Source: Polynucleobacter yangtzensis
GTDB taxonomy: Bacteria > Pseudomonadota > Gammaproteobacteria > Burkholderiales > Burkholderiaceae
Assembly: GCF_001595965.1 (NCBI RefSeq)
Contig: NZ_LOJI01000035.1
Location: 133,770 to 197,769 of the forward strand
Reading direction: 5' to 3'
DNA length: 64,000 bases
Below, in pieces: positions 1 through 64,000 of the stretch. Position 1 is the first letter of the stretch. Each line of letters starts with the position of its first letter. A program made the position numbers and the translations under genes. The notes beneath the pieces are model-generated. The model did no database searches. It was not told where the DNA came from and was given only the letters and a program-made list of their open reading frames with translations.

Positions 1-614
1 CGAACGTCAGGATTAAAGAGCACAATTAACAACTCTCCTTTCACCATTTTGCGTCGCCCCATCTTTGGCTCGTGCAGGCAAAAGGTAATTAGAGCCAAGG
101 CAAATAAGACTACCGTGCCTACGATTGGGTATAACTCAATAGTTTTGCGCTGGAATAACTCACCCGCCGCAAGAACCATTGCTATAAAGCCAATTGAACC
201 CCACAAGCGCAAGCGCCCATAGCGCTTATCAAAAGAATTATCTTTGTATAAAGCATGGATAGTGGCGGACTCACCCAGGGGCATCAAACTACTCAAGATG
301 GTGTGCAGAACAAACATCCAAATGAAAAAACCAATGTAGTCTTGTAAAAAATAGATGCATAAGAAAATGAGTGCGGCCAGAGAGGCGCAAAAACGAATAA
401 TGCCAATACGATTAGACAGATAGTCTGACAACCAACCCCAGGAGAAAGGACCAACAATTCTGGTGATCTGCAACATAGACATCAGCGCCGCTATCTCAAT
501 TACGCTAAAGCCCCTCTCTAAAAAGAAGAGGCTTGCGTACGGCGATACCAATCCAACATAAGCGAAATATAAAAAGAAAAAGGACCCGAAGGCCCAGCGA
601 AGCGAAGGCGTCAT
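1..614 (-). CDS. MFS transporter, partial (3' end beyond the window edge)
   Basis: Reverse-strand open frame from ATG at 614: MTPSLRWAFGSFFFLYFAYVGLVSPYASLFFLERGFS...; hydrophobic, MFS_1-like/LacY-like pattern; runs off the left edge. Confidence 0.75.
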   Translation of the reverse strand, partial: MTPSLRWAFGSFFFLYFAYVGLVSPYASLFFLERGFSVIEIAALMSMLQITRIVGPFSWGWLSDYLSNRIGIIRFCASLAALIFLCIYFLQDYIGFFIWMFVLHTILSSLMPLGESATIHALYKDNSFDKRYGRLRLWGSIGFIAMVLAAGELFQRKTIELYPIVGTVVLFALALITFCLHEPKMGRRKMVKGELLIVLFNPDV

Positions 615-627
615 TTAATCAGCCAAA

Positions 628-1743
628 TCAATCGCGAAAAGATCCAGGTTGTGCGGCCGGGATCGATGCAGTAGATTCTGAAACATCAGCACATTGAGCG
701 CGATGGCGTAAAGCATGATCCATCAACACTAGAGCAAGCATTGCCTCGGCAATCGGCGTTGCGCGTATACCAACGCAAGGGTCGTGACGACCCTTTGTTT
801 GAACGGTTATGGGTTTGCCATTTAGATCTACTGACTGCTTAGGACTCATAATGCTTGAGGTAGGCTTGATCGCAATGGATACGCGTAAATCCTGCCCAGT
901 ACTAATCCCGCCAAGAGTTCCGCCAGAATTGTTCGTAGCAAAACCATCTGGGTGAAGCTCATCCCCATGCTCGCTACCACGCTGAGCAACAGATTTAAAG
1001 CCTGCACCAATCTCAACACCCTTCACCGCATTAATACCCATCATGGCATGCGCAATATCAGCATCCAACTTATCAAATAATGGCTCGCCTAGACCTACCG
1101 GCACATTGCGAGCGCGAACTTCAATACGCGCGCCACAGGAGTCCCCTGCTTTGCGCAGGTCATCCATATATGTCTCAAGCTGAGGAATCATTTCTGCATT
1201 TGCAGCAAAGAAAGGATTCTTCTCGATTTCTGCGGCGTCTTTGAATGGGATTTCCAGCTCGCCTAATTGACTCATATAGCCATAGAACTCGGTGCCATAT
1301 TTTTCATGCAACCATTTTTTTGCAATCGCAGCAGCAGCTACAACTGGAGCTGTTAAACGTGCAGAAGATCTTCCACCACCTCTAGGATCGCGAATACCAT
1401 ACTTGGTTTGGTATGCATAATCTGCATGACCTGGTCTAAAGGTCTGCAAAATATCACCGTAGTCTTGGCTACGTTGATCAGTATTGCGAATTAATAGTGC
1501 AATCGGAGTACCGGTAGTTTTACCCTCAAAAACACCAGAAAGAATTTCAACCTTATCCTCTTCCTTGCGCTGAGTAACGTGTCTTGAAGTGCCGGGCTTA
1601 CGTCGATCCAAATCAAGCTGAATGTCAGCCTCAGAAAGCTCCATGCCTGGTGGGCAGCCGTCAACCACCGCTCCAATAGCCGGACCATGGGATTCACCAA
1701 AAGTGGTGACTGTAAAGAGGAGGCCTAATGTATTTCCTGACAT
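628..1743 (-). CDS. aroC: Chorismate synthase
   Basis: [33 protein letters not shown] and [25 protein letters not shown] motifs. Confidence 0.97.
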
Positions 1744-1786
1744 ACCGACATTATGTCATTTGTCAGAAAATGAGGGTAAGAACAGC

Positions 1787-2260
1787 TTAAGAGGCTGTTT
1801 TTTCAGTATCTTCAGGCCAGTCGCGAATATAGGCTTTGAGCATTGTATTTTCAAAGTCTTGGGCTTCAACTACGGATTTCGCAACGTCATAGAAAGAAAT
1901 TACACCCATCAACATCTTTTGGTCGACCACCGGCAGATATCGGGCGTGGTCAACCAACATCATGCGGCGCACTTCATCAATCTCAGTTTCCATATTGCAT
2001 GTCAGAGGCTTTTGATTCATAACTGAGCTAACTTGCAATCCTTCGAGCTTGCCATGATGCTCTGCTAATGCGGCAATAACTTCTCGGAAAGTCAGAATGC
2101 CAACCAGCTTGTCATATTCCATGACAACCAGGGAGCCAATATCGTGTTCGCTCATTACCAGAACCGCCGTTTGCAGGGCTGTATCTGGAGCTACCGTAAA
2201 CAGGGTGCTGCCCTTAACGCGCAATATGTCACGAACTTTCATTTGATCTCCAAAAAACAA
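1787..2260 (-). CDS. CBS domain-containing protein
   Basis: Two CBS repeats (VRDILRVKGSTLFTVAPDTALQTAV...; VSSVMNQKPLTCNMETEIDEV...). Confidence 0.9.
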   Translation of the reverse strand: MFFGDQMKVRDILRVKGSTLFTVAPDTALQTAVLVMSEHDIGSLVVMEYDKLVGILTFREVIAALAEHHGKLEGLQVSSVMNQKPLTCNMETEIDEVRRMMLVDHARYLPVVDQKMLMGVISFYDVAKSVVEAQDFENTMLKAYIRDWPEDTEKTAS

Positions 2261-2321
2261 TGCATTTATGTGTTCAATATAGACTTAAGACCACTCTGAA
2301 TCAAGGGTTAAGTCATTACTT

Positions 2322-3170
2322 TTAGTAACGAATAACCCTAATGAAGCCACTGCGGATTTCTGGAAGATTTGCCACAAGTACCGCACCAGTCAAGGTAATC
2401 CACCAGGTCATATAAATCCACATCAAACCCAGAGGGAAGATGGCAAAAGCCCCGTAAACCGTCTTATAAAAGGCGGTATGACTTAAAAAAATAGCAAAGC
2501 CAAATTTCATTAACTCAAATGCAAGAGCAGCCACTAGAGCGCCGGTAAAGGCGTCGCGCCATAGTATTTTTGCATATGGCAGAACTTTGTAGACAACCGC
2601 ATAAACAGCAATCGCCAAGCAAATAGGGGCGATAGTGGCCACCAATTGAAAGCCAAAAGATACTGCGCTGATCCAACCTTCCGACGCGCTAAATAAAACA
2701 CCGCTGAGATAGATCCCGATACCCAGCAGTATTGGACCTAATATTGTTGCAGCACTGTAAATAGCAATTTTTTTGTAGAGTGGTCGACTTTTGGTTACTT
2801 TAAAAATCTGGTTAAAGGCACCCTCTATCACTGCTAAAGTCATAATTGTGGTGATGATTAAGCCCGCTAAGCCCACGAACGTTAAACCCTTAGCCTGGGA
2901 AGAAAACTGATCCAGGTAAACAAATACTTGTTGATTGATGCCGCCAGGCATATAGGTATCCAAAAGCCACGTTTTAAAAGCATTTTTCACCTGAATAACA
3001 CTTGGCAAGTAGCCAATTAACATGGTGGCAATGGTCACCATGGGGACCATTGATAAGGTCGTTGTAAAAGCTAGGCTCGCGGCAATTTGCTTTAAATTTT
3101 GACCACGATTGCGCTCCCAGATCTCTTTTCCAAGAGAGAGCCATAATTGGGGGTTACGAAAGAGGCGCAT
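2322..3170 (-). CDS. YihY family inner membrane protein
   Basis: YihY/virulence factor BrkB-like sequence; the ORF track starts at 3191 on TTG, but the in-frame ATG at 3170 (MRLFRNPQLWLSLGKEIWERN) is a more plausible start. Confidence 0.88.
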   Translation of the reverse strand: MRLFRNPQLWLSLGKEIWERNRGQNLKQIAASLAFTTTLSMVPMVTIATMLIGYLPSVIQVKNAFKTWLLDTYMPGGINQQVFVYLDQFSSQAKGLTFVGLAGLIITTIMTLAVIEGAFNQIFKVTKSRPLYKKIAIYSAATILGPILLGIGIYLSGVLFSASEGWISAVSFGFQLVATIAPICLAIAVYAVVYKVLPYAKILWRDAFTGALVAALAFELMKFGFAIFLSHTAFYKTVYGAFAIFPLGLMWIYMTWWITLTGAVLVANLPEIRSGFIRVIRY

Positions 3171-3183
3171 CGCCGTATCATAA

Positions 3184-3801
<618 letters not shown>

Positions 3802-3818
3802 GGCATTTAAAGCGCGTC

Positions 3819-4205
3819 ATGATTAAAAAGATCCTCGATAAGAATCCCTACCAACTCATAGCTACTGCTGCGTTTGTAGACTTATTCATTCTTTGTGTGG
3901 CTTGGGAGTGGTTCATATCGCCCCTACGCCCTGGTGGATCCTGGCTAATACTTAAAGGTATTCCATTGTTGTTTGCCATTCCCGGCCTATGGAAGGGAAA
4001 TGTCTACACCATGCAGTGGGCCTCAATGTTGATCTTGCTGTATGTCACTGAAGGCTTAGTGCGCATTCTAGAAACTGGCGCTAACTTTTGGCTTGCTGCG
4101 ATTGAAACGTTAATCGCAACTATTGGTTTTATTTGCTTGTTAATGTATTTAAAGCCAATTAAAAAAGAGGCTAAAGCTTTAAAGAAGATTTCTGCAGAAA
4201 AATAA
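3819..4205 (+). CDS. DUF2069-like membrane protein
   Basis: Four-helix hydrophobic protein with LRPGGSWLILKGIPLLFAIPGLWKGNVYTMQWASML; directly downstream of wrbA. Confidence 0.8.
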   Translation: MIKKILDKNPYQLIATAAFVDLFILCVAWEWFISPLRPGGSWLILKGIPLLFAIPGLWKGNVYTMQWASMLILLYVTEGLVRILETGANFWLAAIETLIATIGFICLLMYLKPIKKEAKALKKISAEK

Positions 4206-4209
4206 AGCA

Positions 4210-5625
4210 ATGCAAAACTTCATCAATCAACTATCCGAGGTTCTTGAGAGAAAATATATTTTGACTCAAGATGAAGATAAAGCACCCTACCTAACCGATT
4301 GGCGAAAACGATTTACTGGAAAAGCATTAGCCGTTCTATTGCCTAGCACTAGTAATGAAGTTGCAGCAATCGTGCAGTTGTGTGCTCAGCACCAAATTGC
4401 ACTGGTTCCGCAAGGTGGGCATACTGGTTTTTGTGGCGGCGCTACTCCAGACAATAGCGGTAAGCAAGTAATACTTAATCTCAAGCGAATGAATCAAATT
4501 CGCGAGATTGATATCGCAAACCAAACGATTACCCTCGAGGCTGGTTGCATCTTGCAAGCCGTACAAGAAAAGGCTGCAGAGAATGGCTATCTGTTCCCGC
4601 TTAGTCTTGGTGCCGAGGGTAGCTGCATGATTGGCGGCAACCTCGCAACCAATGCAGGCGGAACTAACGTTTTGCGCTATGGGAACACACGGGATCTATG
4701 CCTGGGACTTGAAGTAGTCACTGCCAAAGGAGAGATTTGGAACGGTATTAAAGGATTGCGTAAAGACAATACAGGCTATGACTTGCGTGACCTATTTATT
4801 GGATCAGAAGGCACGCTTGGCATTATCACGGCAGCAGTTATGAAGCTTTACCCCCTACCTGTTTCGCAATGGACAACCTTAGTTGCTTGCGAGAACATTG
4901 CATCGACTATTGCGTTGCTAACTCTCTTTCAAAAACGGGCAAACTCTTTGCTTACGGGTTTTGAAATGATGACTCGAGAATCGCTGGATCTAAATGAAAA
5001 GCACTTTCCGCAAATGGCAAACCCTTTGCAAGGAAATCCGCCATATACAGTCTTGATCGAATTGTCAGATCACGAAAGCGAAGAACACGTTAGGCAACTT
5101 CTTGAAACCATTCTGGAGGATGCTTTTGAAAAATCAATTATTAGCGATGCGGTAATCGCCAGCAACCTAACTCAAGCTAATTCGTTTTGGCATATGCGTG
5201 AACACATCACACTTGCGCAAGCCGAAGAAGGCGCTAATCTGAAACATGACATTACCATCCCCCTTTCTTCCCTTGATAACTTTATTCGGGAGACTGATGA
5301 ATTAATGAGAGAAAAGTTTCCGGGTGTCAGAATCATCAATTTTGGACACCTCGGCGATGGCAATCTACATTACAACATCGCCCCGCCCTTGGGCGCAGAC
5401 CCAAAAACCTTTAACGAAACCAACGAAAAGCTCATACATGAGCTGGTCTATGGCCAGGTTGAGAAATGCAAAGGTTCCATCTCTGCAGAACATGGGGTTG
5501 GACAGCTCAAATTAGATGATCTAAGGGGTCACAAGGGCGAGGTTGCCCACAACCTTATGAAGGCGCTCAAAACGGCTCTAGACCCCCAAAATATTCTTAA
5601 TCCCCATAAAGTTGTCTCCATTTAA
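4210..5625 (+). CDS. FAD-binding oxidoreductase (D-lactate/D-2-hydroxyacid dehydrogenase GlcD family)
   Basis: FAD_binding_4 motifs (PQGGHTGFCGGATPD, NAGGTNVLRYGNTRDL) and C-terminal GHLGDGNLHYN...SAEHGVGQLK. Confidence 0.92.
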   Translation: MQNFINQLSEVLERKYILTQDEDKAPYLTDWRKRFTGKALAVLLPSTSNEVAAIVQLCAQHQIALVPQGGHTGFCGGATPDNSGKQVILNLKRMNQIREIDIANQTITLEAGCILQAVQEKAAENGYLFPLSLGAEGSCMIGGNLATNAGGTNVLRYGNTRDLCLGLEVVTAKGEIWNGIKGLRKDNTGYDLRDLFIGSEGTLGIITAAVMKLYPLPVSQWTTLVACENIASTIALLTLFQKRANSLLTGFEMMTRESLDLNEKHFPQMANPLQGNPPYTVLIELSDHESEEHVRQLLETILEDAFEKSIISDAVIASNLTQANSFWHMREHITLAQAEEGANLKHDITIPLSSLDNFIRETDELMREKFPGVRIINFGHLGDGNLHYNIAPPLGADPKTFNETNEKLIHELVYGQVEKCKGSISAEHGVGQLKLDDLRGHKGEVAHNLMKALKTALDPQNILNPHKVVSI

Positions 5626-5715
5626 GGAAATTAAGTAGTTTTTTGATAAATATTTTGTAATTCATGTCATCTCGACCCCTTTTTCATGCGTTGTATGGTC
5701 ATGGAGGTGACAAAA

Positions 5716-5901
5716 ATGTCAACAAGACTCAAACGTTGGGCCCGTGCAATTCAACAGATCGACTTGTCCAAAAGGACGCCTGAAGTAGCGATTGGCTATT
5801 TAGATAGCAAATATCGCGATATCGCCTGGCGCTACATCCGTATCCTAGGCTTTGAACGCACGATCAGCTTCATGGCTAGCAACAACTTTCACCCAGAGTG
5901 A
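5716..5901 (+). CDS. Small hypothetical protein (61 aa)
   Basis: ATG at 5716 preceded by a strong Shine-Dalgarno GGAGGTGA (5703-5710); MSTRLKRWARAIQQIDLSKRTPEVAIGYLDSKYRDIAWRYIRILGFERTISFMASNNFHPE; followed by an intrinsic terminator. The ORF-track start at 5686 is probably too early. Confidence 0.7.
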   Translation: MSTRLKRWARAIQQIDLSKRTPEVAIGYLDSKYRDIAWRYIRILGFERTISFMASNNFHPE

Positions 5902-5907
5902 TGATTG

Positions 5908-5945
5908 AAAAAACCCTAAATGTATGATTTATTTAGGGTTTTTTT
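5908..5945. terminator. Rho-independent terminator, near-symmetric
   Basis: AAAAACCCTAAAT (5909-5921) / ATTTAGGGTTTTT (5931-5943), 13-bp stem with A/T tracts; lies between convergent genes. Confidence 0.88.
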
Positions 5946-5956
5946 ACTTCGATCTT

Positions 5957-6853
5957 TTACCTGAAAAAGTCCCTAGCCTCATCTATTAATAGGCCCGGGA
6001 TCTCCTCTGGGATGTAATGACCACTGGGTACAGCTCTACCTGTGACGTTCGCTGCTACGCTTCGCCAGTCATCAAGTGGCTTAAAGCACTGATTGACTAG
6101 TCCATGCTCCCCCCAGAGAACCTTTAGAGGCATTTTTAATTGAATGCCCGTAGCACGGTCTGAACGATCGTGAATCAAATCAATTGAGGCTGCAGCGCGA
6201 TAATCCTCGCACATTGCATGCATGCATTCAGTGTTGCTAGCGCCAGCTAAATATTCTGCCCATCTATCAGCTGAAAATATACCCGTACCGGCATGACGAC
6301 CCATATGATTTTTTAACCAATACCCTGGGTTTGCACCAATCATCGTTTCAGGCACTGGCTCGGGTTGAATTAAGAAAAACCAATGCCAATAGCCTTTTGC
6401 AAATGCCATGGTTGAGCCTTCATACATCGTTAATGTTGGAGAAATATCCAGAACCATTAAGCGAAGTACGCTCTTAGGAAAATCTAGAGCCAAACGATGA
6501 GAAACCCGCCCACCTCTATCGTGCCCAAGCAAAAAGAATTGATCAAATCCCAACGCCCGCATTAGCGAATGTTGATCTGCAGCCATTGAGCGTTTTGAAT
6601 AGGTGGAATGATCTTTTTTGCCATGAGGCTTTGAAGATGAGCCATAGCCCCTAAGATCTGCAGCAACAACTGTAAAATGTTTCGCCAACTCAGGAGCAAC
6701 TTGACTCCAAATTGCTTTGGTTTGAGGAAAGCCATGTAACAACAATAAGGGTGGACCGCTGCCACCAATTAAATAAGCAATTTCAATTGGACCGTCATCC
6801 AATGAAACGGTAATCTTATTTTCTGTAAATCCAGGAAAAGAAACTGCCATCAT
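5957..6853 (-). CDS. Alpha/beta hydrolase, haloacetate (fluoroacetate) dehalogenase-like
   Basis: GHDRGGRVSHRLALD nucleophile region, WHWFF motif, C-terminal GHYIPEE histidine; oxyanion motif LLLHGFPQT. Confidence 0.85.
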   Translation of the reverse strand: MMAVSFPGFTENKITVSLDDGPIEIAYLIGGSGPPLLLLHGFPQTKAIWSQVAPELAKHFTVVAADLRGYGSSSKPHGKKDHSTYSKRSMAADQHSLMRALGFDQFFLLGHDRGGRVSHRLALDFPKSVLRLMVLDISPTLTMYEGSTMAFAKGYWHWFFLIQPEPVPETMIGANPGYWLKNHMGRHAGTGIFSADRWAEYLAGASNTECMHAMCEDYRAAASIDLIHDRSDRATGIQLKMPLKVLWGEHGLVNQCFKPLDDWRSVAANVTGRAVPSGHYIPEEIPGLLIDEARDFFR

Positions 6854-6866
6854 TCACCCAATAAAA

Positions 6867-6888
6867 AAGAGCCTCGACAGAGGCTCTT
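6867..6888 (-). terminator. Rho-independent terminator for the minus-strand EF-hand gene
   Basis: AAGAGCCTC gaca GAGGCTCTT, perfect 9-bp stem; preceded on + by an A tract, which is a T tract on the minus strand. Confidence 0.85.
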
Positions 6889-6902
6889 GAGTTTTCATAC
6901 GA

Positions 6903-7157
6903 TTATTTATTTGCCATTGCCTGAATTTCAGCAACAGTAACGTAACCCTTATTTGAAGAGTCGATATAACTAAAGTTGCTGTATATGCGAGGCATACATC
7001 CCTTGGCCTCTTCCTTGGTTAGCCTCCCATCTTTATTGGTGTCACACTTTGCAAAACGCTCAACAATTTCCTGGTCACGAGATGCTTCATCTGCATGAGC
7101 CAGTAAGGGTGCTGCTAGCAAAATGCTGAGTGCTAAAACAAAGGATGACATTTTCAT
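6903..7157 (-). CDS. Secreted EF-hand domain protein
   Basis: Signal peptide MKMSSFVLALSILLAAPLLAHA; canonical loop DTNKDGRLTKEE and a degenerate second loop DSSNKGYVTVAE. Confidence 0.85.
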   Translation of the reverse strand: MKMSSFVLALSILLAAPLLAHADEASRDQEIVERFAKCDTNKDGRLTKEEAKGCMPRIYSNFSYIDSSNKGYVTVAEIQAMANK

Positions 7158-7166
7158 GTGGAGTAC

Positions 7167-7850
7167 TTATTTACCAGTTGGAGTTGGATTGGCTGATGTT
7201 TCTAATGCAGTGCGAACTACCTTTTTAGCCATGGCAATGAAAGAGTCTGCGGAACCCGCATTTGTTCGGAAGGATTCGCCTTGAACGGTAATTAAACCCT
7301 CGCCCAATAGTTGTTTAGATTGACTATCGGTAATTTTACTTTCGACTAATAGTGCAGGTGTTTTGGCATTAACACCACCAGCATAAGCAGCAGCATTCAT
7401 TGCTAAGCCAATAGGAGTGAAATTCCAAGGCTGCAAACTATTAGCGGAGCTTTCTGCTCCAGTAATGCCAACTGAAATACGCGCTACTCCTGGACCAGGT
7501 TTAGTGACAATGCGAATATTGCCGCGCGAATTTACAGCTTCAACCATCGATTCCTGTAATGCTGCTTTTGCTTTATTTATCAACTCAAGACTGACATCTT
7601 TGGTTGCATTTTGATTCAAGTAAATTGGATCAAGAATGACGGCTGTATATGCTCCTGGGTTTACACCCGAAACACGATATCTCCAAACTCGTGTATCGCT
7701 GTCGCTTGTCGCCATTGGAACCAAAAGGTTGTAATCAGGCAAAAATCCAGATCTCGGCATTGATTCAGTCGCTAATTTCGGCGCGTTACTGCAAGCAGAC
7801 AAAGCAATTGCTGTAGCAAAAGAGACTAGCAATACATTCATTTTTTTCAT
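7167..7850 (-). CDS. DUF3313-like lipoprotein
   Basis: Lipobox LSAC (ATAIALSACSNAPK); VWRYRVSGVNPGAYTAVILDPIYL resembles the DUF3313 family. Confidence 0.75.
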   Translation of the reverse strand: MKKMNVLLVSFATAIALSACSNAPKLATESMPRSGFLPDYNLLVPMATSDSDTRVWRYRVSGVNPGAYTAVILDPIYLNQNATKDVSLELINKAKAALQESMVEAVNSRGNIRIVTKPGPGVARISVGITGAESSANSLQPWNFTPIGLAMNAAAYAGGVNAKTPALLVESKITDSQSKQLLGEGLITVQGESFRTNAGSADSFIAMAKKVVRTALETSANPTPTGK

Positions 7851-7915
7851 AGCGTTTCCATGGGTTAATTACTTGGTTAGGGATTTCTGATACAGAAGAT
7901 CATACCTACTTCAAA

Positions 7916-8278
7916 TTATTCTGGTGCGGGGCAAGGCAATGTTCCGCCAGTCTTTTTATGAATCTGAGGCTTGCAATCATATTGAGCGGGAATCATTGTC
8001 CTAGGTTCTGATGCTGCAATGCCTTGAGTGGCTGCTGCAGGAGCGGTGGTGACTGAGCTATTTGCAACAGGCACAGCCTTTGCAGGTGCTAACCCCACAT
8101 CTCTGTAGAAGGCCTTATCAGATCCGGGGCATGGCATGAGAGCACCTGTTTTTGGATTAACAACATCTTTGCACTGTGGATTGGCCTCAAGTCTTGCTTC
8201 CAATTTGGCTACCGAGCATGCACAAAGCAAAAAAATGAGGCTCAGCAATGAGCAAATCTTGAGGGAAATAATATTCAT
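7916..8278 (-). CDS. Small lipoprotein with duplicated Cys-x-KTG-PCP motif
   Basis: Lipobox LLCAC; two internal repeats CKDVVNPKTGALMPCPG and CKPQIHKKTGGTLPCPA. Confidence 0.7.
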   Translation of the reverse strand: MNIISLKICSLLSLIFLLCACSVAKLEARLEANPQCKDVVNPKTGALMPCPGSDKAFYRDVGLAPAKAVPVANSSVTTAPAAATQGIAASEPRTMIPAQYDCKPQIHKKTGGTLPCPAPE

Positions 8279-8354
8279 CGCTGCATTCTATGCCACTGCA
8301 AACCATATAAAAGGCATTTAGGCCACAATTTAGAGCATGAAATCAAAGAGGAGG

Positions 8355-8431
<77 letters not shown>

Positions 8432-8469
8432 TGAGTACTGGGACTGAAAATCGTAAAACAAAGAGAAAG

Positions 8470-8546
8470 TGGTCGGAGTACAAGGATTCGAACCTTGGAC
8501 CCCCTGCTCCCAAAGCAGGTGCGCTACCAGGCTGCGCTACACTCCG
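8470..8546 (-). tRNA. tRNA-Pro (anticodon TGG)
   Basis: Reverse complement CGGAGTGTAGCGCAGCCTGGTAGCGCACCTGCTTTGGGAGCAGGGGGTCCAAGGTTCGAATCCTTGTACTCCGACCA; encoded CCA. Confidence 0.96.
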
Positions 8547-8606
8547 ACGGAAACGATATTCTACACCGAGAGCGCTATTGCAGGCAAATCCTGTAAGATT
8601 CATGCC

Positions 8607-8975
8607 ATGGTTGCCTATTTTTCAAGCAAATTTAAGAAGCAAATTCAAGTTGGCCTGAGCATTGCTTTGCTTGCATTTTGCTTGCTGGGAACCCGCTGGG
8701 TAGGCCTTTCTCATAGTATTTCGCATGCGAATTTCCAAAGCCAAACTGAAATAAGCTCGACTGCGGTTGATGCAGCACCATCTCAAAATCACAATTCAGA
8801 CGTGTGCCATTTATTCGATGCGCTTACCTTGGCTGGATTTGTTGCCGCTGACACAATCAATCCCGTAGTACACAGCAACCATGCCAATCATTCGGTCGGG
8901 TTCGATACCTACTACATAGCTCAAGCCTTTATTGAGCACTATCAATCAAGAGCGCCACCAACCCTTCTTTCATAA
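8607..8975 (+). CDS. Small membrane/periplasmic protein, possibly DUF2946-like, upstream of a TonB receptor
   Basis: ATG at 8607 (MVAYFSSKFKKQIQVGLSIALLAFCLLGTRWVGLSHSISHANFQ...HNSDVCHLFDALTLAGF...HSNHANHSV); the ORF-track start at 8469 is inside tRNA-Pro and is rejected. Confidence 0.65.
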   Translation: MVAYFSSKFKKQIQVGLSIALLAFCLLGTRWVGLSHSISHANFQSQTEISSTAVDAAPSQNHNSDVCHLFDALTLAGFVAADTINPVVHSNHANHSVGFDTYYIAQAFIEHYQSRAPPTLLS

Positions 8976-9057
8976 ATCGCTATAGAGATTAGATCCAGCA
9001 TCTAGTTAAAGATTTATTTGCTTGCATCACTTGGTTGCAAGAATTAAAGGGTTTCAA

Positions 9058-11154
9058 ATGAAGTATAAAAAATTATTAAAGCCGCGCATTATGTGTGTGC
9101 TAGTGGGTGCCATTTTCAGCTCTTATGCTTTTTCACAAAATCAAACTCCCAGTCTTGAGATTACTGCCACTGGCAGTCAAGAGGCTACACAAAGTATTTT
9201 GACGCCAACAAAGATTCTTCAAGGAGATGAGTTAGCAAATAAATTAGGCGGCACACTGGGTGCAACATTGGCTAATGAGTTGGGTGTATCGGCAACCGGT
9301 TATGGCGCAGGATCATCCCGACCAGTGATTCGAGGACTCGAAGGCTCTCGTGTACAAATTCTGCAAAATGGACTATCAGTCGGGGATGTTTCTAATATTT
9401 CCCAAGATCATGCTGTTGGTAACAATATGCAAAACACCCATCAAGTAGAGATATTGCGTGGTGCAGCCGCCCTCCTCTATGGCTCAGGTTCTAGCGGCGG
9501 TCTTGTAAACGTTGTCAATGACCGAATCTTGACTAATTTACCGGATCGACCAACCGGCGCATTCAATACCAGTTATGAAACTGTAAATAATGGTCGCGCT
9601 GGATCCATTGAGGTTGATGGGGCTATTGGATCTGTTGCCGTTCACGTGGATACCGCAATTAATAACGCAAATAATTATTCAATTCCTGGCAGCTCAACAC
9701 AATCACAGGGTGAGCCTGTAGGTGGTTGGACCGTCCCACCAGAAGGAAATGGTGGCAATAATTACATCGGCAAATTACCAAACACATTTAGCAATCAAAA
9801 CAATTTAGGCTTTGGTGTTTCATATATTGGCAAATCTGGGTATACCGGCGTCTCTGTTGAGAGACTAAATAATAACTATGGAATTCCAACGCCTGAGGGT
9901 GGATCAATAAACCAGTCACAAAATCGTTATGACTTACAACATCAAACACGTGACCCATTTAGCGGATTCTCATCCTTTAAATTTAGTGCCGCAAACTCCA
10001 ATTACAACCACACAGAATTTAACAATGCTGGCGAAGCAGCTGCCCTCTGGAAAAATTTAGCAAATGAAGCGCGCTTTGAGCTAACTCATAACCCCCTACT
10101 TGGGTGGAAAGGAACATTTGGCGCTCAAGTAACCGCTGCATCCTTAAACGCTTCAGAGGTGGGCACCGGAAGTTATGCAATTGTTCCGCCAACTAAAACA
10201 AATTCCAATGCCCTATTTTGGATTGAGGAAGGCAAATGGAATAGTCTGCAAGGAAGTCTTGGCCTGAGATACAACAATGTGGCTCAAAATCCCAACACAG
10301 CTACAACCCTAGAGGCTCAGGACACAACTGCTGGCACCCTTACGCCAGGCATTACATTGCAGAACCGTAATTTCAATTTGATGTCTTATTCGGCTGGCGG
10401 TCTATGGAATTTTATTCAAGGCCATGGATTGGGTGTGGCATATACAGTTTCCCAACGTGCCCCAAGTGCCCAAGAGCTTTACTCTTATGGCGCTCATGAA
10501 TCGACTGCAACATTTGATATTGGCAACCCTAATTTAAGCAAGGAAGTCTCCCACAATCTGGAGTTCAACTTTCAAAAGAGTTTGGGTATTCTTCGTAGCA
10601 AAGCAAGCATCTATGCCAATCGTTTTAATAACTATATATATGGCTACTACACAGGAAATGCCATCAATAATGGTGGTCAGGAAGGCGATGGTTTTAGTGT
10701 TGTGACTGCACAGCAAGCTGCTGCAACCATTAAAGGCATCGAAGGTGAAATTACCTATAACTGGCGAGAGCCAGGTCTTGGTGGCAGAATTTTTGGCGAT
10801 GCCTCCCAAGGAACGTTTGATGCAGGAGGGAACCTTCCATTGCAACCAGCTCCTCGACTGGGCGCTGAAATTGCTCATCAAAGAGATGGCTGGCTCACGA
10901 ATGCTAGTTATATCTATAGCTATCAACAAAATCGTTTAGCAAGTTGGGAACAGGGGCCAGCTCCAAGTTACAACCTATTAAATGCCGGTATTTCTTACAC
11001 TGAGAAAATTCAGCAGGTGAATTGGACTGTTTATCTCAATATGAAAAATTTGCTCAATGAGCAAATTCGCTATGCAACAACTCCAATGGCTGTCAGACTC
11101 TACGCTCCTCAACCAGGAAGAAGTTTCATGGTCGGACTTAGAGGTACATTCTAA
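9058..11154 (+). CDS. TonB-dependent receptor, ZnuD-like
   Basis: ATG at 9058 with RBS AAAGGG and signal peptide; plug SRPVIRGLEGSRVQILQNGLSVGDVSNISQDHAVGNNMQNTHQVEILRGAAALLYGSGSSGGLVNVV; C-terminal PGRSFMVGLRGTF. Confidence 0.88.
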   Translation: MKYKKLLKPRIMCVLVGAIFSSYAFSQNQTPSLEITATGSQEATQSILTPTKILQGDELANKLGGTLGATLANELGVSATGYGAGSSRPVIRGLEGSRVQILQNGLSVGDVSNISQDHAVGNNMQNTHQVEILRGAAALLYGSGSSGGLVNVVNDRILTNLPDRPTGAFNTSYETVNNGRAGSIEVDGAIGSVAVHVDTAINNANNYSIPGSSTQSQGEPVGGWTVPPEGNGGNNYIGKLPNTFSNQNNLGFGVSYIGKSGYTGVSVERLNNNYGIPTPEGGSINQSQNRYDLQHQTRDPFSGFSSFKFSAANSNYNHTEFNNAGEAAALWKNLANEARFELTHNPLLGWKGTFGAQVTAASLNASEVGTGSYAIVPPTKTNSNALFWIEEGKWNSLQGSLGLRYNNVAQNPNTATTLEAQDTTAGTLTPGITLQNRNFNLMSYSAGGLWNFIQGHGLGVAYTVSQRAPSAQELYSYGAHESTATFDIGNPNLSKEVSHNLEFNFQKSLGILRSKASIYANRFNNYIYGYYTGNAINNGGQEGDGFSVVTAQQAAATIKGIEGEITYNWREPGLGGRIFGDASQGTFDAGGNLPLQPAPRLGAEIAHQRDGWLTNASYIYSYQQNRLASWEQGPAPSYNLLNAGISYTEKIQQVNWTVYLNMKNLLNEQIRYATTPMAVRLYAPQPGRSFMVGLRGTF

Positions 11155-11168
11155 GTAGATTTATCTTA

Positions 11169-12512
11169 CTAAGCAGTAGGCACTAAATCGGCGATACTTT
11201 TGGCGGCGCTCATAGCTACAGCGCCGTCCTTAGTCTCCACCATCACACGCAATAAAGGCTCGGTACCAGAAGCCCGAATTAACACCCTACCGATATCTTT
11301 GAGATTATTCTCAACCAATGAAATTTGTTTTTTGAGAGCCTCATCAGATTTCCAGTCGTAGCCAGGCTTAAATCTTACATTTAAGAGCACTTGCGGAAAA
11401 ATGCTTACTGCATCCAATAGCTGCGCAAGGCTCTTCTTGGTTTGACTCATAACAGTTAATACCTGGAGCGCTGCGATGGTGCCGTCACCTGTTGAATGGC
11501 GATCTAAGCAAAGTAAATGCCCAGATCCTTCTCCGCCAACATGCCAACCATTCTTTTTGAGAAGCTCTAAAACATAGCGATCGCCAACATTGGCACGCTC
11601 AAATCTAATGCCAAGCTCTTTGATGGCATTTTCAACGGCCAGATTGGTCATCAATGTACCAACGACACCACCAACCTTGTCGCCACGGTCAACGCGATCT
11701 TTAGCCAAGACATAAAGCAACTCATCACCATTAAACAATCTACCGGATGCATCAACCATTTGCAAGCGATCAGCATCTCCATCCAAGGCTACGCCAATAT
11801 CCGCTTTTACTTCCTGAACTTTTGCAATCAAAGCTGCAGGTGCGGTAGCACCGCATCCATCATTAATATTTCGACCATTGGGATGAACACCTATAGAGAT
11901 AACTTCAGCACCTAACTCATGGAAAACATGTGGAGCAGTATGATAGGCAGCGCCGTTAGCGCAATCAACTACGATCTTTAATCCTTTTAGATTGAGGTGA
12001 CCAGGAACGGTTGATTTACAAAACTCAATATATCTACCTGCTGCATCATCTAAGCGAAAAGCTTTACCCAAATCTTTAGAGCTTACGCAGCCGATTGGGT
12101 TTTCTAACTCTTTTTCAATAGCAAACTCAAAGTCATCTGAAAATTTATCCCCTTCTGCAGAGAAAAATTTAATACCGTTATCTTGATAAGGATTGTGAGA
12201 TGCGGAAATTACTAATCCTGCAGATAAGCGTAAGGCTCTCGTGAGATAAGCAACTCCGGGTGTTGGTATGGGACCGCAAAGCATCACATCCACGCCAGCA
12301 GCTGCAAAGCCTGCCTCCAATGCTGCCTCCAACAAGTATCCAGAAACACGGGTATCTTTACCTATCAAAACCTTGCAACGCTCCCCTCGCTTAGCATTGC
12401 GTGTTAATACCTTGCCAGCCGCATAACCCAAGCGAGTCATAAATTCTGGAACGATAGGAAATTGACCCACCTCTCCTCGGATCCCGTCGGTACCAAAGTA
12501 TTGTTTTTTCAT
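11169..12512 (-). CDS. glmM: Phosphoglucosamine mutase
   Basis: [39 protein letters not shown]; start corrected from 12563 to ATG at 12512. Confidence 0.97.
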
Positions 12513-12529
12513 GGGATTAATTATAAAAC

Positions 12530-13408
12530 TTAGGCAGACATATCTACTTGAATAGCTTCCCATAGCTTTAGAGCATCAACTGTCTCGGCTACGTCATGAA
12601 CCCTCACAATAGCGGCGCCTCGATCTGCCGCCATAATGGCCGCAGCAATGCTAGGGGCCACTCGGTCATTGGTGTCCTTACCGGTTATTTTGCCAATCAT
12701 GGATTTGCGAGAGATGCCAGCCAATACAGGAAACCCTAATGATGAAAATTCAGCAAAATTAGTCAACATATTGAGGTTGTGCTCTAGGCTTTTACCAAAA
12801 CCAAAGCCTGGATCAATAGCAATGCGATCATTTGCAATGCCAGAAGAAATTAAGAGGTCAGCCTGATCTTTTAGGAACTGCTTTACTTCAGCAATCACAT
12901 TGGTATATTCAGGATTAAATTGCATCGTTAGGGGATCGCGTTGCATATGCATCAATACAATGCCGCAATTTTGACTTTCCAATACAGCGTCAACAGCGCC
13001 AGTTTGTCTAAGCGCCCAAATATCATTGACGCAATCCACACCAGCATTCAGTGCTTGGCGCATTGTTTCTGACTTGTAGGTATCGATTGAAAGCGGAACT
13101 CCGCAATCTTTGAGCGCCTCAATTACAGGCAGTACCCTATCAAGTTCTTCTTGGAGTCCAACGGGTTCTGCACCAGGTCTGGTTGATTCGCCGCCGATAT
13201 CAATGAGATCAACACCTGCCGCAAGCATGCGCTCTGCTTGCGCAATTGCATCATTAGGCGACCTAAATTTACCGCCATCTGAAAATGAATCTGGCGTGGC
13301 ATTCAAAATGCCCATGACTATTGGACGATTACGTTTAGCAAAATCAAAAAGAAAACGCCCACAACGCCATGTTGCGGGCTTAGTTTGAATGCTTTGATTT
13401 AGCTTCAA
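12530..13408 (-). CDS. folP: Dihydropteroate synthase
   Basis: [48 protein letters not shown]. Confidence 0.97.
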
Positions 13409-13427
13409 AGGCTAAAGCAATTCCTAT

Positions 13428-15305
13428 TTATGCCGTAGCCGGTGCACCACCGGTCGCGGGACCAGGCGTACCAGCCGAATTACCAAACTGGGTTGCTGGC
13501 GGGGGCTTAGGTGACCGTGGTGGACGACCTTCCATAATGTCATTGATCTGCTCTGCATCAAGCGTTTCCCACTCAAGCAATGCGGCAACCATAGCCTCAA
13601 CCTTGTCACGATTTTGCTCCAAGATTGATCTAGCTAAAGCATATTGACTATCAATCAGTGTACGAATTTCTGCGTCCACTTTTTGTTGAGTCAATTCAGA
13701 GACAGTCTTAGTGCTATTGCGACCAAAAATACTTTCAGATTCGGTATCAACATAAACCATCGTGCCTAAGCTATCGCTCATGCCATAACGGGTAACCATA
13801 TCGCGAGCCATCTTAGTAGCACGCTCAAAGTCATTTGATGCCCCTGTACTCATGGAGTGCAAGAAAACTTCTTCAGCAGCACGTCCGCCAAACAGAATGG
13901 CCAACTCTTCCAACATGCGATCTTTATAAAGGTTCACGCGATCGAATTCAGGTAGCTGCCAAGTAACGCCTAATGCCATACCACGAGGCATGATGGTGAC
14001 TTTGTGTACAGGATCAGCTTTAGGCAATACTTTGGCAACTACAGCATGGCCAGACTCGTGATAGGCCGTATTACGACGCTCTTCTTCACGCATCACAGCA
14101 GATTTGCGCTCAGGACCCATATAGATCTTATCTTTAGCATCCTCAAAGTCCTTCATATCAACCGAGCGCTTATTGCGGCGCGCAGCAAACAATGCAGCTT
14201 CATTGACTAGGTTTGCTAAGTCGGCGCCAGAGAAGCCAGGTGTTCCGCGCGCTAATACAGCCGCATTTACATCAGGATCGATAGGAACCTTACGCATATG
14301 CACTTGCAAGATCTGCTCGCGACCACGAATGTCAGGCAAGCCTACATGAACTTGACGATCAAAACGACCAGGACGGAGCAATGCTTTATCCAATACATCA
14401 GAGCGGTTGGTTGCAGCAACAACGATCACACCGCTATTACTCTCGAAACCATCCATCTCAACTAACATTTGATTCAATGTTTGCTCACGCTCATCGTTAC
14501 CACCACCCATACCAGCGCCGCGATGACGACCTACTGCATCAATCTCATCAATGAAGATAATGCAAGGAGAATTTTTCTTGGCATTTTCAAACATGTCACG
14601 TACACGTGATGCTCCAACACCAACAAACATTTCTACGAAATCAGAACCTGAAATCGAAAAGAAGGGAACCTTTGCTTCGCCAGCAATGGCACGTGCCAAT
14701 AGGGTTTTACCGGTGCCTGGAGGACCAACAAGCAACACACCATGAGGAATGCGGCCACCCAGCTTTTGGAATTTCTGAGGATCTTTTAAGAAATCTACTA
14801 ACTCAAAGACTTCTTCTTTTGCTTCGTCGCAACCAGCAACATCAGCAAAAGTAACTGTATTGCTGTTCTCATCAATCAAACGAGCTTTTGATTTGCCAAA
14901 AGAGAATGCGCCGCCTTTGCCACCACCCTGCATTTGACGCATCATGAAAAACCAGAAACCAATAATTAAAAGAGTTGGTCCAAGATAGTACAAAGCAGAC
15001 ACCAACATATTTGGCTCATCATCCGCCTTACCTGTAACTTGAACTCCATACTTCATGAGGTCGCCTACCATCCAGATATCGCCTGGAGAGGTGATGGAAT
15101 ATTTAGCGCCATCAGCAGGTGTCACTTGCAATGTGCGACCTTGCACATCAACGCGCTTTACTTTTCCGGCTTTAGCGTCATCCATGAACTGTGAATAGGT
15201 GACCTGAGTTTGGTCCTTAGGCTTATCAAACTGCTTGAAAACAGTAAAAAGCACTAAGCCCACAATGAGCCACACACCGATTTTTTGGAACATATTGCTG
15301 TTCAA
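13428..15305 (-). CDS. ftsH: ATP-dependent zinc metalloprotease FtsH
   Basis: Walker [22 protein letters not shown] zinc motif. Confidence 0.98.
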
Positions 15306-15441
15306 AATGAGTCCTTTTCTGGATTGAGCCAGGAGTTAAAGCAAATCGCTTCCTAAGTATTTGATTCTACTACCACCCTTTTTCAAGAGCTAATGGCATA
15401 TTTATTTAATAAACCCCCTACAAATTCAGGGTTTTTGGCGA

Positions 15442-16116
15442 TTATTTGGGTGGTTTTAGGTTTCTTCCAAGGAGGAATATCTCTGAAGAGCGGGCTCTTG
15501 ATGCTTTAGGCTTGCGGGGGGCTACGGTTTTAAAGACCCTTTTAAAGGATTCCACAATTTGGCTATAGCCACTACCGTTAAAGCACTTGATTAATAAAGC
15601 ACCCTCAGGCTTGAGATGTGCAACAGCAAAATCTAAGGCTATTTCTGCCAAAAAGGCCATTCTGGCAGCATCGGCAACGCCAACACCAGATAAATTAGGG
15701 GCCATATCCGAAAGGACTAAATCTACCTTTCCCTCGGCTTCTTTAGGTAATAAGGCCTCAAGCGCAGCTAGCCCTTCATCCTCACGAAAATCACCCTGAA
15801 TAAAGCTCACATCCGCAATATCTTCCATAGGCAAAATATCAATCGCAATAATTTGGCCATCTGGTTTGCCAGACTCAATTTTTGGATTGCTTTTACCAAG
15901 CTCCGTTAGACGATTGCGGGCGTACTGAGACCAGCTCCCTGGGGCGCTACCCAAATCGACAATCGTCATGCCTGCTTTAATGAGATGATCTTGCTCGTCA
16001 ATTTCGCTGAGCTTGTATACCGCTCTAGCGCGATAGCCCTCTTTTTGAGCCATCTTCACATAGGGGTCGGTTAAATGATCCTGCAACCAACTTTTATTAA
16101 ATTTATTCTTTGCCAC
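15442..16116 (-). CDS. rlmE: 23S rRNA (uridine-2'-O)-methyltransferase RlmE/FtsJ
   Basis: [33 protein letters not shown]. Confidence 0.95.
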
Positions 16117-16241
16117 AACTTACCCACTTTCGCGCTCCATTTTCCTAGTTTCTTCCGGCTAAAGCAAAAGGAATCTAGAAAAAACCCATAAATTGGCTTT
16201 ATTCGACTGATTTTGCTGGTGAATGCTCTATCATCGAGCCC

Positions 16242-16868
16242 ATGACTGCACTCATCCTTACCCCCGCACAACGCAAATCTCTCAAAGCTGACGCACATGA
16301 TTTAAGTCCTGTGGTGATGGTCGGCGGCGATGGCTTAACACCCGCTGTAATCAAAGAAGCAAAATTAGCCATCAATCATCATGGTTTGATTAAGATTCGC
16401 GTTTTTGGTGATGACCGTGAGGCTCGTACTGCAATCTATGAAGAGCTCTGCGATAAATTAGATGCCGCTCCAGTACAACATATCGGCAAATTATTGGTGC
16501 TATGGAAACCAAAAGATGCTGTTGATGAAGCATTTAGTAATTTAGGTCGATCAAGCAAGCAAACTAAAAAAACTTTGCAAGCGCCTCGCACTAAGCGTCA
16601 GCCAAATCGCACTGCAACTAAAACTAGTGTTCGTACTAGCACTTCCGAAAGATCGGGTCGTCGCTCTGCGTCTAACAAGTCGCCTTTTGAACGCGCGGCT
16701 GCTGTGAAGTCTTCTACGCCAAAGAAAAGAGTTTTGCGATCAGAGGCAGCTGAATCCAAAATTGGCTGGTCTTCCCCTGGTTATAGAAAAGCTACTGCAG
16801 CGCCAGCGCCCATTAAGAAACGTAAAGTGCGTATGAGCAGCACTAAGAAAAAATCTTTGGGCTCCTAA
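16242..16868 (+). CDS. yhbY: YhbY/CRM-domain RNA-binding protein with long basic C-terminal extension
   Basis: LTPAQRKSLKADAHDLSPVVMVGGDGLTPAVIKEAKLAINHHGLIKIRVFGDDREAR is YhbY; residues ~100-208 are Ser/Thr/Lys/Arg-rich low complexity. Confidence 0.9.
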   Translation: MTALILTPAQRKSLKADAHDLSPVVMVGGDGLTPAVIKEAKLAINHHGLIKIRVFGDDREARTAIYEELCDKLDAAPVQHIGKLLVLWKPKDAVDEAFSNLGRSSKQTKKTLQAPRTKRQPNRTATKTSVRTSTSERSGRRSASNKSPFERAAAVKSSTPKKRVLRSEAAESKIGWSSPGYRKATAAPAPIKKRKVRMSSTKKKSLGS

Positions 16869-16886
16869 GACTTCTTTTGATTCGTT

Positions 16887-16913
16887 AAAAACGCCGCTAG
16901 TCGGCGTTTTTTG
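16887..16913. terminator. Rho-independent terminator, bidirectional
   Basis: AAAAACGCCG ctagt CGGCGTTTTTT; overlaps the stop region of the convergent DUF4149 gene. Confidence 0.88.
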
Positions 16914-17370
16914 TTGCCCGCCACACGAAGACAATGCCCAGCAAAGTTTGGAGCATGTAGATTGCGCTTGAAATGCCATGCAAGCGACTAAAAAGAACAG
17001 CGTGAGTGGACTCGCGGACAGATAGACCCAAATACAAAGCTTGATCTCGCAAAGAATTCATCCAAGGAATGATGATAAAAGCAGCAGCTATCGCACATGC
17101 CAGCATTCCTAACAATATCCAACGATCTATTCGATATTGAGGCTTACCTACGCGTACAAAGTAATTGGCAAGAACCATCAGAACAATACTTGTTAGGACG
17201 CTTATGTATGCGGTTGACTTGAATAAGTTTGCCGCGACCATTCCAGCGACCTGACGATCCCCTAGACTCGAGAAGAGTGTCGGGACAACGAGAAATCCAA
17301 TGGTCAATAAACCGCCAACCCAGAGACCCGAAAGCAGGTTAAAAATTCTCTGGGAATATGTTGGAAGCAT
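16897..17370 (-). CDS. DUF4149-like membrane protein
   Basis: Four-TM protein, LLSGLWVGGLLTIGFLVVPTLFSSLGDRQVAGMVAANLF. Confidence 0.82.
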   Translation of the reverse strand: MLPTYSQRIFNLLSGLWVGGLLTIGFLVVPTLFSSLGDRQVAGMVAANLFKSTAYISVLTSIVLMVLANYFVRVGKPQYRIDRWILLGMLACAIAAAFIIIPWMNSLRDQALYLGLSVRESTHAVLFSRLHGISSAIYMLQTLLGIVFVWRATKNAD

Positions 17371-17846
17371 TAAACGTAGCGAACGGCCAATATTTCAACT
17401 TCGCGGTTACCGCCTGGAGCTTGAACGGCAACAACGTCGCCCTCTTCCTTGCTAATTAACGCGCGCGCAATAGGCGAACTAATGGAAATCTTATTTAAAG
17501 CGATATCAGCCTCGTCATCACCCACAATTTGGTAGGTCAACTTGGTGCCATCTTCAAGATCTTCGAGGTCAACAGTAGCGCCAAATACGACACGCCCAGT
17601 AACGTCAAGAGAGGAAGGATCAATAATCTGGGCTGCAGACAGCTTGCCCTCTAGCTCTTGGATGCGACCTTCAATAAAACCCTGCTTTTCTTTGGCGGCA
17701 TCATATTCTGCATTCTCAGAGAGATCGCCCTGAGCTCGTGCTTCAGAAATAGCAATGATGACCGCAGGACGCTCTACATGCTTTAAGCGGTGCAGCTCTT
17801 CCTTAAGAAGTTCTGCGCCGCGCTTAGTAATTGGAATTGTGCTCAT
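17370..17846 (-). CDS. greA: Transcription elongation factor GreA
   Basis: [62 protein letters not shown]. Confidence 0.98.
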
Positions 17847-17902
17847 GCTGCTTACCTAACTTAAAATCCTGCGCAAAATTACGCTTAAAAACTGATTTTA
17901 GA

Positions 17903-20900
17903 TTAAATAAGCGTCCGATGTAAGTTTTGCAATGAATAGACCTCGAGCGACTCTAACTTGCCATTTTGAGATGCCAATAAACCATCCATTACTGCGCGTG
18001 CCGCACTAATGGTTGTGTAGTAAGTCACGCCATTAGCCTGAGCACTGGTACGAATAGACCTAGAGTCAGCAATGGCAGTGCGGGTTTCATCCACAGTAGT
18101 GAATACCAAAGAAATTTCGCCATTCTTGATGAAATCAACAATGTGAGGACGTCCATCCTTGACCTTATTTACCACTCTTACAGGCAATCCAGCCGCTTCA
18201 ATTGCAGCGGCAGTACCCTTTGTAGCGACTATTGGGAAACCGAGCTGATGCAATAACTTGGCAACTTCAATCGCCTTTGGCTTATCGCTATCCTTTACAG
18301 TCAAAAGAACAGTTCCGCTCTTAGGTAGCTTAATGCCTGCACCCAATTGAGACTTGAACAAGGCCTCGCCAAAGGTTTTACCAACACCCATCACCTCACC
18401 AGTTGAGCGCATTTCTGGCCCAAGGATTGGATCGATACCAGGGAATTTATTAAATGGGAATACAGCTTCTTTCACAGAGAAGTATGGAGGTTTCACTTCA
18501 GCAGTAATGCCTTGCTGAGCAAGCGTTTGACCAACCATACAACGAGCAGCTATCTTAGCCAGTTGTAAACCAGTGGCTTTGGAAACGAAAGGCACGGTGC
18601 GGGAAGCGCGTGGATTTACTTCAAGAACATAGATAACATCATTGCCATCTACATTTTGTATAGCAAATTGAACGTTCATTAGACCAATAACATTCAATCC
18701 CTTGGCCATCGCTGCAGTTTGACGCTTAATTTCTTCTACCGTTTTATCGGATAAAGAATAAGGGGGCAAGGAACAGGCTGAGTCACCAGAGTGAACGCCG
18801 GCTTGTTCAATATGCTCCATAACGCCACCGATGAATACTTTTTCGCCATCACTAATACAGTCAACATCACACTCGATCGCATCATTTAAGAAGCGATCTA
18901 GCAAAACAGGAGAGTCATGGGAGACTTTGACAGCTTCTCGCATATAGCGCTCCAGGTCACGTCCATCATGAACGATCTCCATGGCACGACCACCCAAAAC
19001 ATAGGAAGGACGCACAACTAATGGATAACCAATTTCTTCAGCTAACTTGAGAGCCTCTTCTTCGGTACGCGCAGTGCGATTTGGTGGTTGACGTAAGCCC
19101 AAGTCTTGCAATAATTTTTGGAAGCGTTCACGATCTTCTGCGGCATCAATCATGTCAGGTGATGTGCCGATAATCGGAACGCCGTTACGTTCAAGATCCA
19201 ATGCCAGCTTCAAAGGAGTTTGACCGCCGTACTGGACGATGACGCCCTTTGGCTTTTCCTTGGCTACGATCTCAAGAACATCCTCAAGAGTTAATGGCTC
19301 AAAGTACAAGCGATCAGACGTGTCGTAATCAGTTGAAACTGTTTCAGGATTGCAGTTGACCATAATGGTTTCATAACCATCATCGCGCATAGCTAAGGCC
19401 GCATGTACACAGCAATAGTCAAACTCAATGCCTTGACCGATTCTATTCGGGCCACCACCCAGAACCATAATCTTGTCTTTATTGGTTGGGTTGGACTCGC
19501 ACTCGCCATGCTCAGCTTCATAGGTTGAATACAAATACGCAGTATTTGTTGAGAACTCAGCAGCGCAGGTATCCACACGTTTATAGACAGGGACCACCTT
19601 TAAGCGGTGACGTGCAGCACGAACCGAGGCAGCATCAATACCAAGTAACTTTGCTAAACGACGGTCAGAGAAGCCCTTCTGTTTCACAAAGCGTAGTTCT
19701 GGGGCAGTAAGACTGTCAATTTTGCGTTGCTTTAACTCAGCTTCAATCGTAATGAGCTCTTCGATTTGCTCTAAGAACCAAGGGTCAACTTTAGTTTCTG
19801 AATAAATCTCATCAAGACCCATGCCCATACGGAAAGCATCAGCCAAATACCAAATACGGTCTGGGCCCGGCTCATTAATTTCGTTAATGATGTCATCGAG
19901 ATCTGTAGACACTTCATCCAGACCATCGACACCGACTTCTAAGCCGCGCAACGCTTTTTGGAATGACTCTTGGAAGGTGCGGCCAATAGCCATCACTTCT
20001 CCAACAGATTTCATTTGAGTGGTTAAGCGTGAGTCTGCTTGCGGGAACTTCTCGAACGCGAAGCGTGGAATCTTTGTTACCACATAGTCGATTGATGGCT
20101 CAAAAGATGCTGGCGTAGCTCCGCCAGTAATGTCATTTTTAAGTTCGTCTAATGTGTATCCAACCGCTAATTTGGCTGCTATCTTTGCAATTGGGAAACC
20201 AGTTGCTTTGGAGGCCAATGCAGATGAACGCGAAACCCGTGGATTCATCTCAATGACAATCATGCGACCATCAACTGGGTTGATCGAGAACTGAACGTTT
20301 GATCCACCGGTGTCAACACCGATTTCTCGTAATACTGCAATCGATGCGTTACGCATGATTTGATATTCTTTATCAGTCAAAGTTTGCGCAGGAGCAACGG
20401 TAATGGAGTCACCCGTATGAACTCCCATTGGGTCTAAGTTTTCAATCGAGCAAACAATGATGCAGTTGTCATTGCGATCGCGCACTACTTCCATTTCAAA
20501 CTCTTTCCAACCAAGCAAAGATTCTTCAATAAGAAGTTCGCGAGTTGGGGATAAATCGAGACCGCGTTTGCAAATCTCTTCAAATTCTTCGCGGTTATAA
20601 GCAATACCGCCACCAGATCCACCCATGGTGAATGATGGGCGAATAACAACCGGGAATCCTGAGCTACCTGTTTCCTGTTGTATACGCTGTTGCACTTCGT
20701 GCGCTTCGTCCATCGAGTGCGCAATACCAGACTTGGCAGAGCCTAGACCAATCTTGGTCATGGCCTCTTTAAATTTCTGACGATCTTCCGCTTTGTCAAT
20801 CGCTTCAGGAGATGCCCCAATAAGCTCGCATCCGTATTTTTCTAACACGCCATGACGATGCAGATCTAATGCGCAGTTCAGTGCTGTTTGACCACCCATC

Positions 20901-21166
20901 GTTGGCAATATCGCATCTGGTTTTTCAGTGGCAATAATGCGCTCTACCACTTCCCAAGTAATCGGCTCAATGTAAGTGACATCAGCCATTTCAGGATCTG
21001 TCATGATGGTCGCAGGATTACTGTTTACCAATATGACTTTGTAACCCTCGTCACGCAGCGCTTTACATGCTTGCGCGCCAGAATAGTCAAATTCACAAGC
21101 CTGACCAATCACGATCGGTCCTGCACCAATAATCAGAATGCTCTTAATGTCGCTACGCTTAGGCAT
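17903..21166 (-). CDS. carB: Carbamoyl-phosphate synthase large subunit
   Basis: [42 protein letters not shown]; 1087 aa duplicated ATP-grasp. Confidence 0.99.
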
Positions 21167-22362
21167 TATTTGCCCTCCTTCTTGCTGGCAGCATTCATGA
21201 GCTCCACAAAACGATCAAATAAATAGGCAATGTCATGAGGTCCAGGCGAGGCTTCAGGATGTCCTTGGAAACACAGTGCCGGCTTATCCTTCCAAGCCAA
21301 ACCTTGTAAAGAACCATCAAACAAAGAAACATGAGTTACACGAATATTGTCTGGCAATGTATTGGCATCAACTGCAAAACCATGGTTCTGAGAAGTAATT
21401 GCCACACGACCAGTATCCAAATCTTTCACTGGGTGGTTTGCGCCATGGTGACCAAACTTCATCTTCAACGTTTTTGCACCAGCAGCAAGACCCATAATTT
21501 GATGGCCTAAGCAGATACCAAAAGTTGGAACACCTTTTTCGATGATTTCTTTTGCCGCAGTAATTGCGTAATCACATGGACCGGGATCTCCAGGGCCATT
21601 CGAAAAGAAGACGCCATCAGGGTTCATAGCCAATACTTCAGCTGCACTAGTTTGTGCTGGCACTACCGTCAATTGACAGCCACGCTCAGCAAGCATGCGA
21701 AGAATATTGCGCTTCACACCAAAGTCATAAGCAACAACTTTCTTAACTGGCTTGCTTGTATCTAGGCCTCTATATGCAGGCTTGCCATTAGGACCGTGCA
21801 GATCCCATTCAGCTTCACGCCACTCATAAGACTTATTAGTTGTAACTACTTTAGCTAGATCTAACCCAGACATACCAGGGAAAGCCCTAGCAAGTTCAAG
21901 AGCTTTCTTACCCAAAGCCTCATAATCATCACCCAACTTGCCAGCAACGATTGCGCCTGATTGAGCGCCTTTGTCGCGCAAAATTCTGGTGAGCTTGCGA
22001 GTATCGATTCCAGCAATTCCTAAAACACCGGCTTTAGTGAGGTAGCTATCTAGAGAGTCTTCGGAGCGGAAGTTAGATACGCGTTTTGGGAGGTCTTTAA
22101 TGACTAATCCCGCTGAATGGATTTGATCGGATTCTGCATCCTGAGCGTTCACGCCGACGTTACCAATGTGTGGGTAAGTCAAAGTAACAATTTGCCGTGA
22201 ATAGCTAGGATCAGTAATGATCTCTTGATATCCAGTCAACGCTGTATTGAAAACAACTTCGCCGGTAGTTTCGCCTGGGGCGCCAATACTGAATCCGGGA
22301 AATAAGGTGCCGTCGGCTAAGGCCAACACGGCTGGGGGAAAAGAAGGAAGCAAGGGTGACAA
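21166..22362 (-). CDS. carA: Carbamoyl-phosphate synthase small subunit
   Basis: [53 protein letters not shown]; likely TTG start at 22362, 1-nt TAATG overlap with carB. Confidence 0.97.
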
Positions 22363-22542
22363 ACCATCTCCAGTCCCTGCTCCATCCGACGCTCAAAACC
22401 CTCAAAAAGACCAACCCGAGGATGTTTTTGCGGGAGGTGAGTGTCTTTAAGCGCTAGGGTATTTAATTAGTTTCGAACCTTGCAATCATACCATTTCTGC
22501 TCGTAAACCCTTGAATATCCAGTCAAATGGGGCTTACAAAGG

Positions 22543-22580
22543 AAAAAGCCCCTCCAACCTGATGGCTGGCGGAGCTTTTT
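22543..22580. terminator. Rho-independent terminator (prpE 3' side)
   Basis: AAAAAGCCCCTCC ... GGAGCTTTTT imperfect stem with T tract on both strands. Confidence 0.7.
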
Positions 22581-22598
22581 GGCCAAGATTAAGGGTTT

Positions 22599-24488
22599 TT
22601 AAGCCTTAGCGCTTTGCTCAATGATGGTCTTAATTTGAGCCAATACAGTCTGGTCGTCCATGGTGCTGATATCACCAGGATCGCGACCCTCGGCAACGGC
22701 CTGGAGCGCGCGGCGCACAATCTTGCCTGAACGCGTTTTTGGCAGTGCCGTGACAATGTAAACACGACCTGGGCGAGCAATAGCGCCCAGAGTTGTATCT
22801 ACAGTTTTCATGCATTCCGCTTCTAAGGTAGCGGTATTTGAGGCGTCCTTAGGGATCACGAAAGCAATCGCAGCCTGACCTTTAAGCTTGTCCTCAATAC
22901 CTACTACTGCTACCTCTGAAATATTGGGATGGCTAGAAATGCTCTCTTCAATTTCGCGAGTACCCAAACGATGTCCGGCAACGTTAATCACGTCATCTGT
23001 TCGACCAAGAATGAAGAAGTAACCATCCTTGTCTTTGATACCCCAGTCAAAGGTCGAATAAATTAACTTGCCTGGAATAGTTTCCCAATAGGTGCTGACA
23101 AAACGCTTATCGTCACCCCAAACCGTTTGCATACAGCCTGGAGGCAATGGCCCTTCGATGGCGATAACCCCTTTTTGATCTGGACCCAACTCTTCAGATG
23201 TAGCGTCATCAAGCAACTTCATGTTGTAGCCAAATGATGGCACACCTGGTGAGCCAAATTTATGCGGCATCACTTCTACGCCACGTTGAATTGCCAGCAT
23301 CGGCCAGCCAGTCTCTGTTTGCCAGTAGTTATCGACAATCGGCTTATTAATAGCGCCATGAATCCAACTTGCAGTTGGCTCATCCAAAGGCTCGCCGGCC
23401 AAAAACAATGCACGTAATTTAGAAAGATCATGTTTAGTCAAGAATGAAGGATCTTGTTTCTTGAGCACACGAACTGCTGTTGGCGCAGAGAACATGACAG
23501 AAACTTTATATTTATCTACCAGCTCCCACCAGATACCAGCATCAGGACGCAAAGGTGTGCCCTCATACATGATTGTGGCCATACCTGAAAGTAATGGCGC
23601 ATAAATGATGTAGCTATGACCAACCACCCAGCCAATGTCTGAGGTGCAGAACATTGTCTCGCCTGGATTGCCAGTGAAAATATGCTTCATCGAAGCAGCG
23701 AGCGCAACAGCATAACCACCGGTATCGCGTTGCACGCCTTTTGGTTTTCCTGTCGTGCCGGATGTATACAAAATATAGGAGGGATGTGTAGCATCAACCC
23801 ACTCAACTGGAACGACATCGTGGAGGTGCTTTTGACGCTCAGTTGCATAATCCAGATCTCGTCCAGCAACAGTCGTGAACTCAGTTAAGCCACGGTTCAC
23901 AATCAACACTTTTGCTGGTTTGTATTCAGCTAAAGTAATTGCCTCGTCCAACAATGGCTTGTAAGGAACTGCTTTACCACCGCGAGCACCTGCTTCTGCA
24001 GTAACGATAAGCTTTGGTTTTGCATCGTCAATTCGCGAAGCAAGGCTGTGTGATGCGAAGCCGCCAAATACAACAGAGTGAATTGCGCCAATACGAGCGC
24101 AGGCCAACATTGCAAAACATGCTTCAGCAATCATTGGCATATAAATGAGCACACGATCGCCCTTTTGAATGCCGTTTGCTTTATAGATTGCAGCCATACG
24201 ATTAACTTCTTCGTATAACTCTTTAAATGTGTAAGTTTTCTCTTGATTGGTTTCTGTTGAAACGGCAACCAGAGCGATTTGATCCGGGCGATCTTTGAGG
24301 TGGCGATCTACTGCGTTGTAGCAAAGATTCGTAAGTCCACCCTCAAACCATTTTGCAAATGGCGGGTTGTTGTAGTTCAGAACCTTATCGAATGGCTTTT
24401 CCCAGTGAATTAACTGCGCTTGCTCACCCCAAAATCCGTCTGGGTCTTTAATTGAGCGTTCGTGGTGTGCTTTATAGGACATGGTCAA
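22599..24488 (-). CDS. prpE: Propionate/acetate-CoA ligase
   Basis: AMP-binding: YILYTSGTTGKPKGVQRDTGGYAVAL; GRTDDVINVAGHRLGTREIEE; ALPKTRSGKIVRR. Confidence 0.93.
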   Translation of the reverse strand: MTMSYKAHHERSIKDPDGFWGEQAQLIHWEKPFDKVLNYNNPPFAKWFEGGLTNLCYNAVDRHLKDRPDQIALVAVSTETNQEKTYTFKELYEEVNRMAAIYKANGIQKGDRVLIYMPMIAEACFAMLACARIGAIHSVVFGGFASHSLASRIDDAKPKLIVTAEAGARGGKAVPYKPLLDEAITLAEYKPAKVLIVNRGLTEFTTVAGRDLDYATERQKHLHDVVPVEWVDATHPSYILYTSGTTGKPKGVQRDTGGYAVALAASMKHIFTGNPGETMFCTSDIGWVVGHSYIIYAPLLSGMATIMYEGTPLRPDAGIWWELVDKYKVSVMFSAPTAVRVLKKQDPSFLTKHDLSKLRALFLAGEPLDEPTASWIHGAINKPIVDNYWQTETGWPMLAIQRGVEVMPHKFGSPGVPSFGYNMKLLDDATSEELGPDQKGVIAIEGPLPPGCMQTVWGDDKRFVSTYWETIPGKLIYSTFDWGIKDKDGYFFILGRTDDVINVAGHRLGTREIEESISSHPNISEVAVVGIEDKLKGQAAIAFVIPKDASNTATLEAECMKTVDTTLGAIARPGRVYIVTALPKTRSGKIVRRALQAVAEGRDPGDISTMDDQTVLAQIKTIIEQSAKA

Positions 24489-24515
24489 CCTGATTTCTTT
24501 AAAAAGTTACTGAAA

Positions 24516-25967
24516 TTACTGGCTTTTGCTCGCCCCTTTGCTGCCGTTATTACTGCTGGAAGAGGCTGAGCTGCCATTTTTCGCAGATTTTGCAAGCCCT
24601 GTCGATGCGGATTTATGCTGAGATGCAGCATTTTTTTCAGAAGAATTACCCTTAGAGGCTGTTTTTCCTGTTGTTTTGCTTGTTGTAGCAGGGGCGCACT
24701 TTGCTGTCTTGGCACCTTTCGCATTATTTGCCGGTTTTGAGCACTTAGGTGCAGGGGGCGCAGGCTTCTCTAAGCTTAAGCTGGCATTTTCTGCCATGGC
24801 GGTCGATACATCTCCAGGACGGCGATTAGTTTTAGGAATCAATACCGTAGACCCTGAACGTATTCTCATTCCCCGCGGTATGCCGTTCACTTCTCTTAGG
24901 GTGTCTACATCTACGCCCAAGGTTTTCGCCGCTTGATCCACGCTCTCAGTCCTAGAGACTTGAACAGCCGTCCATGAAGAAAGCGGTTTGTCGTATTGCT
25001 TCAAGTTAGCCTGAAAGATTTCAGCATGAGCAAATGGCAAGAGGATTTGCTGATTTGCATTACTCAGAATGACTGGTTTGTTAAATGAGGGATTGAGACT
25101 ATGAAATTCATCCGAAGGAATTTCAGCCAATTTAATTACCAGGGCTACGTCAATATCACTCCCTACATCTACTGCAACAAAGTATGGATGGTTTTCAAGG
25201 TCAGGTAACACAATGCCATACGCTTGTGGATCCAAAACAATTTGGCGATATGCCATTAACTTTGGAACATAATTTCGTGTTTCACGAGGCAAGGTCAGAC
25301 TCTCATAATCTGTTGGTAATCCGGCTGCAGCATTACGCTTCTGTGCTTTTGCAATATTCCCGGCGCCCCAGTTATATGCAGCCAATGCAAGCTCCCAGCT
25401 ACCAAATTGGTTATGCAAGCGCTGCAAGTAATCTAATGCTGCATCGGTTGATTGAACTACATCTCGCCGCTCATCCCTAAATACGTTTTGCGTTAAGCGA
25501 AAATCTTTACCGGTGGCTGGCATAAATTGCCATAAGCCCACCGCTTTTGCGCTTGACTTAGCGTGCGTAACAAATGCGCTCTCCACAAATGGGAGCAACG
25601 CAATCTCAGTTGGCATATTTCGTGCATTGACTTCTTGAACAATGTAAAACAAATAGCGCGAAGACCGTGTCATTGAACGATTAACGTAATCAGGTCTAGC
25701 AGCGAGCCAGCGGACTTGCTCAATTTCTAATGGAGTATTCATGGGCTCCATTTGGAAGCCATCACGTATGCGTATCCATAAGTTATCCGAAGGCGCGTAT
25801 ATCTTGCTGACCGATTGGTTTTTTAGGTTTACGCGAGTAGCTTTAGACGATTTTGGATTGGCCTTTGTTGGGGTGTCAGATGACCAATCTCCGGTGCCAG
25901 CACAGCCACTTAAGAAAGCAACAATCAATGCTGCATAAAGCATGCGCATCAGAAGCGATCTTTCCAA
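24516..25967 (-). CDS. mltD: Membrane-bound lytic murein transglycosylase D-like, LysM
   Basis: Lipobox SGCAG; ALLPFVESAFVTHAKSSAKAVGLWQFMPATGKDFRL; LysM-like VSRTESVDQAAKTLGVDVDTLREVNGIP; Ser/Lys-rich tail. Confidence 0.92.
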   Translation of the reverse strand: MERSLLMRMLYAALIVAFLSGCAGTGDWSSDTPTKANPKSSKATRVNLKNQSVSKIYAPSDNLWIRIRDGFQMEPMNTPLEIEQVRWLAARPDYVNRSMTRSSRYLFYIVQEVNARNMPTEIALLPFVESAFVTHAKSSAKAVGLWQFMPATGKDFRLTQNVFRDERRDVVQSTDAALDYLQRLHNQFGSWELALAAYNWGAGNIAKAQKRNAAAGLPTDYESLTLPRETRNYVPKLMAYRQIVLDPQAYGIVLPDLENHPYFVAVDVGSDIDVALVIKLAEIPSDEFHSLNPSFNKPVILSNANQQILLPFAHAEIFQANLKQYDKPLSSWTAVQVSRTESVDQAAKTLGVDVDTLREVNGIPRGMRIRSGSTVLIPKTNRRPGDVSTAMAENASLSLEKPAPPAPKCSKPANNAKGAKTAKCAPATTSKTTGKTASKGNSSEKNAASQHKSASTGLAKSAKNGSSASSSSNNGSKGASKSQ

Positions 25968-26758
25968 GCGCGGATAACTGCTAAGACGTGAGCGGGGCTT
26001 GGCAGCTCCGCCTGCCCTGAAACCTCTTTTGCCATTGCAATGACTTCAGGCTGATCGCAGCGCATAAAGGGGTTAACTTGCAGCTCTTGACCGATCGTAG
26101 TGGGAAGCGTAGGCACCCCCTGCTCTCGTAAAGATTTCGCCTGCTCTGCCCATGCAACTAAATTATGGTTATTAGGTTCAACAGCCAATGCAAAGCGAAT
26201 ATTAGATAAGGTGTATTCGTGCGTACAGTAAACCAAAGTATTTTTTGGCAACGCAGCAAACTTACTTAACGATTCACTCATCTGAGTAGGTGTGCCCTCA
26301 AACAATCTTCCGCAACCAGAGGCAAATAAAGTATCCCCACAGAACAACATAGGCTCTACAACGTTAGCCTGCATATTGGCAAAATAGGCAATATGGCTCA
26401 GGGTATGGCCCGGAACTTCAAATACTTTCAAGCTAATTCGTGGAGAAGCAATTTCAATTTTGTCGTCTTGCATTGCAACCACAGTTCGACCGGGAATGTT
26501 ATCCCCCACTGGCCCGTAGACAGGAATATGGGGTCCTAACTTTCCCAATAAGGACAGAATTCCTCCCGTATGGTCAGCATGGTGATGCGTAATTAAGATT
26601 CCCTTGAGAGCTAATTTATTTGCCTTTAGAAATTCAAGGGTCGGATCAGCATCCCCCGGATCGACAACCAATGCATTGCTACCATCGTGAATGCACCAAA
26701 TGTAGTTATCATCAAAGGCCGGTATGGGCCAGACTTGCAATAAAGTATTCTTATCCAT
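25949..26758 (-). CDS. gloB: Hydroxyacylglutathione hydrolase (glyoxalase II)
   Basis: MDKNTLLQVWPIPAFDDNYIWCI; THHHADHTGGI; start corrected to ATG at 26758. Confidence 0.96.
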   Translation of the reverse strand: MDKNTLLQVWPIPAFDDNYIWCIHDGSNALVVDPGDADPTLEFLKANKLALKGILITHHHADHTGGILSLLGKLGPHIPVYGPVGDNIPGRTVVAMQDDKIEIASPRISLKVFEVPGHTLSHIAYFANMQANVVEPMLFCGDTLFASGCGRLFEGTPTQMSESLSKFAALPKNTLVYCTHEYTLSNIRFALAVEPNNHNLVAWAEQAKSLREQGVPTLPTTIGQELQVNPFMRCDQPEVIAMAKEVSGQAELPSPAHVLAVIRAWKDRF

Positions 26759-26764
26759 GTACTC

Positions 26765-27583
26765 ATGATACCAACCCCTCCCATCCCCTCTCAGATGCCT
26801 GCACCCCCATGGAGCTCTTGGGAAAAGTGGCTCCAATCTCCGCCAGGTCGCTATGTGCTTAATTGGGAGCAGCAATGCTTTGATCAAATCGTTGCCGATG
26901 TCTTTGGGTTTCATGCTGTCCAAATTGGCTTGCCACAAATAAACACGCTTAGCGAGAATCGGATGCCACTACATGCGCTCCTGATTCATTCAAACGACAA
27001 CCGTACCCTTGCTGGTCGCTTTGACTGGCATTTAATTGAAGCCAACTCTACTGAACTCCCTTTTGCTAGCGAGAGCCTTGATTTAATAGTTCTGCCTCAT
27101 GTTTTGGAATTTGCATCTGATCCCCATCAGATACTTCGAGAAGTAGATCGAGTGCTACGACCAGAAGGTCGCCTAATCATCTCCGGCTTTAATCCAGCTA
27201 GCCTGTGGGGCGCTCGACAATATCTCAGTAGATTGATAGGAACACCTTATCTTCCAAGGGATGGTCAATTCATCAGCCTCATTCGCATTAAAGATTGGCT
27301 TGAGCTTCTCAATTTCTCTCTCGATCGCGGCCACTTTGGATGTTACAAATTTCCCCTACAGGGCGAAGCTGTTATGGGTAAGATGAATTTCCTTGAAAAA
27401 ATGGGGAATCGTTGGTGGCCAATATTTGGGGCAGTTTTCCTGGTTTCAGCTATCAAGCGCCAACAAGGAATGCGCCTCATCGGCCCAGCTTCTCTAGTCC
27501 GAATTCCGGCAATTAAGCAACTAAGCCCCGCTGCGGAGCGAAGTAATCTGCAAAAACGTCTTAAGAGAAACAATAACCAGTAA
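26765..27583 (+). CDS. Class I SAM-dependent methyltransferase (YafS-like)
   Basis: SESLDLIVLPHVLEFASDPHQILREVDRVLRPEGRLIISGFNPASLWG; divergent from gloB; start may be 26765 or in-frame ATG 26795. Confidence 0.9.
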   Translation: MIPTPPIPSQMPAPPWSSWEKWLQSPPGRYVLNWEQQCFDQIVADVFGFHAVQIGLPQINTLSENRMPLHALLIHSNDNRTLAGRFDWHLIEANSTELPFASESLDLIVLPHVLEFASDPHQILREVDRVLRPEGRLIISGFNPASLWGARQYLSRLIGTPYLPRDGQFISLIRIKDWLELLNFSLDRGHFGCYKFPLQGEAVMGKMNFLEKMGNRWWPIFGAVFLVSAIKRQQGMRLIGPASLVRIPAIKQLSPAAERSNLQKRLKRNNNQ

Positions 27584-27592
27584 ATTATTGCT

Positions 27593-28045
27593 ATGCCGCA
27601 TACCAAACATCCCCATATCGTGATCTATACCGATGGAGCCTGCAAAGGGAACCCTGGACCCGGTGGTTGGGGGGCTGTTTTGCGTTCAGGAGGGCACGAA
27701 AAACATATCCATGGCGGCGAAAAACTCACAACTAATAACCGCATGGAAATTTGTGCGGTTATTTTTGCCCTAAAGGCTTTAAAACAACGCAGTACGGTCG
27801 AGCTTTGGACTGATTCCCAATACGTCCAAAAAGGGGTTACAGAGTGGCTGGAAGGTTGGAAAAGGCGTGGTTGGAAAACAGCTAGTAAGGATCCCGTCAA
27901 AAATGCAGATCTTTGGCAGGAGCTAGACTCCCTGCTCCCAAGCCATGACATCTCCTGGCACTGGGTAAGAGGTCATAACGGCCACCCTGGGAATGAGCTG
28001 GCAGACCAATTGGCCAATAAAGGCGTCGAAGAATTTCTACCCTAG
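27593..28045 (+). CDS. rnhA: Ribonuclease HI
   Basis: [49 protein letters not shown]. Confidence 0.98.
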
Positions 28046-28154
28046 GCCAACGTCCTTCGACGACCACCTTTTAAGGCATCTTATGAGAGAATGGTCCTGC
28101 TTTAAATAGCCCAGAAACAGCATATAAACCCTAGAAAACCAAAAAAACGAGTCT

Positions 28155-29468
28155 GTGTCAAAAATTGAATCCTCCCTTGATAAGTTGTTAGGCAAGCTTG
28201 TGCAACTGAAGGATGCAGGCAAGTCTCGTTTATGCGCGCTTTGGAATAAATATTTGCCTCAGGTTGATAGGCTTAAAGACATTAATTACGCCTCTTTTAA
28301 GGCGTTCATCAAACGTTTTAAGTGGCGTATTTTGATCGTTTTGATACTGCTGTATGCGGGTTCAAAAACATACGATTATTTTTTTCCAGCAGGTAAGAAA
28401 GCTGGCGGCCCTCAAACGATTACTAGTATTGTGGTCGAAAAAAAGGATGTACCACTGATCATCGAGGCAACCGGCACTATTGTCTCCAATAGTATTGTTG
28501 ATATTCGCCCTATGGTAACCAATACTGTTACTAAAATTCACATCAAAGACGGGCAGGATGTTACTGAGGGTCAGCTGCTTTTCAGTCTTGATGATCGCAA
28601 CGATAAGGCTAATTATCAAAGACTAAAGGCTTTGGCTGATGATGCTGAGAAGCAGTATTTGCGAGCAAAGGAATTGGTAGCCAAAAATTTCATATCAAAA
28701 GCAGGTCTAGAAACTTCTCTTGCAAATGCAAAATCAGCTCAAGCAGCAGCTCGTTCTGCAGAAGTGCAGCTCTCCTTCGACTCAATACGCTCCCCTATTA
28801 ATGGTCGCGCTGGGATTATTAACGTTTTTCCAGGTTCTTTTGTACAGGCAAGCAATGCAGTCATTAGTTCAACTACAGCTTCCGCCACCACCACTACCGG
28901 ATCAATGGTCACCATTACTCAATTGAACCCTATTAACGTTCAATTTGTTATTCCAGAAAAAGATATCCCAATTATTTTGGAAAACAAAAAGGCTGATGAA
29001 CCCTTAAAAGTTAAAGTTACCGTTGGCAATTCTGGCAAGACTACCTACGAAGGCCAGGTATTAGTGATTGACAACCAAGTGGACCCAGCAATTGCCGCAG
29101 TGAGAGTCAAGGCGCAAATTTCTAACGAGAAAATGGAGATCTTGCCTGGTCAATTTGCCCGCGTCTCATTAAATGCCAACACACTAAAAGACGCAATTGC
29201 AGTTCCAACACAAGCTATTGTGATTAGCCCAACAGGTCGCCTGGTATATGTTGTAGATAAGGATGATAAAGTAACCGCGAAGCCAGTAAAGGTTACATAT
29301 GAATACCAGGGCACCTCAGTAGTTACAGGTATACAAGCTGGTGACCGCATTGTTGTTGAAGGCAAGCAGAATTTACGAACTGGCAGCAAAGTACGCGAGG
29401 CTAAGGCTGGCAAAGGCCCAGCTCCTGATGCTCCTGCAAACAATAATTCTGCTACAGAGCAAAAATGA
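28155..29468 (+). CDS. RND efflux periplasmic adaptor (HlyD/MdtA-like)
   Basis: GTG start; VVEKKDVPLIIEATGTIVSNSIVDIRPMVTNTVTKIHIKDGQDVTEGQLLFSLD; FDSIRSPINGRAG. Confidence 0.93.
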   Translation: MSKIESSLDKLLGKLVQLKDAGKSRLCALWNKYLPQVDRLKDINYASFKAFIKRFKWRILIVLILLYAGSKTYDYFFPAGKKAGGPQTITSIVVEKKDVPLIIEATGTIVSNSIVDIRPMVTNTVTKIHIKDGQDVTEGQLLFSLDDRNDKANYQRLKALADDAEKQYLRAKELVAKNFISKAGLETSLANAKSAQAAARSAEVQLSFDSIRSPINGRAGIINVFPGSFVQASNAVISSTTASATTTTGSMVTITQLNPINVQFVIPEKDIPIILENKKADEPLKVKVTVGNSGKTTYEGQVLVIDNQVDPAIAAVRVKAQISNEKMEILPGQFARVSLNANTLKDAIAVPTQAIVISPTGRLVYVVDKDDKVTAKPVKVTYEYQGTSVVTGIQAGDRIVVEGKQNLRTGSKVREAKAGKGPAPDAPANNNSATEQK

Positions 29469-32400
29469 CGCTTTCTGAGTTATGTATTAGACGCCCCGTC
29501 ATGACGGTGTTGCTATCTATTGCAACCGTCATTGCTGGAAGCGTTGCGTATTTCAAAATTCCAGTAGCCGCCCTACCGAGTTTTAATACACCAATTATTT
29601 CGGTCACTGCAAGTCTGCCAGGAGCAGCTCCAGAAAATATGGCATCCGCAGTTGCGTTGCCGCTTGAGAAAGAATTCTCAACAATCGATGGCATCAAGGT
29701 CATTAGCTCAACCAATTCACTTGGCTCTACTAGCATCACCCTTGAATTCAATAATGATCGCGATATTGATAAGGCAGCGGTAGATGTGCAAGCAGCTCTC
29801 TTGCGCGCACAAAGACGCTTGCCTATTGAAATGACGGTACCGCCTTCTTATCGAAAAATTAATCCTGCAGATACCCCAGTATTAATTGTCCGCATGAGCT
29901 CTCCATCTATTAGCCTCTCGGAGATGAATGCCTATGCCGAGAATCTAATGGCGCCGAATTTATCGACTATTTCAGGCGTGTCGCAGGTTTCTGTTTACGG
30001 TGCCAAGCGCTATGCAGTTCGTGTCAGCGTAAGACCAGATGCATTAGGCAACCGCAACATTACGATGGATGAAGTGGCTGCTGCAATCAATAAAGCCAAT
30101 ACGAATAGTCCAGTTGGCACTCTAGACGGCCCACGACAACTCATTACCATCTATGCAAATCCTCAATTAGTTAAGGCAGAAGAGTTTGGCAACCTCATCA
30201 TTGCGCAGCGCAATGGATATCCAATCTATCTTAAGGATGTGGCAGATGTACAAGAAAGCTACGAGGATGTAAAAACTTTTGCCTCAGCAAAAGGCGAAAG
30301 ATCGATTGCGATTGGTATTAACAGACAACCAAATGCCAATACGGTTGAAGTGGTTGATTCGATTAAACGCTTGTTGCCCTCGCTTCAAGCGCAGATGCCT
30401 GATTCGATTCAGCTGACGCTCATCAACGATCGCTCACTCTCAATTATTGAGTCTATTCATGACGTTAATATCACCCTCCTTTTCACTATTGCATTAGTGA
30501 TTCTGGTGATATTCCTGTTCCTTAAACATGTATCAGCAACAATTATTCCATCAATTAGCCTGCCTATTTCCTTAATTGGTGCCTTTTTTGTTTTCTACTT
30601 CCTAGGCTATAGCCTAGATAACATCTCTCTATTGGGTATCACGCTAGCTGTTGGCCTAGTTGTTGACGATGCGATTGTTGTTTTAGAGAACATCATGCGT
30701 TACGTTGAGCAAGGCATGGATCCGCTTAAGGCTGCACTTAAGGGAAGTAAAGAAGTCGGCTTTACTATTGTTTCCATTTCCCTGTCCCTGGTGGCAGTCT
30801 TCATTCCGCTCTTCTTTATGGCGGGACCGATTGGCCTACTCTTCAGAGAATTTGCGGTTGTCGTTACCCTCTCCATTTTGGTTTCTGCCGTTGTTTCACT
30901 GACAGTAGTGCCTATGCTTTGCAGTCGATATTTACCAAAGCCTGACCACAAACCAAAAGAATATGGAATTACCAAGAAATTTGATCGTCTCTTCGATTGG
31001 ACTTTAAAGGGATACGTTCACTTTTTAGACTTAGCCTTAGTCAATCGCAAAAAGGTGCTGTGGGGAGCAATTAGTAGCTGCGTCATTACAGTTGCCCTCT
31101 TTGTCTATAGTCCTAAAGGTTTCTTCCCCGAAGAAGATATTGGTCAATTGCGAGTGACGGTTGAAGCCTCAGAGGACACTTCATTTAAAACGATGATTGC
31201 CTTGCAAGATCAAGCAGCCAAAATCGTTGATAGCGACCCTAACGTTGCGACATCGATTTCTATTTTGGGTGGCGGACAAAGCTCAGGGCGCAATACCGGT
31301 CGGTTCTTCATTATTTTGAAGCCAAAAGGCGAGCGTCAAAAAATGAGCAAGGTAATGGAAGGTCTTCGAACTAAGTTTAGAGAAATTCCTGGCATCCAGG
31401 TTTACATGAGCCCAGTGCAGAATTTACAACTAGGCGGACGAAGCAGTAAGAGCCGTTATCAGTTCACATTACAAAGTGTTGGCTTTGAGGGTGTAAATGA
31501 ATGGGCTGACAAGATATTACAAAAGATGCGCACCGATCCGATCTTTAGAGATGTGACAAGCGATTCGCAACTCAAGGGCCTTAACGTCAAAATTGATATT
31601 GATCGAGAAAAAGCTGCAAGCGCTGGTGTATCCATTGCCGATATACGAACAGCCCTCTACTCTTCATTTGGCGAGCGCCAAGTGTCCACCATATACACGC
31701 CAGTTAACACCTACTACGTCATTCTCGAAACGGCAGAGGATGATAGGCAGTTTGAAACAGACTTAAATAAAGTTTATGTCCGAGGCAGAGCTACTGACAA
31801 ACTCATACCCCTATCTAGCTTAGCTAGCTTTGTGAGAACGGTTGGACCAACCGCTGTAAATCATCAAGGTCAAATTCCTGCTGTAACGATTTCATTTAAC
31901 TTGGCCCCAGATGTCTTTTTGGGTGATGCAACCAAAGCGATAGATCGGTTTGTAAAAGAGGTTGACTTACCACCATCTATCATTACGAGTTATGGCGGCG
32001 ATGCCGCTGTATTTAAAGACAATCAATCGGGCCAAGTAATCTTGTTGCTGGCAGCTTTAGGTGTAATTTATATTCTGCTTGGGGTTTTATACGAGAGCTA
32101 CATACATCCACTCACCATTTTGGCTGGACTACCTTCTGCTGCTATTGGAGCCATCTTAGCACTGCGTATTTTTGGTTTTGAGCTCACTATCGTGGCTTCT
32201 ATTGGCATCCTACTTCTGATTGGTATCGTTAAGAAGAATGCGATCTTGATGATTGACTTTGCCTTAGATGCGCAACGTAATCAAGGCATGAGTCCAGAGA
32301 AAGCGATTAGAGAGGCTTGTATCTTGCGCTTTAGACCCATCATGATGACCACGATTGCCGCTTTGATGGGTGCACTGCCAATTGCACTAGGCCTTGGTGC

Positions 32401-32563
32401 TGGGGCGGAGTTACGCCAACCTTTAGGTATTAGTGTTGCCGGCGGATTGATATTCTCACAATTTGTAACACTCATCATTACACCAGTAATTTATCTTTAC
32501 CTGGATAAATATGCAGGCAATGGTCCAATGGATATTCCGCCTGCAGTTCTAGAAGGGACATAA
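29465..32563 (+). CDS. RND efflux inner-membrane permease (AcrB/MdtB family)
   Basis: MTLSELCIRRPVMTVLLSIATVIAGSVAYFKIPVAALPSFNTPIISVTASLPGAAPENMASAVALPLE; 1032 aa; GLVVDDAIVVLENI. Confidence 0.97.
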   Translation: MTLSELCIRRPVMTVLLSIATVIAGSVAYFKIPVAALPSFNTPIISVTASLPGAAPENMASAVALPLEKEFSTIDGIKVISSTNSLGSTSITLEFNNDRDIDKAAVDVQAALLRAQRRLPIEMTVPPSYRKINPADTPVLIVRMSSPSISLSEMNAYAENLMAPNLSTISGVSQVSVYGAKRYAVRVSVRPDALGNRNITMDEVAAAINKANTNSPVGTLDGPRQLITIYANPQLVKAEEFGNLIIAQRNGYPIYLKDVADVQESYEDVKTFASAKGERSIAIGINRQPNANTVEVVDSIKRLLPSLQAQMPDSIQLTLINDRSLSIIESIHDVNITLLFTIALVILVIFLFLKHVSATIIPSISLPISLIGAFFVFYFLGYSLDNISLLGITLAVGLVVDDAIVVLENIMRYVEQGMDPLKAALKGSKEVGFTIVSISLSLVAVFIPLFFMAGPIGLLFREFAVVVTLSILVSAVVSLTVVPMLCSRYLPKPDHKPKEYGITKKFDRLFDWTLKGYVHFLDLALVNRKKVLWGAISSCVITVALFVYSPKGFFPEEDIGQLRVTVEASEDTSFKTMIALQDQAAKIVDSDPNVATSISILGGGQSSGRNTGRFFIILKPKGERQKMSKVMEGLRTKFREIPGIQVYMSPVQNLQLGGRSSKSRYQFTLQSVGFEGVNEWADKILQKMRTDPIFRDVTSDSQLKGLNVKIDIDREKAASAGVSIADIRTALYSSFGERQVSTIYTPVNTYYVILETAEDDRQFETDLNKVYVRGRATDKLIPLSSLASFVRTVGPTAVNHQGQIPAVTISFNLAPDVFLGDATKAIDRFVKEVDLPPSIITSYGGDAAVFKDNQSGQVILLLAALGVIYILLGVLYESYIHPLTILAGLPSAAIGAILALRIFGFELTIVASIGILLLIGIVKKNAILMIDFALDAQRNQGMSPEKAIREACILRFRPIMMTTIAALMGALPIALGLGAGAELRQPLGISVAGGLIFSQFVTLIITPVIYLYLDKYAGNGPMDIPPAVLEGT

Positions 32564-33273
32564 TGCGTCAAGTTATTCTCGATACCGAAACCACAGGCTT
32601 AAATCCTGCTACGGGTGACCGCATCATTGAAATTGGTTGCGTGGAAATGGTTGGTCGTCGCTTAACAGATAGAACCTTTCATTACTACATCAATCCAGAG
32701 CGTGATATTGATGCAGGAGCCTTTGCGGTACACGGTCTCTCAAGGGAGTTTTTATCTGATAAACCAATTTTTGCAAATATTGTTGAGCAGCTTATTGAGT
32801 TTGTAGATGGCGCTGAAATCGTGATTCATAACGCAGCCTTCGACTTAGGATTTTTGGATAACGAGTTCGCCCTCTTAAAACGTCCGCCGTTCCGTAACCT
32901 AGCATCAAAAATTACTGATACCTTGCTCGATGCGCGTCAGATGTTCCCGGGCAAAAGAAATTCTCTAGATGCCCTATGCGAACGCTTTTCTATTAGCAAT
33001 AAACATCGCACTTTGCACGGCGCTTTACTGGATGCCCAGCTTTTAGCTGAAGTCTATGTAGCGATGACTAGAGGTCAAGAGGATCTGTCCATTGATCTCA
33101 TTGATTACACGGTAGGCGCAGACTCCTCCGGTCACACCAAAGCCCTGCCGACCAATTTAAAGGTTCTTTCTGCATCAGAGGATGATTTACTCAGCCATGA
33201 GAAGATCCTTGCTGAAATTGCCAAGGCAAGTAAAAAGGACTCCGTTTGGAGCCCTTTAAGTACCGCAAGTTGA
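32563..33273 (+). CDS. dnaQ: DNA polymerase III subunit epsilon
   Basis: MRQVILDTETTGLNPATGDRIIEIGCVEMVGRRLT; HNAAFDLGFLD; start overlaps the RND permease stop (TAATG). Confidence 0.97.
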   Translation: MRQVILDTETTGLNPATGDRIIEIGCVEMVGRRLTDRTFHYYINPERDIDAGAFAVHGLSREFLSDKPIFANIVEQLIEFVDGAEIVIHNAAFDLGFLDNEFALLKRPPFRNLASKITDTLLDARQMFPGKRNSLDALCERFSISNKHRTLHGALLDAQLLAEVYVAMTRGQEDLSIDLIDYTVGADSSGHTKALPTNLKVLSASEDDLLSHEKILAEIAKASKKDSVWSPLSTAS

Positions 33274-33281
33274 GTAACTAA

Positions 33282-34373
33282 TTAGATTGCTGCGGCAATC
33301 GCCTTGCCTAAATCATCAGTCTTAGCTGTTCCGCCTAGATCAGGCGTCAAAGGTGCATTTCCAGGGCCAGAGGCCAATACCTTTTCAATAGCCGTAAATA
33401 TAGCTTTGCCAGCCTCTGGATAGCCAAGGTGATCGAGCATCATCGCCCCGCTCCAAATTTGACCAATCGGATTAGCAATCATTTTGCCAAAGATGTCAGG
33501 CGCAGATCCATGTACAGGCTCAAACAATGATGGGAACTTGCCTTCTGGATTAATACTTCCCGATGGTGCTACGGCAATCGTACCGGTACAAGCAGGACCT
33601 AAGTCAGAAAGAATGTCGCCAAATAAATTAGATGCAACAACCACATCAAAACGATCTGGATTCATCACAAAGTGTGCCGCCAGAATATCAATGTGATACT
33701 TGTCAGCCCTAACATCAGCAAACTTCTTCGACATTGCTTCTACGCGCTCATCCCAGTATGGCATCGTAATAGCAATACCGTTTGATTTCGTAGCTGAAGT
33801 GAGGTGCTTCTTAGGGCGACTTTGCGCCAGATCAAATGCATATTGCAAAATACGGTCCACGCCCTGTCTTGTGAAAACGGATTCCTGAATAACAATTTCA
33901 CGATCTGTATCAGGAAACATTTTTCCACCAACACTAGAGTATTCGCCTTCAGTATTCTCACGCACAACAAAGAAATCAATATCACCAGGCTTGCGATTAG
34001 CTAATGGGCAAGGAACGCCTGGCAGCAAGCGTACAGGACGTAAATTGACATATTGATCAAAGCCACGACGGAACTGAATCAAGCTACCCCACAAAGAAAC
34101 GTGGTCAGGAAGAATGTCCGGCATTCCAACTGCGCCAAAGAAGATTGCGTCGTATTTAATTAAAGTATCAAACCAATCATCAGGCATCATTTTGCCGTGC
34201 TTAAGATAGTAATCACAACTTGCAAAGTCAAAGTGATCAAACTGCATTCCGAGATTAAATTTACGATTGGCAGCCTCAAGTGCACGAACGCCCTCAGGCA
34301 TAACTTCTTTACCAATGCCATCGCCAGGAATAACGGCAATCTTTGGATTCTTAAAAATTTTCTTTGCGTTCAT
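33282..34373 (-). CDS. Tartrate dehydrogenase / isopropylmalate dehydrogenase family
   Basis: IAVIPGDGIGKEVMPEGVRAL; NLFGDILSDLGPACTGTIAVAPSGSINPEGKFPSLFEPVHGSAPDI; SLWGSLIQFRRGFDQYVNLRP typical of TtuC-type. Confidence 0.9.
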   Translation of the reverse strand: MNAKKIFKNPKIAVIPGDGIGKEVMPEGVRALEAANRKFNLGMQFDHFDFASCDYYLKHGKMMPDDWFDTLIKYDAIFFGAVGMPDILPDHVSLWGSLIQFRRGFDQYVNLRPVRLLPGVPCPLANRKPGDIDFFVVRENTEGEYSSVGGKMFPDTDREIVIQESVFTRQGVDRILQYAFDLAQSRPKKHLTSATKSNGIAITMPYWDERVEAMSKKFADVRADKYHIDILAAHFVMNPDRFDVVVASNLFGDILSDLGPACTGTIAVAPSGSINPEGKFPSLFEPVHGSAPDIFGKMIANPIGQIWSGAMMLDHLGYPEAGKAIFTAIEKVLASGPGNAPLTPDLGGTAKTDDLGKAIAAAI

Positions 34374-34422
34374 GGGTTGCTTGTCTCTTTTTATTTTTGG
34401 TGAATGTGAATTTTACAAATTT

Positions 34423-35085
34423 CTAGCTAATTGCGCGGCGGATCTCATCCGGCGCTTTTTTACTACCTTTTTCTCCGGAATCTGTATCGTAATCAGTGGT
34501 ATTTTCAATTGTCTCTGGAACCGCCTCTAGCATGCGAATATTATCTTTCGGGCAAATTGGTGCGCCATAGCTAGCCCATTTTTTAAGCAAGGTAACCTCA
34601 TAACCGCATTGACTGCACTTTGCTTTGCTGCGACTGGCATTGCTGGGTCTAGGAGGCGGAAAGACGATGGCTTGATGTGGGTATGGACCCAGCTCCTGGC
34701 TAATCATCATTAGCTTTACGGTTAGCTCTTCTGTGGCATGCGCCATGCGGGCTGGACCTTCTAGACCAACCGTCTGCGCAATTCCCTTGAAATCCTCACC
34801 ATGACCACTAAAACAGTCATCCACAGCATGGCAAAGCTCATGCACCAAGGTATCCAAAAGTTGTACCGGCTCATCTAATTTAGGGGAGATAAAAATCTCA
34901 TTAACACCACCACCAGATCGCTCACGAGGCCAACATTGACCGAGCGTTGTTCTGGGGCTGCTGGAGGCTGGAAAGCCACAAGAAACCCTTACTGGAGGGA
35001 TTGCGTAACCCGCCTTTGAAAATACTGGCTCCAAATGCCTTACAGCATCCTCAAGCCATGCTTCACGTACTGTATGTTGCTTCAT
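34423..35085 (-). CDS. SprT-like zinc metallopeptidase domain protein
   Basis: LVHELCHAVDDCFSGHGEDFKGIA HExxH motif and CSQCGYEV...CPKDN zinc ribbon. Confidence 0.82.
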   Translation of the reverse strand: MKQHTVREAWLEDAVRHLEPVFSKAGYAIPPVRVSCGFPASSSPRTTLGQCWPRERSGGGVNEIFISPKLDEPVQLLDTLVHELCHAVDDCFSGHGEDFKGIAQTVGLEGPARMAHATEELTVKLMMISQELGPYPHQAIVFPPPRPSNASRSKAKCSQCGYEVTLLKKWASYGAPICPKDNIRMLEAVPETIENTTDYDTDSGEKGSKKAPDEIRRAIS

Positions 35086-35162
35086 CTAACTTATCTTCTA
35101 TCGAATTTCTGGGACAAAAAGCTTAAATTGCGATCATACGCCACCATAAGTAGAATGAACCA

Positions 35163-36473
35163 ATGAAAGATCTAGAAAGCCTCAGCGCCTCCCAAGCCAT
35201 TAAAGCTCTCTCAAAAAGGGAGATAAAGGCCACTGATTTACTGCTCTCCTGTCTCGACCGCATAGGACAACGGGAGAATCATGTAAAGGCTTGGACGAGC
35301 CTTGGCAAGGAAAATGCCTTAACGCGCGCCAAAGAGCTGGATAAGGGGGCATTTAAAGGTATTTTGCATGGCTTACCTATCGGTGTGAAAGATCTATATG
35401 ACACCTATGATTTGCCGACCTCTTACGGCTCGCCCATCTACGCCAATCACTATCCAGCAACCGATGCCGTCTCAATTGCATTAATACGACAGGCAGGCGG
35501 CATCATTCTCGGCAAAACAGTTACTACAGAGTTGGCATCATTTAAAAGTGGTCCAACAACAAATCCGCATAATTCAAGGCATACGCCCGGAGGATCCTCA
35601 AGCGGCTCTGCTGCAGCGGTTGCCGACTTCATGGTGCCACTAGCGACTGGTAGTCAAACAGCTGGCTCAATGATTCGTCCAGCATCCTATTGTGGCGTAG
35701 TAGGCTTTAAACCGAGCTTAGGTAAAGTCAGTATCGCGGGCGTGAAGAGCCTATCGGTCTCATTGGATACTTTGGGATGCTTTGGCAGGACTGTAGAGGA
35801 TGTAGGGTTGGGTGTGGCAGCCATGAGCGGTGATCATCGTCTTGCAAAGATTGAGGCGCTACATAACAAGCCCCGCATTGCCATTTGCAAGACTTCAAAC
35901 TGGTCTCTCGCCCATCAGGAAACTGCAACTGCAATGGCGGTAGCACGGCATGCGGCGGAGCGCATTGCTAAATCCACTGTTGCGGACTTAAAGCTACCCA
36001 AATCCTGTGATGACATCACACAAGTACAAACTCGCATCATGCTCTCCGAAATGTCTCGCAGCTTTCTATTTGAGCGAACCCACTATTCAAAAAAATTAAG
36101 CTTAATATTGAGCAAGCAACTCAGTGACGGCGCTGCAATTAGTTATGAGCAATACGCAAAAGATTTACTGTTTGCAGACAATGCAAAATCATCCATCAAC
36201 GCACTTTTCAATGATGAGATTGATCTATTGATAGCTCCAAGCGCTACGGGTGAAGCACCTGATTTAAAAGATGGGACAGGTGATCCTGTCTTCTGTCGAG
36301 AATGGACTCTATTAGGATTGCCGTGTATCAACATCAATGTAGCCAGCGGCCCCAACGGATTACCCGTTGGCGTGCAGCTCATAGCTGGGCCTGGCAAAGA
36401 TCATTTTCTTTTAAGCGCAGCAAGAGCTTTTGTACACGCTCTGCCTGATCCCACTTTAAGAGACCAGGCATAG
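35163..36473 (+). CDS. Amidase signature family protein
   Basis: GLPIGVKDLYDT; PGGSSSGSAAAVADFMVPLATGSQTAGSMIRPASYCGVVGFKPS. Confidence 0.93.
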   Translation: MKDLESLSASQAIKALSKREIKATDLLLSCLDRIGQRENHVKAWTSLGKENALTRAKELDKGAFKGILHGLPIGVKDLYDTYDLPTSYGSPIYANHYPATDAVSIALIRQAGGIILGKTVTTELASFKSGPTTNPHNSRHTPGGSSSGSAAAVADFMVPLATGSQTAGSMIRPASYCGVVGFKPSLGKVSIAGVKSLSVSLDTLGCFGRTVEDVGLGVAAMSGDHRLAKIEALHNKPRIAICKTSNWSLAHQETATAMAVARHAAERIAKSTVADLKLPKSCDDITQVQTRIMLSEMSRSFLFERTHYSKKLSLILSKQLSDGAAISYEQYAKDLLFADNAKSSINALFNDEIDLLIAPSATGEAPDLKDGTGDPVFCREWTLLGLPCININVASGPNGLPVGVQLIAGPGKDHFLLSAARAFVHALPDPTLRDQA

Positions 36474-36480
36474 AGCAAGA

Positions 36481-37455
36481 TCAGTCAAGCGTAATGTTTG
36501 CCGCTTTAATTGCTTTGCCCCAGAAAGGAATTTCTTTCTTCACCAAAGCATCAGTTTGCGCTGGATTGAGATAACGCAGCTCTACTCCAGCTGCATCCGA
36601 ACGTTCTTTAACCTCCGGCAAAGCCAAACTCTGTTTTACTGAGTTCGTCAGTTTTGTAATAACAGGTGCTGGTGTACCTGCTGGTGCATATAAGGCAACC
36701 CAAGACTCTAGCTGAAATGAAGGAAGACCTGCTTCTGCAGTGGTTGGTACATTAGGCATACCGGGATGACGATTTTTTCCAGTAACAGCCAAGCCTTTTA
36801 ATTTACCGCTTTGTACATGCTGCATCAAAGAAGGCGGTGTACTAATAAACACTTGTACCTGCCCTGCCAATACATCTTGAATTGCAGGCCCCGATCCCTT
36901 GTAAGGTACGTGCACCATTTCTACACCAGTGGTTTGCTTGAAGATCTCGGTACCAATATGAGAAACCGAGCCATTACCTTGTGATGCGTAATTTAATTTA
37001 CCTGGATTTGCCTTTGCGTATGCAATGAACTCCTTCAGATTGTTGACCGGCACTGATGGGTGCACTGCAATCACATTTGTTGAGACAGTTAACAAAGCTA
37101 CAGGTGAAAAGTCTTTAATGGGATCCCAAGCTAGCTTGTCAAATAATGCAGGGTTACCTACGTGGTATCCAGAGTAAGAAATTAATAAAGTGTATCCATC
37201 AGGCTTTGCATTGGCGACATATTGATATGCAATATTTCCGCTGGCGCCAGGCTTGTTATCGACTACTACGGTTTGACCAATCACTCTTGTCAATGGCTCG
37301 CTCAACAAACGCGCCGAGGTATCAACCAATCCGCCCGGTGGATTAGGAACAACCAAAGTAATGGGCCTATCCGGAAATGATTGAGCAGATGCCAATCCAG
37401 CTAAGCCGAAGCTTAATACCGCCAATACATTACCTATAACTCTATTTTTATTCAT
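36481..37455 (-). CDS. Bug-family tripartite tricarboxylate transporter substrate-binding protein
   Basis: FPDRPITLVVPNPPGGLVDTSARLLSEPLTRVIGQTVVVDNKPGASGNIA. Confidence 0.95.
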   Translation of the reverse strand: MNKNRVIGNVLAVLSFGLAGLASAQSFPDRPITLVVPNPPGGLVDTSARLLSEPLTRVIGQTVVVDNKPGASGNIAYQYVANAKPDGYTLLISYSGYHVGNPALFDKLAWDPIKDFSPVALLTVSTNVIAVHPSVPVNNLKEFIAYAKANPGKLNYASQGNGSVSHIGTEIFKQTTGVEMVHVPYKGSGPAIQDVLAGQVQVFISTPPSLMQHVQSGKLKGLAVTGKNRHPGMPNVPTTAEAGLPSFQLESWVALYAPAGTPAPVITKLTNSVKQSLALPEVKERSDAAGVELRYLNPAQTDALVKKEIPFWGKAIKAANITLD

Positions 37456-37484
37456 CAGTGTCTCCAGATTTTTATTGTTGAAAC

Positions 37485-38606
37485 TTATCTTTGCCCAATT
37501 TTTACACTACCAAATACTGCTTGTGCTTCACGTGGCAAGCAGCGCCAATAACGCTCATTTGCTGTGACCGTTCCATCCAAAGCCGCAGCAGCCTCCCAAG
37601 CCCAACGCGGCTTATATAAAAACGCTCTTGCTAATGCAATTAAATCTGCATCGCCCGCTTGTAAAATGCCCTCAGCTTGCTGAGGCTCTGTAATTAAACC
37701 AACTGTCATGGTTGGCAAACCTGATTGGTCTTTAACAATCTTTGCAAACGGTACCTGATAGTTTGGGCCAATCGCAATTTTCTGCTTCGGAGAGATGCCG
37801 CCTGAAGAGATATGAACAAAATCACATCCCAATGGCTTTAGTTGTTTAGCAAAATCTGCAGTTTCTTCGGGCGTCCACCCTCCTTCAATCCAATCGCTAG
37901 CGGAAATTCGGATGCCAAGAACTCCTTGATAAGCAGCTCTTACGGCTGCAAATAGCTCCAGTGGAAAGCGAATTCGATTTTCAAACGAGCCGCCGTATTC
38001 ATCGGTGCGTTGATTGGCAATCGGCGATAAAAATTGATGCAATAAATAACCATGTGCCCCATGAAGTTCAATCCCATCAATACCAATGCGATCTGCGCGC
38101 TTGGCTGATGCAACAAAATCAGCGATCAACTTCTTTAACTCATCCTTGCTTAATTCATGAGGTGGGCGCTCTCCGTCTAACTGTGGAATCGCTGAAGGCG
38201 CTAGCGTTTCCCAGCCACCTTGATCTTTGGCAAGCAGTTGACCACCATTCCAAGGAGTGGCGCTAGAGGCTTTACGACCTGCATGAGCTAGCTGGATAAA
38301 AACTGGTACAGCGGGGGCCAAGGAGCGCGCTCGAGTTAGCTTATCTTTTAGAGCCGCTTCTGTGCGGTCATCCCAGAGCCCTAAGCAAACCGGGGTTATG
38401 CGGGCCTCCGGGCTAACGCCCGTTGCTTCAATAATGAAAAGTGCTGCGCCGCTATTGAGTAAATTACCCCAATGCATTAGATGCCAGTCTGTTGCCTCGC
38501 CGTTATTGGCTGAATATTGGCACATTGGAGCCACTACTATGCGATTAGCCAGCTCGAGGGGTCCACGTGGCGAATTGAGGGTGTAGCTAGAGAATAAAAG
38601 ACTCAT
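37485..38606 (-). CDS. NADH:flavin oxidoreductase / Old Yellow Enzyme family (YqjM-like)
   Basis: NRIVVAPMCQYSANNGEATDWHLMHWGNL; DGIELHGAHGYLLHQFLSPIANQRTDEYGGSFENR. Confidence 0.93.
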   Translation of the reverse strand: MSLLFSSYTLNSPRGPLELANRIVVAPMCQYSANNGEATDWHLMHWGNLLNSGAALFIIEATGVSPEARITPVCLGLWDDRTEAALKDKLTRARSLAPAVPVFIQLAHAGRKASSATPWNGGQLLAKDQGGWETLAPSAIPQLDGERPPHELSKDELKKLIADFVASAKRADRIGIDGIELHGAHGYLLHQFLSPIANQRTDEYGGSFENRIRFPLELFAAVRAAYQGVLGIRISASDWIEGGWTPEETADFAKQLKPLGCDFVHISSGGISPKQKIAIGPNYQVPFAKIVKDQSGLPTMTVGLITEPQQAEGILQAGDADLIALARAFLYKPRWAWEAAAALDGTVTANERYWRCLPREAQAVFGSVKIGQR

Positions 38607-38767
38607 TGAATGCCTTAAAAAGCCCGAAAAAGGGGCAAATATACGAAAATTGCCGTAAAGCTATAAAATAACTAAAAGCAGAATAAACGAGATAGCAAAG
38701 TCGTGCAGGCCATAAAGCCAAGCGCCTTTTTTACTAATAATCCTATAAACACACACCTCAAGAGACT

Positions 38768-40288
38768 ATGAACGCACCCCAAGCCTTTGAATCAAAAGAA
38801 GATATTGGCCACTTTGTTGGCGGCAATGTAGTTAACCCTAAAGATGGCCGTTTTGCCGATGTATACAACCCTACCAAAGGGTCTGTAGCTCGTCGCGTCG
38901 CCCTTGCTAGTCGCAAGGAAGTAGATGCTGCTGTAGCAGTTGCGCAAAAAGCTTTTGAGACCTGGAGTCAAACTAGCCCACTACGACGTTCCCGTATCTT
39001 GTTTAAATACTTAGAGCTCTTAAACGCTAATCGCGATGAATTGGCTGCGATCATTACAGCGGAACATGGCAAAGTATTCACCGATGCGCAAGGCGAAGTT
39101 ACTCGTGGAATTGAAATTGTGGAATTTGCCACTGGCATTCCAGAATTGCTAAAAGGCGATTACACCGAACAAGTTTCTACAGACATTGATAATTGGGTAA
39201 TGCGTCAGCCACTGGGCGTAGTTGCTGGTATCACTCCATTTAATTTCCCTGTCATGGTGCCAATGTGGATGTTCCCAATGGCTATTGCTTGCGGCAATAC
39301 ATTCATTCTGAAGCCTAGTCCTACCGACCCAACTGCATCTCTATTCATGGCCAAGCTCCTCAAGGAAGCCGGTCTTCCTGATGGCGTATTCAACGTGGTC
39401 CAAGGCGACAAAGAGGCAGTGGATGCTTTGATTGAAAATCCAGATGTTAAGGCTGTGAGCTTTGTAGGCTCTACCCCAATTGCGAACTACATTTATGAGC
39501 GCTGCGCTCATTTCGGCAAACGTTCACAAGCATTAGGTGGGGCTAAGAATCACATGGTCATCATGCCTGACGCCGATATTGATAAAGCAATTGACGCATT
39601 GGTTGGCGCCGCATACGGCTCAGCTGGCGAACGCTGTATGGCGATTTCAGTAGCAGTCTTGGTTGGTGACGTTGCTGAAAAAATCATGCCAAAACTGATT
39701 GAGCGCACTAAGACGTTAAAAGTGAAGAACGGCATGGAGCTTGATGCCGAGATGGGTCCAATCGTCTCTAAGGCAGCTCTTGAGCGTATTACTGGCTATA
39801 TCGAAAGCGGCGTAGCTTCTGGCGCAAAACTATTGGTAGATGGTCGCGGCCTCAAAGTTCCTGGCAATGAAAATGGCTTTTTTATTGGCGGCACGTTATT
39901 TGACAATGTCACCCCCGATATGAAGATCTACTTAGAAGAAATATTTGGACCAGTATTGTCTTGCCTGCGTGTTGCTAACTTTACAGATGCACTCAACCTA
40001 GTCAATTCTTGCGAATTCGGCAATGGCGTCGCTTGCTTCACTAGTGATGGCAATATTGCTCGTGAGTTTGCGCGTCGCGTTCAGGTAGGCATGGTTGGTA
40101 TTAACGTACCTATTCCAGTACCAATGGCGTGGCATGGTTTTGGTGGCTGGAAAAAATCCATCTTTGGAGATATGCATGCATATGGCAAAGAAGGCGTTCG
40201 TTTCTACACCAAGCAAAAGAGCGTAATGCAACGCTGGCCTGAAAGCATTGCTAAGGGCGCAGAGTTTGTGATGCCTACGTCTAAGTAA
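38768..40288 (+). CDS. mmsA: CoA-acylating methylmalonate-semialdehyde dehydrogenase
   Basis: [79 protein letters not shown]. Confidence 0.95.
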
Positions 40289-40306
40289 CTCTTGGATGTA
40301 AATTGC

Positions 40307-40334
40307 AAAAAAGCGATCTTAGGATCGCTTTTTT
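40307..40334. terminator. Rho-independent terminator after mmsA, bidirectional
   Basis: AAAAAAGCGATC TTAG GATCGCTTTTTT, 12-bp symmetric stem. Confidence 0.92.
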
Positions 40335-40358
40335 ATTTGCTCGGTTTTTATAAGGCCG

Positions 40359-40844
40359 TTACTGAAGGGTATTTTTTAATGCTGGGATCATTGGCATTGA
40401 TAGCACATCGATACCCTCTTCTCTTAAGGCCTCAGCCTCATCCAAAGTTGTCTGACCTCGAATACTTCTCTCGGGAGATTCTTTGTAGTGAATCTTTCTG
40501 GCTTCATCAGCAAAAGAGTCGCCGACATCTTCTGAGCGCCCCATCAGCTCTCTCATGCCCTTCAAGAAGGCTGCTTGGACTTGTGCCTCTAGCTGGGAAT
40601 GATCACTACCAGTAAGCGCAACCACTCCTCCACTCAGATTCTCAGATTCAGCTTTAGGAATAGCCAGTTCTGTAGAAGATGATTTACCAATATGCGGTGC
40701 TGAAGGCATCCGAGTAATTTCAGTGCTGTCACAAACCGGACAAGCAAGCATCCCCTTGTCTTGCTGGGCAAGACAATCCTCTTCCGAAGCGAACCACCCT
40801 TCAAAACGGTGATCTAACGGGCAAGCTAAGTTATAGACTTTCAT
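40359..40844 (-). CDS. DUF1178-like protein
   Basis: MKVYNLACPLDHRFEGWFASEEDCLAQQDKGMLACPVCDSTEITRMPSAPHI. Confidence 0.9.
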   Translation of the reverse strand: MKVYNLACPLDHRFEGWFASEEDCLAQQDKGMLACPVCDSTEITRMPSAPHIGKSSSTELAIPKAESENLSGGVVALTGSDHSQLEAQVQAAFLKGMRELMGRSEDVGDSFADEARKIHYKESPERSIRGQTTLDEAEALREEGIDVLSMPMIPALKNTLQ

Positions 40845-40910
40845 AAAACGTATATAGGGGCAAAAACGATAAATTCAATACCCCCCATTTTAATCGGGTT
40901 TGGGAACGCC

Positions 40911-41510
40911 CTATTCGATTGGGGTTGGCTTGACCAAACCCCTGCGATAACGCTCAAGCCAATAGGCTGAAATCGTTGTTTTAACGTCCGTAATCTCACC
41001 ATCCTCAACCCACCCGATTAACTGCTCTAAGGGAGCCGCAAAGACGTCTAAGAACTCCTCATCGTCAACATGACTCTTGCCAGGGACCAAGTCTTCAGCC
41101 AAGTAAATATCAATAAGCTCCGTGGAATAAGAAATCACCGGATGAATACGGCGGATGTAGCTCCACTTCTTAGCTGTATAGCCCGTCTCTTCCTCGAGCT
41201 CTCTTTTGGCGCACAGAAGATGATCTTCACCAATCTCCAGCTTGCCCGCTGGAATCTCTATACAAGCTTTTGCGATTGGGTAGCGATATTGGCGCTCAAG
41301 CAGTACCCTGCCATCATCAAGAATTGCAACAATAGCTACAGCTCCCGGATGAGTTAAATACTCACGAACAGCCGCTTCGCCATTCGGCAAGGCAATCTTG
41401 TCACGCTTCATTTTCAGGAAAATGCCACCATAAATATCCTCCCCAGAAATGCGCTCTTCGCGCAAATGAGAATCTCCTGATGGTAGATCTTGAAATGATT
41501 TTTCAGTCAT
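40911..41510 (-). CDS. NUDIX hydrolase (ADP-ribose pyrophosphatase-like)
   Basis: Nudix box GEDHLLCAKRELEEETGYTAKKW. Confidence 0.93.
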   Translation of the reverse strand: MTEKSFQDLPSGDSHLREERISGEDIYGGIFLKMKRDKIALPNGEAAVREYLTHPGAVAIVAILDDGRVLLERQYRYPIAKACIEIPAGKLEIGEDHLLCAKRELEEETGYTAKKWSYIRRIHPVISYSTELIDIYLAEDLVPGKSHVDDEEFLDVFAAPLEQLIGWVEDGEITDVKTTISAYWLERYRRGLVKPTPIE

Positions 41511-41579
41511 TTACATATTCCTCTTGAAAATCGATGACATCATCATACAAAATAGCCGTGACACTTCATTGTCATAAAC

Positions 41580-41607
41580 AATAAAGGCTCCCTAAGGAGC
41601 CTTTATT
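41580..41607. terminator. Rho-independent terminator downstream of nuoN
   Basis: AATAAAGGCTCC CTAA GGAGCCTTTATT, perfect 12-bp stem. Confidence 0.88.
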
Positions 41608-41623
41608 TACATTGGATCTTGTA

Positions 41624-43123
41624 TTAGGAGCCCAATAAAGTGCGACGCATAGCATCTAAGCATAGCCCCATTAATCCAGCAGGAACAACACCGATTGCCA
41701 ATACCAAAATGCTATTTAAACCCAAGATGCCTTTAGCAAAACCAGAGCCACTCACAGTGATCTCATGCTCAGGCTCATCAAAGTACATTACCTTGACAAC
41801 TCTGAGGTAGTAGAAAGCGCCGATCAAAGATGCAATCACAGCGATTACAGCCAAGAATGTATGCTCCGCATCAACCAAGGCCTCAAGAATACCCAACTTA
41901 GCGGCAAAGCCTACTGTTGGCGGAATACCAGCCAAGGAGAACATCATCACAAGACCAATAAAGGCAAACCATGGGTGCTTCTTATTAAGACCTTTTAAGC
42001 CATCTAAGGTTTCGCAGTCGTAGCCCTTGCGTGACAGAACCATCAACAAACCGAAGGTGCCAAGAGTAGTCAAGACATAAGTAATGGCGTAGAACATTGC
42101 TGCGCTAAATGCATGGTCATCAAATACAGACAACATACCTAAAAGAACAAAGCCCATTTGCGCAATAGCTGAATAAGCCAGCATACGCTTAACGTTAGTT
42201 TGAGCGATCGCAGTAACGTTACCTACAACTAGAGATAAGACTGCCAGCAATACCAACATTGGTTGCCAGTCGCCTAGCAATGGCAATAAGGTGTTTACTA
42301 ACAAACGGAATAGCAATGCAAAAGCGGCCAACTTTGGAGCTGCGGCAATCATCAATGTAACGGCCGTTGGTGCACCTTGATAAACATCAGGCACCCACAT
42401 ATGAAAAGGCACTACACCTAATTTAAATGCCAAGCCGGCTACGATAAATACCAAACCGAAAGCCATAACCAAGTGGTTAACTCTAGGATCAGCCACTACC
42501 TTGAAAATTTCAATGAGATCCAAAGAGCCAGTAACACCATAGAGCATGGACATGCCATAAAGCAAGAAGCCTGACGCCAATGCACCTAAGATGAAATACT
42601 TAATACCAGCCTCAACACTCTTCTCACTGCTATGACGCATTGCTACTAAAGCGTAGGTTGGCAAAGCCATTAACTCCAGGCCGAGATACAGAGTCAATAG
42701 ATTTGCGCCAGAGATCAATACGAATTGACCAAGCAAAGCGAGTAAAGCCAATACGATGAAGTCCGGACGGAATAAAGCGCGGTCCATCAAGTACTGCTTG
42801 GAGTAAATCAAACTTACCAATACAGCAATGCAAGAACATGCTTTAAGCAAGTTCGAGAAAGGATCAGACTGGAATAGCCCATTCATTGCGACTAAAGCTG
42901 GATCACCCATACGGCCCACAAAAGCGAACACCAAGTAAACCAACAAAATGATTGTGAAGAAATAAACAAATCCAACGCCACGCGGAGTATGGAAAACGTC
43001 CTGCTCCACACCAGGAGTTGATATCACTCTTTCAGGAACGTAAACACTCGCAACCAGCAGTAAACAGGTTGCAATCAGTAAAACAAGTTCCGGCAGGATG
43101 GCGTATAGGTCGAATGCTTGCAT
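41624..43123 (-). CDS. nuoN: NADH-quinone oxidoreductase subunit N
   Basis: Operon position and NuoN antiporter-like sequence. Confidence 0.97.
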
Positions 43124-43133
43124 TTGTGCTTAC

Positions 43134-44600
43134 TCAGAGTTTGCTAACAGCAACATGCTGTAGCAGATTAATCACAGCTGGATGGATGATGTCAGTGAAA
43201 GGCTTTGGATAAACACCCATACCAATCACGCAGATCGATAGAACTGCCATCAAGAAATATTCACGGCAGTTTAAGTCCTTCAACTCCTCTACATGAGCGT
43301 TATTGATCGTGCCGAAAAATACGCGCTTGACCATCCATAAAGAATACGCAGCACCCAGGATCAAGGCTGTTGCAGCCAAGATACCAATGACGAAATCATA
43401 ATCAACAGCAGCCAAAATAACCATGAACTCGCCTACGAAACCAGAGGTTGCAGGTAAGCCGCAGTTAGCCATCGCCATCAATACCGCAAATGCAGTAAAT
43501 GCAGGCATACGGTGTACAACGCCACCGTAATCCGCGATCTGACGGGTGTGCATACGGTCATAAAGCACGCCAATAGAAAGGAACATTGCGCCAGCAACAA
43601 AGCCGTGTGAAATCATTTGCACAATGCCGCCCTCAATACCTAAAGGACTAAAGAGGAAGAAGCCTAAAGTTACAAAACCCATATGTGCTACAGAGGAATA
43701 AGCAACCAGCTTTTTCATATCCTTCTGGACTAAAGCAACTGCACCTACGTAGATCACAGCCACCAAAGATAGGAAGATTACAAATGGTCCCAAATACTGA
43801 CTAGCATCTGGTGCGATTGGTAATGAGAAACGCAGGAAGCCGTAAGCACCGAGTTTCAACATAATTGCAGCCAAGACTACGGAGCCACCAGTTGGAGCTT
43901 CTACGTGTACGTCCGGCAACCAAGTGTGCAATGGCCACATTGGCACTTTCACAGCAAACGCCATAAAGAACGCAGCAAATAATAGGATCTGCTCTACGAT
44001 ATCTAAGCGTGCGTTTTGCCAAGCCAAGATATCAAAGGTATTGGTTACGTTGTACAGATACAGCATGGCAATCAAGGTAAGCAAAGAGCCAAGCAAGGTG
44101 TACAAGAAGAACTTGAATGCAGCGTAGATACGATTATGTCCACCCCACACACCAATAATGATGTACATCGGTATCAACGTTGCTTCAAAGAAGACATAAA
44201 ACAATAAGGCATCAAGCGCACAAAATACGCCAATCATTAATCCAGAGAGGATCATGAAAGAAGCCATGTATTGAGATACTTTGGTTTCAATAACTTCCCA
44301 TGCTGCAATCACTACAATAATGTTGATGAAAGCAGTAAGAACAATAAACCAAACAGAGATGCCGTCGATACCTAGGTAATAGTTAATGTCGTAGCGCGGA
44401 ATCCAGCTAATCTTTTCAACAAACTGCATGCCAGGATTTGCAATATCAAATTGCAAGATCAAAGGCAGGGTTGCAATAAAGCCGAGTACGGCACCGACAA
44501 GAGCTAACCAGCGTACGCCGGCAGTTGGCTTCTCAGACCCATAAAACAAAATAATGAGTCCAAAGACAATCGGGGTCCAGATGGCGTAAGAAAGAATCAT
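43134..44600 (-). CDS. nuoM: NADH-quinone oxidoreductase subunit M
   Basis: YYLGIDGISVWFIVLTAFINIIVVIAAWEVI; PLHTWLPDVHVEAPTGGSVVLAAIMLKLGAYGFLRF. Confidence 0.98.
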   Translation of the reverse strand: MILSYAIWTPIVFGLIILFYGSEKPTAGVRWLALVGAVLGFIATLPLILQFDIANPGMQFVEKISWIPRYDINYYLGIDGISVWFIVLTAFINIIVVIAAWEVIETKVSQYMASFMILSGLMIGVFCALDALLFYVFFEATLIPMYIIIGVWGGHNRIYAAFKFFLYTLLGSLLTLIAMLYLYNVTNTFDILAWQNARLDIVEQILLFAAFFMAFAVKVPMWPLHTWLPDVHVEAPTGGSVVLAAIMLKLGAYGFLRFSLPIAPDASQYLGPFVIFLSLVAVIYVGAVALVQKDMKKLVAYSSVAHMGFVTLGFFLFSPLGIEGGIVQMISHGFVAGAMFLSIGVLYDRMHTRQIADYGGVVHRMPAFTAFAVLMAMANCGLPATSGFVGEFMVILAAVDYDFVIGILAATALILGAAYSLWMVKRVFFGTINNAHVEELKDLNCREYFLMAVLSICVIGMGVYPKPFTDIIHPAVINLLQHVAVSKL

Positions 44601-44624
44601 AGTGGCTACTTAAGTAACAAAGGC

Positions 44625-46685
44625 CTAGCGAACAAAAGGCAGATAAGCGTACAAAACCCAAGCTAACAATACCGCCAGGCCCGCAATCATTGCGAAAGCA
44701 TAGTGATATAGATAACCGGATTGCAAATGGCGGATAACTCCAGCAAAGCGCCCTACTGCATGCGCACTGCCATTAACAAAGAAACCATCGATAACCTTTT
44801 GGTCACCGCGATGCCATAGGAAGCCACCGATCCAAATGAGGCCCTTAGCAAATACAGCTTGGTTAATTTCATCGAGATAGTATTTGTTGTCAAACAATTT
44901 CTTGATCGGAGCAAAAGCTTCTGCAACCTTGCCCGGCAACTTTGGTGCCCACAAGTAGCCGATAGCTGCAGTTAATACACCTAACACTACTAATAGCAAT
45001 ACAGGTGAAGTAAATGCATGAATCGCCATAGCAACTGGACCGTGGAATTCATCTTCCAATTCTTTCATCACTGGATGGCGCGCCAAATCGATAAAGATTG
45101 AATCACCAAAGAATGTTCCGAACAACAACGGTGAGATAGTGTAGAAACCAATGATCACAGATGGAATAGCCAAGAGAATCAATGGCAAGGTCACAACAAA
45201 CGGTGACTCATGTGGTTTTTGACCTGGAGCTAATCCGTGGTGCGCATGATCGTCACCCTGCTCTGCATGATCATGATGATGGTCATGCGCATGTGCATCA
45301 TCGTGACCCCAGCGTGCTTTTCCATGGAATACATAGAAATACAAACGGAATGAATATAAAGCAGTGACAAATACGCTTGCCATAACCGCAAAGTATGCAA
45401 ATCCAGAACCAGGAATATGGCTTGCAGCTACCGCTTCAATAATGGAGTCTTTTGAATAGAAGCCCGAGAAGAATGGCGTACCTACCAGCGCTAAGTTGCC
45501 AAGCAACATCATGAGGCAAGTAATCGGCATGTATTTCCAGAGACCGCCCATCTTACGCATGTCTTGTTCATGGTGCATGCCAAGAATCACGCTACCAGCA
45601 GCAAGGAACAATAAAGCCTTAAAGAAAGCATGAGTCATCAAGTGGAAGATGGCTACTGGGTAAGCAGAAACGCCCAGAGCAACAGTCATGTAACCCAATT
45701 GAGACAAAGTGGAATAAGCAACTACGCGCTTAATGTCATTTTGGACAATGCCAAGGAAGCCCATAAAGAGTGCTGTGATAGAACCGATCACTAAGATGAA
45801 GCTCAATGCAGCATCAGACAACTCAAATAAAGGCGACATGCGTGACACCATAAAGATGCCAGCGGTAACCATGGTTGCAGCGTGAATCAATGCAGAAATT
45901 GGAGTTGGGCCTTCCATTGAATCCGGCAACCAAACATGCAATGGAAATTGAGCCGACTTACCCATGGCTCCAATGAACAAGCAAATACAAGCAACGGTCA
46001 TCAAATTCCAGCTGGTACCGGGCAATGTTTGCGCAGCTAATGCGGAGTTCTGAGCAAAGATGACGTCGTATTGCATCGAGCCTGTGCTGGCCAACAAAAT
46101 ACCGATACCAAGGATGAAACCGAAGTCACCAACGCGGTTGACTAAGAAAGCCTTCATATTGGCAAATACTGCAGATTGACGTTCAAAGTAGAAGCCAATC
46201 AATAAATAAGAAACTACGCCTACTGCTTCCCAACCAAAGAAGAGCTGCAATAGGTTGTTACTCATTACCAACATCAACATGGCAAAGGTAAATAAGGAAA
46301 TATAGGAGAAGAAGCGGTTGTAACCCTCTTCACCATGCATATAACCAATAGTGTAGATGTGAACCATCAGCGACACAAAGGTTACTACGCACATCATCGT
46401 CGCAGTAAGCGGATCAATTAAGAAGCCAATATCTAGATTGAGCTCACCCAATTGCATCCAGCGGTAAACAGTTCCATTGAAATAGAAACCATCCATCACT
46501 TGAACTAAAACATTACAAGACAAAACAAATGCAATTGTGACGCCCAAGATGGTTACAAATTGACTTGCGCCATGTCCGATGCGATTGCCGCCTAATTTAG
46601 TGCCAAAGAATCCGGCAATGATGGAGCCAACCAATGGCGCCAAAGGAATTGCGCAGAGTACGGGAATATTTAAGGTCAATTGCAT
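44625..46685 (-). CDS. nuoL: NADH-quinone oxidoreductase subunit L
   Basis: IGYMHGEEGYNRFFSYISLFTFAMLMLVMSNNLLQLFFGWEAVGVVSYLLIGFYF. Confidence 0.98.
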   Translation of the reverse strand: MQLTLNIPVLCAIPLAPLVGSIIAGFFGTKLGGNRIGHGASQFVTILGVTIAFVLSCNVLVQVMDGFYFNGTVYRWMQLGELNLDIGFLIDPLTATMMCVVTFVSLMVHIYTIGYMHGEEGYNRFFSYISLFTFAMLMLVMSNNLLQLFFGWEAVGVVSYLLIGFYFERQSAVFANMKAFLVNRVGDFGFILGIGILLASTGSMQYDVIFAQNSALAAQTLPGTSWNLMTVACICLFIGAMGKSAQFPLHVWLPDSMEGPTPISALIHAATMVTAGIFMVSRMSPLFELSDAALSFILVIGSITALFMGFLGIVQNDIKRVVAYSTLSQLGYMTVALGVSAYPVAIFHLMTHAFFKALLFLAAGSVILGMHHEQDMRKMGGLWKYMPITCLMMLLGNLALVGTPFFSGFYSKDSIIEAVAASHIPGSGFAYFAVMASVFVTALYSFRLYFYVFHGKARWGHDDAHAHDHHHDHAEQGDDHAHHGLAPGQKPHESPFVVTLPLILLAIPSVIIGFYTISPLLFGTFFGDSIFIDLARHPVMKELEDEFHGPVAMAIHAFTSPVLLLVVLGVLTAAIGYLWAPKLPGKVAEAFAPIKKLFDNKYYLDEINQAVFAKGLIWIGGFLWHRGDQKVIDGFFVNGSAHAVGRFAGVIRHLQSGYLYHYAFAMIAGLAVLLAWVLYAYLPFVR

Positions 46686-46687
46686 GA

Positions 46688-46996
46688 CTAGCCTTTAAGG
46701 TGGTCAAGATCTTCGGCATTAATGGTGTCAACCTTACGGAAGAGCACAACCAAAATTGCCAAGCCGATAGCTGCTTCAGCAGCTGCCACTGTCAAAATAA
46801 AGAATACGAATACTTGACCTGCCATATCACCCAAATAATGAGAGAAGGCTACAAAGTTCATGTTAACTGCAAGAAGCATCAATTCGATTGCCATCAGCAA
46901 TACGATCACATTCTTGCGATTTAAGAAAATACCAATCACGCTAGTTGCAAAGAGAATTGCACTAAGTACCAAGTAGTGAGCGAGAGTAATGCTCAT
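46688..46996 (-). CDS. nuoK: NADH-quinone oxidoreductase subunit K
   Basis: [28 protein letters not shown]. Confidence 0.98.
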
Positions 46997-47640
46997 TTCT
47001 TCTCTCCTCTTGTGTCTTGCTTTGCGGCCATGTCTGAACCCATTTTCACAATGCGCATACGATCTGCCGCAACCACATTGACTTGTTCGTGAATATTTTG
47101 TGACTTAGAGTCCTTACGATTACGCAAGGTCAAAGCGACGGCTGCAATAATTGCAACCAATAAGATCACTCCAGCAACTTCAAACGCATAAACATAATCA
47201 ACAAAGATCAGCATGCCTAAAGCTTGAGTATTGTTTGCCATCATTTCTTCTGGCATCGGCTGCACTGGTGCATTAGTACCGATGAAGCTGCGAATGATCA
47301 CTATAGAGAGTTCAAGAACAATCACAGCACCCATCAAGAAAGCAACTGGCAGGAACTTTTTGAAGTCACGACGCAAATGCTCTAAATCCAAATCGAGCAT
47401 CATGACTACGAAAAGGAATAAAACCATCACCGCGCCAACATAAACCAAGATCAAGGCGAGACTTAAAAACTCGGCTTTGAGCAACATCCAAAGGCCAGAG
47501 GCACAGAAGAAAGCCAAGACTAAAAATAAAGCTGCATGGACTGGATTTCGAGCTGTGATCACACGCAATGCAGAGATAACAAGTAAGCCTGCAAAGCCAT
47601 AGAAGAAAACAGCAAACAAAGTAGATGGATCGAATGTCAT
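46993..47640 (-). CDS. nuoJ: NADH-quinone oxidoreductase subunit J
   Basis: [51 protein letters not shown]. Confidence 0.98.
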
Positions 47641-47661
47641 ATTCAGTTCAGCTCAATTCGA

Positions 47662-48153
47662 TTAACGGTAAGGTGCATCAGCTGCACGGTTTGCGGCGAT
47701 ATCTTTTTCATACTTATCGCCAACAGCTAAAAGCATGTCTTTAGTGAAGTACAGGTCGCCACGCTTATCACCGAAATATTCAAAAATATTGGTTTCAACA
47801 ATCGCGTCAACCGGGCACGCCTCTTCGCAGAAGCCGCAGAAAATACACTTTGTTAAGTCAATGTCATAACGACTGGTACGACGAGTGCCGTCTTCACGCT
47901 CAGCGGTTTCAATAGTGATTGCATAGGCTGGGCATACTGCTTCACAGAGTTTGCAACCAATACAGCGCTCTTCACCATTTTCATAACGACGGAGTGCATG
48001 TAAACCGCGGAAACGATTAGACAATGGCGTCTTCTCATCCGGATACTGAACAGTGATTTTTGGCTTGAAAAGATAGCGACCAGTAATCGACATACCAGTA
48101 AGGATGTCTTTGAGCATCAAGCTATCGAGGAATTGGGAAATTTTCTTAAACAT
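47662..48153 (-). CDS. nuoI: NADH-quinone oxidoreductase subunit I
   Basis: Two 4Fe-4S motifs [16 protein letters not shown] and [16 protein letters not shown]. Confidence 0.98.
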
Positions 48154-48164
48154 GATTGGTCAAC

Positions 48165-49238
48165 TTATTTCCAAATATTCCATGGGGATACGACCCATGC
48201 GCCGATAACAACCACCCAGAAAACGGAGATGGGAATAAAGATCTTCCAACCCAAACGCATGATTTGGTCATAGCGATAGCGCGGCAATGTGGCACGCAAC
48301 CAGATCACACAAGACAAGAGGAAGAATGTCTTGCCAAATAACCAGAAGAAACCTGGAATATCGCGCAAGATTGGCAAATCAACAATCGGTAACCAACCGC
48401 CTAGGTACATGATTGAAGCAACAGCAGCAATCAAAATCATGTTGGCGTATTCAGCTAAGAAGAACATCGCAAAAGACATGCCTGAATACTCAACCATGTG
48501 TCCAGCAACAATTTCAGATTCACCCTCAACCACGTCAAATGGATGACGGTTAGTTTCAGCAACGCCGGAAATAAAGTAAATCAAGAACATCGGTAGCAAT
48601 GGGAGCCAATTCCAAGAAAGGAAATTCAGACCCATATCTGCAAATACACCCTGTTCTTGAGATGCAACGATTGCGCTTAAGTTTAGAGAGCCAGAAGTAA
48701 GCAACACGGTTACCAATGCAAAGCCCATCGCAATTTCGTATGAAATCATTTGGGCTGATGCGCGCATGGCACCAAGGAACGGATACTTTGAATTAGATGA
48801 CCAGCCAGCCAAAATCACGCCATAAACACCGATCGATGAAATAGCCATGATGTAAAGCAAACCAGCATTAACATCAGCCAAAACCATCTTGGCTTGAAAT
48901 GGAATGACTGCCCATGCTGCAAACGCAGGCATGATTACCATAATTGGCGCTATGAAATAAAGAACTTTACTTGCTTGTGCAGGAGCAATAATCTCCTTCA
49001 TCAAAAGCTTTAATGCATCTGCAATTGGCTGCAACAAACCTAATGGACCAACACGGTTTGGCCCAAGACGAATATGCATCCAACCGATGAGCTTTCGTTC
49101 CCAGAGGGTTAAGTAAGCTACACAACCAAACATTGGCAATACGATAATGACGATGCGCACCAAAGCCCAAACCAATGGCCACAAAGAACCAAAAATGGCT
49201 TCACCTTGGGTGGTAACGAGGTTCAAGAAATTATCCAT
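48165..49238 (-). CDS. nuoH: NADH-quinone oxidoreductase subunit H
   Basis: [36 protein letters not shown]. Confidence 0.98.
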
Positions 49239-49246
49239 CTCTGACC

Positions 49247-51568
49247 TTATGCCTTACTAACAGTTACAGGGCCAAACATAGAGCCCAATTTCGCACTAGC
49301 CATAGTGCCAGCAGAAATTCTGACGGCGCCTGGCGCTAGGTTTACTTCTAATGTTGCTGGCATATCTACTGTCTGACTGCCTTGAGTAACGCGCACAGCA
49401 TCGCCCTCTTTCAAGCCCAATTCAGAGAATGTCTTTTGATTTAAGCCAGCTTGATTGCCGCGTTTTGCATCACGTGTAAGTTGCAGCGCTGATGAACGAC
49501 GAACAATTTGATCGCCGGCATAAATATTGACATCAGCCAAACGCTCAAGACCATTCAAAGGAGCCGCATTTCCATTGGCAATAGAAGTAGCTGAAGTTTT
49601 ATTACTCAGACGAGTGCAATAGTTTTCAGGTAATGCCTCTCCCAAGACTTCTTCAGGAAGATTAAATAAGAAACCATCAAGACCCAGAAGACCGCCGAGC
49701 ACACGAATGACTTTCCATGCCGGACGTGAATCGCCTAATGGTTTTACTGAAGGTTGAACAGTTTGGGCTCTACCCTCTAGGTTTACAAACGTAGAAACTG
49801 TTTCTGAGAATGTTGAGATTGGCAGAATGACATCAGCCACCTCAAGTAAATCTGCACTCTTATAAGCGCTCAATGCGATGACTGTGTTTGCCTTAGCCAA
49901 AGCAGCACGTGCTGCAGTTGGATTTGGAAGGTCTGCATCAGGCTCGATATTCATCAAGAACACTGCACGGCGCTCGCCAGACAGCAATGATTCAACACCA
50001 GCACCGTTAGCGTTAACCAATGAAGCACCAACTGAATTGCCACCAACAGGCAAGAATCCTAAAGTTGCACCAGTTTGCTCTGCAATAAATTGAGCCAGCA
50101 CATGTAAATCAGATGCATGTTGGTGAGCAATAGCAGCAGAACCTAGCAATACAGCCACTGATTCACCGGAAATTAGGCTGTCTGCAATTTTTTGGGCTGC
50201 TGGTGAGACTGCTAAGTTAGCTGTGCCAGCTGGTGCGCTGACTGATTTTGCTTTGGCTACTGCTTGAGCAACTTCACTTAATGCATTGAGCCATGTGCTT
50301 GGAGCAGCAGCGATACCATTACTTGGAATTAACCAGTCGTCACCACCAGCGTCAATACGAGTTACTTGTAATCCACGTTTGCTTGCAGTACGGATACGAG
50401 CGGCCAACACTGGCTGATCTTTACGCAAGAAGCTACCAACGACTAAAAGGCGATCTAATTCATTGATTTTGGCAATCGGCATGCCGAGCCATGGCGCGCT
50501 TGCAGAAGCAGCCACATCAGATTGACGCAGACGGGTTTCTACTTGTTTTGAACCTAAACCGCGAACCATCTTTTGTAAGAGATGCAATTCTTCTGTACTG
50601 GAAATTGGGTGAGCTAAAGCACCGATTGCCTCAGGACCACTTTCCGCTGAAATAGTCTTCAAAGAATGTGCAACATAATCAAGTGCTGATTGCCAATCTG
50701 TTTCTAACCATTGACCGCCCTGCTTCACCATTGGTGTTGTGACACGATCAGAGCTATTTAATCCTTCGTAAGAGAAGCGATCGCGATCACTAATCCAACA
50801 TTCATTAATTGCTTCATTTTCTAACGCAACAACGCGCATCACTTTATTTGCATTAGTTTGAACTGAAGTGTTCGCACCTAAGCTGTCATGCGGGCTTACT
50901 GAACGCTTACGACCCAATTCCCAGGTACGTGCAGCGTAACGGAATGGCTTGCTGGTTAACGCTCCTACTGGGCATAAGTCAATCATGTTTCCAGAAAGCT
51001 CTGAATCTACAGTCTGACCTACGAAAGTAGTAATTTCTGAATGCTCACCACGGTTGACCATACCTAATTCCATTACTCCAGCAACTTCTTGGCCGAAGCG
51101 AACGCAACGTGTGCAGTGAATGCAACGGGTCATCTCCTGCATGGAGATTAATGGTCCAACATTCTTATGGAATACAACGCGCTTTTCTTCGTCGTAACGA
51201 GAATTGGATTTACCGTAACCTACCGCCAAATCTTGTAACTGGCACTCACCACCTTGGTCGCAAATTGGGCAATCCAATGGGTGATTAATGAGCAAGAATT
51301 CCATTACAGAACGCTGCGCTTCTACCGCCTTAGCTGAATGCGTAAATACCTTCATACCTTGGGTAACTGGTGTTGCACATGCAGGTAAAGGTTTTGGTGC
51401 TTTTTCAACTTCAACCAAGCACATACGGCAGTTAGCAGCGATTGATAATTTCTTGTGATAGCAGAAGTGAGGAACGTAGGTGCCGAGCTTGTTCGCGGCG
51501 TGCATCACCATCGAACCTTGCGGAACTTCTACTGCCTTACCATCTAATTCGATTTCTACCATGCTCAC
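49247..51568 (-). CDS. nuoG: NADH-quinone oxidoreductase subunit G
   Basis: [52 protein letters not shown]. Confidence 0.97.
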
Positions 51569-51594
51569 TTTTAGATATCCCGTGCTCTAAATCT

Positions 51595-52893
51595 TTATAA
51601 AGGTTTCGCAGAATCTAAGCAGCGCTTATGTTCTACGTGATACGCAAATTCATCCATGTAATGCTTCAACATGCCACGCACTGGCATCGCCGCTGCATCA
51701 CCTAAAGCGCAAATCGTACGGCCCTGAATATTGGCTGCTACGTCATTAAGCAAATCCAAATCCTCTGGACGCCCTTGTCCGTGCTCAATACGGTGAACAA
51801 TGCGCCATAACCAACCGGTACCTTCACGGCAAGGAGTGCACTGGCCACATGATTCCTCGTGATAGAAGTAAGACAAGCGCTCTAATGCGCGAACCATGCA
51901 ACGCGTTTCATTCATCACAATGACGGCACCAGAACCCAGCATCGAACCAGCTTTAGCAATACTGTCGTAATCCATTGTGAGTTCCATCATTTGCGCGCCA
52001 GGCACAACAGGCGAAGATGAGCCGCCAGGGATAACCGCTTTTAATGTCTTGCCATCACGCATACCACCAGCAAGCTTCAATAGCTCTGCAAATGGGGTGC
52101 CCAAAGGAATCTCATAGTTACCAGGATGAACTACATCCCCAGAGATAGAGAAGATTTTTGTTCCACCGTTATTCGGCTTACCAAGATCTAAGTAAGACTG
52201 ACCACCAATTGCCAAAATGAATGGCACAGCAGCGAATGTTTCGGTGTTGTTAATTGTTGTTGGCTTTCCATACAAACCAAAGCTTGCTGGAAAAGGAGGC
52301 TTAAAGCGTGGCTGACCCTTCTTACCCTCCAAGGACTCCAACAATGCAGTTTCTTCGCCGCAAATGTAAGCACCCCAACCTGGAGATGCATGCAATTGGA
52401 ATGAAAAATCACTACCTAAAATTTTGTCGCCTAAATAACCTGCAGCGCGCGCTTCTTCCAAAGCCTCTTCAAAGCGTGAATACACTTCCCAGATTTCGCC
52501 ATGGATATAGTTGTAGCCAGTTGTAATACCCATGGTGTACGCACCAATAATCATGCCTTCAATCAAAGCATGCGGGTTGTAGCGCATAATGTCGCGGTCT
52601 TTAAAAGTACCAGGCTCGCCTTCGTCGCTATTACAAACTAAATATTTTTGTCCTGGAAATTGACGTGGCATAAAGCTCCACTTCAAACCCGTTGGGAAGC
52701 CCGCACCACCACGTCCACGCAGTGATGAAGCTTTTAATTCAGCAATGATGGCATCAGGCGCAACTTTATCGTTGATTAAACGACGTAATTGCTGATAACC
52801 GCCACGGCTTTCGTAATCTTTTAGACGCCAGTTGTCACCATTTAATCCAGCGAGGATCAAAGGCTTGATATGACGATCGTGCAAGCTGGTCAT
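51595..52893 (-). CDS. nuoF: NADH-quinone oxidoreductase subunit F
   Basis: [35 protein letters not shown]. Confidence 0.98.
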
Positions 52894-53396
52894 GCTGCTT
52901 TCCCTTCTGCACGTAATTCATTTAACAATGCATCAATCTTTTCTTTGCTCATGAAGCTGCACATACGCTTGTCATTCACGAGCATTACTGGTGAATCACC
53001 GCATGCACCCATGCACTCACCCTCTTTTAGTGTGAAAGTACCGCATGGAGTTGTCTCGTTGTAGCCAATGCCAAGCGTTTCTTTGAGGTATGTAGCAGCA
53101 GTTTCACCATGCGTTAACTGGCATGGCAAGTTTGTGCAAATTACCAATTTGTACTTACCAATTTTCTTGGTGTTGTACATGTTGTAGAAAGTAGCCACTT
53201 CATCAACAGCAATACTTGGCATTTCTAAGATCTGAGCAATAGTTTCAATCACCTCAGGAGAAACCCAGCCCACCTCTGTTTGAGCGGCAATCAAACAAGC
53301 CATTACCGCTGATTGCTTGTGCTCTGGTGGGTACTTAGCGATATTGCGATGAATATCAGCCATTGTTTTATCGGATAGTTGAAGAGTTGTAGTCAT
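52890..53396 (-). CDS. nuoE: NADH-quinone oxidoreductase subunit E
   Basis: [17 protein letters not shown]...[16 protein letters not shown]. Confidence 0.97.
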
Positions 53397-53418
53397 TAAA
53401 TAATCCTTGGCACGCTAA

Positions 53419-54672
53419 TTAGCGGTCAATCTCCCCGAACACGATATCTTGGGTACCGATGATGGTTACCGCATCAGCCAACATATGGCCACGTGACATC
53501 TCATCCATTGCAGATAAATGCACGAAACCTGGTGCACGAATCTTCATGCGGTATGGTTTATTGGCGCCATCTGAAATCAAGTAAATACCAAACTCACCTT
53601 TTGGATGCTCAACAGCAGAGTAAGCCTCACCATCAGGAACGTGGATGCCTTCAGTAAAGAGTTTGAAATGGTGAATCAATTCTTCCATATTGGTTTTCAT
53701 ATCCACGCGCTTCGGTGGAGAAACCTTATGGTTATCGCTCATTACAGGGCCTGGATTTGCTTTCAACCAAGCCACGCATTGTTTGATGATGCGATTCGAT
53801 TGGCGCATTTCTTCCATGCGAACTAAATAACGATCATAAGAGTCGCCATTCACACCAACCGGAATATCAAAGTCGAGACGGTCATACACTTCGTATGGCT
53901 GCTTCTTACGTAAATCCCATTCGATGCCAGAACCACGCAACATTGGACCAGTGAAGCCCAGTTGCAATGCACGCTCAGGACTCACAATACCGATATTGAC
54001 TAAGCGCTGCTTCCAAATACGGTTATCGGTTAAGAGATTGCAATACTCATCGACGTTGGCATCAAAGCCATTCGTAAATTGTTCAATGAAATCCAACAAG
54101 GTACCGCTGCGGTTCTCATTCAAACGCTTTACTGCAGAAGCACTGCGAATCTTGGATTTATCGTATTGAGCCATTTGATCAGGCAAATCACGATATACGC
54201 CACCTGGACGATAGTAAGCAGCATGCATACGTGCGCCAGATACAGCTTCGTACATATCAAAGATATCTTCACGATCGCGGAAGGCATAAAGGAACACCGC
54301 CATCGCACCAACGTCAAGGCCGTGACAACCGATCCAAAGTAAGTGGTTCAATAGGCGAGTTAGCTCGTCATACATCACACGAATGTACTGAGCACGCAAA
54401 GGAACATCCACTTGTAATAACTTTTCAATGGCCATGACATAGGCATGCTCATTGGACATCATCGAAACATAATCCAAACGATCCATGTATGGAACATTTT
54501 GAATCCATGTACGAGTTTCAGCTAATTTTTCAGTGGCGCGGTGCAACAAACCAATATGCGGATCGGCGCGTTGGATCACCTCACCGTCGAGCTCAAGCAC
54601 TAAACGCAATACGCCGTGCGCAGCAGGATGCTGAGGGCCAAAATTGAGGGTGTAGTTCTTAATTTGTGCCAT
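53419..54672 (-). CDS. nuoD: NADH-quinone oxidoreductase subunit D
   Basis: [44 protein letters not shown]. Confidence 0.98.
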
Positions 54673-54675
54673 GAC

Positions 54676-55275
54676 TTAAACCGGACCTCCGTACTGCTCT
54701 TCACGAACAATCCGTGGAGTAATTTCGCGAGCCTCAATAGTGACGGGCTGATAGACAACGCGCTTTAACTCTGGGTCGTAACGCATTTCAACGTTGCCAC
54801 TAATTGGGAAATCTTTTCTAAATGGGTGACCAATAAAGCCATAGTCAGTCAAGATGCGACGTAAGTCGTCATGACCATCAAATAAAATACCGTATAGGTC
54901 AAACGCTTCACGTTCAAACCAGTTAGCAGAATTCCATACCGGCGTAATTGAGGCAACCAATGGATAGCTATCATCTGGCGCAAACACACGCACACGCAAG
55001 CGCCAGTTATGTTCAATAGAAAGTAAATGGCTCACAACACCAAAGCGTTGACCGCCCCACGCACCTTCACGGAAGTCTTGATAATCCACGCCACATAAAT
55101 CAATCAATTGCTCAAAGGCAAGAGATGGATCATCACGCAACAACATGGCGGATTCAAAATAGGTGTCTGCATTAACAACAACAGTAACTTCACCTAATGC
55201 AATCTCAATTGATTGAACGCGCTTACCTAAAACTTTTTCTAAATTGGCGGCTAATTGATTTAAGCGATCTGACAT
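54676..55275 (-). CDS. nuoC: NADH-quinone oxidoreductase subunit C
   Basis: [40 protein letters not shown]. Confidence 0.98.
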
Positions 55276-55278
55276 GAT

Positions 55279-55761
55279 TTAAGCCTTCCGCGCAATCGTG
55301 CTGGTACGCGCGATCTTGGATTGCAGCTGAATAATTCCGTAGATCAACGCTTCTGCAGTTGGAGGGCAACCAGGAACATAAATATCCACTGGCACGATGC
55401 GGTCACAACCGCGAACAACTGAATACGAGTTATGGTAGTAGCCACCGCCATTTGCACAAGAACCCATTGAGATTACCCAACGTGGTTCAGGCATTTGGTC
55501 ATAAACCTTACGCAAAGCTGGAGCCATCTTGTTACATAAAGTACCAGCCACAATCATCAAGTCTGATTGACGCGGAGATGGACGGAATACCACGCCAAAG
55601 CGGTCTAAGTCATAACGGGATGCGCCAGCATGCATCATCTCTACCGCACAGCAGGCCAGACCAAAGGTCATTGGCCATAAAGAGCCATTACGAGTCCAGT
55701 TAATCAACTGGTCAGCTGTAGTGGTTACAAAACCTTCTTTGAGAACGCCTTCTAATGCCAT
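55279..55761 (-). CDS. nuoB: NADH-quinone oxidoreductase subunit B
   Basis: [28 protein letters not shown]; start set to [11 protein letters not shown] (ATG 55761) rather than the track start 55860, which would lie deep inside nuoA. Confidence 0.96.
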
Positions 55762-55766
55762 ATCTA

Positions 55767-56126
55767 TCACTCCCAGTCGAGAGCGCCCTTTTTCCAGATA
55801 TATACAAATCCCACAATGAATTCCAACAAGAAAATCACCATAGAGGCGTAGCCAAGCCATCCAATATCACGTAGTGCTACACCCCATGGGAATAGGAATG
55901 CAGTTTCTAAGTCAAACAGGATGAAGAGAATGGCGATTAAGTAGTAGCGTACGTCGAACTTCATACGCGCATCTTCGAAAGCTTCAAAACCGCACTCATA
56001 CGGAGAGAGTTTTTCAGCGTCAGGCTTCGAAGGAGCTAATATTTTTCCGAGGAACATGGGGACTAATCCCACCCCAATACCTACGAGGATAAAAAGCAGA
56101 ACAGGAAAGTAATTAGCGAGATTCAA
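55767..56126 (-). CDS. nuoA: NADH-quinone oxidoreductase subunit A
   Basis: [41 protein letters not shown]. Confidence 0.98.
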
Positions 56127-56234
56127 AATAGCCCTGATTCGTTTGTCTAGTAAATCCTAAAAGCAGCAAATTATTAATTATTCCACTACATAAAGTATTG
56201 ATTCAGAGCAAAAACCCTTATCAATACTCGTTTT

Positions 56235-56319
56235 TGGTGCCGACGGCGAGACTCGAACTCGCACAGCCTAAGCCACTACCCCCTCAAGATAGCGTGTCTA
56301 CCAATTTCACCACGTCGGC
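56235..56319 (-). tRNA. tRNA-Leu (anticodon GAG)
   Basis: Reverse complement GCCGACGTGGTGAAATTGGTAGACACGCTATCTTGAGGGGGTAGTGGCTTAGGCTGTGCGAGTTCGAGTCTCGCCGTCGGCACCA; class II variable arm; encoded CCA. Confidence 0.96.
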
Positions 56320-56405
56320 ATCTTGCAAAACCCATCAATTCTACTGCATTGCACCACTCTACTACCCCATTTTTAGGGCATTTAAATACGTAAAAACCTA
56401 CTTTT

Positions 56406-56750
56406 TTACTTAGGAACTGCTGGCTTACTTGGGTCTTGAACTGGAGCAGCAGGAGCTGCTGGCGCCGCTGCTGGGGCTACCGTACCAGAAAGCACACCAG
56501 GACTCACTTCTTTCTTGTTACCAATCCAGGTAATACCCAGAGTGCTGATAAAGAAAACGGCAGCAAAAATAGCTGTCGCATGAGAAAGGAAGTTGGCTGA
56601 GCCACTAGCGCCAAAGAGGCTGCCAGAAGAGCCAGAACCAAAGGCTGCACCCATATCGGCGCCTTTGCCCTGCTGCAACAGAACCAAGAGAATCACAGCC
56701 AAGGCTGAAATTACCTGCAATACGATCAATAAAGTCTTAAACCATTCCAC
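56406..56750 (-). CDS. secG: Preprotein translocase subunit SecG
   Basis: LLIVLQVISALAVILLVLLQQGKGADMGAAFGSGSSGSLFGASGSANFLSHATAIFA. Confidence 0.96.
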   Translation of the reverse strand: MEWFKTLLIVLQVISALAVILLVLLQQGKGADMGAAFGSGSSGSLFGASGSANFLSHATAIFAAVFFISTLGITWIGNKKEVSPGVLSGTVAPAAAPAAPAAPVQDPSKPAVPK

Positions 56751-56772
56751 AGCTTATCTCCAAATAAAAAAT

Positions 56773-57531
56773 CTATGCCTGGCAGATAGCTAGAAAGTCT
56801 TGAGGATTCAGTGAAGCACCCCCAATCAATCCACCATCAATATCCGGCATGGCAAACAATTCAACGGCATTGTCAGGTTTGACACTGCCGCCATACAAAA
56901 TTCCAACATGAGACGCTACATCTTCGTTAAATTCGGCTAATTGCTGACGAATAGCATGATGCATGTCCTGAGCCACCTGAGCGCTGGCAACCTTACCAGT
57001 GCCAATCGCCCAAACAGGCTCATAGGCAATCAGACAGTCTGCTAAGCGATCCTGCAGCACGCTGACCTGTTTAGCAATCTGTGAGCAAACAATCTCTTCT
57101 GCTCTACCAGAATTTCTTTCGTCAGCCGTCTCACCAACACAAATGACCGGGGTCATGCCGTTATCTAAAACCTGAAGAGCTTTAGCAGCTACAAGCTCAT
57201 CAACCTCATGATGCATTTGACGACGCTCAGAGTGACCAACAATGACGTAAGTACAACCTAATTCATTGAGCATTGAAGCCGCTACCTCACCGGTATAAGC
57301 TCCAGAGCCAAAAGCTGAGACATCTTGCGCGCCTAAGCTTAAAAAGGCCATTGAATGCGCTTTGATTAGCTCGGCACACTGCGGCAAATATGGAAATGGT
57401 GGACATACAGCATATCTACGACCTGATGGCATTCCACTCTCCATGCCACGAGCAACGGTCTTGATCCAGTCTCGATTGCTTGCAAGACTGCCATTCATTT
57501 TCCAATTACCAATAACGATGAGTGGTCGCAT
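56773..57531 (-). CDS. tpiA: Triosephosphate isomerase
   Basis: IGNWKMNGSLASN; YVIVGHSERRQ; AYEPVWAIGTGKVAS; YGGSVKPDN. Confidence 0.98.
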   Translation of the reverse strand: MRPLIVIGNWKMNGSLASNRDWIKTVARGMESGMPSGRRYAVCPPFPYLPQCAELIKAHSMAFLSLGAQDVSAFGSGAYTGEVAASMLNELGCTYVIVGHSERRQMHHEVDELVAAKALQVLDNGMTPVICVGETADERNSGRAEEIVCSQIAKQVSVLQDRLADCLIAYEPVWAIGTGKVASAQVAQDMHHAIRQQLAEFNEDVASHVGILYGGSVKPDNAVELFAMPDIDGGLIGGASLNPQDFLAICQA

Positions 57532-57547
57532 AGGGGTGTTGAATTAT

Positions 57548-58546
57548 CTAAACAGTTAAAACGATTTTGCCAACGTGTTCAGATGACTCCATTAATGCAT
57601 GAGCATCAGCGGCCTGATCTAGCGTAAATGTTTTATAGATAACTGGTTTGAGCTTGCCAGCATTAAGCAAAGGCCAAACATTTTCAAATAACTGTTTAGT
57701 AATTTGCTTCTTGAAAGAAACTGGACGTGGACGCAATGTTGAACCAGTAATAGTCAAGCGTCGACGCAAAATCTGATTGGTACTCACTTCCGCTTTAGAG
57801 CCACCCTGGATGGCAATGATCACGATGCGGCCGTCGTCAGCCAGGCAATCGATTTCCTTTTGCACATAAGCGCCGGTAACCATATCCAGAATGACGTTGA
57901 CACCTTTGCCATCTGTAGCTTTTTTGACTTCCTCAACAAAATCTTGTGTCTTGTAATTGATGGCAAGATCGGCACCTAAAGCCACGCAAGCAGCACACTT
58001 TTCATCTGTACCAGCTGTAACAAATACCTTATGACCCAAAGCTTTGGCAATCAAGATTGCAGTAACCCCAATACCACTGGAACCACCCTGAACCAATAAA
58101 GTCTCGCCTTCAGCTAACTCGCCACGCATGAAAACATTACTCCAAACGGTGTAGAACGTTTCTGGTAAAGCAGCAGCTTCTTGGTCGCTAAATCCTTTAG
58201 GGTATGGCAGACACTGAGCAACAGGTGCGGTACATAGTTCCGCATAACCACCACCTTGAACTAATGCACACACCTTATCGCCAAGCTTCAATCCAAACAC
58301 ATTGTCAGAATGAGATAAATCACCGCCAACAATCTCACCAGCCACTTCAAGACCAGGAATATCGGATGCGCCCGCTGGAACTGGGTAATGCCCTTTGCGT
58401 TGTAAAACGTCAGGGCGGTTAATGCCAGCGGCCAAAACTTTGATCAAAATTTCGCCAGTACCGGCAGCTGGAGCCACTAGATCTGGACGACTGGCCGGAA
58501 CCAGCATCTCTGGAGCGCCAAACTCTTTGATTTCAACTACGCGCAT
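57548..58546 (-). CDS. NAD(P)H-quinone oxidoreductase (zinc-independent MDR family)
   Basis: MRVVEIKEFGAPEMLV; AAALPETFYTVWSNVF; VQGGSSGIGVTAILIAKALG. Confidence 0.93.
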   Translation of the reverse strand: MRVVEIKEFGAPEMLVPASRPDLVAPAAGTGEILIKVLAAGINRPDVLQRKGHYPVPAGASDIPGLEVAGEIVGGDLSHSDNVFGLKLGDKVCALVQGGGYAELCTAPVAQCLPYPKGFSDQEAAALPETFYTVWSNVFMRGELAEGETLLVQGGSSGIGVTAILIAKALGHKVFVTAGTDEKCAACVALGADLAINYKTQDFVEEVKKATDGKGVNVILDMVTGAYVQKEIDCLADDGRIVIIAIQGGSKAEVSTNQILRRRLTITGSTLRPRPVSFKKQITKQLFENVWPLLNAGKLKPVIYKTFTLDQAADAHALMESSEHVGKIVLTV

Positions 58547-58572
58547 GAATACTCCTGCTAGCTAAAAAGTAA

Positions 58573-60765
58573 TTAAGCGGATTCGCCAGCCGCTGGAGCA
58601 GCCTCAGCAGCCACTTCAGTAGCGCCAGCTAAAGGAGCAATCGTGCCGCCCTCATCAGCCATCGCAGCTTTTAGTGACAAACGTAAACGACCACGTTCAT
58701 CAGCAGCTAACAATTTCACGCGAACTACTTGGCCTTCTGCCAAATAGTCTTTAACTTCTTTTACACGCTCATTAGAAATCTCTGAGATGTGCAAGAGACC
58801 ATCTTTACCTGGAAGAATGTTTACCAAAGCACCGAATTCGAGCAACTTCACAACTGGACCTTCGTAGATCTTGCCAACTTCGGCTTCAGCAGTAATGCCT
58901 TCGATACGTGCTTTTGCTTCTGCCATGCCTTCAGCAGATGTAGAAGCAATAGTTACAGTGCCGTCATCTTTAATGTCGATGCTGCAACCAGTTTCTTTAG
59001 TCAACGCTTGAATTGTTGCGCCGCCCTTACCGATCACTTCACGAATCTTGTCTGGATGAATCTTGAAAGAAACCATGCGTGGAGCGTGTGCCGACAATTC
59101 TGTGCGAACTGAACCCATCGCTTCTTGCATTTTGCTCAAGATGTGCAAGCGGCCTTCTTTAGCTTGCGCCAAAGCTACTTGCATAATTTCTTTAGTGATG
59201 CCTTGTACTTTGATGTCCATCTGCAATGCAGTAATACCATTCGCTGTACCAGCCACTTTAAAGTCCATATCGCCTAAGTGATCTTCGTCACCCAAGATGT
59301 CTGTCAACACAGCAAAACGATTGCCATCAAGGATCAAGCCCATTGCCACACCAGCAACGTGTGCTTTAACTGGAACACCAGCATCCATCATTGCTAAACA
59401 GCCACCACAAACAGAAGCCATTGAAGAAGAACCATTGGACTCAGTAATCTCTGAAACCACACGAATGCTGTATGCAAAATCTTCTGCGCTTGGCAATACT
59501 GGAATCAATGCACGTTTAGCTAAACGACCGTGACCAATTTCACGACGCTTAGGGCTACCTACACGACCTGTTTCACCAGTGGCAAACGGAGGCATGTTGT
59601 AGTGAAACATGAAACGATCGCGGTATTCACCTTCGAGCGCATCAATAATTTGCTCATCACGTGCAGTACCTAATGTTGCAACAACCAACGCTTGAGTTTC
59701 ACCACGAGTAAACAATGCTGAACCGTGTGTGCGTGGCAATACGCCGTTACGAATTTCGATTGGGCGAACAGTACGAGTATCACGACCATCAATACGTGGC
59801 TCACCATTCAAAATCTGGCTACGAACAATCTTCGCTTCGATTTCAAACATGATGTCGCTCACAGCAACAGCATCAACATCACCCTCTTCGGATAACTTAG
59901 CCAATACTTCTTTAGAAATTTCTTTGAGCTTGTCGGAACGTGCGCCCTTTTGACGAATCTGATAAGCCTCACGCAATGGTGCTTCAGCCAATGCAGTTAC
60001 CTTAGCGATGAATGGTTCGTCCTTAGGAGCAGCAGTCCAATCCCACTCAGGTTTGCCAGCTTCACGAACTAAATCATTAATAGCGTTGATCGCTGTTTGC
60101 ATTTGGTCATGACCATATACAACTGCGCCCAACATGACTTCTTCAGATAATTGATTTGCTTCAGACTCAACCATCAATACAGCTGCTTGTGTACCAGCAA
60201 CGATCAAATCGAGTTCGCTAGTAGCTTGTTCTGTACGTGTTGGATTCAAGAGGTATTGGCCATTTGCATAACCAACGCGTGCTGCTCCAACTGGGCCGGC
60301 AAATGGGATACCTGAAACAGCTAAGGCTGCAGATGCAGCGATCAAAGCAGGAATGTCAGCAGGTACATCTGGGTTGATTGACAACACGTGCACCACAACC
60401 TGAACTTCGTTCAAGAAACCTTCTGGGAATAAAGGACGCAATGGGCGGTCAATCAAACGGGAGATCAATGTCTCGCCTTCAGATGGACGACCTTCGCGGC
60501 GGAAGAAGCCACCAGGGATCTTGCCTGCTGCGTAAGTTTTTTCTAAGTAATCAACAGTCAATGGGAAAAATGATTGGCCTGGCTTTGCAGACTTAGAAGC
60601 AACAACCGTACCCATTACTACTGTGTCATCTACGTTAACGATAACGGCACCACCAGCTTGACGAGCAATCTCGCCAGTTTCCATTGTTACTTGATGATTG
60701 CCCCATTGAAAACTTTTTACTGCTTTTTTAAACATTGTCATTCTGATCTTCTCCAAATTGTTCAC
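58573..60765 (-). CDS. pnp: Polyribonucleotide nucleotidyltransferase
   Basis: [13 protein letters not shown] and S1 domains at the C-terminus; the true start may be the internal ATG ([31 protein letters not shown]). Confidence 0.98.
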
Positions 60766-60789
60766 GCAAGACTCACATGAGCATTGCGC

Positions 60790-60819
60790 TTGTCGTGGGA
60801 TAAAGCAGTGTCACGACAA
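60790..60819 (-). other. pnp leader stem-loop
   Basis: Minus-strand TTGTCGTG ... CACGACAA, perfect 8-bp arms (60790-60797 and 60812-60819) shortly upstream of pnp. Confidence 0.6.
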
Positions 60820-60925
60820 CACTGGAGCGATTTCGGATCACAAGGGATGCCATTCCAGGGAGGCTCTGCATACAACCCAGAAACTCATTGGAATGACACA
60901 ATCCCCTACACAAATGATCTAAAGC

Positions 60926-60991
60926 GCCCAAAAAAACATGCCATCTGCTTAAGACTGATCCTGCTAGGAAACAACCTTAAGAAAGATGGCA
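60926..60991 (-). terminator. Long segmented hairpin plus T tract after rpsO (terminator/attenuator of rpsO-pnp)
   Basis: Minus strand TGCCATCT-tt-CTTAAG-gttgtt-TCCTagcAGGA-tcagt-CTTAAG-c-AGATGGCA-tg-TTTTTTT; three nested perfect arms. Confidence 0.75.
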
Positions 60992-61008
60992 TTGCATACC
61001 GATAAGAA

Positions 61009-61278
61009 TTACTTACGGAGACCTAATTTCTCAATCAATGCGCGATAGCGATCCAAATCTTTGCCTTTGAGGTAATCCAAGAGGCGACGGCGACGTGAAA
61101 CCATCTTCAACAAACCACGACGGCTGTGATGATCCTTAGCGTTAGCCTTGAAATGGGGGGTTAATTCATTGATGCGGGCTGTGAGCAATGAAACTTGAAC
61201 TTCAGGACTACCCGTATCGTTTGCGCTGCGCGCGTTTTCTTTGACGATTTCCGCCGTTTTAATATCAGCAACTGCCAT
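61009..61278 (-). CDS. rpsO: 30S ribosomal protein S15
   Basis: [71 protein letters not shown], 89 aa; start corrected. Confidence 0.98.
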
Positions 61279-61427
61279 TTTTAATACTCCTAACTTGCGA
61301 ACACCTGAGCTTTCACCCATTAAGTGTCGTGCGTGTTTAACAAAATAAAACAAAAAAGCTTTAAAAATCAAAGCCATCGAATTGTATCAGACAGCACCCC
61401 AAAAGAGGGAATTGGCTTTCAAGTATT

Positions 61428-61478
61428 GGTATTCTCTAGTAGTGAATACCTTGTTTAACTGAAAATAATATATATAAA
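61428..61478 (+). promoter_or_regulatory. Candidate promoter with adjacent dyad upstream of the SYLF gene
   Basis: Inverted repeat GGTATTC-N9-GAATACC (61428-61450) abutting TTGTTT (-35-like, 61451) and TATAAA (-10-like, 61473; 16-bp spacer). Confidence 0.5.
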
Positions 61479-61494
61479 TCAACAACTTACAAAT

Positions 61495-62088
61495 ATGCCT
61501 TCCTTTTATCAAGCTATCAGCACCCTTTTTTTCTTAGCTTTTGGCCTAAACACCCCTGTTTTTGCCCAATTTTCAAACCCCTTTGCCGCAGACAAGACGG
61601 TTGCCCAGCAACGCCAAGATATTTTGGTTAAAAACCAAGTCATACTGAAGCAACTTTATGCAGCACAGCCTAAAGCAAAAGATTTGATCGAAAAATCTGC
61701 TGGCTATGCGACTTTTAGCAATTTTGGTATGAAGATATTGATAGCCGGCGGTGGTACGGGTAGCGGCGTTGTATTGGGTAAAGATAAAAAGCCTGTGTAT
61801 ATGAATATGGCCGAGGTTCAAGCCGGTCTAGGAATTGGAATTAAATCCTTTCAGAACATATTTGTTTTTCAAACTGATGCAGCAATGAATGATTTTGTGA
61901 ATTCAGGCTGGACTTTTGGTGGGCAAGTTACTGCAGCAGCGAAGTATGAAAAAGATGGTGACGCCTATCAAGATGCAACAGTTGTTGCTCCAGGGGTCTT
62001 GATGTACCAACTGACGGACTCAGGCCTTGCCGCTGAAATCACCGGCAAAGGCACCAAGTACTATAAAAATACTGACTTAAATAAATAG
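61495..62088 (+). CDS. SYLF/YSC84-domain lipid-binding protein
   Basis: Signal peptide; LIEKSAGYATFSNFGMKILIAGGGTGSGVVLGKDKKPVYMNMAEVQAGLGIGIKSFQNIFVF. Confidence 0.88.
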   Translation: MPSFYQAISTLFFLAFGLNTPVFAQFSNPFAADKTVAQQRQDILVKNQVILKQLYAAQPKAKDLIEKSAGYATFSNFGMKILIAGGGTGSGVVLGKDKKPVYMNMAEVQAGLGIGIKSFQNIFVFQTDAAMNDFVNSGWTFGGQVTAAAKYEKDGDAYQDATVVAPGVLMYQLTDSGLAAEITGKGTKYYKNTDLNK

Positions 62089-62100
62089 ACGTGATGACGC

Positions 62101-63648
62101 TTAAGGCGTCATCTGCGCATTGAGCTTGGCCTGACTCGGGTCATGTAACTTGTTCAAGGCTGACAAGTAGGCCTTCGCAGAGGCTGCAATGATGTCCGGA
62201 TCAGTACCCACACCATTCACAATACGGCCACCTTTTGCTAAACGCACGGTCACTTCGCCTTGCGATTGCGTTCCTGAAGTAATCGCATTAACCGAATAAA
62301 GCAACTGTTCTGCTCCACTCTTAGCAATGCCTTCAATAGCATTCAAGCTAGCATCAACTGGACCGTTACCTTCTGCTTCTGAACTAATCTCTTTGTCACC
62401 CATACGGAAAGTCACACGTGACTTAGGTCGCTCACCAGTTTCAGAATGCTGGCTTAAGGAGATAAATTTGTAATGCTCGCCCTCTTCTGCTGCAGCTGAA
62501 TCAGACATGATGGCAATAATATCTTCATCAAAAATCTCAGACTTCTGATCTGCCAAAGCCTTAAAACGAGTAAATGCTTCATTCAAATCAGCCTCAGCCT
62601 CAACCGCAATTCCCAATTCTTGCAAGCGTTGCTTGAAGGCATTGCGACCTGATAACTTGCCCAAAACGATCTTGTTTGCTGACCAACCCACATCTTCTGC
62701 GCGCATGATTTCATAGGTGTCACGGTTTTTCAAAATACCGTCCTGATGAATCCCTGATGTGTGTGCAAAGGCATTAGCCCCAACCACTGCTTTGTTAGGT
62801 TGAACTACAAAACCCGTAATTTGAGAAACCAACTTTGATGCTGGCACGATTTGGGTAGCATCAATACCGCAAACCATATCAAAGTAATCCTTGCGGGTAC
62901 GCAATGACATCACAATTTCTTCTAATGCAGTATTGCCTGCGCGTTCGCCCAATCCGTTAATCGTGCACTCGATTTGACGAGCTCCGCCGATCTTTACGCC
63001 AGCCAAAGAGTTCGCAACAGCCATACCCAAGTCATTATGGCAATGCACTGACCACACTGCTTTATCTGAGTTTGGCACTCGTGTGCGCAAGGTCTTAATA
63101 AACTCACCATACAACTCAGGGGTTGCGTAACCAACCGTATCTGGAATATTAATGGTGGATGCACCTTCATTAATTACGGCCTCAACGACTCTGCATAAGA
63201 AGTCCATCTCTGAGCGATAACCATCTTCTGCTGAGAACTCAATATCAGCAGCCAAGTTACGCGCAAAACGAATGGAACGCTTAGCTTGCTCCAAAACCTC
63301 CTCTGGGGACATGCGCAACTTCACAGCCATGTGCAATGGGCTCGTTGCCAAGAATGCATGAATGCGCTTAGCATTAGCTGCTTGCAAGGCATCAGCAGCA
63401 CGGGTAATGTCCTTGTCATTGGCTCTAGCGAGTGAGCAAACAATCGAATCTTTGACGGCAGCTGCTACAGCAGAAATAGCCTGGAAGTCACCTTCAGAGC
63501 TAGCAGCAAAACCTGCCTCGATTACATCAACTTTGAGGCGCTCTAATTGACGGGCAATCCGCACTTTTTCGTCTTTAGTCATTGAAGCGCCTGGTGACTG
63601 CTCGCCATCACGTAAGGTGGTATCAAAAATGATTACTTTGTCGCTCAT
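62101..63648 (-). CDS. leuA: 2-isopropylmalate synthase
   Basis: [49 protein letters not shown]; regulatory C-terminal domain. Confidence 0.97.
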
Positions 63649-63701
63649 TACTACTCTCCGGTTTTAAATACTGCTGAACTCATTAATTCAATCTTATAAA
63701 A

Positions 63702-63726
63702 CAAAAACCCCAGCAATTTGCTGGGG
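63702..63726 (-). terminator. Attenuator terminator upstream of leuA
   Basis: Minus strand CCCCAGC AAATT GCTGGGG TTTTTGTTTT, between the leucine-rich leader ORF and the leuA ATG (63648). Confidence 0.88.
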
Positions 63727-63767
63727 CTGGTATGTGGTGGCTAATGAATTTCTTTTATCTCATTAAC

Positions 63768-63839
63768 TCAGGCCTTACCCGCCCCAAGCTTTAGGCTTAG
63801 TGCTAGCAGAAGAAGGCTAGATAAAAGTGGGAAATTCAT
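63768..63839 (-). CDS. leuL: leuA leader peptide (23 aa, leucine-rich)
   Basis: MNFPLLSSLLLLALSLKLGAGKA*, 9 Leu in 23 residues with CTA x3, CTT x4, TTA, CTG codons; upstream of terminator and leuA; alternative ATG at 63845. Confidence 0.85.
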   Translation of the reverse strand: MNFPLLSSLLLLALSLKLGAGKA

Positions 63840-63873
63840 AGTCATAGAATTACTATACCCCAAAATTATGGAA

Positions 63874-64000
63874 TTAGCTAAAACGCTTTCCACTGAGTCG
63901 TTCCCAGGCCCAAATGACGTAGCCGGATATGGAATAGACCACAAACAAGCCAAATAGAGTCAACGGCGGATTCGATGAGATCAAAACAAAAGTGAGGATC
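63874..64000 (-). CDS. pssA: CDP-diacylglycerol-serine O-phosphatidyltransferase, C-terminal fragment
   Basis: Partial frame ILTFVLISSNPPLTLFGLFVVYSISGYVIWAWERLSGKRFS*; PssA-like C-terminus upstream of leuA; truncated by the window. Confidence 0.65.
   Translation of the reverse strand, partial: ILTFVLISSNPPLTLFGLFVVYSISGYVIWAWERLSGKRFS

Follow-up and report, generated by a model that had tools for sequence, protein, structure and literature searches.

A conserved, probably leaderless leader with the features of a leucine transcription attenuator upstream of leuA in Polynucleobacter

Leader peptides translated from leaderless transcripts are known from Streptomyces, Corynebacterium and Sinorhizobium meliloti; the named cases are LeuL1/LeuL2 and TrpL1 of S. 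lividans, IlvL of C. glutamicum and trpL of S. meliloti, and in S. lividans a leaderless Leu leader is also placed before leuA (PMC8079986, PMC11857589, PMC10117765). A different arrangement is the actinobacterial LEU element, which folds as a pseudoknot with a base stem formed between the Leu codons and the Shine-Dalgarno sequence of leuA (Seliverstov 2005, PMC1262725). A leuA attenuator from Betaproteobacteria was not described in any of the papers covered by our literature search, which did not include the main survey (Vitreschak 2004). In the main text of the B. cenocepacia and C. metallidurans papers on TSS and small RNAs, leuA is not mentioned. The abstract of Vitreschak et al. 2004 reportedly covers the gamma- and alpha-proteobacteria.

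The window analysed here is a stretch of 64,000 nucleotides of Polynucleobacter yangtzensis, from a host genome of 2.05 Mb. On its minus strand, a spacer of 225 nt separates pssA from leuA; it contains an ORF rich in Leu codons and an intrinsic terminator with which an antiterminator competes (Table 1). We propose, with a probability of about 0.9, that this spacer carries a classical ribosome-mediated transcription attenuator that would sense charged tRNA-Leu and control leuA. A sequence-only reading of the same DNA had suggested a leucine-responsive attenuator of this kind, and the conservation, covariation and Leu-codon evidence given below supports it. Those features of a classical leu attenuator that can be tested on sequence, namely the leader ORF, the terminator, the antiterminator and the 1:2 hairpin, were all found. 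The Rfam family RF00512 (Leu_leader) gave no match at E<=5 in positions 63300-64000 and none at the gathering score in 18 relatives; a known Rfam family for the leader was rejected, the matches being chance ones below the gathering score.

Table 1. Positions of the leader elements and their neighbours in the window.
Feature	Position	Strand	Remark
pssA end	63874	-	upstream border of spacer
-10 box TATAGT, leader promoter	63852..63857	-	ends 6 nt before ATG 63845
Leader ORF, 25 aa, MTMNFPLLSSLLLLALSLKLGAGKA, stop included in the coordinates	63768..63845	-	probably leaderless
Region 1 (GCACUAAGC), 5' arm of the 1:2 hairpin, within the Leu codons	63795..63803	-	compensatory pairs
Region 2 (GCUUGGGGCGGGU), partner of region 1 (1:2) or region 3 (antiterminator)	63777..63789	-	folding, pair counts
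Inner hairpin GUUAAUGAG...UUCAUUAGC, extends the antiterminator stem, less certain	63740..63767	-	88.6% of cells paired
Region 3 (ACCAGCCCCAGC), antiterminator 3' arm, overlaps the terminator 5' arm	63720..63731	-	folding, pair counts
Intrinsic terminator hairpin (3:4) and U tract	63696..63728	-	hairpin itself 63728-63706
Shine-Dalgarno GGAGAG of leuA	63654..63659	-	SD-like sequence also in 138/144 relatives
leuA, 2-isopropylmalate synthase, gene presumed to be regulated	62101..63648	-	ATG at 63648

The genes ilvI-ilvH-ilvC-psd-pssA-leuA form a same-strand row with leuA last (L153 1136-5172, past the window's end), the names ilvI, ilvH, ilvC, psd and pssA having been assigned by reading the translated ORFs. 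Since psd, ilvC, ilvH and ilvI run in the same direction upstream, the attenuator lies inside an ilvIHC-psd-pssA-leuA row closed by leuA. Blocks for branched-chain amino acids flank the phospholipid genes psd and pssA in this row, and an attenuator at its end would explain a separate tuning of leuA by leucine. Similar leaderless attenuators were sought in the same genome in the upstream regions of trpE, hisG, hom, leuC and pheS and none was seen, nor was one seen on reading the region upstream of ilvI.

The leader ORF had been read from an ATG at 63839 as MNFPLLSSLLLLALSLKLGAGKA, with 9 Leu in 23 codons and three CTA codons. This ORF is present, and at the local Leu frequency a run of 23 codons would contain 9 or more Leu with a probability of about 1.7e-4. 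However, the ATG at 63839 is the second one: an in-frame ATG at 63845, 6 nt upstream, extends the product to 25 aa (MTMNFPLL...), and the spacing from the -10 box to the ATG, which the sequence-only reading had missed, points to 63845 as the start. The TATA.T of the -10 box is invariant in 36 genus sequences. In a set of 131 leaders from several families, whose ORFs were chosen by Leu content only, 89% have a -10-like box ending 6-7 nt before the ATG, as against about 1% for other ATGs, and an SD-like sequence precedes the ORF in 2 of the 131; no Shine-Dalgarno sequence is found before ATG 63845. Because of the 6-7 nt spacing and the lack of a Shine-Dalgarno sequence, the leader mRNA is probably leaderless and starts at ATG 63845. 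From the promoter geometry, transcription should begin at or beside the leader AUG.

The Leu codons of the leader are themselves unusual. In the genus, CTA makes up 32% of the Leu codons of the leaders versus 1.2% of those of leuA, an enrichment of about 30-fold, and outside the genus the shares are 52% and 0.7%. We took leuA as the reference because the long ORFs of the window, over all of which CTA reaches 9.4%, include spurious antisense ORFs. Much of the Leu in the leader is thus encoded by a rare codon, and this should sharpen the response to leucine. The peptide itself looks dispensable to judge from its variation. Its position 19 (K/Q/A/S/T/M/E/R) changes along with the hairpin loop, and in one relative (L024, genome G369) a one-base deletion in the 1:2 loop gives the C-terminus RLGRVRPELMR with all helices remaining, a frameshift that can be read as a natural test suggesting that the peptide C-terminus is not needed. 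In L015, L027, L031, L040, L042, L044 and L077, an insertion of 12 nt (LPSGKLLLALS) lies right before the Leu run, in the form CCTAGCGGGAAACTG.

The terminator hairpin that had been noted before leuA is there, followed by its T tract, and so is the competing pairing, in which region 2 and region 3 form an antiterminator of 11 bp with one bulge and one mismatch, exactly as had been described. What did not survive is the idea of a two-state switch that needs no region-1 hairpin. A 1:2 hairpin, GCACUAAGC-CUAAA-GCUUGGGGC (63803-63781), is conserved with compensatory changes and competes with the antiterminator, so the design is the classical 1:2 / 2:3 / 3:4 one and not a two-state one. Among 73 unique genus sequences nearly all pairs of this hairpin are kept around 18 different loops, with changes from A-U to G-C (5 and 6 sequences), from C-G to U-A (6) and from G-C to A-U/G-U (6), although such hand-registered pair counts lean towards the structure used for registering.

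With a loop of 4 nt in place of 5, the LGSVHA clade is out of register by one base in the full alignment, A1, whose covariation counts therefore understate the pairing; A1 was replaced by helix-anchored counts and by an alignment A2 from which this clade was left out. For the 1:2 hairpin together with the terminator, 99.3% of the cells in A2 are paired, compared with at most 58% when the helices are slid, and their covariation score was reached by 0 of 500 shuffles. Counted over 35 genus sequences, the antiterminator 2:3 helix has 99.7% and the 3:4 terminator 99.4% of its cells paired. The antiterminator with the inner hairpin reaches 94.8%, compared with at most 49% when slid. Covariation in A2 was not above shuffles for the antiterminator, because the helix is almost invariant there, and it was not above shuffles for the inner hairpin; conservation of the antiterminator overlaps with coding and terminator constraint. 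In the LGSVHA clade, an antiterminator C-G pair is replaced by U-A and the partner in the terminator goes from G-U to A-U. The stretch from region 2 to region 3 folds at -28.4 kcal/mol (z = -4.0), with none of 200 shuffles as good. A terminator scan taken alone was not beyond chance (3 found versus 2.2 expected); what decides that the arrangement is real is its conservation within the genus.

Conservation of the Leu codons and covariation in relatives, a check that had been proposed beforehand, were both found, the latter as the compensatory changes of the 1:2 hairpin. The leader ORF and terminator are present at 77 of 77 genus leuA loci, a number in which some genomes are counted twice because they came from two collections. 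Of 151 genus genomes searched with a covariance model spanning regions 1 to 4, 146 contain the element, as do 116 of the 117 good ones (>=90% complete, <=5% contaminated); in the genome studied here the model gives a single strong match (E 1e-29), the next being at 0.01. Because the sequences are related, these counts do not amount to independent events. Among 120 genomes sampled at the level of the order, the covariance model reaches few outside the genus. When 73 loci from outside the genus were inspected with leuA as the anchor, 39 showed similar leaders with terminators, most of them in Comamonadaceae, as did nine further loci of Cupriavidus/Ralstonia type, for which the genus assignment is inferred. 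In 17 of the 39 loci the antiterminator duplex beats shuffled sequences (<=5/100), and in the others it is no better. A similar arrangement is present in much of the wider Burkholderiales. In one genome (G094), the leuA match at C1:1364254-1365783, downstream of region L053, contains in-frame stops (6 TGA, 1 TAG and 1 TAA), and because of these the gene may be broken or frameshifted; the attenuator upstream of it looks intact.

Taken together, the elements suggest that leucine supply would be sensed through the speed of the ribosome on a tiny Leu-rich peptide. The predicted 5' end of the transcript is the A of the leader AUG (63845) or the nucleotide beside it, such that a ribosome could load directly on the 5' AUG. 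With ample Leu-tRNA, the ribosome would reach the UGA and cover region 2, whereby the 3:4 terminator could form and transcription would end near 63700. With scarce Leu-tRNA, the ribosome would stall in the Leu run (CTT CTT CTG CTA. CTA. CTA) and block region 1, leaving region 2 free to pair with region 3, and RNA polymerase would continue into leuA. If there were no translation, the 1:2 hairpin would form and the terminator would win. Folding of the leader in these states agrees with the switching logic proposed earlier: a modelled ribosome placed on codons 11-14 of 25, within the Leu run, leaves region 2 free, whereas at the stop codon it covers region 2 and the terminator alone remains. Before the 3' arm of the terminator is made, the antiterminator stands alone at about -28 kcal/mol in the modelled folds. 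For the finished leader RNA, full thermodynamic folding favours the terminator in all modelled states, the stalled ribosome included, and for this reason we infer that the decision must be taken during transcription, as in known attenuators.

The terminator follows pssA, the gene directly preceding leuA, where a plain terminator that merely closes the ilvI-ilvH-ilvC-psd-pssA operon would also stand, and in either role it would halt read-through from pssA. The Leu-rich ORF would then be there by chance or as a relic. We consider this highly improbable, since the leader ORF, the Leu run, the CTA bias, the -10 spacing and the 1:2 hairpin are kept across species and persist although the surrounding sequence differs between them. 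Just as improbable, in our view, is an arrest peptide whose conserved C-terminus, LGAGKA, would stall the ribosome when a small molecule is sensed. Within the genus no other part of the peptide is as conserved as LGAGKA, but the same stretch encodes region 2, it becomes LGSVHA where the RNA pairing covaries, and leaders of other families have HGRRQ, VGTRA or LARLPR at this end; the frameshift in L024, which destroys the C-terminus yet keeps the helices, argues in the same direction.

The probable leaderless layout raises another option, as it would be the same as that of rnTrpL (PMC10117765): the terminated leader RNA or its peptide (about 150 nt and 25 aa) might act mainly in trans, like rnTrpL/peTrpL of Sinorhizobium meliloti. 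Here the peptide sequence and the RNA loops vary freely and the helices and Leu codons alone are kept, so we give a main role in trans a very small chance, scarcely above that of the plain terminator or the arrest peptide. Moreover, action in trans would add to attenuation by the leader and not replace it.

A distinct type of leader was seen upstream of leuA in sequences of Burkholderia/Paraburkholderia type (L066, L067, L072, L154-L158 and L160-L164). The leader (ending in LLSLLAGAPLRALALARLPR before the stop) and the -10 spacing are kept in this type, with the Leu codons folding into a palindromic hairpin. Downstream there is a conserved hairpin, AGCGUCGCC..CGGUGGCGCG, with no U tract, and in most of these sequences region 2 pairs over 9-11 bp with the 3' arm of that hairpin and not with the 5' arm. 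A hairpin that lacks a U tract points to a non-intrinsic output, which may be Rho, pausing or another. In L118, L133 and L134 (Oxalobacteraceae type), a Leu-rich leader ORF follows a -10 box and no terminator with a U tract was found before leuA. As a tentative view, to which we give somewhat less than an even chance, one leaderless leucine sensor may have been kept before leuA over much of the Burkholderiales with its output part exchanged, the Polynucleobacter, Cupriavidus/Ralstonia and Comamonadaceae types then using an intrinsic terminator. These types form a set of natural variants in which the coupling of a leader sensor to different outputs can be studied.

As to its significance, the Polynucleobacter leader would represent a complete, covariation-supported leucine attenuator of the Betaproteobacteria, absent from Rfam, in a freshwater genus of small genomes, and it suggests a common leaderless design across the Burkholderiales. 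That layout is not new in kind, given the examples from Streptomyces, Corynebacterium and S. meliloti. In the actinobacterial and S. meliloti leaders the ORF begins at or next to the 5' end of the transcript, the position that the promoter geometry suggests for our leader, and a Shine-Dalgarno sequence is lacking, as it is in ours; they differ from our leader in peptide, RNA, and phylum or class, and LeuL1 of S. lividans, unlike the Polynucleobacter leader, has no typical terminator. With the LEU element it shares a Leu-rich leader before leuA; by the description of that element, however, the Polynucleobacter leader differs in that its Leu codons find their partners inside the leader itself and a terminator would be the output, and the leader's own pairs explain the spacer region. 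In design the Polynucleobacter leader resembles the enterobacterial leu/trp/his attenuators, with which it has in common an amino-acid-rich leader ORF, the 1:2 / 2:3 / 3:4 hairpins, an intrinsic terminator and a downstream biosynthetic gene, but unlike them it lies before a leuA that ends an ilv-psd-pssA gene row and is probably leaderless.
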